Origin: Halofilum ochraceum
Lineage (GTDB): Bacteria > Pseudomonadota > Gammaproteobacteria > XJ16 > Halofilaceae
NCBI RefSeq assembly: GCF_001614315.2
Contig: NZ_LVEG02000008.1
Location: 186,001-250,000 of the forward strand
Length of the DNA: 64,000 bases
Reading direction: 5' to 3'
Below the pieces are notes generated by a model. It was not told where the DNA came from, made no database searches, and saw nothing but the letters and a program-made list of their open reading frames with translations. This document shows positions 1-64,000 of this stretch, one piece after another. The translations under genes were made by a program, and so were the position numbers. Numbering within the stretch: the first letter of the stretch is position 1; every line of letters begins with the position of its first letter.

Positions 1-314
1 CGGTTCGGCGGACGCTCGGGAGGCGCAAACTCTGGAGAGGTATACGGGCCTGACCGGCCCACACGGTACATCCCGTGATCCGGAATCGGGGCTGGAAGAT
101 CCGAGCCCGCGAGGATCGCGGTCGGGACGCCGCATTGATGAACATGGTCCCCTGACGCTTCACGAGGATCGCCCGCGGTTGTATGGCACAGGACCAGAGT
201 CGCGGTCTCGTGGGCTTCGGGCTCATGATCTGCTTCCGTCGAGTGCGAATGCACCGACGGTACGCCGGGCGCCGCCAACGCGATCAACAAAAGCAACTGG
301 AGTAACCGGACCAT
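1..314 (-). CDS. CopL-like His-rich exported protein (partial, runs off window)
   Basis: The minus strand is open from an ATG at 314 to the window edge (104 codons, no stop reached). It begins with a short hydrophobic signal-like segment rich in Leu (about residues 4-16). A region with many His and acidic residues follows, with isolated Cys (a CHT and a QCG context), and then a Pro-rich tail containing PPERPP. The size, signal peptide, His/Cys content and PPER tail resemble the small CopL-type proteins found next to copper resistance genes, and the divergent neighbour at 429 ends with the same kind of tail. A role in periplasmic copper binding or regulation is inference from position next to copA. 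The C-terminus lies outside the window. Confidence 0.6.
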   Translation of the reverse strand, partial: MVRLLQLLLLIALAAPGVPSVHSHSTEADHEPEAHETATLVLCHTTAGDPREASGDHVHQCGVPTAILAGSDLPAPIPDHGMYRVGRSGPYTSPEFAPPERPPN

Positions 315-428
315 AGCGATAAGTCTTGGGGGAACCTTCGCCTGTGTCAAGTTGCCGGTCCCTCCGCCCGTGGTCGATGAATAATTATTCACTTTCGGGA
401 CCCGGACGCCGCCTCTAGAATCAAGACT

Positions 429-806
429 ATGCTTCCGCGTGCGCGTTCCAGATCGCTGACCTGTCGCATTTTCGCGATGCTCATGACGCTGGCCCTGTTG
501 GTAGTCGGTCAGGGCGTGCATCTGCCTGCGGCACAGGCCGACGCGGATGCGGGCACCACCTATGCGATGAGCGGACATTCGCCTGCCGAGCACGGCCCGA
601 ATACCGGCGATGCAAAACCGCCCGGCGGAGGGATGCAATCGGAGTTGGAATGCGCCGGCACGGAGTGCGGCGGTTGCGTGGCTTCGATACCCTCGTCGAC
701 ACTTGGCCCACCCCCTTTGAATGAACTACCTACGGACGACGCGGTGGTCGACTCTGCCGTGCGTCCTCCCGAGCGGCTGTTCCGGCCGCCGATACACCTC
801 TCGTAA
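429..806 (+). CDS. CopL-like Cys/His-containing exported protein
   Basis: This 125-aa protein has a basic N-terminus, a hydrophobic signal segment (about residues 15-29) ending near an AQADA cleavage-like site, and a small mature domain. The mature part has a C-x4-C-x2-C cluster around residues 75-82, some His residues and a PPERLFRPP tail. In Xanthomonas-type copper loci a small Cys/His-rich gene (copL) lies just upstream of copA, as here. The assignment rests on size, composition and location rather than close sequence similarity. The ATG at 429 lacks an obvious ribosome-binding site, and an internal ATG near 477 is a possible alternative start. It is probably in one transcription unit with copA. 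Confidence 0.55.
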   Translation: MLPRARSRSLTCRIFAMLMTLALLVVGQGVHLPAAQADADAGTTYAMSGHSPAEHGPNTGDAKPPGGGMQSELECAGTECGGCVASIPSSTLGPPPLNELPTDDAVVDSAVRPPERLFRPPIHLS

Positions 807-964
807 CCTCCTCTTAGCGATTCCGGTTCGTCGGGCGATCACGGCCAATGCCGTGCCATCGAGCCGTAATCGAACTGTCCGGTGAGTCCGTTCATCCGCG
901 CCCTGCGGGGCCAGCGGTAGACATTGCTCCCCGGTCCGACAAAGCGATAATGAAAGGTGAAAAA

Positions 965-2812
965 GTGACCGACTATTCGCACGAGAATGGCGGCGTTACG
1001 CGTCGTCGTTTCCTGCAGGGGGCCGCAGCGATGGGGCTGCTGGCCGGTGTAGACAGTCTGGTGCCCGCCTATGCGTGGGCGCGCACCGGCAATCTCGCGG
1101 CGCGACGCGAGGTTGTCGGCAATTCCGATATCTTCAACCTGGTGATCGAGCGCACGCCGCTGGACATCGGTGGGCGCGCCACATCGCAGCCGATCACCAT
1201 CAACGGTTCGATTCCGGCACCGCTGATCCGCCTGCGCGAAGGCCGTGAGGCCGTCCTGCGCGTGACCAATCGCCTGGACGAGTCGACCTCCATTCACTGG
1301 CACGGCATTCTGTTGCCGTATCAGATGGATGGTGTCCCCGGCGTGAGTTTTCCGGGCATCGCTCCGGGGGAAACCTTCGAGTATCGCTACCCGGTGGAGC
1401 AGAGCGGCACCTACTGGTACCACAGCCACTCCGGTCTCCAGGAGCAGCTCGGCCACTATGGACCGCTGGTCGTCGATCCCGCGGAGCCTGACCCGTTCAG
1501 CTACGACCGTGACTACGCGGTCGTGCTGTCGGACTGGACGTTCGACGAGCCGGGCGATGTGCTGCGCAAGCTCAAGGTCGCCGAGGGCTATTACAACTAC
1601 AACCAGCGCACGGTCGGCGATTTCTTCGAGGACGTCGAGCGCATGGGCTGGGATGCCGCGTGGGACAAGGCCGGCATGTGGGGGCACATGCGCATGACGC
1701 CCCGCGATATCCTGGATGTCACCGGCTCGGAGTACACCTACCTGATGAATGGCCGGCCGCCCGGGGGCAACTGGACGGGGCTGTTCTCCCGCGGGGAACG
1801 CATCCGGCTGCGTTTTATCAATGCGTCAGCGATGACTTTTTTCGACGTCCGTATCCCGGGACTGTCGATGACGGTCGTCGCGGCCGATGGTCAGAACGTG
1901 CAGCCGGTCGAAACGGATGAGTTCCGAATCGGCGTCGCGGAAACCTACGATGTAATCGTGCAACCAACGGATCGCGCGCACACGATCTTCGCGCAGTCGC
2001 AGGACCGTTCCGGATATACCCGCGGCACGCTCGCGGTGCGCGAAGGCCTCGAGGCCGATGTGCCCCCGATGTATCCCCGGCCAGAGCGCGGCATGGCCTC
2101 CATGGGCATGGCCTCCATGGGCATGGCGCACGGGGCGATGTCGGGCATGGGAAGCGGGGGGATGGATCATGCGGATGCGTCGAACGGCCAGACCTCGATG
2201 GATCACGACTCCATGGACCACGATTCCATGGACCAGCAGGGAGTGGCCGACGGATCGATGGAGGGCATGACGTCACCGATCGCGGGTCGTGATGTCTCCC
2301 ACGGGCCGGACGATCATGGCCCGGGCGCCGCAATGGTCGCGATGAACCCGCGTCCACGCCTGGATGAACCGGGCGTGGGCTTCGAGCACGTCGATCACCG
2401 GGTGCTGACGTACTCGCAACTGAAAAGCATCAATGGCTGGCCGGATCAACGGCCCCCGTCCCGGGAGATCGAACTGCATCTGACCGGCAACATGGAGCGG
2501 TACATGTGGTCGTTCGACGGGCGCAAATTCTCGGAGGTCGACGGACCGGTCGAATTCCGCCACGGCGAGAGGCTTCGGCTGATCCTCGTGAACGACACCA
2601 TGATGGACCATCCGATTCACCTGCACGGCATGTGGATGGAGCTGGAGACCGGCGCCGGGCGGTATCGGCCACGCAAGCACACCATCTCGCTCAAGCCGGG
2701 CGAGATGGTGTCGGCGTTGATTACCGCGGATGCGCCGGGCGACTGGGCGTTCCACTGCCACCTGCTGTACCACATGAAAGCGGGCATGTTCCGCGTGGTG
2801 TCGGTGACATGA
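965..2812 (+). CDS. copA: Copper resistance multicopper oxidase CopA
   Basis: This periplasmic multicopper oxidase of the CopA/PcoA family oxidises or sequesters Cu(I). With the GTG start at 965 it is about 615 aa. That start follows an AAAGGTG ribosome-binding site; the ATG at 950 is the alternative and has none. A twin-arginine signal (TRRRFLQGA) is near residue 13. All four copper-ligand motifs are present: HWHG (~111), HSH (~153), HPIHLHG (~549) and HCHLLYHMKAGM (~597). A Met/His-rich insert of repeated MASMGM and MDHDSM units spans about residues 377-436 and fits Cu(I) loading. copB follows with an overlapping stop, so the two are translationally linked. Confidence 0.95.
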   Translation: MTDYSHENGGVTRRRFLQGAAAMGLLAGVDSLVPAYAWARTGNLAARREVVGNSDIFNLVIERTPLDIGGRATSQPITINGSIPAPLIRLREGREAVLRVTNRLDESTSIHWHGILLPYQMDGVPGVSFPGIAPGETFEYRYPVEQSGTYWYHSHSGLQEQLGHYGPLVVDPAEPDPFSYDRDYAVVLSDWTFDEPGDVLRKLKVAEGYYNYNQRTVGDFFEDVERMGWDAAWDKAGMWGHMRMTPRDILDVTGSEYTYLMNGRPPGGNWTGLFSRGERIRLRFINASAMTFFDVRIPGLSMTVVAADGQNVQPVETDEFRIGVAETYDVIVQPTDRAHTIFAQSQDRSGYTRGTLAVREGLEADVPPMYPRPERGMASMGMASMGMAHGAMSGMGSGGMDHADASNGQTSMDHDSMDHDSMDQQGVADGSMEGMTSPIAGRDVSHGPDDHGPGAAMVAMNPRPRLDEPGVGFEHVDHRVLTYSQLKSINGWPDQRPPSREIELHLTGNMERYMWSFDGRKFSEVDGPVEFRHGERLRLILVNDTMMDHPIHLHGMWMELETGAGRYRPRKHTISLKPGEMVSALITADAPGDWAFHCHLLYHMKAGMFRVVSVT

Positions 2813-2835
2813 TTCGGATTACGGGGAGTTCAACG

Positions 2836-3627
2836 ATGGTGCAAAAGGGCGGGGGCAAACGGTCCGTCACGTGCGCGGCCATGCTGTGCATCGCGGCGCT
2901 TGTCGCGTCGGGTAGCGCAACTGCGGCGGGGGTCGGTACACGGGCACAATCCGACTGGTCCCTGCCGGTGCACGACGACACGCGCTACGGTCAGATCATG
3001 TTCGATCGTTTCGAGTACCAGGCGGGCGACGATGAAGATGTCTTCCTCTGGGATGCCCAGGCCTGGTACGGGGGTGATACGAACCGCCTGTGGATCACGA
3101 CGGAGGGTGAGGATCTCCAGTCCGGAGACGAGGGCGGCGAAGTCGAGAGCTTCGACGTGCAGTTCAGCCACCGCTTCGACCGTTTCTGGGATGTACAGGC
3201 CGGCGTCGGCTACCAGACAACTTATGGCCCTGGTCCCGATCGGGACCGGGCCTCCGTGATCGTCGGTGTTCAGGGGCTCGCGCCTTATTGGTTCGAGGTG
3301 GATGCAGGGCTTCGGGTCAGCGAGGACGGAGACGCATCGGCAGAATTCGAGGCGGAGTACGACTGGCGGTTCACACAGCGGCTGGTGCTGCAGGCACGCG
3401 GTGAGACGAGCTACGCCTTCGATGAAGTCGAGGAATTCGGTGTCGGCGAGGGGCTGACCGGCCTGACGGTCGGACTCCGGGCGCGATACCACATCTCGCG
3501 GGAGTTCGCGCCCTATGTCGGCCTGACCTGGCGGGACCGGTTCGGTGACACCGCGGATCTGCTCGAAGCCGAGGGCGAGGATACCGAATCCTCGGCCGTC
3601 GTCGCCGGTGTGCGCTGGTGGTTCTGA
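2836..3627 (+). CDS. copB: Copper resistance outer-membrane protein CopB
   Basis: This CopB/PcoB family protein (PF05275-type) is an outer-membrane beta-barrel partner of CopA. The ATG at 2836 is chosen because a GGGGAG site lies 7 nt upstream and a clean signal peptide follows (VTCAAMLCIAALVASGSATAA); this gives 263 aa. An in-frame ATG at 2809 overlaps the copA stop and could also be used. The mature part carries the family blocks D.FEYQAG, WDAQAWYGGD..RLW and TEGE, then alternating barrel strands ending in VRWWF with a terminal aromatic, as expected for BAM-dependent insertion. It lacks the long Met-rich N-terminal stretch of some CopB proteins; the next gene is strongly Met-rich instead. 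Confidence 0.93.
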   Translation: MVQKGGGKRSVTCAAMLCIAALVASGSATAAGVGTRAQSDWSLPVHDDTRYGQIMFDRFEYQAGDDEDVFLWDAQAWYGGDTNRLWITTEGEDLQSGDEGGEVESFDVQFSHRFDRFWDVQAGVGYQTTYGPGPDRDRASVIVGVQGLAPYWFEVDAGLRVSEDGDASAEFEAEYDWRFTQRLVLQARGETSYAFDEVEEFGVGEGLTGLTVGLRARYHISREFAPYVGLTWRDRFGDTADLLEAEGEDTESSAVVAGVRWWF

Positions 3628-3728
3628 GTGGTCGAGAAGCGGGTTCAGTCGCTGCCTGTTTGATCCCGGTCAACGGACCGGAGTTCAGTCAGGATCATAG
3701 TCGTAACGACGAAATGGGAGAACGAACC

Positions 3729-4400
3729 ATGCAACACAAGATGAAAACAGGTTTTCGCAGGGCTGGCGCGGTAGTCGGTCTGGTCGCTGCCGTCGCAGTG
3801 AGCGGGGCGGCGATCGGCCATGGCACCGGCCGAGCCGAGTCGGGTCAGGGCGGCATGATGGGCGCGCCCCAGAAAGGGCAGGGCGCCGGAATGATGCAGG
3901 GTTCCGGAATGATGATGGGAGGCCACCACGGCAACATGATGGCTGGCGGCCAGGGAGGCATGGGCCCGGGCATGATGCGCGGTGGCCAGAGCGGAATGGG
4001 GACCGGCATGATGAAGGGCATGATGGGCGGCGGAATGATGCCGTGTCCGATGATGGGCGGTGCCGGTATGGGTGCGATGCACGAGATGCTCAAGCCGGAA
4101 CAGCGCAGCGAGATGCGCGAACTGGTGCAGGAGCACCGTCCCGCCCATTTTGAGCGCATGGGCCGGATGATGAACCTGCGCGATGACCTGATGGCCGAAA
4201 TGCAGCAATCCCGTCCCGACCCGGAGGAAGTGAAGAAAAGGCATGCACGCATGGCGGAACTTCGCGGTGAAATGATGGCCGAGATGGTGCGTATGCGAAA
4301 CGCTATGCACGACCTCATGACCGAAGAACAGCGTCAGGAACTTCGGGAACAGACACCTCAGAGCGACGCCGATTCCGGCGGGCATGACTTGCATCACTGA
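3729..4400 (+). CDS. Met-rich Spy/CpxP-like periplasmic protein
   Basis: This 223-aa exported protein has a signal peptide (residues ~10-30) and then about 90 residues of Gly/Met repeats (GMMQGSGMMMGG, GMGPGMMRGG). A helical C-terminal domain of about 115 residues contains the LTXXQ-type motif MTEEQRQEL. That helical domain resembles Spy/CpxP/ZraP periplasmic metal-responsive proteins. The Met and His clusters (including PCPMMGG and a C-terminal HDLHH) suggest Cu(I)/Cu(II) binding. The start follows a GGGAGAACGAACC leader. It lies ~100 bp after copB in the same direction, so it is probably part of the copper response. The chaperone versus storage role is not resolved. Confidence 0.8.
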   Translation: MQHKMKTGFRRAGAVVGLVAAVAVSGAAIGHGTGRAESGQGGMMGAPQKGQGAGMMQGSGMMMGGHHGNMMAGGQGGMGPGMMRGGQSGMGTGMMKGMMGGGMMPCPMMGGAGMGAMHEMLKPEQRSEMRELVQEHRPAHFERMGRMMNLRDDLMAEMQQSRPDPEEVKKRHARMAELRGEMMAEMVRMRNAMHDLMTEEQRQELREQTPQSDADSGGHDLHH

Positions 4401-4481
4401 CAAGCTTCGATCGACAAGCCAGTCACTCCGGGTGGCCACCGTGTGGCCGCCCGGTTCCTTTACGACGCGGGATTTATAGAC

Positions 4482-4919
4482 ATGAATCGATTCTGGAAGA
4501 CCCTCTTCGGGGCAGCGCTGTTTGTCCCTTCTCTGGCGGCCGCGAACGCGATCAACGTGTACAAAACGGCCACCTGTGGCTGCTGCGCGGAGTGGGTGCG
4601 GCACATGGATCAGGCGGGTTTCGAGATGGAAGTGCATGAGGTTGAGCGCTCCGGGTTACTGGAACGCAAGCGGGCGTTGCGCGTCCAGCAACGGCTTTCG
4701 TCCTGTCATACGGCGACCGTCAGCGGGTATGTCGTCGAAGGGCATGTCCCGGCGGTGGATGTCCGGCGACTGCTTGCGGAACGCCCGCCGATCGCCGGGA
4801 TCGCGGTACCCGGTATGCCGGCGGGTTCGCCAGGTATGGAATACGGGCAGCAGAGCGAGCCCTACAATGTGGTCGCTTTCGACGAAGCCGGAGGGTTGCA
4901 GGTGTTCGCGCGGCACTGA
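4482..4919 (+). CDS. DUF411 (CopG-like) metal-binding periplasmic protein
   Basis: This 145-aa protein has a signal peptide (LFGAALFVPSLAAANA) and the whole DUF411 fold. The features are VYKTATCGCCAEWV with a CGCC motif (~residues 31-34), SSCHTATVSGYVVEGHVPA, and GIAVPGMPAGSPGME near the end. DUF411 proteins (called CopG in some copper loci) bind copper through the CxCC and His/Met residues and act in copper or silver resistance. The position between the Met-rich protein and the CDF transporter fits. The ATG at 4482 is preferred to the upstream in-frame start because the signal peptide begins there. Confidence 0.88.
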   Translation: MNRFWKTLFGAALFVPSLAAANAINVYKTATCGCCAEWVRHMDQAGFEMEVHEVERSGLLERKRALRVQQRLSSCHTATVSGYVVEGHVPAVDVRRLLAERPPIAGIAVPGMPAGSPGMEYGQQSEPYNVVAFDEAGGLQVFARH

Positions 4920-4949
4920 CCCGTCCGATAGCGTATGGAGTTCTGATCG

Positions 4950-5894
4950 ATGAGCCAGGAGCACAGTGCGCACGTACATGGACACGCCGGCCACATGCCC
5001 ACGAGCGGCAAAGGCATGGCGATCTCGGCCTGGCTGACCGGCATCTATTTCGTGATCGAGATGGGAATCGGCCTCTGGACCGGGTCGATCGCCGTCATCT
5101 CGGACGCCTTTCACACGTTTTCGGCGGTGGGCGGCGTCCTTGTCGCGATCTTCGCCGCACGGATTGCACGGAGACCGGCCGATGAAGACCGCAGCTTCGG
5201 CTGGTATCGCGCCGAACTGATCGGTGCGCTGGTCAACGGCGGGTTCCTGCTTGGCATGGCGTTGATCGTGATCGTCATGGGCGCGATGCGGCTCGCGGAA
5301 CCGATCGATCTGCCGCCTTTGCCCATGCTGCTTGCGGCGTTCGGTGGATTAATCACCGAAATCATTTCTCTGACGCTGATCTGGAAACAGAGTAAGACCG
5401 ATCTGAACGTCAAGGGTGCGCTTTGGCACATTATCCAGACGTTTGTGGGCAGTCTGCTGATCATCGTCACCGCCGCCGTCATCCATTTTACCGGATTCCT
5501 GTTGATCGACCCGATCCTCGGCATGGCGTTCGGGTTCGTTCTGCTCTGGGCAAGCTGGGGGATTCTGCGGGACGCGGCCCATCTCCTGATGGAGGGTACG
5601 CCACCCGGAGTCGATCTGCGTGAGGTTGCCCGGGCACTGGAAGGCCTCGATGGTGTTGCCAATGCACACCATGTACACGCCTGGGCATTGACCAGTGGCC
5701 GTCACGTTTTCTCCGGACATCTCCGTGTGGAAACCGACAGCGATTCCCAGGCCGTGCTGGCGGATGCATACCGAATGCTGAGAGAGAAATTCGGCTTCTA
5801 TTTCGTGACGCTGCAGGTTGAGAGTACCTGTATCGATGAATCGGGCGCGGAAGCGATTGACATAACGCGTTCGGAGGAAGGCGGGGGCCAGTGA
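4950..5894 (+). CDS. CDF-family cation transporter with altered metal site
   Basis: This 314-aa integral membrane protein has the six-helix cation diffusion facilitator (CzcD/ZitB-type) layout. It has a His-rich N-terminus (HSAHVHGHAGH) and a short cytoplasmic domain with the family HHVHAW motif (~residues 239-244). In canonical relatives the transport site is formed by HxxxD in TM2 and HxxxD in TM5. Here both His are kept (H55, H160), but both Asp are replaced: TM2 reads HTFSA (A59) and TM5 reads HIIQT (T164). D52 is kept. The protein may transport another ion, act without proton coupling, or be a sensor-like derivative. It is co-directional with the copper genes, 30 bp after the DUF411 gene. 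Confidence 0.9.
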   Translation: MSQEHSAHVHGHAGHMPTSGKGMAISAWLTGIYFVIEMGIGLWTGSIAVISDAFHTFSAVGGVLVAIFAARIARRPADEDRSFGWYRAELIGALVNGGFLLGMALIVIVMGAMRLAEPIDLPPLPMLLAAFGGLITEIISLTLIWKQSKTDLNVKGALWHIIQTFVGSLLIIVTAAVIHFTGFLLIDPILGMAFGFVLLWASWGILRDAAHLLMEGTPPGVDLREVARALEGLDGVANAHHVHAWALTSGRHVFSGHLRVETDSDSQAVLADAYRMLREKFGFYFVTLQVESTCIDESGAEAIDITRSEEGGGQ

Positions 5895-5995
5895 TGCAGA
5901 CAGTTCTTCTGCTTTCCCTGATCACGGTCTCCGAGGCGACGAACGGGGTGCTCATCGCGGCCCAGGTGGAGTGTCCAATCTCGCCATGTCGCTGA
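5894..5995 (+). CDS. Possible 33-aa small ORF or gene remnant
   Basis: An ATG overlapping the CDF stop codon by one base (TGATG) opens a 33-codon frame. It has a hydrophobic start (MQTVLLLSLITVSE) and two Cys near the end (CPISPCR). GGAGGAAG and GGGGG purine runs lie just upstream, so translation by coupling is possible. No family is recognised. It could be the surviving start of a decayed exported protein, since the next ~90 bp contain no gene. Confidence 0.25.
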   Translation: MQTVLLLSLITVSEATNGVLIAAQVECPISPCR

Positions 5996-6090
5996 TCGAT
6001 GGATGTGCCATGCGCGTGGACTTGAGAAGATGTTGATCAGAATCGGCTCAGGTCGGACGTGAGCTTGAGTGATACCGCGAGGAGGTGGAA

Positions 6091-6438
6091 ATGAACGGAA
6101 AGGCGTTGCTGTTGAAAGGGAATGGCGCGATTGTTGGTCTTGCGATGACGGCTCCGGCATTCGCCGAGAGCCGTCAAGCGGGTGATTGGGGGTACCACGG
6201 GATGATGTGGAATGGTGGGATGCACTGGATCATGGGCCCCATCATGATGCTGATGTTCCTGATCGTCGTCGTCGCGGTGGTGATACTCGTGATGCGGTCG
6301 ATCGGCGGGACAGCCAAGTCCGACCCAACGTCGAGCAACCCCGCACGCCGAATACTGGAAGAGCGGTTCGCCCGGGGAGAGATCGATGAGGACGAGTTTC
6401 GGAAGAAGAAAAGGGCGCTTGACGAAGAGACTCGATGA
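6091..6438 (+). CDS. SHOCT-domain single-pass membrane protein
   Basis: This 115-aa protein has a signal-like start, a Trp/Met/His-containing linker (WGYHGMMWNGGMHW) and one strong transmembrane helix (about residues 47-68). The cytoplasmic tail is a SHOCT domain: ARRILEERFARGEIDEDEFRKKKRAL. The ATG at 6091 sits behind a GAGGAGG ribosome-binding site. Similar MMW/SHOCT proteins are common in copper and metal resistance regions, where their function is unknown. The kdpE-like remnant lies directly downstream. Confidence 0.8.
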   Translation: MNGKALLLKGNGAIVGLAMTAPAFAESRQAGDWGYHGMMWNGGMHWIMGPIMMLMFLIVVVAVVILVMRSIGGTAKSDPTSSNPARRILEERFARGEIDEDEFRKKKRALDEETR

Positions 6439-6499
6439 CGGCTCGGTCACCCTGCCCATGGGGCCAAATTCCCGCAACGCCGCCCGACAGGATATGAAT

Positions 6500-6945
6500 A
6501 TCGTGACCAAAGGGTGAAGTGGCTTGTTGGCTTGCCCGAACTGCTCGCACGGGTCCGGCGCCTGTTGCACAGTCATCCGAGGCACGATCGAGCGACACCC
6601 TTCGACGACGGACGACTGCGTATCGATCCCGAGGCACGCAGCGTCACCCTCCAGGGTAAACCGGTGCATCTCACCCGCTAGGAGTACGGCGTTCTGCGGA
6701 TCCTCGTTGAACAGACCGGCCGCGTGGTGACGCAACGCCATCTCCTCCAGCAGGTCTGGGGACCGGCGCATGTTGAGCGCACGCATTATCTGCGGATTAT
6801 CGTCGGGCGCCTCCGCCAGAAACTCGGTGACGACCCCGCCGAGCCGACCTATATCGTGACCGAGCCGGCTGCCGGTTACCTGTTCACTGGAGGAGGTGGC
6901 TCCGCGTCGCGCCAACAGGGGGGCCGTAACGAATTCCTACCGTGA
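6500..6945 (+). pseudogene. Remnant of a KdpE-like OmpR-family response regulator
   Basis: From about 6525 a frame reads GLPELLARVRRLL and continues through RLRIDPEARSVTLQGKPVHLTR. It then meets an in-frame TAG at 6679-6681, just where intact regulators read T-x-x-E-Y. After the stop the same frame continues EYGVLRILVEQTGRVVTQRHLLQQVWGPAHVERTHYLRIIVGRLRQKL..., the complete winged-helix domain typical of KdpE. Upstream, a DMNIVTK fragment in another frame may be the end of the receiver domain (normally ..DDYVTKPF), implying a frameshift. Most of the receiver domain is missing. The last 73 codons could restart at a GTG near 6724, but a lone DNA-binding domain is less likely than decay. Confidence 0.8.
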
Positions 6946-7235
6946 CTACATCGTTCCCCGATCATCGTGGAAACCGGCTCGATGATTCTCGGCGCGGTAA
7001 AGCTCTCTACGAGCCCGACGTCGACACCGAGCAGGCCGGCGTGGAACAGGGAAAACCATGCGGTTAACAGTGGAGGGCGGCGCCAGTAATAGTGATGCCG
7101 GTAGTCGGTGGATCCGCCAGCGGTGGGGCAGCCGAGCCGTCATCGAATTCTGATGGGAGTGACCGCGGGTCTTTACAGAGTGGACCCCAAAATCGAACCC
7201 GCGAGGGGATAGAGGTGACGTAAATTCTTGATTTA

Positions 7236-7310
7236 TGGCTCCCCGGGACGGATTCGAACCGCCGACCTAGTGATTAACAGTCACCCGCTCTACCGCTGAG
7301 CTACCGGGGA
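7236..7310 (-). tRNA. tRNA-Asn (GUU)
   Basis: The minus strand folds as a full tRNA: acceptor TCCCCGG/CCGGGGA, D-arm GCTCAGCGGTAGAGC, anticodon loop CTGTTAA with anticodon GTT, and T-arm GGTTCGAATCC. The encoded 3' end is CCA, at 7236-7238. The GTT anticodon assigns it to asparagine. Confidence 0.97.
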
Positions 7311-7478
7311 ATCGGACAGAGTGTCCTGAAGCGCGCTGAATACTACTGGCCGGGGCGGCGGTGGTCAAGGCGATTCCGCCGCGGGGCCGGCGAGGCCGCG
7401 ATCCGTGGGTGTATTCGCCACACGGGCACGCGGATCGTCTGGGGCTGCTGGCGGACTTTGGGCCGACGTGGCGTCGAT

Positions 7479-7582
7479 GCCGGCTGGCTCCCTTCGGTCG
7501 CAAGCCGGCCTACGGCGGTGATGAAATCGGCGCGTGGCCAACCTGGGGCGTAGGCCGGCTTTTGCCGAAGGCAACAGCCGGC
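7479..7582. repeat. Dispersed intergenic inverted repeat, copy 1
   Basis: Two facing arms, GCCGGCTGGCTCCCTTCGG.. and ..GTAGGCCGGCTTTTGCC, border a short spacer. Related units occur at 50868-50968 and 62449-62543. All are in gene-free DNA after 3' ends of genes, the usual place for REP-type elements. Confidence 0.75.
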
Positions 7583-7598
7583 ATCAGCTGGCACCGCC

Positions 7599-8780
7599 TC
7601 AGCCGAGTGCCTTCTTCAGCCGACCGATCGCGTTCTGCAGGTTGTCCATGCTGGTGGCGAACGACAGCCGCATGTAGCCGGGTGCCCCGAACGCGGAGCC
7701 CGGGACGAGGGCCACGCCGGTGTCGTCGAGCAGGCTGGAGCAGAATTCGACGTCATCCTTCGAGCCGTAGGCGCGGATCGCCTCTTCGACCTTCGGGAAG
7801 GCGTAGAATGTGCCGTCGCCGGTCAGGCATTCGACGCCCGCGAGATCATTGAGGGCCTCGACGAGGTAGTCATGGCGCTCGCGGAACTGGGTGACCATGT
7901 CCGCGACGCAGGCCTGATCACCGTTCAGCGCGGCGGTTGCGGCCCACTGCGAGATGGAAGTGGGGTTCGAGGTGCTCTGCGACTGGATCTTCTTCATCGC
8001 GCCGATGAGCTGCTTCGGCCCGCCGCAGTAGCCGATCCGCCACCCGGTCATCGAGTAGGCCTTGGAGACGCCGTTCATCACGACGGTGCGCTCGTAGAGG
8101 TCCGGCCGGGCGTTGACGATGTTGGTAAACGGCTCGTCCGCCCACAGGATGTGCTCATACATGTCGTCGGTGGCGATGATGACATCCGGGTAGTCGGCCA
8201 GTACCTCGCCCAGCGCCGCCAGTTCGCTGGCCGTGTAGGCCATACCGCTCGGGTTCGAGGGGCTGTTGATGACCACCAACCGGGTGTTGGCGGTGATCGC
8301 CTCACGCAGCTGCTCCGGGGTCAGCTTGAATCGCTGTTCGGCCCCGGCGCGAACGATCACCGGGACGCCGCCGGCCAGTTTCGCCATATCGGGGTAGGAG
8401 ACCCAGTACGGCGCCGGGATCACGACCTCGTCGCCGGGATTGAGCAGGGCCTGGGCGAGGTTGAAGAAGCTCTGTTTGCCGCCGCAGGAGACGAGAATCT
8501 GGTCGGCGGTGTACTGGATGCCGTTATCGCGGTGGAATTTGTCGATCACCGCCTGTTTCAGTTCGGGGGTGCCGTCGACGGCCGTGTACTTGGTCTTGCC
8601 GGCCCGGATGGCCTCGTACGCCGCTTCCTTGATGTGGTCGGGGGTGTCGAAATCGGGCTCGCCGGCGCCGAGGCCGATGATGTCGCGGCCCTGCGCCCGC
8701 AGCGAGGCGGCGAGGGCGGTCACGGCGAGCGTCGGGGACGGCTGGATCTGTTGTACACGGTCGGAGAGTCGTACGGTCAC
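7599..8780 (-). CDS. Aspartate aminotransferase (class I/II, PLP-dependent)
   Basis: This 393-aa fold-type I aminotransferase converts aspartate and 2-oxoglutarate to oxaloacetate and glutamate. The N-terminal LGAGEPDFDTP and the NSPSNPSGMAYT block are typical of the AspC/AatA 1-beta subgroup. The PLP-binding lysine is K240 in NGVSKAYSMTGWRIGY, and the end carries MRLSFATSMDNL. Length and motifs are complete. It is divergent from uvrB, with about 200 bp between the starts. Some relatives accept prephenate, so substrate range is not certain. Confidence 0.93.
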   Translation of the reverse strand: MTVRLSDRVQQIQPSPTLAVTALAASLRAQGRDIIGLGAGEPDFDTPDHIKEAAYEAIRAGKTKYTAVDGTPELKQAVIDKFHRDNGIQYTADQILVSCGGKQSFFNLAQALLNPGDEVVIPAPYWVSYPDMAKLAGGVPVIVRAGAEQRFKLTPEQLREAITANTRLVVINSPSNPSGMAYTASELAALGEVLADYPDVIIATDDMYEHILWADEPFTNIVNARPDLYERTVVMNGVSKAYSMTGWRIGYCGGPKQLIGAMKKIQSQSTSNPTSISQWAATAALNGDQACVADMVTQFRERHDYLVEALNDLAGVECLTGDGTFYAFPKVEEAIRAYGSKDDVEFCSSLLDDTGVALVPGSAFGAPGYMRLSFATSMDNLQNAIGRLKKALG

Positions 8781-8987
8781 GGCGGTATTCCCGGCTGGTT
8801 GAGTTGCTTTATGGTACTACGTCTGGCGTGGTCTTGGCCGCCCGCGGTGTCTGCGGCGCGGGCCGGCGCGACCGCCGACGCCATGGAAACACTTGATGTC
8901 CCGGCCCGGATGTCGGCCCACGAAGGCCCGCGTCCGGGGCGAGCCTGATCACGGAAAGGTCAAAAACTCTACCGCCCGAAGGGTGAT

Positions 8988-11009
8988 ATGTCCAAAGCGC
9001 TGCGCATCGAAAAACAGTTTGAACCGACCGGCGACCAGCCGCAGGCGATCGAGGGCCTCTGCGACGGCCTGGAAAGCGGGCTGATGTACCAGACCCTGCT
9101 CGGCGTCACCGGCTCGGGCAAGACCTTCACGATGGCCAACGTGATCGAGCGCGAGCAGCGCCCGACGCTGATCATGGCGCCCAACAAGACGCTGGCGGCG
9201 CAGCTGTACGGCGAGATGAAGGAATTCTTCCCGGATAACGCGGTCGAGTACTTCGTCTCGTATTACGACTACTACCAGCCCGAGGCCTATGTGCCGTCCT
9301 CCGACACCTTCATCGAGAAGGATGCGTCGGTGAACGAGCACATCGAGCAGATGCGCCTGTCCGCGACCAAGGCGCTGCTCGAGCGCCGGGACACGATCAT
9401 CGTGGCGACCGTGTCGGCCATCTACGGGCTCGGCGACCCGCAGGCCTATCTGAAGATGGTGCTGCATCTCGATCGGGGCGACACCATCGGCCAGCGCCAG
9501 ATCCTGCGGCGCCTGTCGGATATGCAGTACCAGCGCAACGACATGGAGCTCAAGCGCGGCACCTTCCGCGTGCGCGGCGAGGTCATCGATATCCACCCGG
9601 CGGAGTCGGACGACGAGGCCATCCGGGTCGAGCTGTTCGATGACGAGGTCGAAAACCTGTCGTTCTTCGACCCGCTGACCGGCGAGGTGAAGCGCCATGT
9701 GCCGCGGCTGACCGTCTACCCGAAAACGCATTACGTGACGCCGCGCGAGCGGCTTCTGTCCGCGGTCGAACAGATCAAGGAGGAACTCGCGCGGCGGCTC
9801 GAGGAGCTGCGGGAGAACGGCAAGCTGCTGGAGGCGCAGCGGCTCGAGCAGCGCACGCAGTTCGATATCGAGATGATCAACGAGCTCGGCTACTGCTCGG
9901 GGATCGAGAACTACTCGCGCTATCTCAGCGGGCGCGGGGAGGGCGAGCCGCCGCCCTGCCTGTTCGATTACCTGCCGGCCGATGCGCTGCTGATCGTCGA
10001 CGAGAGCCACGTCTCGATCCCGCAGATCGGGGGCATGTTCAAGGGCGACCGCGCGCGCAAGGAAACGCTGGTGAATTACGGCTTCCGCCTGCCGTCGGCG
10101 CTCGACAACCGGCCGTTGATGTTCCAGGAGTTCGAGCGTCAGCAACCGCAGACGATCTTCGTCTCGGCGACGCCGGGACCCTACGAGAAAGAGCATTCGG
10201 ACCGCACCGTCGAGCAGGTGGTCCGCCCGACCGGTCTGGTCGATCCGCAGGTCGAGATCCGGCCGGTGGCGTCGCAGGTCGATGACGTCCTGTCCGAGAT
10301 CAATCGCTGCGCCGAGAAGGACGAGCGCGTGCTGATCACGACGCTCACCAAGAAGATGGCGGAGGACCTGACCGACTATCTGTCCGAGCACGGCATCCGC
10401 GTGCGGTATCTGCACTCGGATATCGACACCGTCGAGCGGGTGGAGATCATCCGCGATCTGCGGCTTGGCAAGTTCGACTGCCTGGTCGGGATCAACCTGC
10501 TGCGCGAGGGCCTGGACATGCCCGAGGTGGCGCTGGTGGCCATTTTCGATGCCGACAAGGAGGGCTTCCTGCGGGCCGAGCGCTCGCTGATCCAGACGAT
10601 CGGTCGGGCCGCCCGCAACGTCAATGGCCGCGCGATCCTCTATGCCGATCAGGTCACCGGTTCCATGCGCCGGGCGCTCGACGAGACCGAGCGCCGGCGC
10701 GCGAAGCAGATCGAGTACAACGCGGAGCACGGCATCACGCCGCAGGGCATCCGCAAGGCGGTCGCCGACATCATGGAGGGTGCGCATGCCGGTGCGCCGG
10801 GCACCCCCGAGCGCTACGCGAAGGTCGCCGAGAGCGCGGAGAAATATCAGTCGAAATCGCCGAAAGAACTGGCGAAGGAGATCGACCGGCTGGAGAAGGA
10901 GATGTTCGACGCCGCGCAGAATCTGGAATTCGAGCGGGCGGCGCAGTTGCGCGACGAGGTCCAGCAACTGCGCGACCACGCCCTCGGTGTGGCGGACGTG
11001 GCCGGCTGA
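8988..11009 (+). CDS. uvrB: UvrABC excinuclease subunit UvrB
   Basis: This 673-aa helicase-like subunit loads onto damaged DNA with UvrA and recruits UvrC for nucleotide excision repair. It has Walker A GVTGSGKT (residues 39-46), the beta-hairpin region [21 protein letters not shown]-like box VDESH, helicase motif [11 protein letters not shown], and a C-terminal UVR motif that pairs with UvrC ([28 protein letters not shown]). A GAAGGGTGAT leader precedes the ATG. I saw no clear SOS box upstream. Confidence 0.98.
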
Positions 11010-11167
11010 GTGCGTGCGGCATCGCGGGCGCGGGCCACGGAAGATCGTGATCCGGTACACTCGGCAGGTGATGAAAGCGGGTTGCCGCAGCGGGATGGCC
11101 GTCGTCGGCCCCCGCGCGACGCGCGTGATCCCGCGGTACGGCATGGCGACCGAGAAAGGGTTTGCAA

Positions 11168-11515
11168 TTGAGTGTCTGGCCACCGACCGGCGCGCTGTAT
11201 CACGCCAACCGGCGCACGAATCGCATGGCCCATGTGCGGCGTTCGCCGATCCATGGGAAGGGACTGTTCGCGACCCTGGAGATCCCGCGCGGCGAGTACA
11301 TCGGGACCTATCTGGGGCCGGAAGCAAAAAAAAACGGTTCCCATGTCCTCTGGGTGGACGCGGGCGACGAATGGATAGGCAGGCGCGGGCTGAACCGGCT
11401 GCGCTACCTGAACCACAGCGCGTCGCCGAACGCCGAATTCGACGGCTTCGATCTGTACGCGCTGCGGCGGATTCGAGCGAATGAAGAGATCACGATCGAC
11501 TACCACTGGGACTGA
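11168..11515 (+). CDS. Short SET-domain protein (putative lysine methyltransferase)
   Basis: The reading frame ends at 11515 and holds a compact SET domain: GKGLFATLEIPRGEYIGTYLG near the start and LNHSASPNAEFDGFD with ITIDYHWD at the end. The LNHS-x2-PN block and the DY tail are the SAM and active-site signature. The start is uncertain. TTG at 11168 has a GAAAGGG site upstream and is chosen; ATG at 11225 gives a shorter protein that still keeps the whole domain. The substrate in bacteria is unknown. The gene overlaps the start of the nfeD-like gene by 35 bp. Confidence 0.72.
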   Translation: MSVWPPTGALYHANRRTNRMAHVRRSPIHGKGLFATLEIPRGEYIGTYLGPEAKKNGSHVLWVDAGDEWIGRRGLNRLRYLNHSASPNAEFDGFDLYALRRIRANEEITIDYHWD

Positions 11516-13001
11516 CCGGATCCGGCGCGGGCTGGCATTCCTGCTGGCGCTGTGCGGGGCCCTGCTGTTCTTCGCGCCCGGAATGGCGCAGGAAGGCGCG
11601 TCCGGTAATGGCGCCGATGACACCGAGGGTGCCGCACCCCGCGCGATCCTGTTGACCGTGGACGGGGCCATCGGCCCGGCCACGACGGACTACCTGACCC
11701 GCGGGATCGAAACCGCGGAGGAACGCGGCGTCGATCTCCTGATCATCCAGATGGACACGCCGGGCGGCTTGACAGAGGCCACGCGCGATATCGTCAAGGC
11801 GATCCGCGGGTCCAAGGTGGCGGTCGCGACATGGGTGGCGCCCGGCGGGGCCCGCGCCGCGAGTGCCGGCACCTATATCCTCTACGCCAGTCACGTCGCC
11901 GCCATGGCCCCGACCACGAATGTGGGCGCGGCCACGCCGGTCGCGATCGGCGGCGGTGCGCCACAACCTCCCGCGGAACCTGAGCAGACCCCGGACGAAG
12001 AAGGTGGCGACAAGGCGCCCGAGACCGATGACGGCACGGACGCCGGGAAGGAAGACGGCGAGGCACCGGCGGCCGAGGAGTCATCGGAACCGGAAGCGCC
12101 GGACAGCGCCAGCAAGCGCAAGGCGCTGAATGATGCCGCGGCGTGGATCCGGGGGCTGGCGCAGGAGACCGGCCGCAACGCGGACTGGGCCGAGCGGGCG
12201 GTACGTGAAGCGGTCAGTGCGACCGCGGAGGAGGCCGTCGAGAACAACGTGGCGGATTTCATCGCGGGGGATATCGAGGCGCTGCTCGACGGCGCCGACG
12301 GCCGGGAAGTGAAGGTCGCTGGAGAACGGGTCACGCTGAAGACCGCCGGCGCGACCGTCGAGCGCATCGACCCGGATTGGCGCTCGGAACTGCTGGCGAT
12401 CATCACCAATCCCACGGTCGCCTACCTGCTGATGATGATCGGCATCTATGGCCTGCTGCTGGAGGGCTATAACCCGGGGGCGCTGGTACCGGGAACCGTG
12501 GGCGCCATCTGCCTGCTGCTGGCCCTCTATGCCTTCCAGGTACTGCCGGTGAATTATGCCGGGCTGCTGCTGATCCTGCTGGGGATCATCCTGATCGTCA
12601 GCGAGGCGCTGGTCCCGAGCTTTGGCGTGCTCGGCTTCGGTGGCATCGTTTCCATGATCGTGGGATCGATCATCCTGATGGATACCGACGTGCCGGGATT
12701 CGAGATCGCCGTGGAGGTCATCGGTTCCGTCGCGACCGTCTCGGGCGCGATCATGTTCGCGATCGCCTACATGGCGGTCAAAGCCTGGAGACGCCCGGTG
12801 GTCAGCGGCGCGGAAGAGATCGCGCAGGCGACGGGGGAGGTCATTTCAACGGTAGACGCCACCAGTGGGTGGGTCTACATGCTCGGGGAGCGCTGGCAGG
12901 CACGCAGCGATCACCCGATTCCACCCGGCACGCCGGTTCGGGTCATTGAACGCGAAGGCCTTGTGGTTCGCGTCGAACCGATCGAATCGGACAGGGAGTA
13001 A
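11481..13001 (+). CDS. NfeD1-type membrane-bound ClpP-class serine protease
   Basis: This 506-aa protein has a signal peptide ([22 protein letters not shown]), a ClpP-like protease domain with MDTPGG and [14 protein letters not shown] (likely nucleophile S128), and an acidic Glu/Pro insert at ~155-205. Four to five membrane helices (~310-430) and a C-terminal OB-fold (NfeD) domain follow. Such proteases pair with slipin/stomatin proteins, and a slipin gene follows 4 bp later, as in the classic STOPP operon. In that system the protease cleaves the C-terminus of its slipin partner; the role here is membrane quality control by inference. Confidence 0.92.
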
Positions 13002-13005
13002 TACC

Positions 13006-13767
13006 ATGCTGATCTATCTTGGTGTAGGCATCGCTCTGATCGCGGCCCTGATCCTGAGCATGTTCCATATCCTGCGGGAGTACGAGCGGGGCGTGATTTT
13101 CCTGCTCGGCCGTTTCCAGCGGGTCAAGGGCCCCGGGCTGATCATCGTGATCCCGTTCATCCAGCAGATCGAGAAAGTCGACCTGCGCGTGATCACCATG
13201 GATGTCCCGTCGCAGGACGTGATCTCGCAGGACAACGTCTCGGTGAAGGTCAACGCGGTCGTGTATTTCCGCGTGGTGGATCCGCAGAAGTCCGTGATCA
13301 ACGTCGAGCATTTCTACAACGCGACCAGCCAGCTCGCCCAGACGACCCTGCGGTCCGTGCTCGGCAAGCACGACCTCGATGAGATGCTCTCGGAGCGCGA
13401 TAAGCTGAACGCCGACATCCAGGAGATCCTGGACAAGGCGACCGATCAGTGGGGCGTCAAGGTTGCGAACGTGGAGATCAAGCACGTCGATATCGACGAA
13501 AGCATGATCCGTGCGATCGCGCAGCAGGCGGAAGCGGAACGCGCCCGGCGGGCGAAGGTCATCCATGCCGAGGGCGAGTTGCAGGCAGCGGAGAACCTCG
13601 TCCAGGCCGCCAAACAGCTGGGTCAGGACCCGAGAGCGATCCAGTTGCGCTACCTGCAGACCCTGCAGGGCATCGCCCAGGACAACGCCAAGACCATCGT
13701 CTTCCCGATGCCGATGGATCTCATGAACATGGTGACCAATGTCATGAACGGCAAAGACGACGCCTGA
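13006..13767 (+). CDS. Slipin (stomatin/SPFH family membrane protein)
   Basis: This 253-aa protein has one N-terminal hairpin or membrane segment ([19 protein letters not shown]), then the SPFH/Band 7 domain ([46 protein letters not shown]). A coiled coil with [19 protein letters not shown] and a hydrophobic C-terminal segment complete it. It is 4 bp downstream of the NfeD-type protease, its expected partner in a membrane microdomain or quality-control complex. Length is normal for bacterial slipins. Confidence 0.95.
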
Positions 13768-13827
13768 TCAGGGTCCGCCTCGCGGGGATCAGGGGCGTAT
13801 GGTCTTTCCCGGACGCTGGCATGTGGT

Positions 13828-13968
13828 CACGCAGAGCCGCGGAGCACGCAGAGGACAGAAGGAAAGCGTGACGCTTTGAGGAGAAGGCGGCGCCCACGAT
13901 CTCTTATTCACCGTAATTGGGGACACGGTCTTCTGTGGGCCCTTTGCGCGCTCCGCGGCTCTGCGTGA
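13828..13968. repeat. Inverted repeat between slipin and aceK
   Basis: Arms of about 19 bp (13828-13847, TCACGCAGAGCCGCGGAGC, and 13950-13968, its near-exact reverse complement) flank about 100 bp in the gap between two convergent genes. This sequence type is a common dispersed intergenic element in Proteobacteria. It contains no gene and may act as a bidirectional transcription barrier. Confidence 0.7.
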
Positions 13969-14006
13969 GAAAATTACAGGCTCAGGGGCCCTGAAGTGCC
14001 ACTGAC

Positions 14007-15740
14007 TTACAGCGGGATCGGCGTCCTCGAGACGCTCTGGCGCACATAGGGCACGATCTCGGCGATCTCGCCGTCCTGCCGGCGGCGCTTCACGTCGCGC
14101 CAATAGTCCGCGGTGAACAGGTCACCGTGCGCTTCCATGAAGGCCTCGCGCAGCGTGCGGGGCAGCGACAGGAAGCGGATGAATTCCTCCGGGAAGATGT
14201 CGTTCGGGCCAACGTACTGCATCGTGCCCGGATCCTGCAGGGAGAAGTCGTCCTCGTCCGGCTCCGGCAGTTCGCGGAACGAGCAGTCGGTTACCAGCGA
14301 GACCTCGTCATAGTCGTAGAACACGACCCGCCCGCTGCTGGTGACGCCGAAGTTCTTCAGCAGCAGGTCGCCGGCGAAGATGTTGGTCTCCGCCAGATCC
14401 TTGATGCAGCGGCCGTAATCGAGAATCGCGCGTTCGGCTTCTTCGCCATCGACTTCGCGGATGTGGAGGTTCAGCGGTCGTACGCGGCGCTCGACGTAGA
14501 CGCGGTGGAACATGAGCTGGTCGCCGTCATGACCGACGGTGCGCCCGCATTCGCGCATCAATTCATCGTACAGTTCCGGCGAAAACCGCTCGCGCGGCAG
14601 TTCAAGGTTGCGGAAGTGCTGGGTGTCGATGAGCCGCCCGGCGTGGTCGTGGCGGGCGACGAGCTGATAACGGCCGTCGACGTGGGCGTGGGTGGTCTTC
14701 TTCGGCGGCCGGAAGACGTCGCGCATGACCTTGAAGACGAGATTGAACGAGGGCAGCGTGAACACGATCATCACGAGCCCCGCATCGCCGGCCGCATGGA
14801 TGAAACTGTCCTGGGTGTGGTCGAGGTGTTCGACCAGTGCCCGGTAGCGCTCGGTCTTGCCCTGGCGCAGGCGGCCCAGAACGGTATACAGCTCGTCGAT
14901 GGGTTTGGTCGGCAACAGCGAGTGCAGGAACTGCACCGCTGCGACCACGGAGGTCGGGTCGGCGAAGTAGTACGAGCGCGTGTACGAGAATACGACCCCG
15001 ATCTGCTCCTCGTGCAGCAGGGTGGCATCCACGCGGATGCCGTCGTCCGCGTTGCGCAGCGCCACCACGATCGGCTGGCTGCGGTCGGCCATGCGGATGC
15101 GGCCAACGAGGTAAGCGCGCGTACCCTGGAAGAAGTGGGTGTCGATGAACTCCAGCCGCAGGCAGCGCGTGTCGATGCCCGGATCGTCGAAGTGGTCGCG
15201 GATGGCCCGGGCCATCACGCCCGCGCCGCCCGCGCGATCGGCGAAGGGCACCCGCACCTGGAAGTCCCTTAGCACCGCCGCGCAGGTCGCCTCCAGTTCG
15301 TTCCAGCAGGGATAGCGCCGCATGGTCAGGGAGGTGATGCCTTCCTCGGGCGGCGGGCGGACGAACTCCACCTGGGGATCAACGCCGAGCGTGCCGAAGA
15401 TGCGCCGGGTGATCGAGTTGAAGAAGGTCTTCATGAAGCCGGCGTCGGGCATCGCCTCGACGCGCAGCCCGAAACAGGCACGGATATCCGGCCACAGGTC
15501 GTGGTCGGTGACGTGGTCCCCGAGAGAGGCGCGCAGGGTGCGTTCGGTACGGTTGGCCCAGCGTTCGTAGAGCTCGACGCGGGCGGCGATGTCCTCGAAC
15601 TGGCCCTTCCAGTCGCGTTCCTCGAAACGCCGCCGCGCGCGGTCGGTGATGCGGCGGAACTGCAGGTTGTAGCGCTCGAAGCCGTCGTGGATGCGCCGCG
15701 CGGCCTCGGCGACGAGTGCGTCGCGGTTCCCTTCGTTCAC
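14007..15740 (-). CDS. aceK: Isocitrate dehydrogenase kinase/phosphatase AceK
   Basis: This 577-aa bifunctional enzyme phosphorylates and dephosphorylates isocitrate dehydrogenase, directing carbon to the glyoxylate bypass during growth on acetate or fatty acids. The length equals that of E. coli AceK. The kinase-like region with the nucleotide site is visible (DAGLVMIVFTLPSFNLVFKVMRD), followed by GDLLLKNFGVTSSGRVVFYDYDEV with catalytic acid and metal residues. It lies directly downstream of its substrate gene icd on the same strand, so the two are probably co-transcribed. No aceA or aceB is in the window. Confidence 0.97.
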   Translation of the reverse strand: MNEGNRDALVAEAARRIHDGFERYNLQFRRITDRARRRFEERDWKGQFEDIAARVELYERWANRTERTLRASLGDHVTDHDLWPDIRACFGLRVEAMPDAGFMKTFFNSITRRIFGTLGVDPQVEFVRPPPEEGITSLTMRRYPCWNELEATCAAVLRDFQVRVPFADRAGGAGVMARAIRDHFDDPGIDTRCLRLEFIDTHFFQGTRAYLVGRIRMADRSQPIVVALRNADDGIRVDATLLHEEQIGVVFSYTRSYYFADPTSVVAAVQFLHSLLPTKPIDELYTVLGRLRQGKTERYRALVEHLDHTQDSFIHAAGDAGLVMIVFTLPSFNLVFKVMRDVFRPPKKTTHAHVDGRYQLVARHDHAGRLIDTQHFRNLELPRERFSPELYDELMRECGRTVGHDGDQLMFHRVYVERRVRPLNLHIREVDGEEAERAILDYGRCIKDLAETNIFAGDLLLKNFGVTSSGRVVFYDYDEVSLVTDCSFRELPEPDEDDFSLQDPGTMQYVGPNDIFPEEFIRFLSLPRTLREAFMEAHGDLFTADYWRDVKRRRQDGEIAEIVPYVRQSVSRTPIPL

Positions 15741-15813
15741 GGCATCCGGCTCCGGCGGAGAGGCGGGCCGGCGCCCCGCGGGGACTCCCGTTCGGGGCGC
15801 CGGCGACGCGGGG

Positions 15814-17112
<1,299 letters not shown>

Positions 17113-17304
17113 GTCGAGCGTGCCTCCGGGGATAGAGTGACCGGTAATACGGTATGTGTGCATGCGCGCCGGCATCCGGCGCGTGGATTTGGCCGCGCGC
17201 CGCGCGGGCGGGAACAGCGCGCACGGCGGGGCGAGGGCCGTAGACTAGCACAGGCCCCTTTATGTCGCAGTGCCGGGCGAAGGGTGCGCCCGCGTGGGCG
17301 GCGT

Positions 17305-17925
17305 TCAGTCACGATCGAGCGCTTCGGCGGCGCGGATCAGGCTCTGGCGGCCCAGTATCAGCCGCAGGCGCGACCCGCCGGACTGGCGCCACAACACGGT
17401 GGAGCGCATACCGGCCAGCAGGAGGGCGCGGACGCGATTGGCGTTGGTCGGGTTGGTCAGGGTGGCGGGATCGCCCTGGACCATGATCTGCGGGCGCAGG
17501 GTGCTGATGGTCTCGGCGTAGAGATCGGCCAGGCGGCCGATCAGGTTCTCGTGCGTGACGCCGAAGTGGTCGAGCTGCGTGCGCGCCTGCTCGATACCCT
17601 CGCGGAGCCTGCCCATCAGGTCGTCGCGTTTGACGAGCTTGCGCTCCAGATGCATCAGCGTCGCGGCATAACGGGTCACTTCCATATCGCGGTCCGCTGT
17701 GCCGCCGCCGAGCTGGCTGCGGAGCACCGTAAGCATCGCATGCCGGCTCGCGGCGTCGCCGTAGACCGCCGCGACACTGTCCGGTTCGAGTTCGAACACG
17801 GGGCGCATGGCGATGGCCAGCTGCTCCTGATCGACGCGCTCCTGGCGGGCGACCTGCCGTACGAGCCAGGTCGCGTGCATGATCCCCGCGAGGGCCAGGG
17901 TCTGGTCGAGGCGTTTCTGCTTCAT
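17305..17925 (-). CDS. hflD: HflD (high-frequency lysogenisation protein family)
   Basis: This 206-aa all-helical protein matches HflD/YcfC in length and blocks: QTLALAGIMHATWLVRQVAR, RYAATLMHLERKL, and QIMVQGDPATLTNPTNANRVRALLLAGMRSTVLWRQSGGSRLRLILGR near the end. In E. coli HflD is membrane-associated and affects lambda CII. It lies in the conserved order nudJ-mnmA-hflD, with an extra membrane gene inserted between mnmA and hflD here. Confidence 0.93.
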   Translation of the reverse strand: MKQKRLDQTLALAGIMHATWLVRQVARQERVDQEQLAIAMRPVFELEPDSVAAVYGDAASRHAMLTVLRSQLGGGTADRDMEVTRYAATLMHLERKLVKRDDLMGRLREGIEQARTQLDHFGVTHENLIGRLADLYAETISTLRPQIMVQGDPATLTNPTNANRVRALLLAGMRSTVLWRQSGGSRLRLILGRQSLIRAAEALDRD

Positions 17926-18001
17926 CAGGGCACTGCCACGAAAATCGGAGGCGCGAGTGTATGCGTCCAGGCGCCGCTTGTCTCGGGCATGCCGGAGACG
18001 A

Positions 18002-18361
18002 TCATTCGCGGGCCAGGCGTTCGACCAGCAAAGCCAGGCCGCCGCCCAGAATGGCCATGATCGGCAGAAATACGAGGACCATGAACCAGCCGGCCGCGTG
18101 CCCGCCGCCGAGTGCGATGGTGAGCCCCGCCATGAGCCAGATCACCAGAAGGGTGAGTGTCATCTGCAGTGGCCGTTTCGAGGGGGCGAGGTATCCGCCC
18201 ACCGCGAATCCGATCGTGCCGAAAACGGCGCGGAAGGCGTCAACGAACAAGGGGTCGGCGGCATCGCTCGCGTACGGTGCCTGGCCCACCCATCCGCCGA
18301 GGACGATGAACAGCATCACGATCACGGCATCGCGCAGTACGCGGATCGGCAACGGCAGCAT
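18002..18361 (-). CDS. Small four-helix membrane protein, unknown function
   Basis: This 119-aa protein has four predicted hydrophobic segments (about residues 10-25, 45-60, 67-86 and 92-112) and a basic C-terminal end (LVERLARE). The start follows a GGAGA site. No family or motif is recognised. It sits between mnmA and hflD on the same strand with short gaps, so it is probably in their operon. Confidence 0.7.
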   Translation of the reverse strand: MLPLPIRVLRDAVIVMLFIVLGGWVGQAPYASDAADPLFVDAFRAVFGTIGFAVGGYLAPSKRPLQMTLTLLVIWLMAGLTIALGGGHAAGWFMVLVFLPIMAILGGGLALLVERLARE

Positions 18362-18394
18362 GGGGGTCTCCGAAAAGGGCAGTGTAGCGGGGCG

Positions 18395-19501
18395 TCAGGC
18401 CGGGACGCCGGCATCCGCCGTCAGGGCGCGGCGGATGATCGCACCGCCGAGGCAGTGATCGCCATCGTAGAACACCACCGACTGCCCGGGCGTGATCGCC
18501 CGTACCGGGCGGTCGAACGTGACGCGCAGCCCGTCGCCGGCGGTCTCCAGTTCGCAGGGAACGGGCCGCTGCCGGTACCGAACCTGGGCGCTGCAGCGCA
18601 GGGTGTCGCCGGGCGGCGTCGCGAGCCAGTGCGGGACCTCCGTCTCGAGCGCGTCGGCGTGCAGCCACGGATGGTCATGGCCCTGGCCGACCATCAAGGT
18701 GTTGCGCGGGATGTCTTTCGCCAGCACGTACCAGGGCCGCCCGTCGGTCCCGTGCCCGCCGCCGATGCCGAGGCCCTGGCGCTGGCCGATGGTGTAGTAC
18801 ATCAGTCCGTTGTGCTCGCCGACGATCCGTCCTTCCGGCGTCTCCATCGGACCGGGCTGTGCAGGCAGATAGTTCGCCAGGAACTCGCTGAAACGGCGCT
18901 CGCCGATAAAGCAGATGCCGGTGCTGTCCGGCCGGTCGTGGTTCGGGAGCCCGGCCGCTCGGGCGCGCTCGCGGACCCGGTCCTTGGCGTACTCGCCCAG
19001 CGGGAACAGGGTGCGCGCGAGCGCCTCGGGGTCGATCCCGTGCAGGAAGTAGCTCTGGTCCTTGTTCGGATCGAGGCCGCGCAGCAGCCGCCAGCCACCG
19101 GCGCCGTCAGTGGCCACGCGGGCGTAGTGCCCGGTCGCGATGGCGTCGCCGCCGAGGCCGAGGGCGTGTTCCAGGAACGCGCGGAACTTGATCTCGCTGT
19201 TGCACAGGATATCGGGATTGGGCGTGCGCCCGGCCTCGTACTCGGCGAGGAAATGTTCGAACACCCGGTGCCAGTACTCGGCGGTGAATTCCACCTTGTG
19301 CAGCTTGATGCCCAGATGCGCGCAGACGTCCTCGGCGGCCGCGAGGTCGTGGTCCTGCGGGCAATAGCCCGGATCGTCCGGATCGTCCCAGTTCTTCATG
19401 AACAGACCCTCGACGGCGTAGCCGCGCTCGAGCAGATCGAGCGCCGCCACGGCGGAGTCGACGCCACCGGAGATGCCGACGATGATTCGGGATGCGGGCA
19501 T
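18395..19501 (-). CDS. mnmA: tRNA-specific 2-thiouridylase MnmA
   Basis: This 368-aa ATP pyrophosphatase transfers sulfur to U34 of tRNAs for Lys, Glu and Gln. It has the PP-loop [12 protein letters not shown] at the start, the catalytic Cys in [12 protein letters not shown], the second Cys in [13 protein letters not shown], and the C-terminal barrel ending [23 protein letters not shown]. The ATG at 19501 gives the usual N-terminus ([13 protein letters not shown]); longer upstream starts overlap the next gene. It is in the conserved nudJ-mnmA-hflD cluster. Confidence 0.96.
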
Positions 19502-19584
19502 GCTGTGGACCAGGTGCACAATCAGCCGCATATGATAGCGCGGACCGCCGCGGGGATCGAAGGCGCGCGCCGTGGATGCGGCCG

Positions 19585-20151
19585 TCAGGCGTCGGGATTG
19601 GGCGGCGGTTCGTCGCCGTCGAGCCAAGCCTCAAGCCGCTGTACGTACGGCCGCAGGCCGTTGTCGAGGTGCCAGCTGTCGATCGCCCAGCGGCTGCCAT
19701 CGGTCCGGTCGACGAGCACCGCGGTCCAGTGCTGATCGAACAGCCAGGGGGCGCGTTTGCGGCGCTCACCCACGTCATGCCAGTGGAGGAGTCCATGCTC
19801 GGCCAACACGTGCAGGTAGCCGGTCGTGTTGCGGGACTCGTCGATGCAGTCCATTTGCCCGGGCTGACCCGAGCCGGCGAGGTTGCCGTGGAGGTCGGCG
19901 TCGGTGCCGGTACGCGCGCCGAGCGCGGCCTCGAAGCGTGCGATCGCGGTGGCCACCCGGGCGCGCTCGGTCCTCGGGTTCGGTGGCGGCGCCTGCAGCA
20001 GCTCACGGACGTCCGCCCACGCGTCGGCGGGTACCAGTAGGCGCTCGCTGCGATCGCAGCCGTAATCCCAGCAGACATTGACCAGCGGGGGCGGTGGGGC
20101 GCTCGCCGGCCCGGACAGCCACGCGGCGAGCAGTAGCGCCGACGGCGTCAC
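19585..20151 (-). CDS. Exported protein of unknown function
   Basis: A GTG start at 20151 overlaps the nudJ stop (GTGA), suggesting translational coupling. It gives a 188-aa protein with a signal peptide ([17 protein letters not shown]). The mature part has CWDYGCDR near its start and a conserved-looking middle ([40 protein letters not shown]). It ends in [19 protein letters not shown]. The Cys, His and Glu in the DCIDES and WH blocks could form an active site, but no family is recognised with confidence. It lies between nudJ and mnmA. Confidence 0.75.
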
Positions 20152-20603
20152 TCGAAATCCCGGAGGAGCTCCAGCGAATAACTGCAGCCGCGCAGGTGGT
20201 CGTCGATGCAACCCATGACCAGCGGACTGCGAAGGCTTTCCCGGCGATCGACCAGTTCATCGTAACTGAGCCAGTGCGGCGCGATGATGGGCTCGTCGAG
20301 TGTGCGGCCCGGTTCGCTGCCGTTGAGATGGCCGCCAAACGCCACGCGCAGGTGGGTCTCCTCGTTGCGCGGGTTGACCCAGCGGTAGAGGCCGATCACG
20401 TGTTCGGGGACGAAGTGGGCGCCGGCCTCCTCCAGCACCTCGCGCACGACCGCATCCGCCAGGCGCTCGCCCGGTTCGAGATGGCCGGCGGGCTGGTTGA
20501 ACACCCGTTTGCCTTCGGCCATCTCCTCGACAACCAGAAAGCGGCCGTCGGTCTCGATTACGGCCGCGACGGTCATGTGGGGTGTCCAGACGCTCGGGTA
20601 CAT
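20148..20603 (-). CDS. nudJ: Nudix hydrolase NudJ-like phosphatase
   Basis: This 151-aa Nudix protein is closest in layout to NudJ, which hydrolyses nucleoside di- and triphosphates and HMP-PP. It has the N-terminus HMTVAAVIETDGRFLVVEE, NQPAGHLEPGE, and a complete Nudix box G-x5-E-x7-REVLEEAGA. The ATG at 20603 (MYPSVWTPHMTV) is chosen by analogy with the family; the internal Met ten codons in is possible. It is the first gene of the nudJ/mnmA/hflD operon. Confidence 0.92.
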   Translation of the reverse strand: MYPSVWTPHMTVAAVIETDGRFLVVEEMAEGKRVFNQPAGHLEPGERLADAVVREVLEEAGAHFVPEHVIGLYRWVNPRNEETHLRVAFGGHLNGSEPGRTLDEPIIAPHWLSYDELVDRRESLRSPLVMGCIDDHLRGCSYSLELLRDFE

Positions 20604-21097
20604 CGGGGCGGCTGCCGGTAGGCCTGCCGGGACTCTAGCACGGGCCCGGCCGGGTCGGGTATTCGCCCGCCGACGGGCCGGTCCCCGAGGCGCGGAACCG
20701 GCTGGCGCATGGCTTCGACACCGGCCTGGGCAGTACAATCGGGTCAAGTCCATGCGGGGGGCGGTCTTCCCATAAGCTTCGGGCGTACAGCCAGGCGGAA
20801 CTCGCGGATGGCTGGAACCGGTCTTGCATCCGGTGCGAATATCAGGGGGACGGGCGCCGCATTCGAGGCGACCCGCGGAACCGCGCCGGAAGCCGACGGT
20901 CAAGACAGAGAGAGGGCCCGGATCGATGATCGTGGCCGGGCGCCGGTTCGGCGTGCGGACCATCGTTCGGCGGGCATCTTGAAAAACGCCGCATCCGGCC
21001 TAAATTCAACATGACCGGGGGCCGTGATGCGGAGTGGTGGTAAGCGGCCGGCGAGTGGTAATGGTGAGGCCGGCGCGACAGCGGTAGAATCGAAGTC
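20604..21097. other. Gene-free divergent intergenic region nudJ/clpS
   Basis: This ~490-bp stretch separates the divergent nudJ and clpS starts. Its open frames have no recognisable product and no ribosome-binding sites. It must hold promoters for both directions, but I cannot place them reliably. Confidence 0.5.
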
Positions 21098-21415
21098 ATG
21101 AGCGAGAACGATCCGCGTCACGATGACGATGTCGCCGTCGAGTCGGCGAAACCGAAACTCAAGCGGCCGCCGCTGTACAAAGTGGTGCTGCTGAACGACG
21201 ACTACACGCCGATGGAGTTCGTCGTTCATGTGCTGGAATATTTTTTCCGCATGGACCGCGAACAGGCGACACAGGTCATGCTGCACGTCCATACTCGTGG
21301 AAAAGGCGTATGTGGCGTGTTCAGCCCCGACGTCGCGGAAACGAAAGTCAATCAGGTTAATCGGTACGCGCGCGAGCATCAGCATCCGTTGCTGTGCTCG
21401 ATGGAAGAGGCCTGA
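21098..21415 (+). CDS. clpS: ClpS, N-degron adaptor for ClpAP
   Basis: This 105-aa adaptor delivers N-end-rule substrates to ClpA. The core is complete: [27 protein letters not shown], the His/Met pocket region [16 protein letters not shown], and the end [20 protein letters not shown]. The clpA gene follows about 100 bp downstream on the same strand. Confidence 0.97.
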
Positions 21416-21521
21416 CACGGAGGCGGTCCGGGAGCCATGAGCGCGTAGCGCGCGAATCACGCCGGGTCCCGTGATCCGGGATTTCCGGAACCGTCTCCAC
21501 GCCGAATGGCCGGAGTAGATC

Positions 21522-23792
21522 ATGCTGAGCAAAGAGCTCGAATTCACGCTCAACACCGCTTTCAAGGAAGCGCGTGAGCGGCGTTACGAATTCATGACGG
21601 TCGAGCACCTGCTGCTCGCCCTGCTCGATAACCCGACGGCCACATCGGTATTGCGCGCCTGCGGTGCGGATATCGAGAAGCTGCGGCGGGATCTCGAACA
21701 GTTCGTCGAGGAGAATACACCGCTCCTCGACGGTGACGACGCGCGCGAGACCCAGCCGACCCTCGGATTCCAGCGGGTGCTGCAGCGGGCCGTGTTCCAT
21801 GTCCAGTCGGCTGGCAGCAAGGAAGTCACCGGCGCGAACGTCCTGGTCGCCATCTTCGGCGAGCAGGAATCGCACGCCGTGTACCTGCTGTCCGAGCAGA
21901 ACGTTTCGCGTCTGGACGTGGTCAACTACATCTCGCACGGCATCTCGAAGGTGTCGGGCGAGGAAAACGAGGACAGCGAGCAGGAACAGGAGCAGAGCGA
22001 CAGCGTCACCGATTCGGGCGACAGCGAACGCCAGCCGCTCGAGAATTTCGCGACCAACCTCAATCAGAAGGCGCTGGCGGGTAATATCGATCCGCTGATC
22101 GGCCGCGACAACGAAGTCGAGCGGACCATCCAGATCCTCTGCCGGCGGCGCAAGAACAACCCGCTGCTGGTCGGTGAGGCCGGTGTCGGCAAGACCGCGA
22201 TCGCCGAGGGTCTGGCGAAGAAGGTCGTCGACGGCCAGGTGCCGGACGTGCTGTCTGATGCCGTCATCTACTCGCTCGATATGGGTGCACTGGTCGCCGG
22301 CACGAAATACCGCGGCGATTTCGAGAAGCGCCTCAAGGGGATCCTCGCGCAGCTCAAGAAGGAGCAGCACGCGGTCCTGTTCATCGACGAGATCCACACG
22401 ATCATCGGTGCCGGTGCGGCCTCGGGCGGCGTGATGGACGCGTCGAACCTGATCAAGCCGATGCTCGCCTCGGGCGAACTCAAGTGCATCGGTTCGACCA
22501 CGTATCAGGAATACCGCGGCATCTTCGAGAAGGATCGGGCACTGGCCCGCCGTTTCCAGAAGATCGACGTCAACGAGCCGACCGTCGAAGAGACGATCAC
22601 GATCCTCAAGGGGCTCAAGAGCCGCTTCGAGGAATTCCACCAGGTGCGTTTCACCAATGGTGCCCTGCGCTCGGCCGCGGAACTGTCGGGACGGTATATC
22701 AATGACCGCTTCCTGCCGGACAAGGCCATCGACGTGATCGACGAGGCCGGCGCGAACCGCCGCCTGCAGCCGGAGAGCAAGCGCAAGAAGACCATCAACG
22801 TCAACGACGTCGAGAACGTGATCTCGCGCATGGCGCGGATCCCCGCGCGCAACGTCTCGCGCACGGACCTCGGTGTCCTGAAGACGCTCGAGCGCGATCT
22901 CAAGATGATGGTGTTCGGGCAGGACGAGGCCATCTCGACGCTGGCGTCGGCGATCAAGATGACGCGCTCCGGTCTCGGCCACCAGGATCGGCCGATCGGC
23001 AGCTTCCTGTTCGCCGGCCCGACCGGCGTCGGCAAGACCGAAGTGACGCGCCAACTGGCCCAGCTGCTCGGGATCGAGCTCCTGCGCTTCGACATGTCGG
23101 AGTACATGGAGCGTCACACCGTGTCACGCCTGATCGGCGCGCCGCCGGGCTATGTCGGCTTCGATCAGGGCGGGTTGCTCACGGATGCCGTCATCCAGAA
23201 CCCGCACGCGGTGCTGTTGCTGGACGAGGTCGAGAAGGCGCATCCGGACGTCTATAACCTGCTGCTGCAGGTCATGGACCACGGCACGCTGACCGACAAC
23301 AACGGCCGCAAGGCGGACTTCCGCAACGTCGTGATCGTGATGACCACGAACGCGGGCGCCGAGGCGCTGTCGCGGCGGAGTATCGGTTTCAACACGGCCG
23401 ACAACACCAAGGACGTGATGGGGGTGCTCAACCACACCTTCACGCCGGAGTTCCGCAATCGCCTCGACGCGATCATCCAGTTCCAGTCGCTGGACGAGCG
23501 GACGATCGCCAACGTCGTCGACAAGTTCATCATCGAACTCGAGACCCAGCTCGAAGAGAAACGGGTGTCGCTGCAGGTCGACGATGCGGCACGGGCCTGG
23601 CTTGCCCGCAACGGATACGATCGGGTGATGGGCGCACGGCCCATGGCCCGGGTGATCCAGGAGCACGTCAAGAAGCCGTTGGCGGACGAGCTCCTGTTCG
23701 GTCGCCTGACCAAGGGTGGTCGGGTGAACGTCACCGTGGGCGAGGACGATGGCCTCGCGATCGAGGTGGAGACGCCGGAAGCGGTTCCGTAA
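21522..23792 (+). CDS. clpA: ClpA, ATPase subunit of ClpAP protease
   Basis: This 756-aa AAA+ unfoldase has an N-terminal Clp repeat domain that binds ClpS. Two ATPase modules follow: Walker A GEAGVGKT (D1) and GPTGVGKT (D2), Walker [13 protein letters not shown] and [13 protein letters not shown]. An acidic linker ([17 protein letters not shown]) lies before D1. Length matches E. coli ClpA (758 aa). A strong terminator follows. ClpP is not encoded here. Confidence 0.98.
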
Positions 23793-23820
23793 CCGGGGCA
23801 CCACCTGTTGTGCACGATCA

Positions 23821-23857
23821 CGCCCTGTCGGCCATCAGGTCGGCGGGGCGTTTTTTT
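23821..23857 (+). terminator. Rho-independent terminator after clpA
   Basis: A 13-bp stem (23821-23833 with 23838-23850, three G-U wobbles) with a 4-nt loop (ATCA) is followed by seven T residues at 23851-23857. It begins 28 bp after the clpA stop. Confidence 0.92.
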
Positions 23858-23895
23858 GTCCGATGTAGCTGTGATACCGCTGAGTGCCCGGTGGT

Positions 23896-24790
23896 GTAGG
23901 TCGGACTTCCAGTCCGACATGATGGGGTGTCGGTGCTGGACGCGGTTCCTTCTGCTCTCCTCGTTCCCGGGGTGTGTTTTTTTCTGATTGGATATGTGGG
24001 TTGGGTTTCGCCGGCTGTCGCCGGCGAGCATCTTTCTTTTGCGTGAAAAGAAAGAAGCCAAAGAAAGCACGCCCTGGCTGGCGCGCCCCGCTGCGGTCTG
24101 CGGGGAATCATGATCGGTGGATCGAAGCCGGTAGTGCCGTGCGTCCTGGTAATGCGTTCGCGTATTCGGGCGCAGACCGCAGCGGGGTGCCCTGTGCTTC
24201 TCGGGGCCGCCGGGGCGCGCAGACGGCACGTCCGTGTGCCGACTGCGCGCCCCGGCGGCCCCTGCGATGCTCGGCGCGCCAGACGGGATGGAAACCCGCA
24301 GCGCCGAATTCCGTGCAGGAAGGTCCGGCCCACGAGGGTTTTGACGTCTCGTCCCCATCGACGCCGCCGAGCACGGGCGTGGGCGGCGGATCAGCCCGGC
24401 GCCCCAGCGCCGGGTGGCCGCATGGATGCGGCCATGCGGGCGTCAGGCCATGGATGGCCTGTCGCCCGTACCCGTCGCCCACGCCCGCGCGCAGGGGACC
24501 CCGCCGGCGTTTTCCGTCGGGAGCCTTCAGACCGGGCCATCGTCGATGCGGCGATCAGGCGCACAGCGCGTGATCGCTCCCCGAAAACGGTGGTGGGGCG
24601 GCGTCGCCCGGGGCACGCTTTCTTTGGTTCCTTTCTTTTCGTGCAAAAGAAAGGAACTCGCCGGCGAAAGCCGGCGAAACCCAACCCACGGATCCAATCA
24701 GAAAACGACCCAACGAGACCGCAAGAGCCAACAGGAAAGTGGTGTCCATACAGACACCCCGGCGGCATCGGACCGGAAGTCCGACCTACG
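23896..24790. repeat. Large nested palindromic element between clpA and infA
   Basis: About 0.9 kb of gene-free DNA is organised as nested inverted repeats. The outer arms are GTAGGTCGGACTTCC at 23896 and its reverse complement at 24775-24789. The middle arms of about 100 bp (23977-24074 and 24612-24716) match at most positions and contain the GTGGGTTGGGTTTCGCCGGC and GAAAAGAAAG..CCAAAGAAAGC blocks. At 24203-24262 there is a central 27-bp stem hairpin with one mismatch. The open frames inside are low-complexity Arg/Pro/Ala readings of repeat DNA, and I do not call genes. Confidence 0.85.
24203..24262. repeat. Long near-perfect hairpin inside the palindromic element
   Basis: Arms 24203-24229 and 24236-24262 are reverse complements at 26 of 27 positions with a 6-nt loop. 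The stem is about 80% GC. It lies near the centre of the larger element. Confidence 0.9.
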
Positions 24791-24905
24791 GCCAGGCACG
24801 GCCAGGAACAGAGTGGCCCTATGCCCGGCCAGGCGACCGCGGCAAACCGTTCAGATGGATACAGGCCCGGGCGGGGCCCGGGAACCGTCCGGCCGGACGG
24901 CGCCC

Positions 24906-25124
24906 TCAGCGCGAGCGGTAGGTGATCCGCCCCTTGGAGAGGTCGTAGGGCGTGAGCTGGACCGTGACGCGGTCGCCGGTCAGGATCCGGATATAGTGCT
25001 TACGCATCTTGCCCGAGATATGGGCGGTCACGACGTGGCCGTTGTCCAGTTCGACCCGGAACATCGTGTTCGGCAGGGTGTCGATCACCGTGCCGTCCAT
25101 CTCGATATGATCTTCTTTCGCCAT
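24906..25124 (-). CDS. infA: Translation initiation factor IF-1
   Basis: This complete 72-aa S1-fold protein reads [30 protein letters not shown] at the start and ends KGRITYRSR. It binds the A site of the 30S subunit during initiation. The gene is on the opposite strand from clpA and separated from it by the palindromic element; infA is also near clpA in many Gammaproteobacteria. Confidence 0.98.
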
Positions 25125-25230
25125 CAGTGCTCCACGGCTGGCGCAGTACGGGCCCGCCGGCGGAACCGGCGGGCAGGGCGGGCCATTATCGATAAATCCT
25201 GTGTAATCGCAAGGGATACGTCGCGCGCGA

Positions 25231-27663
25231 TTACTTCTGCGGCGCTGCCTGCTCGGGGGGCGCAGTGCGACCGGCTGCACTTTCCACCTCGGCGGTAATT
25301 TTCTTCATCCGCAGCAGGCTGTCCGGGTTGAGCGAGATCGAGCCGATCCCGTGTTCGACCAGGAAGCGCGTGATCTCCGGGAAATCCGAGGGCGCCTGAC
25401 CGCAGATCCCGACATATTTGCCCTGGCGGTTGCAGGCCTTGATCGCCATTTCCATCAGGTCCAGGACCGCCGGGTCGCGTTCGTCGCCCTCGGTCACGGC
25501 GGCCGAGTCGCGGTCGACGCCGAGGGTGAGCTGGGTCAGATCGTTGGAACCGATCGAGAATCCGTCGAAGTGCTCGAGGAAGTCATCGGCACGCAGGGCG
25601 TTGGTCGGGATCTCGCACATCAGATAGACCTCCAGCCCGTTCACGCCGCGTTCCAGGCCGTTCTCCGCCAGCAGCTGGATGACGCGCTCGCCCTCGGCGG
25701 GCGTCCGGACGAAGGGCACCATCAGCTTCATGTTCTCGAAGCCCATGGTCTCGCGAACCTTGCGCAGGGCCTGGCATTCGAGCGCGAAGGCCTCCGCGAA
25801 CTCCGGCGAGAAGTAGCGCGAGGCGCCACGGAACCCGAGCATCGGGTTCTCCTCGTGCGGCTCGTACGGGGCACCGCCGATCAGGGAGGCGTATTCATTG
25901 GACTTGAAATCGGACAACCGCACGACGACCGGGCGGGGATAGAAGGCGCCGGCGATCGTGCCCACGCCCTCGGCGATGCGGTCGATGTAGAACTGGCGCG
26001 GATTCTCATAGCCGGAAATGGACTGATCGATCTCCCGCTGCGTGCCGCCGTCGAGCGAGTCGTATTCAAGCAGGGCGCGCGGGTGGATCCCGATCGAGTT
26101 GTTGATGATGAACTCGAGACGGGCCAGACCGACGCCATCGGACGGCATGAAGGAGGCCTCGAAGGCACGCTCCGGGTTGCCGAGGTTGAGCATGAGCTTC
26201 GTTTCGGTCGGCGCGAGGTCCGAGGCATCGAGGCGTTCGCTGTGGAACGGGAGGATCCCGTCGTAGACGTAGCCGAGGTCGCCCTCGGCGCAGGAGACGG
26301 TCAGGTCCAGATCGTCATCCAGCACCTCGGTCGCGTTGCCGCAGCCGACGATGGCCGGTATGCCGAGTTCGCGCGCGATGATAGCCGCGTGACAGGTGCG
26401 CCCGCCACGGTTCGTGACAATGGCCGCCGCCCGTTTCATCACGGGTTCCCAGTCCGGGTCCGTGATATCGGTGATCAGTACCTCGCCTTCCTTGAGGTCG
26501 TGCATGTGCGTGGCTTCCAGGATCACGCGCGAACGCCCGGCCGCGATGCGCCGGCCAACACTCTTGCCCTGCGTGAGCACCTCGCCGGTCTCGTCGAGCC
26601 GGAAGGTCTCCTGGAACTGGACGTTGTCAACGCGCGACTGGACCGTCTCCGGGCGGGCCTGGACGATGAACAACTGACCGTTCTCGCCGTCCTTGGCCCA
26701 CTCGATGTCCATGGGCGTGGAGTGGCCATTACGCCTGGAGTAATGTTTTTCGATGGTGGTGGCGTAGCGGGCGAGGGTGAGGACGTCCTCTTCCTCGATC
26801 GAGAACTCGCGGCGCTCGGACGGCTTGACCTCGACGTTGCGCGTGGAATTGCCGCGCACGTTCTCGGCCGTGTAGATCATCTTGAGTTCTTTCGTGCCGA
26901 TATGGCGCTGCAGGATCGGTGCGAAGCCCTGCTCGAGCTTCGACTTGTGCACGTAGAACTCGTCCGGATTCACGGTCCCCTGGACCACGTTCTCGCCCAG
27001 CCCGTAGGCCGAAGTCACGAACACGACATCGCGGAAGCCGCTCTCGGTGTCGAGGGTGAAGATCACGCCCGACGAGGAGATGTCGGAGCGCACCATCTTC
27101 TGCACGGTGATCGACAGCGCGACGTCCATGTGATCGAAGCCATGGTGGGCCCGGTAGGCGATCGCGCGATCGGTAAACAGCGACGAGAACACCCACTTGC
27201 AGGTCGTCGAGAGGTTACGCGTGCCGCGGATATTGAGGTAGCTCTCCTGCTGGCCGGCGAACGAGGCGTCGGGCAGGTCCTCCGCCGTGGCCGAACTGCG
27301 CACCGCGACGTCGGGATTGTGGCCGTATTCCTCGCCGAGTTCCCGGTAGGCGGCGAAGATCTCATCGCGCAGATCCGTCGGCATGTCGCCATGGACGATG
27401 CCCGCGCGGATGATGCCGCCGACATCCGACAGGCGATGCGTGTCGTTGAGATCGAGATCGCTCAGCAGGCGCTTGATCTCATCGAACAGTCCGTTGTGTT
27501 CGATGTAATAACGGAAGGCGTCGGCGGTGATCGCGAAGCCGTTGGGGACCAGCACGTCGAGGTCGCGGAGTTCGCGATACATCTCGCCGAGCGAGGCGTT
27601 TTTGCCGCCGACAATGGCGACGTCGTCGTAGGAAATCTCGGAGAAGCGCTTAATGTATTGCAT
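25231..27663 (-). CDS. ppsA: Phosphoenolpyruvate synthase
   Basis: This 810-aa enzyme converts pyruvate, ATP and water to PEP, AMP and phosphate for gluconeogenesis. The start at 27663 gives [29 protein letters not shown]. Order: ATP-grasp domain ([33 protein letters not shown]), phosphohistidine domain with catalytic His in [18 protein letters not shown], and TIM-barrel PEP domain with [18 protein letters not shown] and the C-terminal Cys in GICGQAPSD. The long upstream in-frame extension is not used. With aceK/icd it points to growth on C2 or C3 carbon. Confidence 0.97.
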
Positions 27664-27690
27664 CGCGATCAGACGGGTTCCGTGTCGGGG

Positions 27691-27708
27691 CGCGCCCGCG
27701 CGGGCGCG
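27691..27708. promoter_or_regulatory. Perfect GC palindrome in the ppsA leader
   Basis: An 18-bp perfect palindrome, CGCGCCCGCGCGGGCGCG, lies 28 bp before the ppsA start. It could fold in the leader RNA or bind a dimeric regulator. No known operator is recognised. Confidence 0.4.
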
Positions 27709-27942
27709 CGTGTAAAAGCGGTGGCGGAGATTAACACGTCCGCGCGGCGGATGTCCTCTGCGCGACGCCGGTCTCCGGATTCTTGCCTGCAGGCGACGCT
27801 GTCGCAGGGTCGGGCGCGGCCCGCACGGGCCCGATGGCGTTTCGTGACCCGTACTCAAGCGTAGTCGAGCCGGGCGCTTCCAGCCCGTGATCCGCAGCGT
27901 GTATCCTGCTGCTGGTTACCCCAACGAGATACCCTGTAGCCG

Positions 27943-28413
27943 ATGCAGCAGTCCCGTGCACAGCAGCGCGCCCTCTCCACCGCCAGCCGGCGCAACTTCC
28001 CCGGCCTGATGGCACTGTATGAAGAGAACTATATGCGCCTGCGGCGCCTCGTCCCGCGGGTCGACGCCATCGACGGGAGCGCCGTATCGCGCGTAAGCGG
28101 GTGTGTCGATCTGCATGTGACCATCATCGAACGCGCGCGCTATACCACGACACTGCGTCTGACCTACGCGTTTACCGACGGGGACGAGGTCCGCTATGAG
28201 CCGGATCTCCGCATTCGGGTCCAGCACGACGCGCGCACGGCGGAGGCGATGGAAGTGCACATGGGGCGTGGCCGCTACCACTTCGATGCCCGGCGCACGC
28301 TCGAGCGCTGCTGGGAACGCAACCGTTTTCTGCACAAATGGCTTGGCTACTGTCTCCACCGTGGCCACCGCTTCCCGGGGCGCTCGAGCGCGCTGGCGGC
28401 CTCCGTCGACTAA
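27943..28413 (+). CDS. DUF1249 family protein (YqiB-like)
   Basis: This 156-aa cytosolic protein matches the DUF1249/YqiB family in length and blocks: FPGLMALYEENYMRLRRLVP at the start, LTYAFTDGDEVRYEPDLRIRVQHDARTAEAM, and ERCWERNRFLHKWLGYCLHRGHRF at the end. The family function is unknown. It is divergent from ppsA and ends 4 bp into the transglutaminase gene on the other strand. Confidence 0.88.
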   Translation: MQQSRAQQRALSTASRRNFPGLMALYEENYMRLRRLVPRVDAIDGSAVSRVSGCVDLHVTIIERARYTTTLRLTYAFTDGDEVRYEPDLRIRVQHDARTAEAMEVHMGRGRYHFDARRTLERCWERNRFLHKWLGYCLHRGHRFPGRSSALAASVD

Positions 28414-30356
28414 CGCTTGCGTGGCGGCCGCCGGCGTGGCCGGAATGCCTTCACCGCCTCACGCAGCTCCCGGAACGCCGAATCGTGCGGAGCCGGCCGG
28501 TAACGCAGCCGGACGTAGGCCGAGACGATGCGGGAGAAGGCCGGCGCGACATCGGGGCGTGTCCGGCGCACGCGTGTTGCCAGGTCGATCGGCCCTTCCG
28601 CCGGATGGGGCCGCACGCCCACGCGCGGGAGCCGGCGCCGGGCCCGTCGCCAAAGCCGTTCCACCGGATCGCGCGGGCCCACCGGTCGCAGCGCCAGCAG
28701 CCACACGGCTGCGATCAACAGACCCACCGCTGCCAGCATCACGAGCCCCAGCGCCCAGCGGCCGAGGGCGTCCATGCCGAGCCGTTCGAGGAGCTGTTTC
28801 TGCAGCGTGGGGCCGTAGCCGAGCACGAATCGGTTCCAGCCATGATTCACGGAATCCCACAGCAGGGCGATCTCGCGCAGTACCCCGCTGTCCCGGCGCG
28901 AGAGCAGATCGAGCGAACCGGCGCCTTCGAGGCTGCCGATGCCCGCATCGAGTCGCGTGGTCGACACGGCGCCGGTCGGGTCCACCCGCGTCCAGCCCCG
29001 CTCGGGCAGCCAGACCTCCGTCCAGGCGTGCGCATCGGATTGGCGCACGATCATGTAGTCGTCGTTGATCTCGCCGCCCTGATAGCCGGTCACGACCCGT
29101 GCGGGGATCTCCGCCGCCCGCATCAGTACCGTGAAGGCGCTGGCGAAGTGTTCGCAGAATCCGGTCCGTGTCTCGAACAGCAGGGTGTCGACCGGTGTGT
29201 CGCCCAGGGGGTCCGGCGACAGCGTGTAGACGAAATCCTCATCGCGCAGGAACGCGAGGGCCCGGTCGACAACCCCCTGCGGGCCGTCCGCCTCGGCGCG
29301 CCAGCGCGCGGCCAGTTCGCGCGCCCGGGGCGCGCTCCCCGACGGCAGATCGAGCGCGCGCTCGCGGCGGGCCCGGGGCAGTTCCCGCTCGATGCGGTAC
29401 TCCAGGGCGGAGCGCATTTCATAACGCTGGACCGAATCGACCCGATCATCCGTCACCAGGTTGTACCCGGTGCGGCGTTTCACGTCGCCGTCGGCGGCCA
29501 CCGGGATATCCAGACCGAACAGCCACTTGCGCCCGTGCGGTTCGAGGATCAGCGTGTAGGTCCGTTCCCGCGCGGTCGCGGTCGGCGCCTCGAGGCCGCG
29601 GTGGCGCGATTCGCCCTCGGTCCATGCGCGCCCGTCGTACGACCAGAAGACCGGCCCGCGCCAGTAGCGCTCCGCCGGGGCGGGCGGTTCGTCCTCGAAA
29701 TTGACCCGGAAGGCCACTTCGGAGGACTCGGTCAGGCGCGTGATGTCGCCGGGCGACATCCGGTCATCGAGTCCCGTGCGGGCGGTTTGCTCGTCCCCCA
29801 GTCCCCAGATCGGTCCCGGCAGGCGCGGAAACAGCAGGAAGAGGACAAGCATCACGGGGACCGCCTGCAGCAACAGGGTCCCGGACAGGCGCAGGCGCGC
29901 CCGCACCGGCGGGCCATCCGGTTCTGCCACGAAGGTGAGCGCCACCGTGGTCGCCAGCACGGCCGCGAGTACCAGCACGGCGATACCGATGGCCTCGCTG
30001 TTGAGGAATACCGAGATCGCGAGGAAATACGCGAGGCACAGGAGGATGCCGAGATCGCGCCGGTTGCGGCTCTCCAGGAATTTCAGCGCGACCATGGCGC
30101 AGAAGAAGGCGCCACCCGCGGTCGGCCCGGCGATCGTACGGAAGCGGAACAGCACGGCTGCGAAGACCACGACGACCAGTCCGATCAGGAGCCAGCGGCC
30201 CGGTGGGCGCGCAAGCGCCAGGCGCAGCGCGATCGCGCCCGGTACCAGCGTGAGCACCCAGAACGGGAGCTGCCCCACGTGCGGCAGTGTCGCCGCCACC
30301 AGGGCCACGGCGGCGGCATGGAGCTGTGCCGTGTCGATCCCGGTGGTGCGGCTCAT
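28410..30356 (-). CDS. TgpA-type membrane transglutaminase-like protease (DUF3488)
   Basis: This 648-aa protein has a membrane N-terminal half (DUF3488, about six helices, residues ~10-190). A periplasmic transglutaminase-like domain follows with the full catalytic triad: C401 in TGFCEHFASAF, H443 in SDAHAWTEVW and D459 in TRVDPTGAV. One C-terminal helix (~545-565) precedes a cytoplasmic tail. TgpA of Pseudomonas aeruginosa is a related essential protein. It is the last gene of a moxR-DUF58-tgpA operon, with start and stop overlapping the preceding gene by 4 bp. Confidence 0.93.
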   Translation of the reverse strand: MSRTTGIDTAQLHAAAVALVAATLPHVGQLPFWVLTLVPGAIALRLALARPPGRWLLIGLVVVVFAAVLFRFRTIAGPTAGGAFFCAMVALKFLESRNRRDLGILLCLAYFLAISVFLNSEAIGIAVLVLAAVLATTVALTFVAEPDGPPVRARLRLSGTLLLQAVPVMLVLFLLFPRLPGPIWGLGDEQTARTGLDDRMSPGDITRLTESSEVAFRVNFEDEPPAPAERYWRGPVFWSYDGRAWTEGESRHRGLEAPTATARERTYTLILEPHGRKWLFGLDIPVAADGDVKRRTGYNLVTDDRVDSVQRYEMRSALEYRIERELPRARRERALDLPSGSAPRARELAARWRAEADGPQGVVDRALAFLRDEDFVYTLSPDPLGDTPVDTLLFETRTGFCEHFASAFTVLMRAAEIPARVVTGYQGGEINDDYMIVRQSDAHAWTEVWLPERGWTRVDPTGAVSTTRLDAGIGSLEGAGSLDLLSRRDSGVLREIALLWDSVNHGWNRFVLGYGPTLQKQLLERLGMDALGRWALGLVMLAAVGLLIAAVWLLALRPVGPRDPVERLWRRARRRLPRVGVRPHPAEGPIDLATRVRRTRPDVAPAFSRIVSAYVRLRYRPAPHDSAFRELREAVKAFRPRRRPPRKR

Positions 30357-31366
30357 GCGGTCGCGTCCTCACCGATCCCCAGCAGGGCGAGGGCCTCCAG
30401 GCAGCGCGCACGGTGGGCCGGGCCGGTGCCCGGGTCGATCCGTTGGTCCGGGAGCGCGAGACCATAGCGCAGACCCGCCCGCTCCGCCCGGACCACCCAG
30501 AAGCACAGCTGCTCGAGGCGTTCCTCGGGTTGCAGAGGGGCGGTGTCGTCCCAGTCAAACCGGTAGTCGCCGGCGGGCGCGGATTCGAACGCCTTGACCA
30601 GCAGGTCGTCGGTGCGCGCGAAAGCGGTCCAGGAGATCCGCCGGGGCGAGTCGCCGGGCTGATAGGCCCGCAGGCCAGCGAAATCCTCTTCGGCGCCCGC
30701 GCTCGGGCGATCGATCCCGGTGGACGCGGGTCGCTCCGGCGGCGGCAGGCCGTGATCGAGGCAGGCCGGGTAGACGATCCCGCCCACATCCGGCCATACC
30801 CACGACCATACGCGCAGCAGGCCGAACGGCCACTCCGTGCACACACGAAGTCGCGGTGGACGGAAACGCCCCCGCGGACGGGGCGGGAAACGGAACTCGG
30901 CATCCGCGGGGGCTTCCGGTGCGGGCGCCGTGACCGGCGCCCGGCCGTCACCACCCTCCAGGGCGATCCCCCAGCGCTGCGGTGCGTCGGCACGCAGGCG
31001 CACCGGCAGGCGGGGTCGCTCGCCCGCGAACGCGGCCGGCGGCGGCGAGAAAGTCAGTTCGAGCCCCTCGAGGTTGCGGTACGTATGGATCATCGCCAGC
31101 GCACCGCTACCCGCCAGCAGGAACGTCACGGCGAAACCGAGACTGGCGCCATAGTTGAGCGCACCGAGCAGCAGCAGGGCCAGGGTCGCCGCGAAGGTAT
31201 AGCCGAGTGGGGTCGGCAGGATGAAAAGCCGTCGACGGTGCAGGCGGATGCGCGCGGACTCGCGCGGAACGCGCCGATCGAGCCAGCGCTCAGCGATGGC
31301 CGAACGCAGGCGCCGCAACGGGGTCATCCCCGGTACGGCGCCGATCCCGGGGAGGCCGAGCCGCAT
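30353..31366 (-). CDS. DUF58 protein
   Basis: This 337-aa protein has two N-terminal helices (LGYTFAATLALLLLGALNYG, LGFAVTFLLAGSGALAM) and the DUF58 core with GEEDFAGLRAYQPGDSPRRISWTAFAR. That block is characteristic of the family that accompanies MoxR ATPases and resembles a von Willebrand A-like fold. It overlaps both neighbours by a few bases, so the three genes are translated together. Role inferred: membrane or periplasmic assembly with MoxR. Confidence 0.9.
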   Translation of the reverse strand: MRLGLPGIGAVPGMTPLRRLRSAIAERWLDRRVPRESARIRLHRRRLFILPTPLGYTFAATLALLLLGALNYGASLGFAVTFLLAGSGALAMIHTYRNLEGLELTFSPPPAAFAGERPRLPVRLRADAPQRWGIALEGGDGRAPVTAPAPEAPADAEFRFPPRPRGRFRPPRLRVCTEWPFGLLRVWSWVWPDVGGIVYPACLDHGLPPPERPASTGIDRPSAGAEEDFAGLRAYQPGDSPRRISWTAFARTDDLLVKAFESAPAGDYRFDWDDTAPLQPEERLEQLCFWVVRAERAGLRYGLALPDQRIDPGTGPAHRARCLEALALLGIGEDATA

Positions 31367-32307
31367 CAGGGTAGCGGTACTTCGGCCTGGAGCCGTTCCC
31401 CCGGCGCCCCCTGGTCACCGCTGTCGATCGACTGCAGGCGGTGATTCACCACCGGGCCAAGCACGGCCTGGACGTCTTCCGGCAGCACATAGTCCCGCTC
31501 GGCGAGAAGGGCCCAGCCGCGGGCGGCGGCGATCAGGGACAGGCCGGCACGCGGGGAGAGTCCGGCCACGAATCGATCGCCATCGCGGGACGCCGCCAGC
31601 AGCGCCTGCACATAGTCGAGGATGGCGGGCGCGACGTGGATGCGCTCTGCCCTGGCCTGGAGTTCGCGCAGGCGTGCGGGGTCCAGGACCGCCTCCATAT
31701 CCCGGATCAGGTGACGGCGGTCAGTGCCGCTCAAAAGTTCACGCTCAGCGTCCGTGTCGGGGAAACCGAGCGACAGGCACATCAGGAAGCGGTCGAGCTG
31801 CGATTCCGGCAGCGGATAGGTTCCCGCCTGCTCGCGCGGATTCTGTGTGGCGATCACGAAAAACGGGTCGGGCAGGGCGCGCGTCTGCCCCTCGATGGTC
31901 ACCTGCTCCTCTTCCATGGCTTCCAGCAGCGCGCTCTGGGTCTTCGGGGGCGCGCGGTTGATCTCATCGGCGAGCACGAGTTCCGCGAACACCGGGCCGG
32001 GATGAAACCGGAACGTCGCGCTGTCGCGCTCGAAGACCGAGGCGCCGAGCACGTCCGCGGGCAGCAGATCGCTGGTGAACTGGATGCGTCGGTACTGGAG
32101 GTGGAGTACGTGCGCCAGCGCATGGGCCAGCGTCGTCTTGCCGACCCCGGGCACGTCCTCGAGCAGGAGATGCCCGCGTGCCAGCAGGCAGCTGAGCGCC
32201 AGCCGGATCACATGACGCTTGCCGAGTACCACGGTCGCGGTCCGGTCCAGCACCTCATGCAGACGGTCCGCGTTCGCCGTAACGCCGGTCTCCGGGGTAG
32301 CATGCAT
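31366..32307 (-). CDS. MoxR-type AAA+ ATPase
   Basis: This 313-aa ATPase has Walker A EDVPGVGKTTLA, Walker B ELVLADEINRAPPKTQSALLEAMEE, and sensor 1 FFVIATQNPREQAGTYPLPESQLDRFLM. The ATG at 32307 (MHATPETGVTANADRL) is chosen because the domain starts just after; a much longer open frame runs upstream through the antisense of the antiporter gene and is not real. MoxR proteins act as chaperones that activate partner complexes. It heads the operon with DUF58 and the transglutaminase. Confidence 0.94.
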   Translation of the reverse strand: MHATPETGVTANADRLHEVLDRTATVVLGKRHVIRLALSCLLARGHLLLEDVPGVGKTTLAHALAHVLHLQYRRIQFTSDLLPADVLGASVFERDSATFRFHPGPVFAELVLADEINRAPPKTQSALLEAMEEEQVTIEGQTRALPDPFFVIATQNPREQAGTYPLPESQLDRFLMCLSLGFPDTDAERELLSGTDRRHLIRDMEAVLDPARLRELQARAERIHVAPAILDYVQALLAASRDGDRFVAGLSPRAGLSLIAAARGWALLAERDYVLPEDVQAVLGPVVNHRLQSIDSGDQGAPGERLQAEVPLP

Positions 32308-32604
32308 CTGTCGCACTCCAGGGTTGCGGACCGGCATCGTGGCCGGGATCGACGCTGTCGGTCCGGGCGGATTACACCACGCTCCGGGGGCTCGGGAAAC
32401 CGCCCGGGCTCGCGAAGCAGGGGCGCGTCCGCGCACTGCGGACCGTTTCGACCGACGTGGCCAGCGGGATGCCGGTACCCATTGGGGGGCTTCGAATCCC
32501 CGTGTATCGATCGGGCCGGGTCCGGTAAGCTCTATCGCTTCGCGCGCACCATTGAATCCTCCACCTGCCGCCTGATGGCACAGGGACGGTAAAAGGCGCC
32601 CATC

Positions 32605-34176
32605 ATGTTCGAAGTCTTCGTACTGACCTTCGCGTTCTTCTTCGGTCTGGCCGTCAAACAGATTGGATTGCCGCCGCTGGTCGGTTTTCTGGTCGCCGGT
32701 TTTGGCCTGAATGCGCTCGGCGGACAAATCGGCCTGCCGCACGACAGCGGTGAAATCCTCGATCACGTCGCGCATCTGGGCGTCCTGCTGCTGCTGTTCA
32801 CCGTCGGTCTGAAACTGAAACTCCGCCAGCTGGTACAGCCGCAGGTGATCGGCGGATCGGTGCTGCACTTCGCGATTACCGTCGCCATCTTCGCGCCGGG
32901 TATCCATTTCCTCATGGATGCAACCTGGAACACGGCGTTGCTGGTGGCGGTCGCGCTGGCGTTTTCCAGCACGGTGCTGGCGGCCAAGACGCTTGAGACC
33001 AAGCGCGAGATCGGCGCGTTTCACGGTCGCGTCGCGATCGGCATCCTGATTCTTCAGGACGTGATCGCACTCATCGTGATCGCCATTCAGGGCGGCTCGA
33101 CGCCGTCGATCTGGGCACTGTGGATCCTCGCGCTGCCGCTCCTGCGGCCGCTGATGCACTGGCTGCTGGACCTGAGCGGTCATGACGAGCTCATGGTCCT
33201 CATGGGCATGCTGCTGGCGGTCGTGATCGGCGGCATGGGCTTCGAGGTGGTGGGTATCAGCCCGGAGATCGGTGCGCTGCTGATGGGCGTGATGCTGTCG
33301 AATCATCCGCGCGCGGCGGAGATGTCGGAATCGCTCTGGAGTCTCAAGGAAGTGTTCCTCGTCGGGTTTTTCCTGCAGATCGGCATGCAGGGACTGCCGT
33401 CCGTCAACGACCTCGTGTTCGCGCTGGTGTTCGCCCTGATCCTGCCGGTCAAGGGGGTCCTGTTCTTCTTCCTGCTGATCCTGTTCCGCCTCCGCGCGCG
33501 CAACGCCTTCCTTGCCGGACTGAGCCTCACCGCCTACAGCGAGTTCGGCCTGATCGTGTCCGCATCCGTGCTGCCGGAATGGCTGGTACCGCTGGCGATC
33601 ACGGTGGCGCTTTCGTTCATCGTCGCGGCGCCGCTGAACCGGCTGGCACATCCGCTGTTCGAGCGCTTCGAGGATTTCCTGCAGCGATTCGAGTCGCCGC
33701 ATCTGCACCCCGATGAGGAACCGACCGCTTTCGGCGACGCGAGGATCGTGATCATGGGCATGGGGCGCACCGGCGCCTCGGCTTATGACGCGCTCAGCCG
33801 CCGCGGGGCCAGCGTGATCGGTCTGGACTCGGATCCGTACAAGGTGGAGACCCATATCGCCGCAGGCCGCAACGTGGCCTACACGGATGCCGAGGATGCG
33901 AACTTCTGGCACGGCATCGATCTCTCGGGGATCCAGGCGGTCGTGCTCTCGATGGATGCGCTGGAATCGAAATTGATCGCGGCACGCCAGCTGCGTGCCC
34001 ACGGCTTCGCCGGTACCGTGGTGGCCCACGCGCTGCATGAGGATGAGGTCAATGCCGTGATCGCGGCGGGCGCTTCGGAGACGTATCTGACCATGTATGA
34101 AGCGGGCGTCGGCCTGGCCGAGCACACCTGGAAGGCGCTCGACGCGCCCGACGTATCGCCGGCAGTGCAGGAATGA
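32605..34176 (+). CDS. CPA2-family cation:proton antiporter with RCK-N domain
   Basis: This 523-aa protein has about 12 membrane helices of the CPA2 (KefB/YbaL) type in residues 1-375. It includes LAVKQIGLPPLVGFLVAGFGLNAL, LDHVAHLGVLLLLFTVGLKL and SSTVLAAKTLE. A TrkA-N (RCK) NAD-binding domain follows (RIVIMGMGRTGASAYDALSRRGASVIGLDSD). It probably exchanges K+ or Na+ for H+ under nucleotide control. There is no separate regulatory subunit gene nearby. A ribosome-binding site is not strong, but the N-terminus fits the family. Confidence 0.9.
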   Translation: MFEVFVLTFAFFFGLAVKQIGLPPLVGFLVAGFGLNALGGQIGLPHDSGEILDHVAHLGVLLLLFTVGLKLKLRQLVQPQVIGGSVLHFAITVAIFAPGIHFLMDATWNTALLVAVALAFSSTVLAAKTLETKREIGAFHGRVAIGILILQDVIALIVIAIQGGSTPSIWALWILALPLLRPLMHWLLDLSGHDELMVLMGMLLAVVIGGMGFEVVGISPEIGALLMGVMLSNHPRAAEMSESLWSLKEVFLVGFFLQIGMQGLPSVNDLVFALVFALILPVKGVLFFFLLILFRLRARNAFLAGLSLTAYSEFGLIVSASVLPEWLVPLAITVALSFIVAAPLNRLAHPLFERFEDFLQRFESPHLHPDEEPTAFGDARIVIMGMGRTGASAYDALSRRGASVIGLDSDPYKVETHIAAGRNVAYTDAEDANFWHGIDLSGIQAVVLSMDALESKLIAARQLRAHGFAGTVVAHALHEDEVNAVIAAGASETYLTMYEAGVGLAEHTWKALDAPDVSPAVQE

Positions 34177-34200
34177 ACGCCTTGATAGCCTGTTGGATTG

Positions 34201-34265
34201 CGTAGGTCGGGTTGTAACCCGACATATCAGTGGCTCGCGCGTGTCGGGTTACAACCCGACCTACG
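34201..34265. repeat. REP-like perfect inverted repeat
   Basis: Arms of 24 bp (34201-34224 and 34242-34265) are exact reverse complements, built on CGTAGGTCGGGTTGTAACCC; the spacer is 17 nt. Each arm also holds a smaller palindrome. The same GTAGGTCGG core recurs at 23896, 24789 (inverted) and 35208. Confidence 0.9.
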
Positions 34266-34302
34266 GATTTCCGCGAGCATCAGCGAGTCCCGGAGCGGCG
34301 GC

Positions 34303-35175
34303 ATGATGGAACGAGACGACCACGAATCTTTGGTCGATGCCGAGTGGCTAGAGCGTCATCTCCGAGACGATGACCTATGCGTCGTCGATGCGAGCTGGCA
34401 TCTGCCGAATACCGGCCGCGATGCCGGCCGCGAGTATCTCGCCGCCCATATCCCCGGGGCCGTGTTCTTCGATATCGATCGCGTCGCCGATACCGATTCG
34501 CAACTGCCGCACATGCTTCCCGATGCCGGCCATTTCGCCCGTGAAGTCGGCCGCCTCGGGATCGACAACGACACGCGGGTGATCGTATACGACAGCGCCG
34601 GGCTGTTTTCCGCCGCCCGCGTGTGGTGGATGTTCCGCGCGTTCGGGCACGCGCGCGTGGCGATTCTCGATGGCGGCCTGCCGGCCTGGCAGCGGCAGGG
34701 GCTGCCTCTGGAAGCGGGCCCGGTCGAACGGCCGCCGGCCGAATTCACTGCGCGGCCCGAACCGGCGGCGGTCTGGACGCGGGCTGATGTCCAGCGCAAC
34801 CTGGATACCGGTTCGGCGGCCGTGATCGATGCGCGGCCGCCGGGGCGTTTCGCCGGCACCGATCCCGAGCCACGCCCGGGTCTGCCGTCCGGCCATATTC
34901 CCGGTTCCCGTAATATTCCATTCAATACCGTGACTGATTCCGACACCGGATGCGTCCTGGCGCCCGCCGAGCTGCGCGAACGGTTCGCCGATCTGGACGA
35001 TCGCCCGGTAGTGTGTTCCTGCGGGACGGGCGTAACGGCATGCGTGCTTGCATTCGCATTGCATCGGCTTGGCCGCGATGACGTTGCCGTGTACGACGGT
35101 TCCTGGACCGAATGGGCCGCGCGGGAAGGAGCACCCATCGAGACCGGCCCCGGTAAACACAGTCCCTCGGGCTGA
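34303..35175 (+). CDS. 3-Mercaptopyruvate/thiosulfate sulfurtransferase (two rhodanese domains)
   Basis: This 290-aa tandem rhodanese protein has a catalytically silent N-terminal domain with typical CH2A-like blocks (HIPGAVFFDIDRVADTDSQLPHMLP). The active C-terminal domain has its Cys in VVCSCGTGVTACVLA; the CG(S/T)GVT loop favours 3-mercaptopyruvate over thiosulfate. A second HIPGSRNIPF block and VYDGSWTEWA follow. Two ATGs are adjacent at 34303 and 34306. It follows the antiporter, separated by the inverted repeat. Confidence 0.92.
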   Translation: MMERDDHESLVDAEWLERHLRDDDLCVVDASWHLPNTGRDAGREYLAAHIPGAVFFDIDRVADTDSQLPHMLPDAGHFAREVGRLGIDNDTRVIVYDSAGLFSAARVWWMFRAFGHARVAILDGGLPAWQRQGLPLEAGPVERPPAEFTARPEPAAVWTRADVQRNLDTGSAAVIDARPPGRFAGTDPEPRPGLPSGHIPGSRNIPFNTVTDSDTGCVLAPAELRERFADLDDRPVVCSCGTGVTACVLAFALHRLGRDDVAVYDGSWTEWAAREGAPIETGPGKHSPSG

Positions 35176-35207
35176 TCCCCCGATCCGCTCGCGGCGAATC
35201 GTCCGCC

Positions 35208-35232
35208 TGTAGGTCGGGCTTCCAGCCCGACA
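35208..35232. repeat. REP-like unit
   Basis: A single palindromic unit, TGTAGGTCGGGCTTCCAGCC and continuing, sits between the convergent sulfurtransferase and Cys-Cys membrane protein genes. It shares its core with the element at 34201-34265. Confidence 0.8.
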
Positions 35233-35286
35233 GATCAACGCCTCGGGACTATCCACCCGGTGCGCCCGCCGCAGAATTCCCGATAC

Positions 35287-35832
35287 TCAACCCGTGCCCG
35301 AATTGGCCCGGAACCACGGCGGCGCCCCCTGGCGCCGCTGCCACCAGCGACTCGCCCCCAGCAGCACCAGCGACAGCGGAACCAGCCATGCGAACAGGGC
35401 CGCGAAGGCACCCAGCCCCGGTATGCCGAGTAACAACAGCAGGCTCGGCGCGCAGCATGCACCGCCCGCGGCGAGCGCCGGCACGGCCGCCAGCACGCCG
35501 CCACCGCGGCCGGCGAGTCCGCATACCGCGGGCCGTTTCCACAGCATCCACCCGCCGTCGATATTCAGCGCGAGCAATACGCCGAGGGTGGCGGCGATCA
35601 GTATGTTCAGCGGGCTGATCAGCCACACGATGTGGTCCGCCTGCAGCATGGCGATGGCCTCGAACTGGAACACGACCCGCTGATCGAGCCAGAGCCCGGG
35701 ATCCCCCAGCGTCACCGACCAGACCGGCCGCGTCGCCGTGGAGAGATCGCCGAGCGCATAGAGATAGCCGAGCGCGTAGACGAGCCCCACCGCGGCGGCC
35801 GTGATTCTGACGTCAGGTCTCACCCGTGGCAT
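35287..35832 (-). CDS. Membrane protein with Cys-Cys motif, unknown function
   Basis: This 181-aa protein has about five hydrophobic segments. The middle contains a GGACCAPSLLLLLGIPGLG block, in which adjacent Cys before Pro lie at a helix start, recalling metal or thiol carriers; that is only an analogy. The start overlaps the stop of the DUF3179 gene by 20 bp, so it is the last gene of the sigma/EAL operon. No family is recognised. Confidence 0.75.
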   Translation of the reverse strand: MPRVRPDVRITAAAVGLVYALGYLYALGDLSTATRPVWSVTLGDPGLWLDQRVVFQFEAIAMLQADHIVWLISPLNILIAATLGVLLALNIDGGWMLWKRPAVCGLAGRGGGVLAAVPALAAGGACCAPSLLLLLGIPGLGAFAALFAWLVPLSLVLLGASRWWQRRQGAPPWFRANSGTG

Positions 35833-36832
35833 CGTCGATCACCGCGGTATCGGGGTAGAACGCCGCCCAGGCGAACCACATCGCCCGGAAGGCGTTCACC
35901 GGCTCCATTTCATTGCGGCCGTCGAAACGCGGCCCTTCCGGACCGAAGTCGATGGCACCGGGATCGATCGCGGCATCGCCGCGATAGACCCAGCCCGTAT
36001 CGAGGCCGGGATCGTGGATGATGACGTAGCGCGTACCGTCGATCCGACGTTCGATGACGCCCGCGTCCCGGAGCGTTCCGAGATCCACGGCGACCGCATG
36101 ATCGCGGCCCCGGAAACCGAGGACTTCCTGCTTGGGCGGATAGCGGTCACTGTCGTTCATTACGGGGAACATGCGGCTTGAATCCGGCGCGTAATAGCCG
36201 TTGACGGGGTTGTAGTTCCCATAGGGGTCCTGCTGGTAGTTCCGCATGATGCCCGTATCCGTCGACAGCACCCGCGTATCCGGGTAGCGCTCCTTCCAGC
36301 GCCCCCATTCGGTGAACACGGTCCGGAATTCCCGGAGCCCCTCGCCGGCCAGTGGCCCGGAGATGCCCGCGGCCAGGATCTGCGGCCAACGGCTTTCGGT
36401 CTCGCGGTCGTACATCACGAGGTTGCTGTTCAGCAGCTTGCCCGACACCCCGAACTCCACGCCGTTGCGATGGAAGCCGAGTCCGGTACCGGTCAACGGG
36501 CAATACGTGACGCTCACCGGATCGCCGGCCACGGTATCGTTCACGATCTCGTGCCAGACCAGGATCCGCTGCGGGTAGGCGCGCGCCTCGCCGTTGATAT
36601 AGATACCGATGACCCGGTCATTGTCATCGAGGAACGCGTCGGCGGCCTCGGCATCCTGGAACACCGGGTCATCGATCGAGGGAATCCCGTCCTTGGAGGC
36701 GCCGGTGCGGATATTGTCCCGGTACTCGGACAATGGTGCGTTCATGAGTTTCGCTTGATCGGTTGGTGGCTCGGCGATGGCTCCTGATGTTCCGACCATG
36801 AGCAATGCCGCCAGCAGTCGCGTGTATCGCAT
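35813..36832 (-). CDS. DUF3179 exported protein
   Basis: This 339-aa protein begins MRYTRLLAALLMVGTSGAIA, a signal peptide. The DUF3179 core follows: PSIDDPVFQDA..FLDDNDRVIGIYINGEARAYP, WHEIVNDTVAGDPVSVTYCPLTGTGLGF with its conserved Cys, and SGKLLNSNLVMYDRETESRWPQ. Family function is unknown; the Cys and His suggest a periplasmic enzyme or metal protein. It lies 94 bp downstream of the DUF547 gene and overlaps the membrane gene after it. Confidence 0.9.
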   Translation of the reverse strand: MRYTRLLAALLMVGTSGAIAEPPTDQAKLMNAPLSEYRDNIRTGASKDGIPSIDDPVFQDAEAADAFLDDNDRVIGIYINGEARAYPQRILVWHEIVNDTVAGDPVSVTYCPLTGTGLGFHRNGVEFGVSGKLLNSNLVMYDRETESRWPQILAAGISGPLAGEGLREFRTVFTEWGRWKERYPDTRVLSTDTGIMRNYQQDPYGNYNPVNGYYAPDSSRMFPVMNDSDRYPPKQEVLGFRGRDHAVAVDLGTLRDAGVIERRIDGTRYVIIHDPGLDTGWVYRGDAAIDPGAIDFGPEGPRFDGRNEMEPVNAFRAMWFAWAAFYPDTAVIDDATGET

Positions 36833-36926
36833 GTTGACCTCCTGAGAGATTGCCTGCGCCTGAACGCTCTGACCGGAGCGTGGCGCAAAAGTGCCAACGG
36901 GCCCGAGGGCGAATCGGCAGATGGGA

Positions 36927-37739
36927 TCACCCGCCAGCGGGATAACGATCGTTGAGGCGCCAATCGAAGGGATCGAATTCGACGTTGATGTCCTCGTCCG
37001 CGAGGGCGTCTGCGCGATTGTCATCGAGGTGGCGGCGTACGAACGCGAGCGCATCGTCGATCGAACCGCCGAAATCGCCGGTGTACCATCGGAACACCCG
37101 CGGCAGGCGGGCAGTGCGACCGGATGGATCGACCCGTACGGTTGCCGCGAGCTGTTCGCGGGTGGCGTTATCCAGTGCGGTTTCGGCCTGGGCTACCGGG
37201 ATTGCCCGGAGTGGCGGAGAGGACATGTTCGCCGTGTACAGCGCGAAGTGAATGCGTGGATCGATCGTGCGGAGACTCCAGCGCAGACGCGGGTCACCCG
37301 AAGAGAACAGGGGTTTGAGACCCATATACCGGCGCGCGTTTCCGCGCAGAATGCCGTGTTCGATTGCATCGAGCGTCAAAGCCTGTCCCGCTACCCGGTA
37401 ATACGGCCCGGTGAAGAAGTCTTCCCGTTCGCGCACCGAGGTGGCGATCGGTCCCGAGAGCACGATGTGCAGCGTGAGCAGGTTATACAGGTTGATCCAG
37501 AAGGCGACGGCGCTGTGCGGATCGGCGAGCCGGTCCGGGTCCAGGTCCGCGAGTGCGCTGGCCGTGTGGCGGAGTGCTTCGTATTCATCGGAGACCGCGG
37601 CCGCGCCGTAATCGACCCGATGCGAGGATGGGGCACAGTAGCGTGCGGCGATCCGTTCCAGCGCGCTTTCCACCGCGGTGACCGGGGTATCCGTGCCCGG
37701 CGTTCCTGGCGTCTCCTGATTGAGCTGCTCGCCCATCAT
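36927..37739 (-). CDS. DUF547 protein
   Basis: This 270-aa protein carries the DUF547 signature AVAFWINLYNLLTLHIVLSGP, then LTLDAIEHGILRGN and DPRIHFALYTANMSSPPLRAIPV, with a conserved Asn, His and Cys-free centre. Some DUF547 proteins have a papain-like fold, but no function is established. No clear signal peptide is present from the ATG at 37739. The start overlaps the EAL gene stop by 4 bp, indicating translational coupling. Confidence 0.88.
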   Translation of the reverse strand: MMGEQLNQETPGTPGTDTPVTAVESALERIAARYCAPSSHRVDYGAAAVSDEYEALRHTASALADLDPDRLADPHSAVAFWINLYNLLTLHIVLSGPIATSVREREDFFTGPYYRVAGQALTLDAIEHGILRGNARRYMGLKPLFSSGDPRLRWSLRTIDPRIHFALYTANMSSPPLRAIPVAQAETALDNATREQLAATVRVDPSGRTARLPRVFRWYTGDFGGSIDDALAFVRRHLDDNRADALADEDINVEFDPFDWRLNDRYPAGG

Positions 37740-39484
37740 CGCTTTATACCGCCTGCGATGCCGGCCTCTATGGGCCGTAACAGCGCGTCACGGCGTGCGG
37801 CACGCGCGTCACGGCGGTTCGTCTCTACAATCGCGTGCGCCGGTAGGGCGCGGGCATACAGAAAGCCCTGGAGTTCGTCACAGCCGAATTCCCGCATACG
37901 CCGCGCCTGCTGCTCGGTTTCGATGCCTTCGGCGGTGATTTTCAGTGACAGACTCCGCGCAAGGTCGGTGATCGCCCGCACGATGCGGCAGCCTTCCGCC
38001 GTATCCAGCCCCCTCACGAACGAGCGATCAATCTTGATGCGATCGACCGGCAGGCGGCCGAGATAGCCGAGTGAGGAATACCCGGTGCCGAAATCGTCGA
38101 GCGCGAAATGGACACCGCGTGCACGCAAGGCGGTAATCTGCGCCAGCGCTCCCTCCAGGTTGGCCAGCAGGGACGTCTCGGTGATCTCGAGTTCGAGTGA
38201 TTCCGGCGCGACGCCGTGGCGTTCAAGAGCGCGTGCGACGTCGTCTTCGAGTGTGCCGCTGACGAGTTGTTCCGCGTCCACATTGACGGACACCGTGAGG
38301 TCCATGCCGGATCGGTTCCAGCTCGCTACGGCCGCGACGGCGCGATCGAGCATAATGCGACCGATATCCGCAATCCGGCCACTATCGGCCGCCATCGGTA
38401 TGAATGTTCCCGGACTGATCGCGCCGTGCTCCGGATGCTCCCAGCGCGCCAGTGCCTCGGCGCTCACCCACTGGAGCGAATTCGCGCCGATCCGCGGCTG
38501 GAAATGGGCGTCCAGTGCCCGCTGATTGATCGCATCCTCCAGAGCGAGCGAGAGTTTTGCGATGTCCCGGAGCTCTTCACTGGATTCGGTCGCGTTCACG
38601 CGGGCACTGCCCGTCTGGGCTCGGCTCGATCGTGAAGCGGTCTCGGCCGCGTGCAGCAGGCCGGTCGGGGAATCGTTACCGCAGCCCCAGGCAATGCCCA
38701 TGGTCACCGTCGGTATCAGTGAATGGGCACCGCAGGGGATTGGAGACTGTAACTGCTGCCAGATGTCATCCAGTCGCTTGTCGATCACTTCGGCTGGTGC
38801 AGCGGTCACGAAAGCGAATCGGTAGGGGCTGATGACGCCCGCGGCGGCGCGCGTATCGGCGCCGGGCCGGATGCGATCGCTGATGGCACGGCGTACGGTC
38901 TCACCTACAGCGGAGCCGAGCGCGACCTCCCAGCGCGACAGCTCGCGGATCTCGATCACGGCAACGGCAACGCGGTCCTCGCTGCGAACGCGTTCCAGCA
39001 GGTGAGCCAGTTCCCGGGACAGGCCCTCGCGGTTGAACGCCCCGGTGATGGCGTCACGGTGAGCCCGCCGCACGAGGTGGGCATTGGCCTCGCGCAGGGT
39101 CTGAACGATTTCGCCCGTCAGACTGCCGATTTCATCGAAATGGAGTCCGGACGGTGGCTGCAGCGGTTTCCCCATTCGATATCCACGAACCATCTCCGTC
39201 ACCTGCGCGATCGGCCGCACCAGACACCGGGCCATGAGAGCGAAGCCGGCCAGACTCGCGCCCGCCGCCAGCACAAGCAACGTCACGGGTCCGATGTAGG
39301 CGGATGGATCGAGTTCGACCAGAGAGGCGACGAAGACGAATGGGGTCACCGCCAGCAGGGCCGCGAATGTCAGTTTCGTCGTCAGTGATCGTCGGATGCC
39401 GGGGATCCCACGGAGTCCGCGTGAAGCCAGGCACACGGCCTCATCGCCGGAAGGTGCTTTGCGGTAGTGGCCGGCCCCGGTCAT
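37736..39484 (-). CDS. Membrane EAL phosphodiesterase with degenerate GGDEF domain
   Basis: This 582-aa protein has two membrane helices (~35-90), a short HAMP-like segment, a degenerate GGDEF domain and an EAL domain. The GGDEF signature is replaced by SPYRF (~219-223), so cyclase activity is not expected. The EAL domain keeps its key residues: EALARW (~343), N in SVNVDAEQL (~401), ELEITE (~432), DDFGTGYSS (~463), IKID (~483) and AEGIE (~518). It should hydrolyse cyclic di-GMP. The start at 39484 lies 4 bp after the sigma factor stop. No extracytoplasmic sensor domain of notable size is present. Confidence 0.9.
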   Translation of the reverse strand: MTGAGHYRKAPSGDEAVCLASRGLRGIPGIRRSLTTKLTFAALLAVTPFVFVASLVELDPSAYIGPVTLLVLAAGASLAGFALMARCLVRPIAQVTEMVRGYRMGKPLQPPSGLHFDEIGSLTGEIVQTLREANAHLVRRAHRDAITGAFNREGLSRELAHLLERVRSEDRVAVAVIEIRELSRWEVALGSAVGETVRRAISDRIRPGADTRAAAGVISPYRFAFVTAAPAEVIDKRLDDIWQQLQSPIPCGAHSLIPTVTMGIAWGCGNDSPTGLLHAAETASRSSRAQTGSARVNATESSEELRDIAKLSLALEDAINQRALDAHFQPRIGANSLQWVSAEALARWEHPEHGAISPGTFIPMAADSGRIADIGRIMLDRAVAAVASWNRSGMDLTVSVNVDAEQLVSGTLEDDVARALERHGVAPESLELEITETSLLANLEGALAQITALRARGVHFALDDFGTGYSSLGYLGRLPVDRIKIDRSFVRGLDTAEGCRIVRAITDLARSLSLKITAEGIETEQQARRMREFGCDELQGFLYARALPAHAIVETNRRDARAARRDALLRPIEAGIAGGIKR

Positions 39485-39488
39485 TGAC

Positions 39489-40268
39489 CTATGATCCCCG
39501 GGGCGGCGCTTCAGATCCTTCGAGGACGGGACGGATGCGCTCATCGATCGCACCGCGCGCCCGTGCAATCCGGGAACGCACGGTCCCGATCGGACAATCC
39601 ATGACGGACGCGATCTCTTCGTAGGACAGCCCGTTCATCTCCCGCAGTGTCAGTGCCTCCCGCAGGCATGCAGGCATCGCTTCGACCGCATGGTCGATCG
39701 CCTGTCGGACCTCTCCGGTCGCCGCGTGCCGTTCGGGGGTGTCCGTGTCGCGCAGTAGCGCGGCGTCATCGAAGCGTTCGGCCTCCGCCGGATCCATGCC
39801 GCCGCGCACCGCACCGCGCCGGTCCATTGCGATCCGGTGGTTGCGGGCCGTGTTGACGGTGATCCGGTACAGCCAGGTATAGAACGCGCTGTCGCCGCGG
39901 AATCGGGCGAGACCGCGGTAGGCCCGCAGGAACGCCTCCTGGGCGACATCCTCCAGCTCCGACGGGTCGGCGATATGCCGTCGCAACAGCGCGGCCACGC
40001 GGTGCTGGTATTTCTTTACGAGCAGATCGAAGGCCGCGTTCTCGCCGCGCTGCACGCGTTCAATCAGGGCCCGATCGACCGCGTTTTCGTCCGGCTCGCC
40101 CGCGATGGCGGTCCGCTCCCCGGGTTTCTCCGAAATGTCCGGATCATTGGCGGGATGATCGCCGCAGGCGTTCGTCTCGGGTCGGGCGGGCCGCGCGGCG
40201 GGCGAATCGCGTTCAGTGGTACCCGGCCATGCGAGCCGGTTGAACGATTCAACGGTAGCGGTCGCCAT
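39489..40268 (-). CDS. ECF sigma factor, RpoE-like, with N-terminal extension
   Basis: This 259-aa sigma factor has region 2 (AFDLLVKKYQHRVAALLRRH, LEDVAQEAFLRAYRGLARFRGDSAFYTWLYRITVN) and region 4 (REALTLREMNGLSYEEIASVMDCPIGTVRSRIARAR) typical of the RpoE-like ECF group. About 62 extra residues, rich in Pro, Glu and Asp, precede region 2. A GGGGAGA site supports the ATG at 40268. No RseA-like anti-sigma gene follows; the next gene is the EAL protein. Its upstream region carries one copy of the shared TACG-N10-TACGTA motif (40310-40368), suggesting autoregulation or control by a common activator. Confidence 0.93.
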   Translation of the reverse strand: MATATVESFNRLAWPGTTERDSPAARPARPETNACGDHPANDPDISEKPGERTAIAGEPDENAVDRALIERVQRGENAAFDLLVKKYQHRVAALLRRHIADPSELEDVAQEAFLRAYRGLARFRGDSAFYTWLYRITVNTARNHRIAMDRRGAVRGGMDPAEAERFDDAALLRDTDTPERHAATGEVRQAIDHAVEAMPACLREALTLREMNGLSYEEIASVMDCPIGTVRSRIARARGAIDERIRPVLEGSEAPPRGS

Positions 40269-40309
40269 TTCCTGTCTCCCCGTTTATGGATCAATTGATG
40301 ACAGGTGGG

Positions 40310-40368
40310 AGTCTGCGGGGAGGGCCGCGAACCGGAAATTCGTGGTTATACGTACGCAACCGACCGTA
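40310..40368 (-). promoter_or_regulatory. Shared promoter motif, copy S (sigma factor gene)
   Basis: Read on the minus strand: TACG at 40368-40365, then 10 nt, then TACGTATAACCACGAATT (40354-40337), then CAGACT at 40315-40310. This matches copies A and B in spacing exactly. CAGACT as a -10 element would place the transcript start about 35 nt before the sigma ATG. Confidence 0.8.
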
Positions 40369-40454
40369 CATCCGACCGAAGATCCGGCGCGATGCACCGC
40401 GATCGCCGGTCCAGCGGTAGCGGTTGCCCAAGCGACTCGCCCAGGGCGTTGGAT

Positions 40455-40513
40455 TACGGACTACCGCGTACGTACAACCGCCAATTCAACGGGATCGTCA
40501 CTGCGTCCAGGCT
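40455..40513 (+). promoter_or_regulatory. Shared promoter motif, copy A (94-aa exported protein)
   Basis: TACGG at 40455, TACGTACAACCGCCAATT at 40469-40486, and CAGGCT at 40508-40513. Compared with copy B, 17 of 18 bases of the middle block are identical, and the 14-nt and 39-nt offsets are the same. The predicted transcript start is about 43 nt before the ATG at 40563. Confidence 0.85.
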
Positions 40514-40562
40514 TTGAATCGCCAAACGGCAGAATCCAAACCCTGGAATGGAGGTTATCGCC

Positions 40563-40847
40563 ATGAATCCGATGAAACGGTATGTGACGGGGCGCAGGTT
40601 GTCTGCGCTTGCTCTCGCGGGGGCACTCGCGGCGGCAACGGCATCCGAGGGCGCATTCGCGATGCTTACGTCCACTGACGTTGAGCACATGAATCGTGAA
40701 GCTGAGCTCAGTCAGGGCAAAGTAGGCCTCGTCGATCTCGGCAGGCCGGGTCCAGTGATTCTGGAACCCGAGCCCCGTTCCGGTCCGTTGGACTACGACC
40801 CGGTCGCTGGGCGTGTCGGCCGCATGCCGGTTGACCGGGAGCAGTGA
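40563..40847 (+). CDS. 94-aa exported protein, GAFAM family (paralogue A)
   Basis: The ATG at 40563 sits behind GGAGG (40550-40554). The protein has a signal peptide with a GAFA end, then MLTSTDVEHMNREAELSQGKVGLVDLG and a Pro-rich acidic tail ending VAGRVGRMPVDREQ. A second protein of exactly the same length at 62132 shares the GAFAM(L/V)T..D junction, a Gly/Pro middle and a VGR near the end. No known family is recognised. It lies divergent from the sigma factor gene and upstream of the 343-aa protein gene. The mature protein is small (~60 aa) and presumably periplasmic. Confidence 0.8.
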   Translation: MNPMKRYVTGRRLSALALAGALAAATASEGAFAMLTSTDVEHMNREAELSQGKVGLVDLGRPGPVILEPEPRSGPLDYDPVAGRVGRMPVDREQ

Positions 40848-40890
40848 TCACGGTCCAACGGCCCGAACGCCCATCTTTCATTTACACCGG

Positions 40891-40918
40891 CCGGGGAGGC
40901 GCCTTGATGTCTCCCCGG
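40891..40918. terminator. Hairpin after paralogue A
   Basis: A perfect 8-bp stem (CCGGGGAG with CTCCCCGG) and 12-nt loop lie 44 bp past the stop. No T tract follows, so it may be an attenuator, a processing site or a weak terminator. Confidence 0.5.
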
Positions 40919-41052
40919 TCTATACCTGCCTCCACCACGAGTGGCCGCGACCCGTCGCGGTTGCGGGGCGCATCCAGGTCAATACGCCCGATCGCCGGAA
41001 CCAGGTGAAAAGTCTCAACGATCCACGTGTCGCTACCAAAGCACCTCGCCGA

Positions 41053-41112
41053 TACGGGGAAGCACGTACGTACAAAATCGAATCGCTGGACGTCGGATTC
41101 CGGTTCCAGACT
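41053..41112 (+). promoter_or_regulatory. Shared promoter motif, copy C (343-aa protein gene)
   Basis: TACGG at 41053, TACGTACAAAATCGAATC at 41067-41084, and CAGACT at 41107-41112. TACG to TACGTA is again 14 nt; the distal block is one base further away than in the other copies, and AACC is AAAA here. It lies about 100 bp before the ATG at 41211, so the leader would be longer. Confidence 0.7.
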
Positions 41113-41210
41113 GTTGTTGACGGACGGCGGAAATCCGCCCGTTGCTGAACCCGATACACAAGTCGCGCATCTCCAGGTGCTGCGACGCTTTACCTGGTAG
41201 GAGGTTCGAT

Positions 41211-42242
41211 ATGAGCCATTTGCTGAAATCTACGGCTGTCGGATGGAGTCAACATCGCTGGTGGGCCCGAGCGGGAATGGCCATTGCGATCGGTGGTTTT
41301 CTGGCTGTCGCGGCCGGGAGCCTGCCGGCGGCCGACGCGGATGTGGAGAAGGGGAAAAATCCCTTGCGTATAACCGAAGTCAGTCAGTCACCGGGCAACA
41401 TCACCTACTGGGTGCTGCCGGGACCGCGTGTACTCGAGGAAGAGACCTTCGGCACGCCGGACGATCCGGAAATGCTTTTCCGGCCGAAACTCAAGGCGGC
41501 TCAACAGGCCGGCGGACCACCGGCGGTGCCGGATACGCTGAAGAGCCTGCCCTTTCTTGTGGGCATACCGGAAAAGGCCCGGACGGTAAGCGACGACGGT
41601 ACCTGGGTGTTTGATAAGCCGACGGCGTTCTCGAATAACGCCCGGATCATCAATGGGCAGTTCGAAACGACGATGCGGGATGTCGTGCGCGAGGATACGC
41701 CCGGCAAACCTGGCAACACGCCGGATACCGCCTCGTTCGAAGCCCAGTTCAACGATCCTGCCGGCAACGAATATCGCGTTGTCCTGGATCATGTCGTCAA
41801 ACCGCCGTTCCCCGGTTACGAGACCCAGGGCGGCGTGTTCACCGAGGACTTCCTGCACGGCAACACCGGCACGGGCACGCCGTTGATGCCCAAACAGTAC
41901 ACCTATGCCGCGTGGTGGGGGCTCGGTGAGCTCTACATCAACGGGGAGAAAGTGGACGACCACCGCGTGATGCATCTGATGACCACCGAAGTCGTCCGCA
42001 ACCGCGACTATAACCTCGTATTTTCGGACGACCTGCCTCTGGGGGCGGACGAACGCCATATCCGGAATCAGGAGCACCATACCCACCTGATGATGCCCCC
42101 GGTGCGCGGTGTCCCGGGCAAGGGGCCGGTGTTCGATCCCGTACCGACGGCATTTGAACTGCCGAACGGGAAAAAGCAGCCGTTCCTGCACATCATGTTC
42201 GAGCAGGACGAGCTGTCCTCGCGCGAGCCGACGCGTTCGTGA
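41211..42242 (+). CDS. Unclassified 343-aa exported protein
   Basis: The ATG at 41211 follows TAGGAGG. A signal peptide (AGMAIAIGGFLAVAAGSLPAADA) precedes a mature domain of ~300 aa that looks beta-rich. Notable blocks are GNITYWVLPGPRVLEEETFG, NNARIINGQFETTMRDVV, FTEDFLHGNTGTGTPLMPKQYTYAAWWGLGELYINGE, DDHRVMHLMTTEVVR and NQEHHTHLMMPPVRG (His at ~289, 290 and 292). The His/Met block and the cupredoxin gene downstream suggest a copper or redox role, but no family is recognised. The gene precedes a cupredoxin, a membrane protein and an MHYT protein with short gaps. Confidence 0.8.
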   Translation: MSHLLKSTAVGWSQHRWWARAGMAIAIGGFLAVAAGSLPAADADVEKGKNPLRITEVSQSPGNITYWVLPGPRVLEEETFGTPDDPEMLFRPKLKAAQQAGGPPAVPDTLKSLPFLVGIPEKARTVSDDGTWVFDKPTAFSNNARIINGQFETTMRDVVREDTPGKPGNTPDTASFEAQFNDPAGNEYRVVLDHVVKPPFPGYETQGGVFTEDFLHGNTGTGTPLMPKQYTYAAWWGLGELYINGEKVDDHRVMHLMTTEVVRNRDYNLVFSDDLPLGADERHIRNQEHHTHLMMPPVRGVPGKGPVFDPVPTAFELPNGKKQPFLHIMFEQDELSSREPTRS

Positions 42243-42331
42243 TCGGCCCGGCGTCCACGGCCACGGGTCGTGGACGCCCCTTTGCCGTGTGAACGCGATC
42301 CCGCTATCCGAAAAACCGGGAGGTAAGACTC

Positions 42332-42709
42332 ATGCGACGCTTCAATGCGTACAGGGGAAAAATCGACAGGATCGTCGGACTGGTTCTCGGTCTCGGCATG
42401 ATGGGGCTGACCGCCAATGCCCAGGCCGAGGATATCGAAACCGTAAAGGTCGTTGCGAAAGAGTTTGAATTTCAGCCGGCGACGATCGAAATGGAGGCCG
42501 GAGAAACGGTGCGCCTGAAGCTGGTCAACAACGGACAGCTCAGCCACAACCTCCACTTGCGGGGGATTTCCACGAATACGGAAACGATTCAGGCGGGCAA
42601 CAGCGACACGGTGCGCGTGACGGCATCCGAGAATGGGACGCTGGAATTCTATTGCGACGTTCCGGGCCATGAGCAGGCGGGCATGACCGGCAAAATCGTA
42701 GCGGAGTGA
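42332..42709 (+). CDS. Plastocyanin-like cupredoxin
   Basis: This 125-aa protein has an N-terminal signal peptide (GLVLGLGMMGLTANAQA) and a type 1 copper fold. Copper ligands are visible: H72 in GQLSHNLHL, and C108, H113 and M118 in FYCDVPGHEQAGMTG. That is the plastocyanin/amicyanin pattern, so it likely carries electrons in the periplasm. A GGGAGG site precedes the ATG. It follows the 343-aa protein gene by about 90 bp; donor and acceptor are unknown. Confidence 0.9.
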   Translation: MRRFNAYRGKIDRIVGLVLGLGMMGLTANAQAEDIETVKVVAKEFEFQPATIEMEAGETVRLKLVNNGQLSHNLHLRGISTNTETIQAGNSDTVRVTASENGTLEFYCDVPGHEQAGMTGKIVAE

Positions 42710-42766
42710 CGACATTACGGTCACTCGGGATCCTTCAAGTACGCGAGAACAATCCGGAGATCAAAG

Positions 42767-43255
42767 ATGGAGTGGTATAAAGCGGGGGCCGTGGGTGCCC
42801 TTGGCAGTCTGATTATTCTGGTCGTAATGTTTGTGGGCATCGAGATCACCGGGTTCGCCCCATTCAATCTTCCGCCATCGGCGGCATTCCTCAAAGCACT
42901 GGGTATACCGGTCCAGCCGCTGGCGGTGATTGCACACTTTATTTATGGAATCGCCTGGGCGGTGATTCTCTATGCCCTGTTCGAATCGAGAACGAACATC
43001 CTGCGTGGTCTTGGCCTCGCGGTGCTCGTCCAGTGGCTGCTCCTGATGCAGTTGGTGTACTCACCGATCATCGGTTGGGGCGTTTTCGGCGCCGCTGCCG
43101 GTTCACTACCACCGGATGCGCCGCTCGCGCTGTCATCGCAGGTGAAATACATCGCCCTGACGTTCGTCCTCCACGTCGTTTACGGTGGGCTGAATGGCTG
43201 GTTGATCCCATTATGGACCGGCGGTGATCGGCGACTGGCAAGGGCGGCGGCATGA
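42767..43255 (+). CDS. Four-helix membrane protein with paired HxxYG motifs
   Basis: This 162-aa protein has four hydrophobic segments. Two similar motifs, HFIYG (~57-61) and HVVYG (~145-149), lie in the two halves and suggest internal symmetry and possible haem, copper or gas-binding His residues; the meaning is inference. The stop overlaps the MHYT gene start (ATGA). No family was confidently recognised. Confidence 0.75.
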   Translation: MEWYKAGAVGALGSLIILVVMFVGIEITGFAPFNLPPSAAFLKALGIPVQPLAVIAHFIYGIAWAVILYALFESRTNILRGLGLAVLVQWLLLMQLVYSPIIGWGVFGAAAGSLPPDAPLALSSQVKYIALTFVLHVVYGGLNGWLIPLWTGGDRRLARAAA

Positions 43256-44007
43256 CCCATTCAGTCGGGGATTACAGCCTCCTGCTTGTGTTCGGATCCT
43301 GGCTGGTCGCGGTAGCCGGAGCGTCCGTCGGCCTTTTTTCAAGCCAGTACGTGCGCGACTCCGACGGACGAGTGCGGGTGGCGTGGACGATGTTCTCGTC
43401 ACTGGTGATTGCCGGCTGCATGATGTGGTCGGCCCATTACGTCGGCATGTTGGCGTACCAACCCGATTGGCCGATCACGTTTGACGTGCACATGACCTGG
43501 CTGTCATTCGTCATGCCGGTCGTATTCGCTGCGGTCGCGGTCCTGATCGTGACACGGCATCCGGAGTCGCTTGCCGTGCTTACGGTCGGTGGTGCGACGA
43601 TGACGATGGGACTGGTCGCATTGCATTATGCGGGCGTGGCGGCGATGCGTACGCCGGCGCACATCACGCATGATGCCACCCTGGTGGCGGTTTCCATCGT
43701 GCTGGCATTCGTGACCTCGACGGGCGCATTGTTCGTGATGGTCAAGGTGCAGGGGTGGCACAGGTATCTCGCCGTACCTCTGATGGGGTTGGCCGTGTGC
43801 AGCATGCATTACACGGGTATGGCGGCGATGGAACCCGTCCGAAGGAGTGGTTCCATCGAGTATTTCGAAGGCGCGCTGACGCACGGCATGTTGACCACCT
43901 GGGTCGTTTCCGCGACCGGGGCGGTCATTATGCTTGGGGTTCTGCTTGGCCTGGCGGGATATCTCGACCGTGCGTCAACGCACAGTCGTCGGCAGGGAAG
44001 CCTCTGA
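43252..44007 (+). CDS. Stand-alone MHYT-domain membrane protein
   Basis: This 251-aa protein has about seven membrane helices and three MHYT motifs: AHYVGM (61-66), LHYAGV (124-129) and MHYTGM (185-190), with Met and His nearby in helices. MHYT domains have been proposed to bind copper and sense O2, CO or NO; usually they are fused to GGDEF/EAL or kinase domains. Here there is no output domain, but a membrane EAL protein is encoded in the divergent operon. It is translationally coupled to the preceding membrane gene. Confidence 0.9.
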   Translation: MTHSVGDYSLLLVFGSWLVAVAGASVGLFSSQYVRDSDGRVRVAWTMFSSLVIAGCMMWSAHYVGMLAYQPDWPITFDVHMTWLSFVMPVVFAAVAVLIVTRHPESLAVLTVGGATMTMGLVALHYAGVAAMRTPAHITHDATLVAVSIVLAFVTSTGALFVMVKVQGWHRYLAVPLMGLAVCSMHYTGMAAMEPVRRSGSIEYFEGALTHGMLTTWVVSATGAVIMLGVLLGLAGYLDRASTHSRRQGSL

Positions 44008-44122
44008 AGCCCGCTGCGAATGTGCCATCATCTGGCAAGCCCCGGCGCAGTGTATGAATTCTGATCCGCCGGGAGTAGCGAACGCGGCGGTGCGTCAGAC
44101 GGTTCTCGCGGCTTGAAACGCC

Positions 44123-44698
44123 TCAGAGCTGGTAGCCTAACTCCAGCATGACGATGTCGAGCCCGGGGTTCGGTGAGGCGAAGCCGGCGTTCGAGGAATG
44201 CCGAACGCGCAATCCGAGGTGCCATCGCCGTTCGGCGCCCAGCTCGTAGCCGAGTGTCGCGTGCGTGGTGAAGTGCCACAGACTGCCGAGATCCGAGCCG
44301 GCCACCCGCTGCTCGCTGACGTACGCGATACTGGTTCCCGCCTCGAGGAAACCACGCTCACCGAGCGGCCAGGGACGGAAGCGCCATGCCGGACCGAAAT
44401 GCGTGGTGTAGACGTTGTCGTTATCGGGGTCGGCGTTCGTCCAGAGACTCAGCGCGGCTTCGTAGTGCATGTCGTCGCCGATCCAGCCGAGCCAGACTGG
44501 CGTCGATTCCGGTTCGAACGTCAGTCCGAGCGCACCGCCATCGATGTCGCCGGCATCGGCGGGCACCCCGCTGCGAAGCCGCACGCTGTCAAGTTGTGCC
44601 GCTTGCAGTGTAGTCGTGATGGGGAAAAGGCTGGCCCCCGCAAGTGCTGCAGCCGCCATTGCGGTTTTTCTTCTGGATCCCCGAACCGGCATCTTCAT
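44123..44698 (-). CDS. PagL-like lipid A 3-O-deacylase
   Basis: This 191-aa protein has a signal peptide (TAMAAAALAGASLFPITTTLQAAQ) and an outer-membrane beta-barrel ending in LELGYQL. The PagL signature RHSSNAGFASPNPGLD is present: catalytic His (H167) and Ser (S169) are in place. The third catalytic position, Glu in Pseudomonas PagL, aligns with D181 here. It should remove the 3-O acyl chain from lipid A if active. The gene is convergent with the MHYT gene. Confidence 0.88.
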   Translation of the reverse strand: MKMPVRGSRRKTAMAAAALAGASLFPITTTLQAAQLDSVRLRSGVPADAGDIDGGALGLTFEPESTPVWLGWIGDDMHYEAALSLWTNADPDNDNVYTTHFGPAWRFRPWPLGERGFLEAGTSIAYVSEQRVAGSDLGSLWHFTTHATLGYELGAERRWHLGLRVRHSSNAGFASPNPGLDIVMLELGYQL

Positions 44699-44794
44699 TC
44701 ATCCCTACTGTCAAAAATGTCTGCGGACGACGCGCGAAGAACGCGAAGCAGATGCTGTGACAGGCAGAGGGTCGTTCGGTTCCAGGTCCGTACG

Positions 44795-45280
44795 TCATCG
44801 AGCGGGTGCACCGACGGGGTCACCGTTACCGGCTGGGTCTGGCGTGCGGCGGGCGCAGCGCTCGCGGACCAGGAGCATCGGCAGACTCACATTGATCATG
44901 ATGGCCACGCAGACAAAGCTGTGGCATGCAAGCGCGAGAGCGATGAGGTTCGCCAGATAGGCCGTATTGTACTGGACGGAATCCGCCCTCGGCAGGAGGT
45001 CGGGCGCCCGGTACAGATACCAGAAGCGCCAGAGCAGCCATGTGACCGTCGCCAGCGAACCGATCACGAATACCGGTGCAATGAACGGACGGTCCGCGAG
45101 CAGTGTCTCGAACGGGAGCGTCGCCAGAAAAAACAGACGGAAGACGGGCACGAGCGCGCCATGCCAGCGCGGGGTAAAACGCCACGCCTCAGCCCGGCGG
45201 GCCGTCCAGAACGACAGCGCCACCCAGACGGGGACTACGAGCGCGTAGAGGCCGAAAATCAACCCGTGCCCACCGATCAC
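44795..45280 (-). CDS. Small membrane protein, unknown function
   Basis: A GTG at 45280 behind an AAAGGG site gives 161 aa with four hydrophobic segments: LIFGLYALVVPVWVALSF, VFRLFFLATLPF, FIAPVFVIGSLATVTWLLWRF and LANLIALALACHSFVCVAIM. The longer in-frame extension to 45445 is Arg- and Pro-rich and is not included. No family is recognised. It lies just upstream of the pagL-like gene on the same strand. Confidence 0.55.
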   Translation of the reverse strand: MIGGHGLIFGLYALVVPVWVALSFWTARRAEAWRFTPRWHGALVPVFRLFFLATLPFETLLADRPFIAPVFVIGSLATVTWLLWRFWYLYRAPDLLPRADSVQYNTAYLANLIALALACHSFVCVAIMINVSLPMLLVRERCARRTPDPAGNGDPVGAPAR

Positions 45281-45502
45281 CTGATATCCCTTTCTCGCCG
45301 CGGATAGTCGGACCTTGAATGTGACTGCGACATTGGTCGCGCACACCAGTTCCCCGCGAGTAACTCGCGCGATGCGGATGCAGAGTCGACTGGCGCGAAG
45401 TGTGTGCGGGGGCGGGTTCAACCAGGCGACCGGGGGATCCGCCATCTTAGGGTGTCAGGTGAGTGCAGGCGCGGAACCGTGATATCGCGGCATTCGCTGA
45501 AA

Positions 45503-45528
45503 GGCCCGGTCCTTTTCAGGACCGGGCC
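45503..45528. terminator. Strong 10-bp hairpin, likely bidirectional terminator
   Basis: A perfect stem GGCCCGGTCC / GGACCGGGCC encloses the 6-nt loop TTTTCA. It lies between the two orphan minus-strand genes at 44795 and 45637. It has no long T tract on either side. Confidence 0.7.
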
Positions 45529-45636
45529 CGACGGGTTGTGAGTTTTATGGGTTCGTTATGTTGCGCCTTGCGGAGACTTCCGCTCGGCGAGCGGGTAATA
45601 ACCGGTGGCAAGCGTCGTCCATCCGGTCAAGAAGCT

Positions 45637-46032
45637 TTATGAGGTCATAATGACCTCGAGAACCTCCCTGGCGCGGTCCGGGATGATCGGATACGCGACG
45701 GTCTGGTCCCGGAATCGGAGCCGAAAATCGGCGTAGCGGGCGCGCTCGCCCGCGTCACCGTCGACTCTGACGATGACCTGGACATCACCGTGATTGCTGA
45801 TGCCCTCGACATAGAGTTCCCACTGCGTGCCATCGTCGCGTTCCCAGATGATTCTGTCGCCTTCGACAAAGCCGCGTTCGGGGGTTCTGTACAGTATGAG
45901 CGCGTTGTTTTCGTCGAGGCGGTCGCCTTCCGCTTTGGCGAAGACGCTCGGGGCGCCCACATTCGGGGCGCCCACATTCAGACCACTATCAGACTCCTGT
46001 TCCATATCAGGACTCCAGTAAGCGGTATTCAT
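45637..46032 (-). CDS. Orphan 131-aa protein with tandem repeat near N-terminus
   Basis: This frame gives a soluble acidic protein. Residues ~19-29 read NVGAPNVGAPS, made by two exact 15-bp direct repeats (45950-45964 and 45965-45979). The rest (LILYRTPERGFVEGDRIIWERDDGTQWELYVEGISNHGDVQVIVRVDGD) looks like a folded beta-rich domain. No family is recognised and no strong ribosome-binding site is visible. It sits just beyond the 3' end of tmRNA, a frequent insertion site, so acquisition by transfer is possible. Confidence 0.5.
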   Translation of the reverse strand: MNTAYWSPDMEQESDSGLNVGAPNVGAPSVFAKAEGDRLDENNALILYRTPERGFVEGDRIIWERDDGTQWELYVEGISNHGDVQVIVRVDGDAGERARYADFRLRFRDQTVAYPIIPDRAREVLEVIMTS

Positions 46033-46372
46033 GTCCAGTGTACGCCTCGCACGGGGTAAACCCCCAAACGGTCGAGGGGCCGGATCGACCCCCTCAATGT
46101 GGCCCGTATGAGCCCGGTACAGGGTCGTTCACCGTTCAGAAACGGGAGTCCGTACTTCGGATCAATGAATGCTGAGGAGCGAGTGCAGCGCCGGACTGCT
46201 ATGCCAGTGAAGTATGCACGCAGCCCTTACTGAATGGCCCCAAGGTCGGGGGCAATCCACCGAGCGAAGGCAGTAGGTTTCAGCGGGTGGCCGGTAAACG
46301 GGTGGAATCCCGGGGGAGCCCTGATTCTGGGAGCCCCGAGATTCCACTCGGTACCTGATGCTACGGATTATT
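46033..46372. other. Gene-free region downstream of tmRNA with a hairpin
   Basis: No gene is seen. A 14-bp inverted repeat (46302-46315 and 46334-46347, GTGGAATCCCGGGG type) lies just beyond the tmRNA 3' end and may stop transcription. No second copy of the tmRNA 3' end was found, so there is no sign of an integrated island boundary. Confidence 0.55.
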
Positions 46373-46732
46373 TGGTGGAGGCGGGGGGAATTGAACCCCC
46401 GTCCGCGGATCCTCCGCCATTGGTCCTACATGCTTAGCCGCGTCTATTGTGTTTAGCCATCCGGTAAGCCGACGGGCAGGCGAACCGGACAGCGACCCCC
46501 TTGGGTTTTAACGGATCGGCCCGGGGGAGGCCTCACCGCGATCCCGTGTTTGGCGACCCCGGATGAATCCGCCCACGGGCAGGCAGAAGTCCGAGGCTCA
46601 CGGCTGTTTAGGCCGCGAGAGCGTAGTTGTCGTCGTTGGCAACTATCTTTAGTTGCAGCGTTGTTTACGAGGTCACTGCACCTCGGCATGCACCTCCGGT
46701 TTCGCGATCCACGTCGAATCCATGTCGCCCCC
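46373..46732 (-). ncRNA. ssrA: tmRNA (ssrA)
   Basis: The minus strand holds a full-length transfer-messenger RNA of about 360 nt. The 5' end reads GGGGGCGACATGGATTCGAC, and the 3' end carries the T-arm GGTTCAATTCC and CCTCCACCA (CCA at 46373-46375). The tag frame at 46608-46640 encodes [10 protein letters not shown] followed by TAA, a typical gammaproteobacterial proteolysis tag. It rescues stalled ribosomes and marks the product for ClpAP/ClpXP; clpA and clpS are also in this window. Confidence 0.97.
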
Positions 46733-46893
46733 GTGGAACAGGATATATGGTACCCGTTCGCGGCGGTTTCAACCAGCCGGCCCGTGTTGCTGCCGTGTCG
46801 GGTGGGGCCGGCGGGCCGGAACCGGTGCCGGCGGGGGCCTGCTTGCTTTATCATGCGCGCCTTCTGCACCACAACGCCCACGGAGATCCGCAC

Positions 46894-49800
46894 ATGCTCT
46901 GCCTGCCCGGCCGCGCCGCCCTTTCCGAGTTCCGGCTCAGCAAACTGCGGGAGCGGATCGAAGCACGGCTGCCGGGGCTGGAGGAGCTCGAGGCATTCCA
47001 CCTCCATTTCGTCGATACGGTGCGCGAGCCGGATCCGGACGAGCACGCGCGCCTGGAGGCGCTGCTCGATTACGGCGAGGAGGAGGCGTTCGCGGATACC
47101 GCCGACATCTCCCTGATCGTCGCCCCGCGCCCCGGGACGGTCTCGCCCTGGTCGTCGAAGGCGACCGATATCCTACACAACTGCGGGCTCGACTGCGTGC
47201 ATCGGGTCGAGCGGGCGGTCGCCTGGCGGATCACCGACAACGGCCGCGTGCTGCCGGCGGAGGCGGCGCGGGCGATCGCCGATCTCCTCCATGACCGCAT
47301 GACCGAGGCGGTGTTGGACACGCCGGAAGACGGCGCCGCGCTGTTCGTCGGGAGCGCGCGGGAAACGCTGCGCCATATCCCGCTCACCACGGGCGGGCGG
47401 GCTGCGTTGGAGACCGCCAACGACGAGCTCGGGCTGGCGCTGGCCGAGGACGAGATCGATTACCTGGTCGACCGCTACGGCGAACTCGGGCGCGATCCGA
47501 CCGATGTCGAACTGATGATGTTCGCTCAGGCGAACTCGGAGCACTGCCGGCACAAGATCTTCCGCGCCGACTGGACCATCGATGGCGAGCCCATGGACCG
47601 CTCCCTGTTCCGGATGATCCAGGCGAGCTACGAGGCCGCACCCGACGGCATCCTCTCGGCGTACAGCGACAACGCCGCCGTGCTCGACGGTGCGGAGACC
47701 GAACGCTTCCTGGTCGATCCCGAAAGCGGGCGTTATGGCTACATCGGGGAACGCGCCCCGATGCAGATCAAGGTCGAGACCCACAACCATCCAACCGCGA
47801 TATCGCCGTTTCCCGGGGCCGCGACCGGCGCCGGCGGCGAGATCCGCGATGAGGCGGCGACCGGCACGGGTGCCCGCTCCAAGGCCGGTCTCTGCGGCTT
47901 TTCGGTGTCCGATCTGCACATCCCGGATTTCGCGCAGCCGTGGGAGACCCGCCGCGGCCATCCCGAGCGCCTGGCGAGCGCCCTGGAGATTATGCTGGAC
48001 GGCCCGATCGGCGCGGCCGCGTTCAACAACGAGTTCGGGCGGCCGAATCTCTGCGGCTACTTCCGTACCTATGAGCAGGCGGTCGCCGATGCCGACGGCC
48101 GCGAGCGTCTGCGCGGTTATCACAAGCCCATCATGATCGCGGGCGGGATGGGCAATGTTCGCCCCATGCACGTGCATAAACGCGAGTTGCCCGAGAAGGC
48201 GCGGGTGATCGTGCTCGGCGGCCCCGCCATGCGCATCGGTCTCGGCGGCGGCGCCGCTTCGTCCGTCGCCAGCGGTGCCAGCCACGCGGAACTCGACTTC
48301 GCCTCCGTTCAGCGCGGCAATCCGGAGATGCAGCGCCGCGCCCAGGAGGTCATCGACCGCTGCTGCAATCTGGGCGAGGACAACCCGATCCTGTCGGTGC
48401 ACGACGTCGGCGCCGGCGGACTGTCGAACGCCATCCCCGAGATCCTCGACGACTCGGATCGCGGCGGTGAACTCGAACTGCGCGCGATCCCGAACGACGA
48501 ACCGGGCATGTCGCCGCTGGCGATCTGGTGCAATGAATCCCAGGAGCGCTATGTCCTGGCGATCCGGCCCGAGGACGAGGAACGCTTCCGCGCGCTGTGC
48601 GACCGCGAGCGTTGCCCCTGGGCCATTCTCGGCGAGGCGACGGCCGAGCGCCGGCTGCATCTGACCGATCGCGAGCACGGCGACGACCCGGTCGATATCC
48701 CGATGGAGCTGCTGCTCGGCAAGCCGCCGAAGATGCATCGCGATGTCGCGCGGCGCGCGAGTGCCGGTTCGGCGCTTGCAACCGATGGCGTTGCGTTCAC
48801 CGACGCCGCCTGGCGCGTCCTGCGCCTGCCGGCCGTGGCCGGCAAGGAGTTCCTGATCACGATCGGCGATCGCACGGTCGGCGGTCTCGTCTGCCGCGAC
48901 CAAATGGTCGGCCCGCGCCAGATCCCGGTCGCCGACTGCGCGGTGACGGCGGCTGGCTTCAACGGCTATACGGGCGAGGCCATGGCGATGGGCGAGCGTA
49001 CCCCCTCGGCCGTGCTCGATGCGCCGGCGTCCGGCCGCATGGCCGTGGCCGAAGCGGTCACCAACATCGCCGCGGCACCGGTGGAACGGATCGGCGATAT
49101 CCGGTTGTCCGCGAACTGGATGGCGGCCACCGGCGCGGATGCCGACGACGCCGCGCTCTACGACACGGTGCGCGCGGTCGGCGCCGAGCTGTGCCCGCGC
49201 CTCGGCATCGCGATCCCGGTCGGCAAGGATTCCCTGTCCATGCAGACGGTCTGGCGCGACGACGACGGCGAGCACCGCATGCAGGCGCCGCTGTCGTTGA
49301 TCGTGACCGCGTTCGCGCCGGTGGATGACGTCCGGCGCGCGCTGACGCCGCAGTTGAAAAATGATCCGGAGACGCAACTGCTGGCTATAGACCTCGGCGC
49401 CGGATGCAACCGCCTGGGCGGCTCAGCGCTCGCTCAGGTATACGGCGTCACGGGTCAGGGCGTACCGGATGTCGACGATCCCGACCGGCTGGCCGCGTTC
49501 TTCACGGCCATCCAGGAGCTGACCCGAGCCGGCCTGCTGCACGCCTACCACGACCGCTCGGACGGGGGCGTGTTCACGACGCTGTGCGAGATGGCGCTGG
49601 CGGGCGGCACCGGCCTGTCGATCGATCTGGACCCGCTTGGCGATGCGCCGCTCGCCGCCGCGTTCGCCGAGGAGGCGGGCGCGGTCGTGCAGATCGATGC
49701 GGCGCGGCGCGAGGAGGTCGATGCCATCCTTGGCCGGCATGGCCTCACTGAGCAGACCCACGCGCTTGGCCATCCGACCACCGATGGCGTGATCCGCTTC

Positions 49801-50775
49801 CGCCATGGCGGCGATGCCCTCTTCGAGACGGACCGTGCGACGCTGCATGGCGCCTGGCACGAGACCAGCTACCGGATGCAGTCGCTGCGTGACAACCCCG
49901 AATGCGCCGAGGAGCAGTACGAGAGCATCGTCACGGCGAGCGATCCGGGGCTGCGGCCGAGCGTCGGGTTCGATCCGCAGGAAGATATCGCCGCGCCATT
50001 CATCGGCGGTGCGCGGCCGCGGGTGGCGATTCTGCGCGAGCAGGGCGTCAACGGGCAGAACGAGATGGCCGCGGCCTTCGATCGGGCCGGATTCGACAGC
50101 GTCGACGTCCATATGAGCGATCTGATCGCGGGCCGCGTTTCGCTCGACGAGTTCGCCGGCATCACCGCCTGTGGCGGGTTCTCCTACGGCGACGTGCTCG
50201 GCGCGGGCGGTGGCTGGGCACGGTCGATCCGCTTCAATGAACGCACACGGAACGAGTTCGCGGCCTTCTTCGAGCGTGCGGATACCTTCTCGCTCGGCGT
50301 ATGCAATGGCTGCCAGATGCTGGCGCAGCTGCGGGACCTGATTCCCGGGACCGAGAGCTGGCCGACGTTCGTGCGCAACCGCTCCGAACAGTTCGAGGCC
50401 CGGCTGTCGATGGTGGAAGTGCTGCCATCGCCGTCGCTCTTCCTCGCCGGCATGGAAGGCTCGCGCCTCCCCGTGCCGGTCGCGCACGGGGAAGGCTGTG
50501 CCAGCTGGGGCGGCGGCGGTCCGGTCGCCATGGATACGGTCGCGATGCGCTATGTCGATCCCTGGGCGCAGGCCACCGAGACCTACCCCTGGAATCCGAA
50601 TGGATCGCCCTGCGGCGTGACCGGCCTGACCAGCAGCGATGGCCGGGCGACCATCATGATGCCGCACCCCGAGCGTGCTTTCCGCACCGTGCAGTACTCC
50701 TGGCACCCGCCCGAGTGGGGTGCGGAGGGCCCGTGGCTGCGCATGTTCCGTAACGCGCGGCGCTGGCTTGGCTGA
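46894..50775 (+). CDS. purL: Phosphoribosylformylglycinamidine synthase (PurL, large type)
   Basis: This 1293-aa FGAM synthase converts FGAR, ATP and glutamine to FGAM in purine synthesis. The ATG at 46894 ([15 protein letters not shown]) has a GGAG site; an upstream in-frame extension overlaps tmRNA and is rejected. Order: N-terminal domain, two AIR-synthetase-like domains ([42 protein letters not shown]-like loops), and a C-terminal glutaminase with nucleophile C1137 in [10 protein letters not shown]. Length matches the gammaproteobacterial single-chain form. Confidence 0.98.
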
Positions 50776-50867
50776 GCGCCCGGGCCCGGCCGCAGCCTTG
50801 AAAGCGCCGGCTCGGACCGCCAGTTCCTCATTGCCGCGGCGCCTGCGGCGCCATTGCCGCTTTGGCG

Positions 50868-50968
50868 GTAGGCCGGCTTTTGCCGCAAGGCAACAGCCGG
50901 CGGGTCTTCTGTACAGGGCTGTGACCTTGAACGCCGGCTGGCTCCCTTCGGTCGCAAGCCGGCCTACG
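50868..50968. repeat. Dispersed intergenic inverted repeat, copy 2
   Basis: Facing arms GTAGGCCGGCTTTTGCCGC and its counterpart ending GCAAGCCGGCCTACG flank a ~35 nt spacer, between purL and the GST gene. It is the same element as at 7479-7582 and 62449-62543. Confidence 0.85.
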
Positions 50969-51046
50969 TTCTGGATCGCATCATTTCGTCGCACGCGAGG
51001 AGCGGCATCAGCTTAAGTCGCCCACCTGGCCAATCCGGAGTCAACT

Positions 51047-51766
51047 ATGACCCAGCAACAGCCCATTCAGCTTTATTACTGGCCGACCCCCAACGGGCAC
51101 AAGATCACGATCATGCTCGAAGAGCTGGGCCTTCCCTACGAGGTCCGTCCGGTCGATATCACGCGCGGCGATCAGTTCGATCCGGAGTTCCTGCGCATCA
51201 GCCCGAACAACAAGATGCCGGCGATTACCGACCCGGAAGGGCCGGGCGGTGAACCGCTGTCGCTGTTCGAGTCGGGCGCGATCCTGATTTATCTGGCCGA
51301 GAAGAGCGGCCGTTTCATCCCGCAGGAACCGGCGGCCTACTACAGCATGATGCAGTGGCTGATGTTCCAGATGGGCGGCCTGGGTCCGATGGCCGGTCAG
51401 GCGCACCATTTCCGCAATTACGCGCCCGAGACGATCGACTACGCGGTCAACCGCTATACCAATGAGGTCCATCGGCTGTATGGCGTGATGGATCGGCGTC
51501 TCGCCGAGAGCGAATATCTGGCCGGTGAGTACTCGATCGTCGATATGGCGAGCTGGCCCTGGGTGCGCCCGCATGAGCGCCAGGGCCAGGATCTGGACGA
51601 CTTCCCGAACCTCAAGCACTGGTTCCAGGTGATCGAGGAGCGGCCAGCGGTCCAGCGCGCGCTCGAAGTCCTCGCCGAGGCCAGCAGCCGGGGCAAAGAG
51701 GGCAGCGGCTTCGACGAGAAGGCGCGCGAGATCCTGTTCGGCAGCGAACAGTATCGCCAGCACTGA
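51047..51766 (+). CDS. Glutathione S-transferase, YfcG/YghU-like
   Basis: This 239-aa protein has a thioredoxin-like N-terminal domain (IQLYYWPTPNGHKITIMLEELGLPYEV, NNKMPAITDPEG, LFESGAILIYLAEKSG) with the cis-Pro and glutathione-binding ES motif. An all-helical C-terminal domain follows, with EYLAGEYSIVDMASWPWV. YfcG-type members have disulfide-bond reductase activity with glutathione or glutathionylspermidine. The order of blocks and length fit that subgroup; the exact substrate is unknown. Confidence 0.9.
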   Translation: MTQQQPIQLYYWPTPNGHKITIMLEELGLPYEVRPVDITRGDQFDPEFLRISPNNKMPAITDPEGPGGEPLSLFESGAILIYLAEKSGRFIPQEPAAYYSMMQWLMFQMGGLGPMAGQAHHFRNYAPETIDYAVNRYTNEVHRLYGVMDRRLAESEYLAGEYSIVDMASWPWVRPHERQGQDLDDFPNLKHWFQVIEERPAVQRALEVLAEASSRGKEGSGFDEKAREILFGSEQYRQH

Positions 51767-51805
51767 CGCGGGCCGGTATTCAGTCGAGTACGGGTGGGGT
51801 GAAAC

Positions 51806-52168
51806 GTGAGTGACAGCGAGCGGCCAGCGGTCGATGCCGATGCCCTGTCGGCCTACCTCGATACGCTTGCGCGCGAGGGCCGCACGGTGACGTATCAGGA
51901 GGCGGCACTGGCGCTGGGGCTGGAGCCGCCGCAAACCATCCATCGCCTGGCCCTTGCCCTCGAGGCGAGCATGAGCGAAGACGCCGCCGCTGGCCGTCCG
52001 CTGCGGGCGGCCTCGATCGTGAGCCGGGTGGGTGACGGCCTGCCGGCAAGGGGGTTCTTCGCCCATGCACGGTCACTAGGCCGCTACGACGGCCCGGAGA
52101 CCGGTGCCGATGCGCGGGCATTCCACGACGCGGAGCTGCAGGCAGCCCGCGAACGTGCACGAATTTGA
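51806..52168 (+). CDS. Conserved hypothetical protein with HTH-like segment
   Basis: A GTG start at 51806 (after GGGGTGAAAC) gives 120 aa. The centre reads RTVTYQEAALALGLEPPQTIHRLALALEASMSEDAAAGRPLRAASIVSRVGDGLPARGFFAHARSLGR. It looks like a winged-helix-like fold similar to small proteins related to alkyltransferase-like domains, without their active Cys; this comparison is tentative. No transmembrane or signal sequence is present. It follows the GST gene by about 40 bp. Confidence 0.65.
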   Translation: MSDSERPAVDADALSAYLDTLAREGRTVTYQEAALALGLEPPQTIHRLALALEASMSEDAAAGRPLRAASIVSRVGDGLPARGFFAHARSLGRYDGPETGADARAFHDAELQAARERARI

Positions 52169-52272
52169 TCTGAGACAACAGCGGGCGTTCCGCGACGGAC
52201 TAGACTTCCCGGAGTAACTCACAGAAAACACCGGTACCGCACACAGCGTTGCCGGCGATCCGGAGGTGTCTC

Positions 52273-52803
52273 ATGTTCAGTCGTATGCTTTTACCCGTGG
52301 ATGGCTCCGAACACGCCCACAGGGCGGCAGCGGTAGCCGGGGACCTGGCCTCCAGATACGGTGCCGAGGTCATTGTCCTGCACGTACTCGACCCGTCGCG
52401 GCTGGATGAGACCCAGGAGCGCATGGCCGAGGTTGAACACGTTGGTGGTCGGGGACATGAAGCGTATCCATGGGTCGCCAACGTGCCCGCCGAACTTGCG
52501 GCCATGCTGCAGCCCGACGAGAGTGCCGGTCAGCGCGAGCGGATGCTCGAGTACCTCGCGGACAAGATCGTCCGCGCCTCGATCGAACGGTTGCGGGAGC
52601 ACGAGGTCAGTGATGACCGGATCCGTGTCGTGTTCAAGAACGGCCATCCCGTCAAGCGCATTCTCGATACCGCGAAGGAAGAGAACAGCGATCTGATCGT
52701 CATCGGTAGCCGCGGTCTATCCGACCTCTCGGGTGCGCTTGTCGGGAGCGTGTCGCACCGCGTATCCCACAGCGCGGATTGCTCGGTGATCACCGTGAAG
52801 TGA
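52273..52803 (+). CDS. Universal stress protein (UspA family)
   Basis: This 176-aa single-domain Usp starts at ATG 52273 behind CGGAGGTG. It has RMLLPVDGSEHAHRAAAVAGDLASRYGAEVIVLHVLDPS at the start. The ATP-binding loop motif GSRGLSDLSGALVGSVSHRVSHSADCSVITV is at the end (G-x2-G-x9-G-S). It therefore probably belongs to the ATP-binding class. An insertion of about 25 residues (RGHEAYPWVANVPAELAAML) lengthens it relative to typical 140-aa members. Confidence 0.92.
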   Translation: MFSRMLLPVDGSEHAHRAAAVAGDLASRYGAEVIVLHVLDPSRLDETQERMAEVEHVGGRGHEAYPWVANVPAELAAMLQPDESAGQRERMLEYLADKIVRASIERLREHEVSDDRIRVVFKNGHPVKRILDTAKEENSDLIVIGSRGLSDLSGALVGSVSHRVSHSADCSVITVK

Positions 52804-52866
52804 TCGATTTCCCGCCATTACGGGAAAATACCCCCGTGACTGTGCGAAAGTAACGTCCGTGCTGAA

Positions 52867-52888
52867 GGCCCGCTGAACGCGGCGGGCC
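52867..52888. terminator. GC-rich hairpin after uspA
   Basis: A 7-bp perfect stem GGCCCGC / GCGGGCC encloses an 8-nt loop (52874-52881), with a small hairpin TTTCCCG / CGGGAAA at 52808-52827 preceding it. Together they may end the uspA transcript. The following T content is low, so confidence is moderate. Confidence 0.5.
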
Positions 52889-52939
52889 GTATTGATCGAC
52901 GTTCGGGGCGCGGCTCGCCGCGCCTGGCGGGGGCGAACG

Positions 52940-55897
52940 ATGCGCGGAATCCTGTATGCGGGAATGGGGGTGCTTGTGGCCATGGCAGTCGCCGCGGCCC
53001 TCGGCTGGGCGTTCCGTATCCCGATCGCCACGCACTTCCTGACCGAGCGCCTCGGCCGCGCGGGTTTCCCGGATGCCGAGTTCGAGGTCAGGGCCCTCGG
53101 CTGGAGCCGGATCCGGATCGAGCCGCTCGTGCTGGCCGGAGAGGACGCCCCGACCGTCGAGCGCGTCTCCGCACGCTTTCAGCCGCTCAAACTATGGCGT
53201 GGTGACATCCGCCACCTCGAGATCTCGCTCATCGGTCTTTCGGCCGCGCTGGAACGGTCCGGCGGGGCGATCCGGATCGCGGGTATGCCGGAAATGCCCG
53301 GTGATCGGGAAGGACCGGTGACGGCGGGTGACGGGATCGCGGGACTGGCCACCGTGCCGACCCTGCACCTGCGGGATGCCCGGATCACGATCGAGTCGCC
53401 GGTGGGGCGCTGGTCCGCCCGTATCGATGCCGACGTCCAGGGGGGATCCGCCGGCCCGCGCTCGGCCCGAATCGACGCCGGCATCGTCAACAACCGGCTG
53501 GTCGTGGAAGGTGAGGCCTCGGCCCGCTATGACGGTAACCGCATCGCCGGCAGCGCCCGCCTGCGCGAAAACGACGGCTTCGAGATCGAACTCGATGGCC
53601 GCGTCGACGATCCCCTGAGGGACCCGCATGGCCGGGTGGAGTACCGGGTCGATATGCCCGCCGCTGCGGACCTGCCCTGGCCGTTTCTCCCGGGAGCGCC
53701 CCCGAGCGCGGGCCGTATCCAGGTCGCGGGGAGCGCCAGCGGCCGTATCACCAGCACGGCGGTGCCGGACGATATCGCCGGCGCCCTGCAGGCCGTGATC
53801 GCCGGCGGGTGGCGGGGCGACTACCGCTTGGAGAGTCGGGGCCTGGCGATGAACGCCCGTTTCGAGTCTCTGGAGCTGGATGCCGCCGGCGAATGGCGGA
53901 CCGAAGACGGCCAACTGAGCGTCAGCGCCGGCGACGGCGGTGAACTGCGGATCGGACGGATCGCGGAGCCGCTATGGTCGCAACTGTCGCCCCCGGCCGC
54001 CGCCCGACCGCTGCTGGCCGGTCCGGTCCGCGTGCGCTGGCAGGCGGGCGACTGGCTGCACTTGCTACCGGCCAGCGAGGGTGACGGCGTTCGTTTCAGC
54101 GGATTGCCGCGCTTTACGCTGGACTGGCCGGAGCAGCCGGGGGAAGCGGATGTGGATGCCCGCTTCGGTGGCCTGGTCGGGGCCGATCGGCAGTTGCGGG
54201 CGTTCGGCATGCCGGATGCGACGCTGAATGCCCGGGATCTGCGCCTGGGCGCGACCGCGATCGATCGTGTGGCCGTCGTGGGCGGTATCGAAAACCTGCT
54301 TGATGGGCCGACCGGCGAACTCGATCTCAGCGTCGATGCGCCGTCGCTCGAGCGGGACGATCTGCAGGCGCGCGCCTTCCGGCTGCGCCTGCCGCTCGCC
54401 ATCGCGGCCGCCGACGGGGGGACCCGCGTGACGCTGCGTGGCGAAGGCCGGATCGAGGCGGAGCGGGTGGCATTGCCCCAGGGCTTTCGCAGTACCGGGC
54501 GGTTCGTGGCCCGCATGACCGACGGCGTCCTGCGTCTGGATGAGCAACCGGATTACCGTCTCGACCTCATGACGGACGCAATCCGTTTCGAGACGGGCCC
54601 GAATGCCCCTGGTTGGCTCGGCCATATCGACGTCAGTGGCGGTGCCGTGACGGTATCCGGAGACGACGCGGATGTCCTCCCACTCGCCATCCGCCTCAAC
54701 GGCTATGGCGCGCAACTGCCGGAGCACGACCTGCGCGTCGACGGCATTGCCGGGCGGCTGCGGCCGCGTGCCATCAATGACTGGCTGACCTTCGCCGTCG
54801 AGCGCCTCCACCAGACTGGCGCTGACCCGTTCATTGCGCCGATCGCGGTCGCCGGCGGGATCACCAGGCGACCCGACGGCCTGGCGCTGTCCGGTCAGGG
54901 TCGCCTGGCCGACGGTGCCTTGCCGTTTACCTTCTCCGGTCAGGCCTTGCCGGATGCCGCGGCCGGCGTCATCAACGTCGATGTGCCCGATTTGGCGTTC
55001 CAGCCGGACGGACTCCAGCCGCAGGATGTCCTGCCGGCGCTCGCTGAGCGGGTGGAGGCCGAAGGGGGTGCTCGCGGCAGCGCCCGGATCGCGTGGGGGG
55101 AGGATGGTGTCGACGGCAGTGCCACGGCCACGATCACCGATATGGATGTCACTTCGGGCGCGGCCACCATCAGCGGGCTGCGCGGCGAGCTGGAGCTGGA
55201 CCGACTGCGGCCGCCGCGTACGCCCCGGTCCCAGCGCCTGGAGGCCGATTTCATCGACGCTGGCGTGCGCATCGATCGGCCGACGCTGGAATTCGCGGTC
55301 GAGCGCCTGCAGGGCAGTCCATTCGGGATTCATGTGATCGCGGCCGAGGGCCGGGTGGTCGAGGGCACGATCGCCGTTCGCGACTGGCGCTTCGATCCGT
55401 TCGCGCAGGTCTACGATCCCACGGTTCTGGTGGAAGGCGTTTCGCTGGAGAAGCTGCTGGAGCGTCTCTCCATTGAGGGCCTGGAGGGCCGGGGTCAGCT
55501 CTCCGGACCGATACCGCTGTTCATCACCGAGGAGGGGGTCGCGATCCGCGATGGCCGTCTGCGCGGGCTGGATGGCCACGTGCGTTATCGTTCCGCGCGC
55601 GCCGAGCGTGCCCTGGGCGATACCAACCGCACGGTGGACCTGATGCTGCAGGCCCTCCGGGACTTCGATTACGAGAAAATCGAGATCGATCTCGTGCGCG
55701 AGCTCGCCGGGGCGAGCCGGGTGGATATCCAGATGCAGGGGAGCAATCCGGACGTGCTGGATGGTCACCCGTTCAAGTTCAATATCGCCATCACCGGCGA
55801 TGTGGATCCGCTGCTCGAAGCGGTCGCGCGTGGCCGCGAGCTTACCGATGAGCTCATCCAGCGCCACCTGCAGCTTCGTAACGCGCAATCGGAATAA
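52940..55897 (+). CDS. ydbH: YdbH-like AsmA-family intermembrane phospholipid transport protein
   Basis: The protein starts at 52940 (MRGILYAGMGVLVAMAVAAALGWAF) with one N-terminal membrane anchor. It runs 985 aa as a long repeated beta-rich periplasmic groove. The C-terminal block SRVDIQMQGSNPDVLDGHPFKFNIAITGDVDPLLEAV is typical of YdbH. In E. coli YdbH, TamB and YhdP bridge the envelope and move phospholipids to the outer membrane. The genes after it are ynbE and ydbL, the known partners. Confidence 0.92.
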   Translation: MRGILYAGMGVLVAMAVAAALGWAFRIPIATHFLTERLGRAGFPDAEFEVRALGWSRIRIEPLVLAGEDAPTVERVSARFQPLKLWRGDIRHLEISLIGLSAALERSGGAIRIAGMPEMPGDREGPVTAGDGIAGLATVPTLHLRDARITIESPVGRWSARIDADVQGGSAGPRSARIDAGIVNNRLVVEGEASARYDGNRIAGSARLRENDGFEIELDGRVDDPLRDPHGRVEYRVDMPAAADLPWPFLPGAPPSAGRIQVAGSASGRITSTAVPDDIAGALQAVIAGGWRGDYRLESRGLAMNARFESLELDAAGEWRTEDGQLSVSAGDGGELRIGRIAEPLWSQLSPPAAARPLLAGPVRVRWQAGDWLHLLPASEGDGVRFSGLPRFTLDWPEQPGEADVDARFGGLVGADRQLRAFGMPDATLNARDLRLGATAIDRVAVVGGIENLLDGPTGELDLSVDAPSLERDDLQARAFRLRLPLAIAAADGGTRVTLRGEGRIEAERVALPQGFRSTGRFVARMTDGVLRLDEQPDYRLDLMTDAIRFETGPNAPGWLGHIDVSGGAVTVSGDDADVLPLAIRLNGYGAQLPEHDLRVDGIAGRLRPRAINDWLTFAVERLHQTGADPFIAPIAVAGGITRRPDGLALSGQGRLADGALPFTFSGQALPDAAAGVINVDVPDLAFQPDGLQPQDVLPALAERVEAEGGARGSARIAWGEDGVDGSATATITDMDVTSGAATISGLRGELELDRLRPPRTPRSQRLEADFIDAGVRIDRPTLEFAVERLQGSPFGIHVIAAEGRVVEGTIAVRDWRFDPFAQVYDPTVLVEGVSLEKLLERLSIEGLEGRGQLSGPIPLFITEEGVAIRDGRLRGLDGHVRYRSARAERALGDTNRTVDLMLQALRDFDYEKIEIDLVRELAGASRVDIQMQGSNPDVLDGHPFKFNIAITGDVDPLLEAVARGRELTDELIQRHLQLRNAQSE

Positions 55898-56029
55898 CGG
55901 TTCAGGTCAGCAGGGCGGCGCAGCCTGTTTTCGGGGCACGTCGCTTGGTCTTGCCGCATCGGACCGTATCGGTCAGGATGGCAATCGACCCGGCCGGCCC
56001 GTCCTTCACCGGCGAATGGAGAGCGCACA

Positions 56030-56230
56030 TTGTCCCGCATCGTTCCCGTACGGATCGCCGCTGCCGCGCTGGTGCCGCTGTTCGTCGCCGCTTGCACGCC
56101 GACCGTGCAGATGCGCGCGCCCGAGGAACCGATCACGATCAACCTGAACGTCAAACTCGACGCCGAAGTCCGTGTGAAGCTGGAAGAGAAGGCCGAACAG
56201 GACATCGCCCAGAACCCGGACCTGTTCTGA
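56030..56230 (+). CDS. ynbE: YnbE-like outer-membrane lipoprotein
   Basis: A TTG start at 56030 behind GGAGAG gives a 66-aa protein. The lipobox is LFVAAC (Cys ~22), followed by TPTVQMRAPEEPITINLNVKLDAEVRVKLEEKAEQDI, the short YnbE pattern. In E. coli YnbE docks on YdbH at the outer membrane. It lies between ydbH and ydbL. Confidence 0.9.
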   Translation: MSRIVPVRIAAAALVPLFVAACTPTVQMRAPEEPITINLNVKLDAEVRVKLEEKAEQDIAQNPDLF

Positions 56231-56256
56231 AACCGGTCACCGGTACGGAGCCCGAC

Positions 56257-56592
56257 ATGATTCGCCGCGCCACCCTGATCGTCATGCTGGCCCTGATCGC
56301 CGCACTCGGCGCCACCCCGGCCCTGGCCGCGGATCTCGACAGCCTGCGCGCGAGCGGCGTCATCGCCGAACGCTATGATGGCTTCGTGGAAATCCGGCAG
56401 AGCGGCAGTGCCGAGGCCCGAGAGATCGTCGAGGAAGTGAACGCCAAGCGCCGCGAAATCTATCACAAGCGCGCCGAGTCACAGGACGTCCCCGTCGACC
56501 AGGTCGGCCGCGTCTACGCCAAACAGATCCTCGAAAAACTCCCCGAGGGCGTCTGGTTCCGCACGCCGGACGGCGAGTACGTGCAGAAATAG
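56257..56592 (+). CDS. ydbL: YdbL-like periplasmic protein (DUF1318)
   Basis: This 111-aa exported protein has a signal peptide (LIVMLALIAALGATPALAA) and the DUF1318 domain: LDSLRASGVIAERYDGFVEIR, VEEVNAKRREIYHKRAESQDVPVDQVGRVYAKQILEKLPEGVWF. In E. coli YdbL controls YdbH-YnbE assembly. The three genes are in the order seen elsewhere, with gaps under 150 bp. Confidence 0.93.
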   Translation: MIRRATLIVMLALIAALGATPALAADLDSLRASGVIAERYDGFVEIRQSGSAEAREIVEEVNAKRREIYHKRAESQDVPVDQVGRVYAKQILEKLPEGVWFRTPDGEYVQK

Positions 56593-56653
56593 AGGAGCGT
56601 CCCGCGACCCCGATACCGGCTTGATATCGCTTTGCTCAACCGGACTTACGGGC

Positions 56654-56680
56654 TGTAGGAGCGAGCTTGCTCGCGATCAA
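56654..56680. repeat. TGTAGGAGCGAGC intergenic REP unit
   Basis: A palindromic unit TGTAGGAGCGAGCTTGCTCG with GCGATCAA after it lies between ydbL and cysH. Two further copies, one inverted, are at 62561-62585 and 62616-62642. Confidence 0.85.
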
Positions 56681-56796
56681 GGTGCCGCACCGCACGGAGG
56701 CGATCGACGACTCGCGGGGCTCCTGTTACCCATTGATCGCGACGAACCCCGAGCAATGGGCCGGGATAAAGGGGCGTATCAAGCAGGGTCGCCGCC

Positions 56797-57519
56797 TTAC
56801 ACCTGCGTGTGCAGCCCGCACTCGCGCTTGAGGCCGAAGAACCGCGTCTGCTCGGCCTCCATCCCGTCGGCGAGGCGGCGGGTGGTGTGGACGTCCCCGA
56901 TCGAGACATAGCCCTCGTGCCACAGCGGGTGATACGGCAGATCGTAGGCCTTGAGGTAGCGGAAGATATCCCGGTCGTTCCAGTCGAGAATCGGATGCAC
57001 CTTCACGCGGCCATTCTGGTGCTCGACGAACCCGCGCTCCGCGCGGCTGTTCGACTGGTCCCTGCGGATGCCCGAGAGCCAGGCGGTCGCGCCGAGGTCT
57101 TCGAGGGCCCGCTGCATCGGCTCGACCTTGTTCATACGGTTGTATCGTTCCAGCCCCTCGACGCCCTGTTCCCACAGGCGCCCGTAACGGGCTTCCTGCC
57201 ACGCGGGGCTGAGTGCCGGCCGGAACACCTGGAGATTGAGGCCGAGCCGCTCGGTCAGTTCGTCGACGAAGCGGTAGGTCTCGGGAAACAGGTAACCCGT
57301 ATCGATCAGCACGACCGGCAGATCGTTCTGCTGGCTGCTGGCCATATGCAACAGCACAGCGGACTGCGCGCCGAAGCTGGACGACAGGATCGTGCGGCCG
57401 GGGAAATGGTCCAGGGTCCAGGCGATGCGCGCCTCGGCGTCGCGTTCCGCCAGCAGACGTTCCGCCTCGGCGGTATCGAGCGGCTCCCTGTCGTTTCCGA
57501 ATGCCACCACGTCGCCCAT
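56797..57519 (-). CDS. cysH: Phosphoadenylyl-sulfate (PAPS) reductase
   Basis: This 240-aa enzyme reduces PAPS to sulfite with thioredoxin in assimilatory sulfate reduction. It has [33 protein letters not shown] and [16 protein letters not shown]. The catalytic Cys is in the C-terminal RECGLHTQV. The CC..CxxC cluster ligands of APS reductases are absent, so it is the PAPS type. The ATG at 57519 follows GGAGG. The 220 bp upstream is AT-rich for this genome and likely holds its promoter and that of the RND gene. Confidence 0.94.
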
Positions 57520-57741
57520 TGCCCCTCCACGGGTGTTACCTGTGCGGCCGGGGGACCCACGGCCTGACAGCGTGCAATATGGCGTGCGGCGCTGCAAAGA
57601 TAAAGGAATGAATATCTCTATACTTACAACGTTGCGTTATACACCCTCCAACGGCTGATTCAGCCCGCGCGCCCCGGGAGAGGCGACGACGGGGGCCGCG
57701 ATCGGTACCCTTGGCGATCCTGCGAAGAAGGAATTCCCTGC

Positions 57742-60219
57742 ATGCCCGAACGGCTCATCAACGCCTGCTATCGACTGCTTCTCGGCCGCCCGTGGCTGGT
57801 GCTCGCCGTCATCTTCCTGCTGCTGGCCGGCGCCATTCATCAGGCGCGCCATTTTGAGCTCGACGCCTCGGCCGAGTCCCTGATGCTGCAGGGCGACGAG
57901 GACCTGGAGCAGTACCGCACGATCCGTCAGCGCTATGGATCGGACGACTTCGTATTCGTGACTTTTACGCCAAAGGGGCCCCTGTTCAGCGACGACACGC
58001 TGGACACGCTCGAGTCGTTGCGCGACGAACTGGCCGCGATCGAGCGGGTGGCCTCGGTCACGAGCCTGCTCGATGTACCGCTCGTGCAGGGGGAGGACGT
58101 CACGTTCGAGACGCTCCAGGAAGGGCCACCGACGCTGCGTGACCCCGAAGTATCGATGGAACAGGCCCGGCAGGAATTCCTGACCAGCCCGCTCTACAGC
58201 GATCTCATACTGAACGACGACGCCGACACCACGGCAATGCTCGTCCGCTTCGAACAGGACGAGCGCTTCGCGGAACTCCTCGATCGCCGACGGGAATTAC
58301 GCGAGCGGCAAGAGGCGGGGGAACTCGACGCCGCAGGGAGAGCGGAACTGGAGAAAGTCGAACGCGCCTTCGACGAGCGCGGTGACCTGATCCAGATGCG
58401 GATGGAAGAGGGGATCGCCAAAATCCGTGCGACCCTCGAACGCTACCGCGATCCGCCGACGATCCACCTTGGCGGCGTCCCGATGATCGCGGTCGACATG
58501 ATCGACTTCGTACGCAGCGACATCCGCACCTTCGGGGTCGGTGTCGGCCTGTTCATCATCCTGCTGCTCGCGCTGGCCTTCCGACGCACCCGCTGGGTCG
58601 TCGTGCCGTCGGTGATCTGCGCGAGCGTCGTCGTGGCCATGGTCGGGTGGATCGGCTTCATGAGCTGGCCGGTGACGGTCGTCTCATCGAATTTCATCTC
58701 GCTGGTCCTGATCATCACCCTGTCGCTGATCGTGCACCTGATCGTCCGTTATCGGGAACTGCACGCGCATGACGAATCCATCGGCCAGAAAGAGCTCGTC
58801 CAGCAGACCCTGCGGAGCAAATTCAAGCCCTCGTTTTTCACGTCCCTGACGACGGCGATCTCTTTCGGTTCGCTGATGTTCGCCGATATCCGCCCGGTGA
58901 TGGATTTCGGCCTGATGATGGTGTGCTCCGTCGTCGCCGGTTTCATCCTGACGTTCGTGCTGTTCCCGTCCCTGCTGGCCCCGCTGAAGCCGGCGCCGGT
59001 GCCGCACCCGAAGCGCGACTGGGCGGCCACGATCAATCTCGGGATCGCCCACGTGGTGCACCGGCGACCCGGGCGCACGGCCATCGTATTCATCGTGCTC
59101 GCGGCGCTCGGCGTCGCCGGGGCGCTGCGGCTGACGGTCGAGAACCGCTTCATCGATTACTTCCATGAGGACACCGAGATCTATCAGGGCATGGCGCTGA
59201 TCGATCAGGAACTGGGCGGTACAACCCCGCTGGATGTCGTGATCGATGCACCACAGGCATTCATGGAGGACTACGAGGCGGCGCGCGCGTTCGATGAGGA
59301 GATGGGCATCGAAACCGAGTCGACGCCAGCGCAGGGCTACTGGTACAACGCCAATGGCCTTGAGCGCGTGACCGAAATCCAGGACTGGCTCGAGGGCCTC
59401 GATGCGACCGGCAAGATCCTGTCGGTGGGCACGGCCTGGGAGATGGTTCTGGAAATCAATGACGGCGAGCGGCTGGAGCCGTTCGAACTCGGCATCCTCT
59501 ACAACCGGGTGCCGGAGGAACTCCGTCAGCAGCTCATCGATCCGTACATGACGCCCGACGGTAACCAGATCCGTTTCGACATCCGTGTCATCGATTCGTT
59601 GCCCGGTCTCAATCGCGATCAGCTGCTCGAACGGATCCACACCGGTCTGCCGAGGGAATTCGACATCGAACCCGAGCAGGTCACGCTGTCGGGGATGCTC
59701 GTGCTGTACAACAACGTCATGCAGAGCCTCTTCCGCTCCCAGATCGTGACGCTGGTCGTCGTATTCGGGGCCATCATGCTGATGTTCGGTGCACTCTACC
59801 GCTCCGTTCGCATGGCCCTGATCGGTCCGGTCCCGACCGCTGTGGCGGCCAGTTTCGTGCTCGGCATCATGGGCTGGATCGGGCTGCCGCTGGATATCAT
59901 GACCATGACCATCGCCGCGATCGTCATCGGCATCGGGGTGGACGACACCATCCATTACGTCGACCGCTTCCAGACCGAAGTGCGTGACGGTGCGGATTAT
60001 CCCACCGCTGCGGAGATCGCCCATCGCGAGGTCGGGCGGGCCATGGTCTACACCACGGTCATCATCACGCTCGGGTTCTCGATCCTGACCCTGTCGAACT
60101 TCATGCCGACGATCTACTTCGGCCTGTTGACCGGCCTGGCGATGGTGTTCGCCCTGGTGAGTAACCTCGCCCTGCTGCCGGTCCTGCTCGAGCGCCTGCG
60201 GCCGTTCGGGGCGCGGTGA
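57742..60219 (+). CDS. RND superfamily (MMPL-type) exporter
   Basis: This 825-aa protein has 12 predicted helices in two halves, with large periplasmic loops after helices 1 and 7. The sterol-sensing-like blocks include NFISLVLIITLSLIVHLIVRYRE, FGSLMFADIRPVMDFGLMMV and the C-terminal IAAIVIGIGVDDTIHYVDRFQTE, with GVDD as expected for proton relay. Members may export lipids or hydrophobic compounds; no substrate is indicated by neighbours. It is divergent from cysH. No adaptor or outer-membrane channel gene is near. Confidence 0.88.
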   Translation: MPERLINACYRLLLGRPWLVLAVIFLLLAGAIHQARHFELDASAESLMLQGDEDLEQYRTIRQRYGSDDFVFVTFTPKGPLFSDDTLDTLESLRDELAAIERVASVTSLLDVPLVQGEDVTFETLQEGPPTLRDPEVSMEQARQEFLTSPLYSDLILNDDADTTAMLVRFEQDERFAELLDRRRELRERQEAGELDAAGRAELEKVERAFDERGDLIQMRMEEGIAKIRATLERYRDPPTIHLGGVPMIAVDMIDFVRSDIRTFGVGVGLFIILLLALAFRRTRWVVVPSVICASVVVAMVGWIGFMSWPVTVVSSNFISLVLIITLSLIVHLIVRYRELHAHDESIGQKELVQQTLRSKFKPSFFTSLTTAISFGSLMFADIRPVMDFGLMMVCSVVAGFILTFVLFPSLLAPLKPAPVPHPKRDWAATINLGIAHVVHRRPGRTAIVFIVLAALGVAGALRLTVENRFIDYFHEDTEIYQGMALIDQELGGTTPLDVVIDAPQAFMEDYEAARAFDEEMGIETESTPAQGYWYNANGLERVTEIQDWLEGLDATGKILSVGTAWEMVLEINDGERLEPFELGILYNRVPEELRQQLIDPYMTPDGNQIRFDIRVIDSLPGLNRDQLLERIHTGLPREFDIEPEQVTLSGMLVLYNNVMQSLFRSQIVTLVVVFGAIMLMFGALYRSVRMALIGPVPTAVAASFVLGIMGWIGLPLDIMTMTIAAIVIGIGVDDTIHYVDRFQTEVRDGADYPTAAEIAHREVGRAMVYTTVIITLGFSILTLSNFMPTIYFGLLTGLAMVFALVSNLALLPVLLERLRPFGAR

Positions 60220-60220
60220 A

Positions 60221-60255
60221 GGGCCAAGGGCCAAGGGCCAAGGGCCAAGGGCCGA
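60221..60255. repeat. Tandem 7-bp repeat GGGCCAA
   Basis: Five contiguous 7-bp units (the last is GGGCCGA) lie just after the exporter stop codon. The repeat is the kind prone to slippage and could vary in copy number. Confidence 0.9.
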
Positions 60256-60486
60256 GGCGGGAGGATCGTAGGCGCGTTTTCGCCGAAGGCGAACGCGCGC
60301 GGCTCGGGCACCATGATCGAACCGATGAGCGGCTGGCCCGGACGCCTCGGCGGCCCGCTTCGGGCCTACGCCCGCGCCATTGAAGGCGGCCGCGATTGTC
60401 CGCACAATACCGATAATTCCTTACCAGAATACTCGGGAATGGCGCAGGGCGGTTCAGGCCCCGCCATCCCTTTGGAGGCCCCGACC

Positions 60487-61989
60487 ATGAGCACCGCCGA
60501 GACCGCCCGGCCCGCGACGCTGACGCTCGACAACAGCTATCTCCGCCTGCCTGAGGGCTTCTACGCCAAAGTCGCCCCGACGCCGGTCGCGGAGCCGAAG
60601 CTGATCCGGATCAACCGGCCGCTGGCGGCGGAACTCGGGCTGGATGCGGACGCGCTCGCGTCGCCCGAGGGTGTCGAGATGCTGGCCGGCAACCGGGTCC
60701 CGGACGGGGCCGAGCCGCTGGCGCTGGCCTATGCGGGTCACCAGTTCGGCAATTTCGTCCCCAGCCTCGGGGATGGCCGGGCCGTGCTGCTCGGCGAACT
60801 GATCGACCGCACGGGCCGGCGCCGCGATGTCCAGCTCAAGGGCGCCGGCCTGACGCCGTTTTCCCGTGCCGGCGATGGCCGTGCGTCGATCGGGCCGGTC
60901 ATGCGCGAGTACCTTGTCAGCGAGGGCATGGCCGGTCTCGGCATCGAGACCACGCGCGCCCTCGCGATGGTCGCGACGGGTCAGCCGGTCTATCGCCAGC
61001 AGGTCGAGCCGGGCGCCGTGCTCACCCGGATCGCCGCCAGCCATGTCCGTGTCGGGACGTTCGAATATTTCTACCGCCGGGGCGATCACGACAGCGTGCG
61101 CGCACTCGCCGATTATGTGATCGAACGGCACTATCCGGAGATCGCCGACCAGGATAACCCCTACGCCGCACTGCTGACCGAGGTCGTGACCCGTACCGCC
61201 GATCTGGTCGCGGACTGGCTCGGCGTCGGATTCATCCATGGCGTCATGAATACCGACAATGTCTCCATCGCCGGAGAGACAATGGACTATGGTCCCTGTG
61301 CGTTCATGGACAGCTACCACCCCGCGACGGTCTACAGCTCGATCGATGTCCAGGGCCGCTACGCCTACAACCAGCAGCCGCGGGTCGCGCACTGGAATCT
61401 CGCGCAGTTTGCCCAGTCACTGCTGCCGCTGCTGGCCGCGGACGAGGACGAAGCGATGGAGGTGGCGCGCGCGGCGCTCGACCACTATGCCCCCCGCTTC
61501 GAAGAGACCTACCACGCGCTGCTGCGGCGCAAGCTCGGGCTCGCGACCGAAGGCGAAGGGGATGTCGACCTTGCGATGGACCTGCTCAAGCGCATGGCCG
61601 AGCAGCGCGCGGACTTCACGCTGACCTTCCGGCGCCTGGCCGACCTGCAGCGTGATGACACCGGCAACGATGAGACCGTGCGGACGCTGTTCGAGGATCC
61701 CTCCGCGTTCGACGCCTGGGCCGAGAAGTGGCGTGAGCGGCTCGTGGCCGAGGACAGCGACGACGACACGCGCCGCACCGCGATGCGTGCGACCAATCCG
61801 GCCTATATCCCGCGTAATCACCGCGTCGAGCAGGCCATCAGCGCGGCCATGAGGGAGGATGACTTCACCCCGATGGAGCGGCTCCTCGAGGTCCTGGCGA
61901 GTCCATTCGAGGACCACCCGGAACACGCTGATCTCGCAAAGCCGCCGAAACCGGAAGAGGTCGTCCAGCGCACCTTCTGCGGGACCTGA
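60487..61989 (+). CDS. selO: SelO protein AMPylator (pseudokinase)
   Basis: This 500-aa protein transfers AMP to Ser, Thr or Tyr of target proteins and links to oxidative stress. The ATG at 60487 is preferred over the in-frame start at 60313. Blocks: AYAGHQFGNFVPSLGDGRAVLLGE, QLKGAGLTPFSRAGDGRASIGPVMREYLVSEGM, GFIHGVMNTDNVSIAGETMDYGPCAFMD. The C-terminal FCGT places Cys at the position where other members carry selenocysteine. Thus it is a Cys form. Confidence 0.95.
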   Translation: MSTAETARPATLTLDNSYLRLPEGFYAKVAPTPVAEPKLIRINRPLAAELGLDADALASPEGVEMLAGNRVPDGAEPLALAYAGHQFGNFVPSLGDGRAVLLGELIDRTGRRRDVQLKGAGLTPFSRAGDGRASIGPVMREYLVSEGMAGLGIETTRALAMVATGQPVYRQQVEPGAVLTRIAASHVRVGTFEYFYRRGDHDSVRALADYVIERHYPEIADQDNPYAALLTEVVTRTADLVADWLGVGFIHGVMNTDNVSIAGETMDYGPCAFMDSYHPATVYSSIDVQGRYAYNQQPRVAHWNLAQFAQSLLPLLAADEDEAMEVARAALDHYAPRFEETYHALLRRKLGLATEGEGDVDLAMDLLKRMAEQRADFTLTFRRLADLQRDDTGNDETVRTLFEDPSAFDAWAEKWRERLVAEDSDDDTRRTAMRATNPAYIPRNHRVEQAISAAMREDDFTPMERLLEVLASPFEDHPEHADLAKPPKPEEVVQRTFCGT

Positions 61990-62027
61990 TCCCCGGTCCC
62001 GCGTCCCGCAGACGTGATCAGGCAGGC

Positions 62028-62086
62028 TACGTGGAAGCGCTTACGTAGAACCGCCAATTACGCGCGCGGCCGCCGATCTCCAGACT
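62028..62086 (+). promoter_or_regulatory. Shared promoter motif, copy B (second 94-aa protein)
   Basis: TACG at 62028, TACGTAGAACCGCCAATT at 62042-62059, and CAGACT at 62081-62086. Spacing is identical to copies A and S. A TCCAG-CT--GAA--GCCA block after it also matches copy A. The distance from motif to ATG is 73 nt here and 77 nt in copy A. Confidence 0.85.
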
Positions 62087-62131
62087 GCGAACTGCCATAT
62101 GGCACAACGTCAGTCCAAGGAGATCGACATC

Positions 62132-62416
62132 ATGAAAACCGAGAATCGTCGCAACACCCGTAACTTCGTCCTTCCGACCACACTGCTCGCCACGGCATTC
62201 GTGACGGCACTCGCGACTCAGGGTGCGTTCGCGATGGTCACCGAACACGACCGCGAAACCAGGGCGACCGAAGCCAGTGAATCGGGCGTGCTGATCGTCA
62301 GTGGCCAGGGTCCGCGCGGCGACGTGAAATACGTCCGCCCGGATACGAAGGTCAAGACCGTCGGCTACGAGATCGGCGGTCCGGTCGGGCGGCTGGTGAA
62401 GAACCCGGCCGAATGA
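62132..62416 (+). CDS. 94-aa exported protein, GAFAM family (paralogue B)
   Basis: The ATG at 62132 follows AAGGAG. The signal peptide (VLPTTLLATAFVTALATQGAFA) is followed by MVTEHDRETRATEASESGVLIVSGQGPRGDVKYVRPDTK and a tail GGPVGRLVKNPAE. Total length is 94 aa, equal to paralogue A, with the same GAFAM(V/L)T junction and a VGR near the end. The upstream control region is nearly identical over the conserved blocks. It lies between selO and a two-component system on the other strand. Function unknown. Confidence 0.82.
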   Translation: MKTENRRNTRNFVLPTTLLATAFVTALATQGAFAMVTEHDRETRATEASESGVLIVSGQGPRGDVKYVRPDTKVKTVGYEIGGPVGRLVKNPAE

Positions 62417-62448
62417 GGGATCGAGAGACGGCGCAGGGATGCATTGCG

Positions 62449-62543
62449 GTAGGCCGGCTTGCGACCGAAGGGAGCCAGCCGGCGGTTTCGGGCCTCCAAA
62501 ACCCGCACCGCCGGCGGTTGCCTTTGGCCAAAGCCGGTCGGCC
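62449..62543. repeat. Dispersed intergenic inverted repeat, copy 3
   Basis: GTAGGCCGGCTTGCGACCGA and GGGAGCCAGCCGGCGG are the same arm sequences as the elements at 7479 and 50868, followed by a diverged GGCGGTTGCCTTTGGCC arm. It occupies the gap between paralogue B and the regulator gene. Confidence 0.8.
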
Positions 62544-62560
62544 CGTTGGAACTCTGAAAC

Positions 62561-62642
62561 GATCGCGAGCAAGCTCGCTCCTGCACGAATTCTGCCACCG
62601 CGGTACGGATGCACCTGTAGGAGCGAGCTTGCTCGCGATCAA
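62561..62642. repeat. Inverted pair of GTAGGAGCGAGC REP units
   Basis: The unit at 56654-56680 recurs here as a reverse-complement copy at 62561-62585 and a direct copy at 62616-62642, with a 30 bp spacer. It fills part of the gene-free 62417-62737 stretch. Confidence 0.88.
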
Positions 62643-62737
62643 CACGTCTCCTGACGCAAGACCGTAATCGGTTACAAAGGCGTCGCGTCGTATCCAGCAA
62701 CCGCCCGTAGGCCATACCACACGGACTGGACTGCTTC

Positions 62738-63391
62738 TCAGGCTCCAGGACTTCCTCTCCCGTCCACCGTCGGGCTCCAGTCACGATAACGGTTTCCGGC
62801 GAGCACCAGCCGGACCATTTCGGGCGCATTGCGCGCGCCCAGTTTGTCGAGAATGCGGCCACGATGGACCTCCACCGTGCGCGTACTCATCTCGAGTTCG
62901 TAGCCGATCACCTTGTTGAGTTTCCCCGCGAGAATGCCCTCCATGACCTGCCGCTCGCGCGGCGTCAGCCGCTCCAGCCGCTGGTCGATATCGGCGGACG
63001 CGGCCTCGCGTGTGCGGCGCTCCCGGTCGGCCACGATGGCCTCTTCCACGCGCGCGAGCAGCGAATCGTTGTCGAACGGCTTCTCGAGGAAATCGAGCGC
63101 ACCCGCGTTGACGGCTTCGACCGCCATCGGGATGTCGCCATGGCCGGTAATGAAGATGATGGGCATGCGGATCTCGCGTTCGGCGAGTTCGCGCTGCAGT
63201 TCAAGCCCGTTCATTCCGGGCAGGCGGACATCCAGGATGAGGCAGCCGGCACTGTCCCGGGCGACCCGGTTGAGCAACTCCTCGGGTGTCTCGAACGATT
63301 CGGCGGGATAACCCGCCGTCGTCACGAGGAATGAAGTCGCTTCACGGACGTCGGGGTCATCGTCGACGATGTAGACCTGTTCACTGCTCAT
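62738..63391 (-). CDS. FixJ-type response regulator
   Basis: This 217-aa protein has a receiver domain (YIVDDDPDVREATSFL, phosphorylated Asp D54 in LILDVRLPGMNG, TGHGDIPMAVEA, EKPFDN) and a LuxR/FixJ helix-turn-helix (LTPRERQVMEGILAGKLNKVIGYELEMSTRTVEVHRGRILDKLGARN). The kinase gene overlaps its start on the same strand. The nearest divergent gene is paralogue B, whose promoter motif contains the palindrome TACGTA. LuxR/FixJ proteins bind short palindromes, so this regulator is a candidate for the shared sites; that is inference. Confidence 0.92.
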   Translation of the reverse strand: MSSEQVYIVDDDPDVREATSFLVTTAGYPAESFETPEELLNRVARDSAGCLILDVRLPGMNGLELQRELAEREIRMPIIFITGHGDIPMAVEAVNAGALDFLEKPFDNDSLLARVEEAIVADRERRTREAASADIDQRLERLTPRERQVMEGILAGKLNKVIGYELEMSTRTVEVHRGRILDKLGARNAPEMVRLVLAGNRYRDWSPTVDGRGSPGA

Positions 63392-64000
63392 GCCGCCTCC
63401 TTCTTTTGCGCTGCCGCTGCCGGTATCCGGATCCGGAAGAGGGCGCCGCCACCCTCGGCATCTCCGGCCTCCACCGTTCCGCCGTGCGCCTCGACCAGCG
63501 AGCGTACGATCGCCAGCCCGAGGCCGGTGCCGCCGCTGCGGCCGGTCACCAGCGGCTCGAAGAGATGGTGCCGTTCCTCCGCGGGCAGACCGGGCCCGCT
63601 GTCTTCCACCGTGAGTTCGGCTTCGTGGTCCGCCTCTATGGCACGGGTGGTCACCCGCACCCAGCGCAGGCGGTCGCTGGGCGCTTCATGGACCGCGTCT
63701 AGGGCGTTCTGCAGCAGGTTGACGACCACCTGGCGGATCGCGACCGGGTCAACCTCGACCATCAGCGGCCGCGATGCCCGATCGCTGGTCAAGCTGACCC
63801 GCTGACGCCGGTATTCCGGCACGGTGAGTTCGATCGCTTCGCAGGCGAGCGTGTTCAGGTCCGAACGCACGCGTTCACCATCGCCGGTGCGGAGGAACGT
63901 CCGCACGCGCCGGACAATTGCGGCCGCCCGTTCGTTCCCCTTGACCACCCGCTCGAGCGCGTCGGCGACCTCGTCCGGTGGCCGGCCGTCGCGCAGCATC
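63388..64000 (-). CDS. Sensor histidine kinase, C-terminal part (cut by window end)
   Basis: The frame is open to 64000, so the N-terminus is outside. The visible part shows the dimerisation region end (ERVVKGNERAAAIVRRVRTFLRTG) and the ATPase domain: N box RQVVVNLLQNALDAV, G1 VEDSGPGL, G2 GGTGLGLAIVRSL. The stop overlaps the regulator start by 4 bp (ATGA). Pairing with a FixJ-type regulator suggests a FixL/TodS-like kinase. The ATG at 63999 is internal, not a start. Confidence 0.9.
   Translation of the reverse strand, partial: MLRDGRPPDEVADALERVVKGNERAAAIVRRVRTFLRTGDGERVRSDLNTLACEAIELTVPEYRRQRVSLTSDRASRPLMVEVDPVAIRQVVVNLLQNALDAVHEAPSDRLRWVRVTTRAIEADHEAELTVEDSGPGLPAEERHHLFEPLVTGRSGGTGLGLAIVRSLVEAHGGTVEAGDAEGGGALFRIRIPAAAAQKKEAA

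Follow-up and report, generated by a model that had tools for sequence, protein, structure and literature searches.

A predicted FixJ-like regulon with a doubled promoter site and a second RpoE among its proposed targets in Halofilum ochraceum

The FixJ-dependent fixK promoter carries a TAAG element near -64 and CSNAATWT near -33, is protected from DNase I at -69/-44 and -57/-31, and FixJ itself has the SELEX consensus GTAMGTAG (PMC4999443). The fixK promoters of Sinorhizobium and Bradyrhizobium resemble those in the window, the 64,000-nucleotide stretch of DNA analyzed here, in their TACGTA/GTAMGTAG core. If CAGRCT is the -10, the elements near -64 and -35 would also agree closely in position, and the two overlapping protected regions would correspond to two overlapping predicted sites in the window promoters. 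FixL-FixJ and the window share the regulator sequence family, but differ in the kinase (PAS-haem FixL as opposed to a MASE1 kinase) and in the targets found for the window regulon, which include no nif or fix genes. The comparison supports a window regulator that acts like FixJ at fixK, without the pair being a FixLJ system. TtrSR likewise employs a FixJ-family regulator, and its regulator model was the second-best NCBIfam regulator model for the window protein; however, the score of 165.7 bits was far below the 290-bit cut-off and tetrathionate reductase genes were not seen nearby. The envelope stress system RpoE-RseA-RseB has an RpoE-family sigma factor in common with the window, where this factor is, in contrast, a second copy with a predicted response-regulator site in its promoter. 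Bufferins, finally, chelate excess copper, and their survey reports sigma/anti-sigma genes without mention of two-component systems (PMC12452194). The bufferin (gig) copper operons (DUF2282-DUF692-DUF2063-DoxX) share the DoxX gene type with the window regulon, and those of relatives contain the orthologous kinase/regulator pair. Bufferin genes were not found in the genus: no DUF2282 protein was detected in three congeneric genomes, and of the bufferin operon, which is defined by a DUF2282 precursor and a DUF692 enzyme, DoxX alone is present.

The first-pass annotation of the window had described four copies of a motif consisting of TACG, ten nucleotides, TACGTA and a downstream CAG(A/G)CT. All four were present at the coordinates in Table 1. 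The distance from TACGTA to CAGRCT was 39 nt in every one except the copy at 41053, where it was 40 nt. The total of four did not stand because a fifth copy lies beyond the window. With up to one mismatch, TACG-N10-TACGTA matched the window eight times, whereas shuffles had 0.55 matches on average and never more than 4. The genome was covered by pattern searches and by selected stretches. Searched genome-wide, as the annotation had recommended for a longer pattern that includes CAGRCT, TACG-N10-TACGTA had six exact matches in 3.64 Mb, of which four were the named copies and two were without AA, AAT and CAGRCT. The full pattern TACGTANAANNNNNAAYN{19,24}CAGRCT, built from the four copies with their AA, AAT and CAGRCT elements, had five matches in the genome and none for the reversed control. 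These were the four copies and a fifth at C8:251139, ~1.1 kb past the window end before a DoxX gene, and all were located between C8:226310 and C8:251183, i.e. in one 25-kb region. A position weight matrix separated the five copies (39.6-47.2 bits) from the next best site in 69 kb (9.7 bits), but since it was built from these five and two congener copies it is not an independent test. Judged from comparative sequence evidence, it is very probable that the five copies serve as promoters in a single regulon, controlled by the FixJ-type two-component system that the kinase and regulator of Table 1 make up. This regulon appears real and FixJ-like, its unusual points being the second RpoE as a predicted target and the doubled site.

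Table 1. Promoter copies and genes of the proposed regulon (window positions unless a contig is given)
Feature	Coordinates	Strand	Remarks
Promoter copy 1 (ECF sigma operon)	40310..40368	-	distal site 40368-40353 TACG-N8-CGTA; proximal 40354-40338 TACG-N8-CGAAT; -10 CAGACT 40315-40310
Promoter copy 2 (small exported protein A)	40455..40513	+	distal site 40455-40470; proximal 40469-40485 TACG-N8-CCAAT; -10 CAGGCT 40508-40513
Promoter copy 3 (343-aa protein/cupredoxin operon)	41053..41112	+	distal site 41053-41068; proximal 41067-41083 TACG-N8-CGAAT; -10 CAGACT 41107-41112; spacing 40
Promoter copy 4 (small exported protein B)	62028..62086	+	distal site 62028-62043 (CTTA right half); proximal 62042-62058 TACG-N8-CCAAT; -10 CAGACT 62081-62086
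Promoter copy 5 (DoxX gene)	C8:251125-251183		outside window; divergent to sensor kinase gene
GGDEF-EAL protein	37736..39484	-	follows sigma gene directly, probably on one transcript with it; inferred start
ECF sigma factor	39489..40268	-	second RpoE-family paralogue; no adjacent rseA; proposed target
Small exported protein A	40563..40847	+	94 aa; proposed target
343-aa protein	41211..42242	+	proposed target
Cupredoxin	42332..42709	+	Cupredoxin_1, weak CopI similarity; downstream of 343-aa gene
Small exported protein B	62132..62416	+	94 aa; proposed target
FixJ-type response regulator	62738..63391	-	receiver and GerE/LuxR HTH domains, 217 aa; proposed to bind all copies
MASE1-HisKA-HATPase sensor kinase	63388..64000	-	cut by window end; whole gene C8:249391-251037

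The description of the motif as TACG and TACGTA with loose AACC/AAT extras gave way to a different anatomy. Each copy consists of two overlapping near-palindromic 16-bp sites, both inverted repeats, offset by 14 bp with an overlap of 2 bp and followed after ~22 nt by CAGRCT. The distal unit reads (T/C)ACG-N8-C(G/T)TA overall and TACG-N8-CGTA in three window copies, the proximal unit TACG-N8-C(G/C)NAT overall and TACG-N8-C(G/C)AAT in the window copies. We re-read the sites as imperfect 16-bp inverted repeats of the form TACG-N8-CGNA(T), because orthologous kinase loci in another order share that unit. The doubled site was present only in the window's genus, and single-site versions precede the orthologous kinase/regulator operons of the other order. 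Taking CAGRCT as the -10 places TACG at -65, TACGTA at -51 and AAT at -37 in the window promoters. This previously proposed -10 is supported. In the orthologous operons, ordinary sigma70-like -10s lie at the same 39-40 nt from the half-sites. A predicted transcript start ~35-43 nt before the start codon held for three genes, while for the 343-aa gene, whose ATG was corrected to 41211, the distance would be ~92 nt. No match to an ordinary sigma70 promoter was obtained in 39300-44500, as expected for activator-dependent promoters.

Orthologous kinases were encoded in 18 of the 47 genomes of the other order (that of G322), and sites preceded either the kinase gene or the bufA-bufB-bufC operon containing it (G322, G369, G370, G372 and G376). 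These sites read TACGGGAAAACCCGTA, TACGTAGTCTTACGGAT, TACGTATTCCTACGCAT or a close variant, with their first base 39-40 nt before TAGACT, TATGCT or TAATCT. The pattern TACG-N8-C(G/C)NAT-N21-24-(C/T)ANNCT, whose -10 part was relaxed after some of the orthologous promoters had been seen, matched nine times in 306,578 strand-bases of the 18 loci, and every match was within 250 nt upstream of a kinase or bufA start. Several of the nine come from near-identical relatives, so that they represent about five independent lineages. Approximately half of the orthologous promoters had altered left half-sites (TAAGG, TAGGG), and no convincing site was found for the two distant orthologues in G074 and G203. 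At loci L082, L105, L109, L110 and L111 of the other order the MASE1-kinase/FixJ-type regulator pair is situated inside a bufferin operon (DUF2282-DUF692-DUF2063, DoxX).

The FixJ-type response regulator of the window is the most likely binder of the sites. It is a FixJ-family member by its Pfam matches to Response_reg (4.3e-30) and GerE (5e-18), and its best solved relative is FixJ (5xso, 1.6e-51). FixJ (NF006900) was also its top NCBIfam model, at 240.9 bits below the curated cut-off of 255, which sets it apart from FixJ proper. The MASE1-HisKA-HATPase kinase had no PAS match and reached 157.5 against the cut-off of 850 for the FixL model; it is thus not FixL. No site was evident before the window's own kinase gene. 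That one of the other LuxR/FixJ-family regulators of the genome, in which nine GerE/LuxR-type matches were counted, binds the sites and the adjoining pair is a bystander appears very unlikely, as two of the five copies flank the kinase/regulator genes and sites precede the orthologues of the pair in the other order.

The first-pass annotation had centered the regulon on the ECF sigma factor and left open whether an activator or the sigma factor itself recognizes the motif. The sigma factor belongs to the RpoE family (TIGR02939, 273.6 bits vs. a curated cut-off of 236.15) and is 61% identical to the canonical RpoE of the genome, with a nearly identical region 4. The canonical gene (C1:724164) is followed by a pair of rseA- and rseB-like reading frames; rseA and rseB are absent beside the window sigma gene, which has the GGDEF-EAL gene downstream instead and hence does not form an RpoE-RseA-RseB operon. 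Because region 4 is almost unchanged, the paralogue should read RpoE-type promoters. Only three loose matches to these were detected in 69 kb, none at the motif promoters. It appears very unlikely that this sigma factor reads part of the motif, with AACC/AAT as -35 and CAGRCT as -10, and thereby autoregulates its regulon. Autoregulation is common among ECF sigma factors, and the sigma gene's own promoter has the motif, in the middle of three copies, but a GGAACTT-type target is expected from the near-canonical region 4. Furthermore, two promoters of congener G002 carry the motif although canonical RpoE is its only protein above the family cut-off, so that the motif is independent of the ECF sigma factor. 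At the loci of orthologous kinases and regulators the -10 resembles TANNNT, and the -35 region is not conserved. Neither the central role nor the motif recognition suggested for the sigma factor was therefore borne out, whereas the activator option is supported by the half-sites at constant distance from the -10 in the orthologous operons. The sigma factor would be a target of the regulon and probably does not recognize the motif. Downstream of its gene, the GGDEF-EAL gene, DUF547 and two further frames are closely spaced on the minus strand (35287-39484), and the regulator-type promoter of the sigma gene may drive a long operon across this region.

The genus was represented by three genomes and was the sole genus of its order in the genome set compared. 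Conservation upstream of orthologues, another check recommended in the annotation, was observed for the B and DoxX promoters, both kept in G002 with conserved site blocks and CAGACT, while the spacer between site block and CAGACT of the DoxX promoter has diverged. The 343-aa gene was absent from G002. Congener G001 encodes a more distant kinase (50%), preceded by TACG-N8-CCGAT and, 39 nt on, CACACT. Among 84,980 named genomes the four-part pattern had one credible match, the B promoter of a congener (L055, an uncultured Ectothiorhodospiraceae MAG contig that is the counterpart of G002); the rest look like chance. That the copies are merely recently duplicated DNA, as common ancestry of two promoters might be proposed from the paralogy of proteins A and B (37% identity over 73 aa), is the most remote reading and largely refuted, since no alignable flanks were seen around the copies, similarity between copies is limited to the sites and the -10, each copy precedes a different gene, and G000 and G002 share the blocks despite the diverged DoxX-promoter spacer.

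Under the preferred reading of a FixJ-type regulon, the phosphorylated regulator would occupy the two sites as neighboring dimers, one at about -65 to -50 and the other at about -51 to -35. It would thereby activate sigma70 polymerase, the housekeeping form, for which these promoters have a poor -10 and lack a recognizable -35. Its targets would be the second RpoE with the GGDEF-EAL protein, the two small exported proteins, the 343-aa/cupredoxin operon and DoxX. A single signal-responsive regulator thus probably induces the joint expression of a spare stress sigma factor, of small exported proteins and of a copper-type protein, and in the predicted cascade from kinase to regulator to RpoE paralogue the response would reach a second layer via the latter. 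The signal may be guessed to be copper or envelope stress. A broader and rather doubtful interpretation is that the MASE1/FixJ-type pair is an undescribed conserved copper/envelope-stress regulator of bufferin-DoxX operons in one gammaproteobacterial order, which in the window's genus took over a duplicated RpoE lacking an anti-sigma factor. If true, a two-component system would drive an RpoE regulon transcriptionally and not via RseA proteolysis. The analysis provides an uncharacterized kinase/regulator family with a concrete candidate DNA site, promoter geometry and target list, and links this family to DoxX and cupredoxin and, in relatives, to bufferin operons. It would also take compound promoters of the fixK type beyond rhizobial nitrogen fixation, into a gammaproteobacterium in which nif targets are not obvious, and suggests a route for the rewiring of a duplicated RpoE.

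The 343-aa protein had no match in Pfam or NCBIfam, a profile search of solved structures returned nothing, and its predicted fold was uninformative (mean pLDDT 31). Homologues were identified in seven other gammaproteobacterial genomes, with one match partial, and the cupredoxin gene was next in four of those read. Conservation of the motif did not extend to these orthologues, as none of the six upstream regions checked contained a site, and the 343-aa target is thus specific to the genus. Across the 343-aa family, H216, H255, M257, E260, H292, H327 and M329 are invariant, and these His, Met and Glu residues together with the cupredoxin neighbor suggest metal binding.

Additional single-site matches were noted elsewhere. 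At G000:C2:22222-22266 (L118) a site with 39 nt to CATGCT is located 78 nt before an AhpD-like peroxidase gene, a possible sixth target, and is divergent from a redoxin gene. At loci L132 (G000:C19:73711-73820, minus strand) and L146 (G002:C43:15397-15521, minus strand), the two genomes have a TACG-N8-CGNAT site with 39 nt to TACCCT. In each, the site precedes ~60 conserved nucleotides with a hairpin-forming AGCTTTGG(A/G)CAGAAGCT and a G+C-rich terminator. This element lies upstream of a rhomboid-like gene and may represent a small RNA or a leader that belongs to the regulon.

Follow-up and report, generated by a model that had tools for sequence, protein, structure and literature searches.

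Organization of the locus

The locus under study lies within a 64,000-nucleotide stretch of the Halofilum ochraceum genome, which we refer to as the window, and consists of five co-directional genes, designated A to E, that face an ECF sigma factor gene and a GGDEF-EAL gene on the other strand (Table 1). An earlier reading of this DNA from its letters alone (the sequence-only reading) had described the same five open reading frames and their divergent neighbors, and all of these were confirmed.

Table 1. Genes and features in and around the B–C locus (window positions)
Feature	Position	Strand	Description
Gene A	40563–40847	+	94-aa predicted exported protein, without Pfam or NCBIfam family
Gene B	41211–42242	+	Predicted exported protein (343 aa) with Sec-type signal peptide; family unnamed; invariant His, Met and Trp residues
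Gene C	42332–42709	+	Predicted exported type-1 copper protein (cupredoxin) with ligands H72, C108, H113 and M118; partner of B
Gene D	42767–43255	+	Four-helix membrane protein, DUF6789-like, HxxYG in segments 2 and 4
Gene E	43252–44007	+	Membrane protein of stand-alone MHYT type; 4-base overlap with D
ECF sigma factor gene	39489–40268	-	RpoE family (TIGR02939); divergent, local neighbor only
GGDEF-EAL protein gene	37736–39568	-	Local neighbor only
tmRNA gene	46373–46732	-	Borders a block of about 14 kb that holds the B–C locus

The intergenic spacings are 363 bases between A and B, 89 between B and C, 57 between C and D, and -4 between D and E; of the translational coupling claimed for the last two genes, the overlap itself is confirmed. 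Purine-rich stretches precede the starts of A, B, C and D, with E as the exception, and no internal promoter of the sigma-70 type was scored. Genes B, C, D and E plausibly form one transcript, whereas A is probably a separate unit outside the B–C system, because of its wide separation from B compared with the tight spacing of the remaining genes.

A genome-specific block bordered by tmRNA

In a same-genus genome (G002) other genes replace the part of the window from about 32.2 to 46.4 kb (32200–46400). The G+C content of this block is 58–70%, mostly lower than the value of about 70% outside it. The ECF sigma and GGDEF-EAL genes on the other strand lie inside the block, and no close orthologue of the GGDEF-EAL gene is present in two same-genus genomes. 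No second copy of the tmRNA 3' end turned up in a search for att sites, and no integrase was noticed in the region among the ORFs read, which were not an exhaustive set; with neither flanking direct repeats nor an integrase found, we do not classify the block as a genomic island inserted at tmRNA. Elsewhere in the block (35287–37739, minus strand) DUF547 and DUF3179 genes lie in a run with the gene for a membrane protein of 181 aa that has a GGACCAPS motif, and in Marinobacter (L012, L013) a DUF547 gene is likewise located about 3.7 kb from B.

Gene B encodes a rare protein without a named family

Protein B has a hydrophobic stretch at residues 23–41, as expected of a Sec-type signal peptide, and contains no cysteine. 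The sequence-only reading had listed A and B as unclassified and allowed that B might belong to a known family with another role; neither protein has a Pfam or NCBIfam family, no such family was matched over cut-off by any of 14 members of the B group tested, these gave no match to PCuAC or any other copper-family Pfam, and B matches no known family. A PDB profile search returned a designed protein and 3g3l as its best matches, at about 1e-3 and outside the His/Met region, which we judged to be chance. B is also not a cupredoxin, as hhalign comparison of its alignment (A3) with that of the partner cupredoxins (A4) gives a probability of 0.9%. Models of the full-length and mature protein had pLDDT values of 34 and 36, because only four sequences were admissible as input, and were left out of fold searches.

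Near-complete homologues number 22 and are found in Gammaproteobacteria, in one other proteobacterial class and on megaplasmids of haloarchaea, with identities to the window protein down to about 32%. The genome collection contributed two Marinobacter genomes (64–65%) and an Alcanivorax MAG, whose best segment reaches 73%, the plasmid collection four haloarchaeal megaplasmids (43–48%), and a phylum profile search one more gammaproteobacterium together with eight members of one family of another class. A class-wide search of 369 genomes gave seven further genomes, including G198, which matches over a short C-terminal stretch only. B is rare and patchy everywhere, being present in 8 of the 369 genomes of the class and in 5 of 61 sampled from the second-class family, frequencies that are rough given that the loci come from sampled genomes. 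It is absent from two same-genus genomes, and none was found in the viral contigs and phages searched. Most homologues carry a lipobox, where the window protein has a Sec signal instead, and the haloarchaeal N-termini have paired arginines of the Tat type, with one member matching the TAT profile weakly.

The tree of B has two well-supported halves. The haloarchaeal proteins, which are encoded on plasmids, form one clade (100/100) positioned beside those of G010 and G203 (grouping 89/86), and clade and plasmid location together fit a movement of B from bacteria to haloarchaea, the direction being inferred on an unrooted tree.

The genome G198 encodes three distant B-like proteins (listed under L008, L009, L010 and L020) that match only the short C-terminal stretch and are excluded from the B counts; in the aligned one (L020), H327 and M329 are missing, and no cupredoxin was noticed as its neighbor.

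B is paired with blue-copper proteins in bacteria and haloarchaea

A cupredoxin accompanies B at 19 of the 21 loci that could be assessed, either encoded downstream on the same strand (16 loci: the window, L011, L012, L013, L057, L014, L015, L023, L017, L018, L019, L058, L059, L060, L061 and L062) or fused to the C-terminus of B (three haloarchaeal loci); L016 and L065 fall outside this count, as the sequence ends too close to B. The fused proteins (L021, L022 and L024, from Natrinema, Halomontanus and Natrinema respectively) are 463–481 aa long and have a C-terminal domain with H...YYCQVHPxSMRG, that is, the ligand pattern H...C-x-x-H-x(3)-M. Pfam assigns the L021 domain to Copper-bind, and those of L022 and L024, without a Pfam match of their own, align with it throughout. 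At L063 and L064 B has no adjacent cupredoxin, which counts against the explanation that we favor below, and DUF302 and DUF6789 genes are found there instead. Directly upstream of the fused gene in Natrinema thermotolerans (L021, 6563–7843) lies a gene for a DUF7405 protein that matches DyP-peroxidase weakly.

Of the thousands of genes in a genome, between one and five match PF00127; the sole match of G413 and of G157 is the gene beside B, and so is one of the two in G525. We estimate that chance would place a cupredoxin gene downstream of B at well under 1% of loci, and given the scarcity of PF00127 genes and the 19 of 21 loci that are paired, the association is far beyond chance. The partner cupredoxins, all of blue-copper type, fall into three quite different sub-types with 21–52% identity to C (alignment A4), and the presence of three types at the same place argues that a blue-copper function has been kept rather than one inherited gene block. 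Since the haloarchaeal B proteins form one supported clade beside gammaproteobacterial sequences, the pair also appears to have been retained after transfer between domains of life.

A survey of copper genes in Haloferax mediterranei lists an uncharacterised copper-binding protein on pHME505 (PMC9240420), which is probably the cupredoxin beside B; its neighbor B receives no mention in the portion of the survey available. A cupredoxin cluster described in Sideroxydans gives no evidence of B (PMC12016527).

The sequence-only reading had proposed that all five genes constitute one module. Comparison of gene neighborhoods shows that B and C, and in part D, are kept together in relatives, whereas A and E are beside B at no other locus examined; the ECF sigma/EAL pair, which had been drawn into the same system, belongs to the genome-specific block, and B–C recur without it. 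The conserved core is thus B and C, with A, D and E being mostly its local company. For this core, the description as an undescribed envelope copper/redox system is borne out by the adjacency and fusion across bacteria and archaea and by the invariant His and Met residues of B.

Invariant residues of B resemble a copper site

Alignment of the 22 B proteins shows that H216, H255, M257, H292, H327, M329 and W236 are invariant throughout, and that position 294 is Met in 16 and Val or Ile in 6, giving the pattern H216, H255-x-M257, H292-x-(M294), H327-x-M329 (H, HxM, Hx(M), HxM). Eight of the proteins, all in one clade (L060, L061, L062, L063, L064, L058, L059 and L019), also have an insert of about 50 residues just upstream of the last HxM, before H327, with 8–14 Met and 10–15 Lys. 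HxM is found in established Cu(I) sites, for example the CxxxM-HxM site of OprC (PMC7558416). The invariant His/Met set of B looks like a copper site, and we infer that B binds copper. The PCuAC family and OprC similarly have HxM pairs as presumed copper ligands, whereas B has three such pairs and a further invariant His. B is also about twice the size of PCuAC.

It is conceivable that B is a structural or other non-metal protein, for instance one involved in surface binding, that its link to cupredoxins reflects a shared regulon, and that the His and Met residues serve folding or substrate binding. The equal invariance of D157, D162 and D172 would suit such a role. However, retention of six invariant His/Met residues across homologues this divergent is atypical for structural roles, and fusion together with the frequency of adjacency exceeds what a shared regulon needs, such that we regard this as the least probable of the explanations considered.

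Cupredoxin C and a proposed exchange with B

The sequence-only reading assigned C a complete set of type 1 copper ligands, and H72, C108, H113 and M118 are indeed present in C and invariant in 12 aligned partners. C matches PF13473 with 55 bits (9.4e-15; cut-off 27) and PF00127 with 42.4 bits (9.7e-11; cut-off 21.2). Its best NCBIfam match is CopI (1.7e-18); an assignment to CopI is rejected, as the scores of 67 and 20.1 bits are far below the cut-offs of 280 and 200 (NF051440/NF047895). CopI is described as marked by His-rich and His/Met-rich regions (PMC13308877), and C, with three His in total, has neither these nor His- or Met-rich tails. C thus resembles CopI in being a predicted periplasmic cupredoxin, and differs in lacking such regions and in having B, not copA, as its partner.

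We tentatively propose, with a probability of about 0.45, that B founds a still unnamed family of copper proteins located outside the cytoplasm and is paired with the type-1 blue-copper protein C. The four invariant His and their HxM partners would bind one or two copper ions on neighboring beta strands; at this site B would oxidise or reduce a periplasmic substrate, electrons would pass between B and C in either direction, and C would shuttle them to the membrane, in the window genome perhaps to D. E may be a local add-on that senses copper, O2 or CO.

For intramolecular electron transfer, fusion to a blue-copper domain is the usual arrangement. Known enzyme and blue-copper pairs include nitrite reductase with pseudoazurin and methylamine dehydrogenase with amicyanin. 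B–C is similar to these in that a small type-1 copper protein shares a locus, and at times a polypeptide, with a larger, presumably extracytoplasmic protein, and is different in that B has no sequence kinship to solved or curated enzymes. Because of the fused domain and the occurrence of three cupredoxin types in the same place, our best reading favors exchange of electrons between B and C, although a role in passing on or buffering copper has almost the same likelihood, as HxM motifs and a Met-rich insert would suit a protein that stores or transfers copper no less than a catalyst. Both share the claim that B binds copper.

One form of the second idea has B acting in the periplasm or at the surface as a chaperone or buffer for copper, or in copper resistance: it would capture Cu(I) and load, or be relieved by, a CopI-like cupredoxin. 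We consider this a serious contender short of an even chance. Apart from the Cu(I)-type motifs and the insert, the best NCBIfam relative of C being a copper-tolerance protein (if far below cut-off) is consistent with it, as is the patchy distribution of B, including haloarchaeal plasmids, which is as seen for resistance genes. On the other hand, no CopA-type ATPase, CusF, CopC or copper regulator was recognized beside B at the loci inspected, where the neighbors are partly annotated; the paucity of His in C and its lack of His- or Met-rich tails do not suit this role, and it would be unusual for a chaperone to be fused to a complete blue-copper domain.

Under the favored electron-exchange reading, a stronger version, which we regard as doubtful, is that B represents a copper enzyme of a new class, with four His and two or three Met at its site, an undescribed fold and a dedicated blue-copper electron partner, and that it has moved with this partner between bacteria and haloarchaea. 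More generally, B–C points to a copper system of two parts at the cell surface that has so far gone undescribed. Most blue-copper proteins of environmental genomes are orphans, and one sub-class here gains a specific partner, identified by neighborhood and fusion in two domains of life, with six B residues offered for mutation; Haloferax mediterranei, in which the pair has the locus tags E6P09_RS15805 and RS15800, is cultured and tractable, so the B–C idea is testable there.

Companion genes A, D and E

The two HxxYG motifs described for D are present (HFIYG at 57, HVVYG at 136), and their H57 and H136 are the only His in the protein, located in segments 2 and 4 of its four hydrophobic segments. 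Both His are conserved in four aligned D proteins (D and those of G203, L063 and L064) and, by the positive-inside rule, are predicted to be at the periplasmic side of helices 2 and 4. D is below the Pfam cut-off for DUF6789 (PF20587; 13 bits against 27.1), although it aligns at 29% identity with the DUF6789 protein encoded beside B and C in G203, which keeps both motif His, and its L015 homologue matches the family at 108.6 bits. D or DUF6789 genes are near B at four loci in three lineages (the window, L015, L063 and L064), and DUF6789 is found in 7 of 185 genomes, including two with B (G057, G157). DUF6789 is not a general neighbor of cupredoxins, since it was not seen at cupredoxin loci without B.

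DUF302 and DUF6789 genes adjoin in L063 (7517–8744) and L064 (1028–2255), which have B, and in L081 (815–1935), which does not and where DUF302 was recognized by eye; a separate association of these two families is possible.

As the sequence-only reading had noted, E lacks an output domain; it has four MHYT stretches (97.8 bits, 3.5e-28) and no other domain. A paralogue is located elsewhere in the genome, and a search of 56 genomes gave relatives in 11 others, none of them beside B outside the window's own locus. No relative of A was found in 55 other genomes. MHYT domains had been put forward as copper-based gas or redox sensors, and this has experimental support for CoxC, an MHYT protein with copper-dependent CO sensing (PMC11347149); a sensing role here is a local guess, because the five-gene module is not conserved. 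E is like CoxC in its MHYT domain, and as a single MHYT domain it has an architecture already reported; it differs in lacking an output domain, and its association with B is not a conserved one.

The proposal that all five genes act as one copper- or gas-sensing envelope system under divergent ECF sigma/EAL control is in keeping with the co-directional gene order, the D/E overlap and the copper requirement of the CoxC MHYT domain. It is nonetheless improbable, given that A and E keep no company with B elsewhere, that B–C recur without ECF/EAL genes, and that these genes lie in a block missing from G002. A same-genus genome (L043, 1501–2879) has a stand-alone MHYT gene followed immediately by a SCO/SenC-like copper chaperone gene (recognized by eye), an arrangement that would favor the same proposal and that speaks for a connection between lone MHYT proteins and copper.
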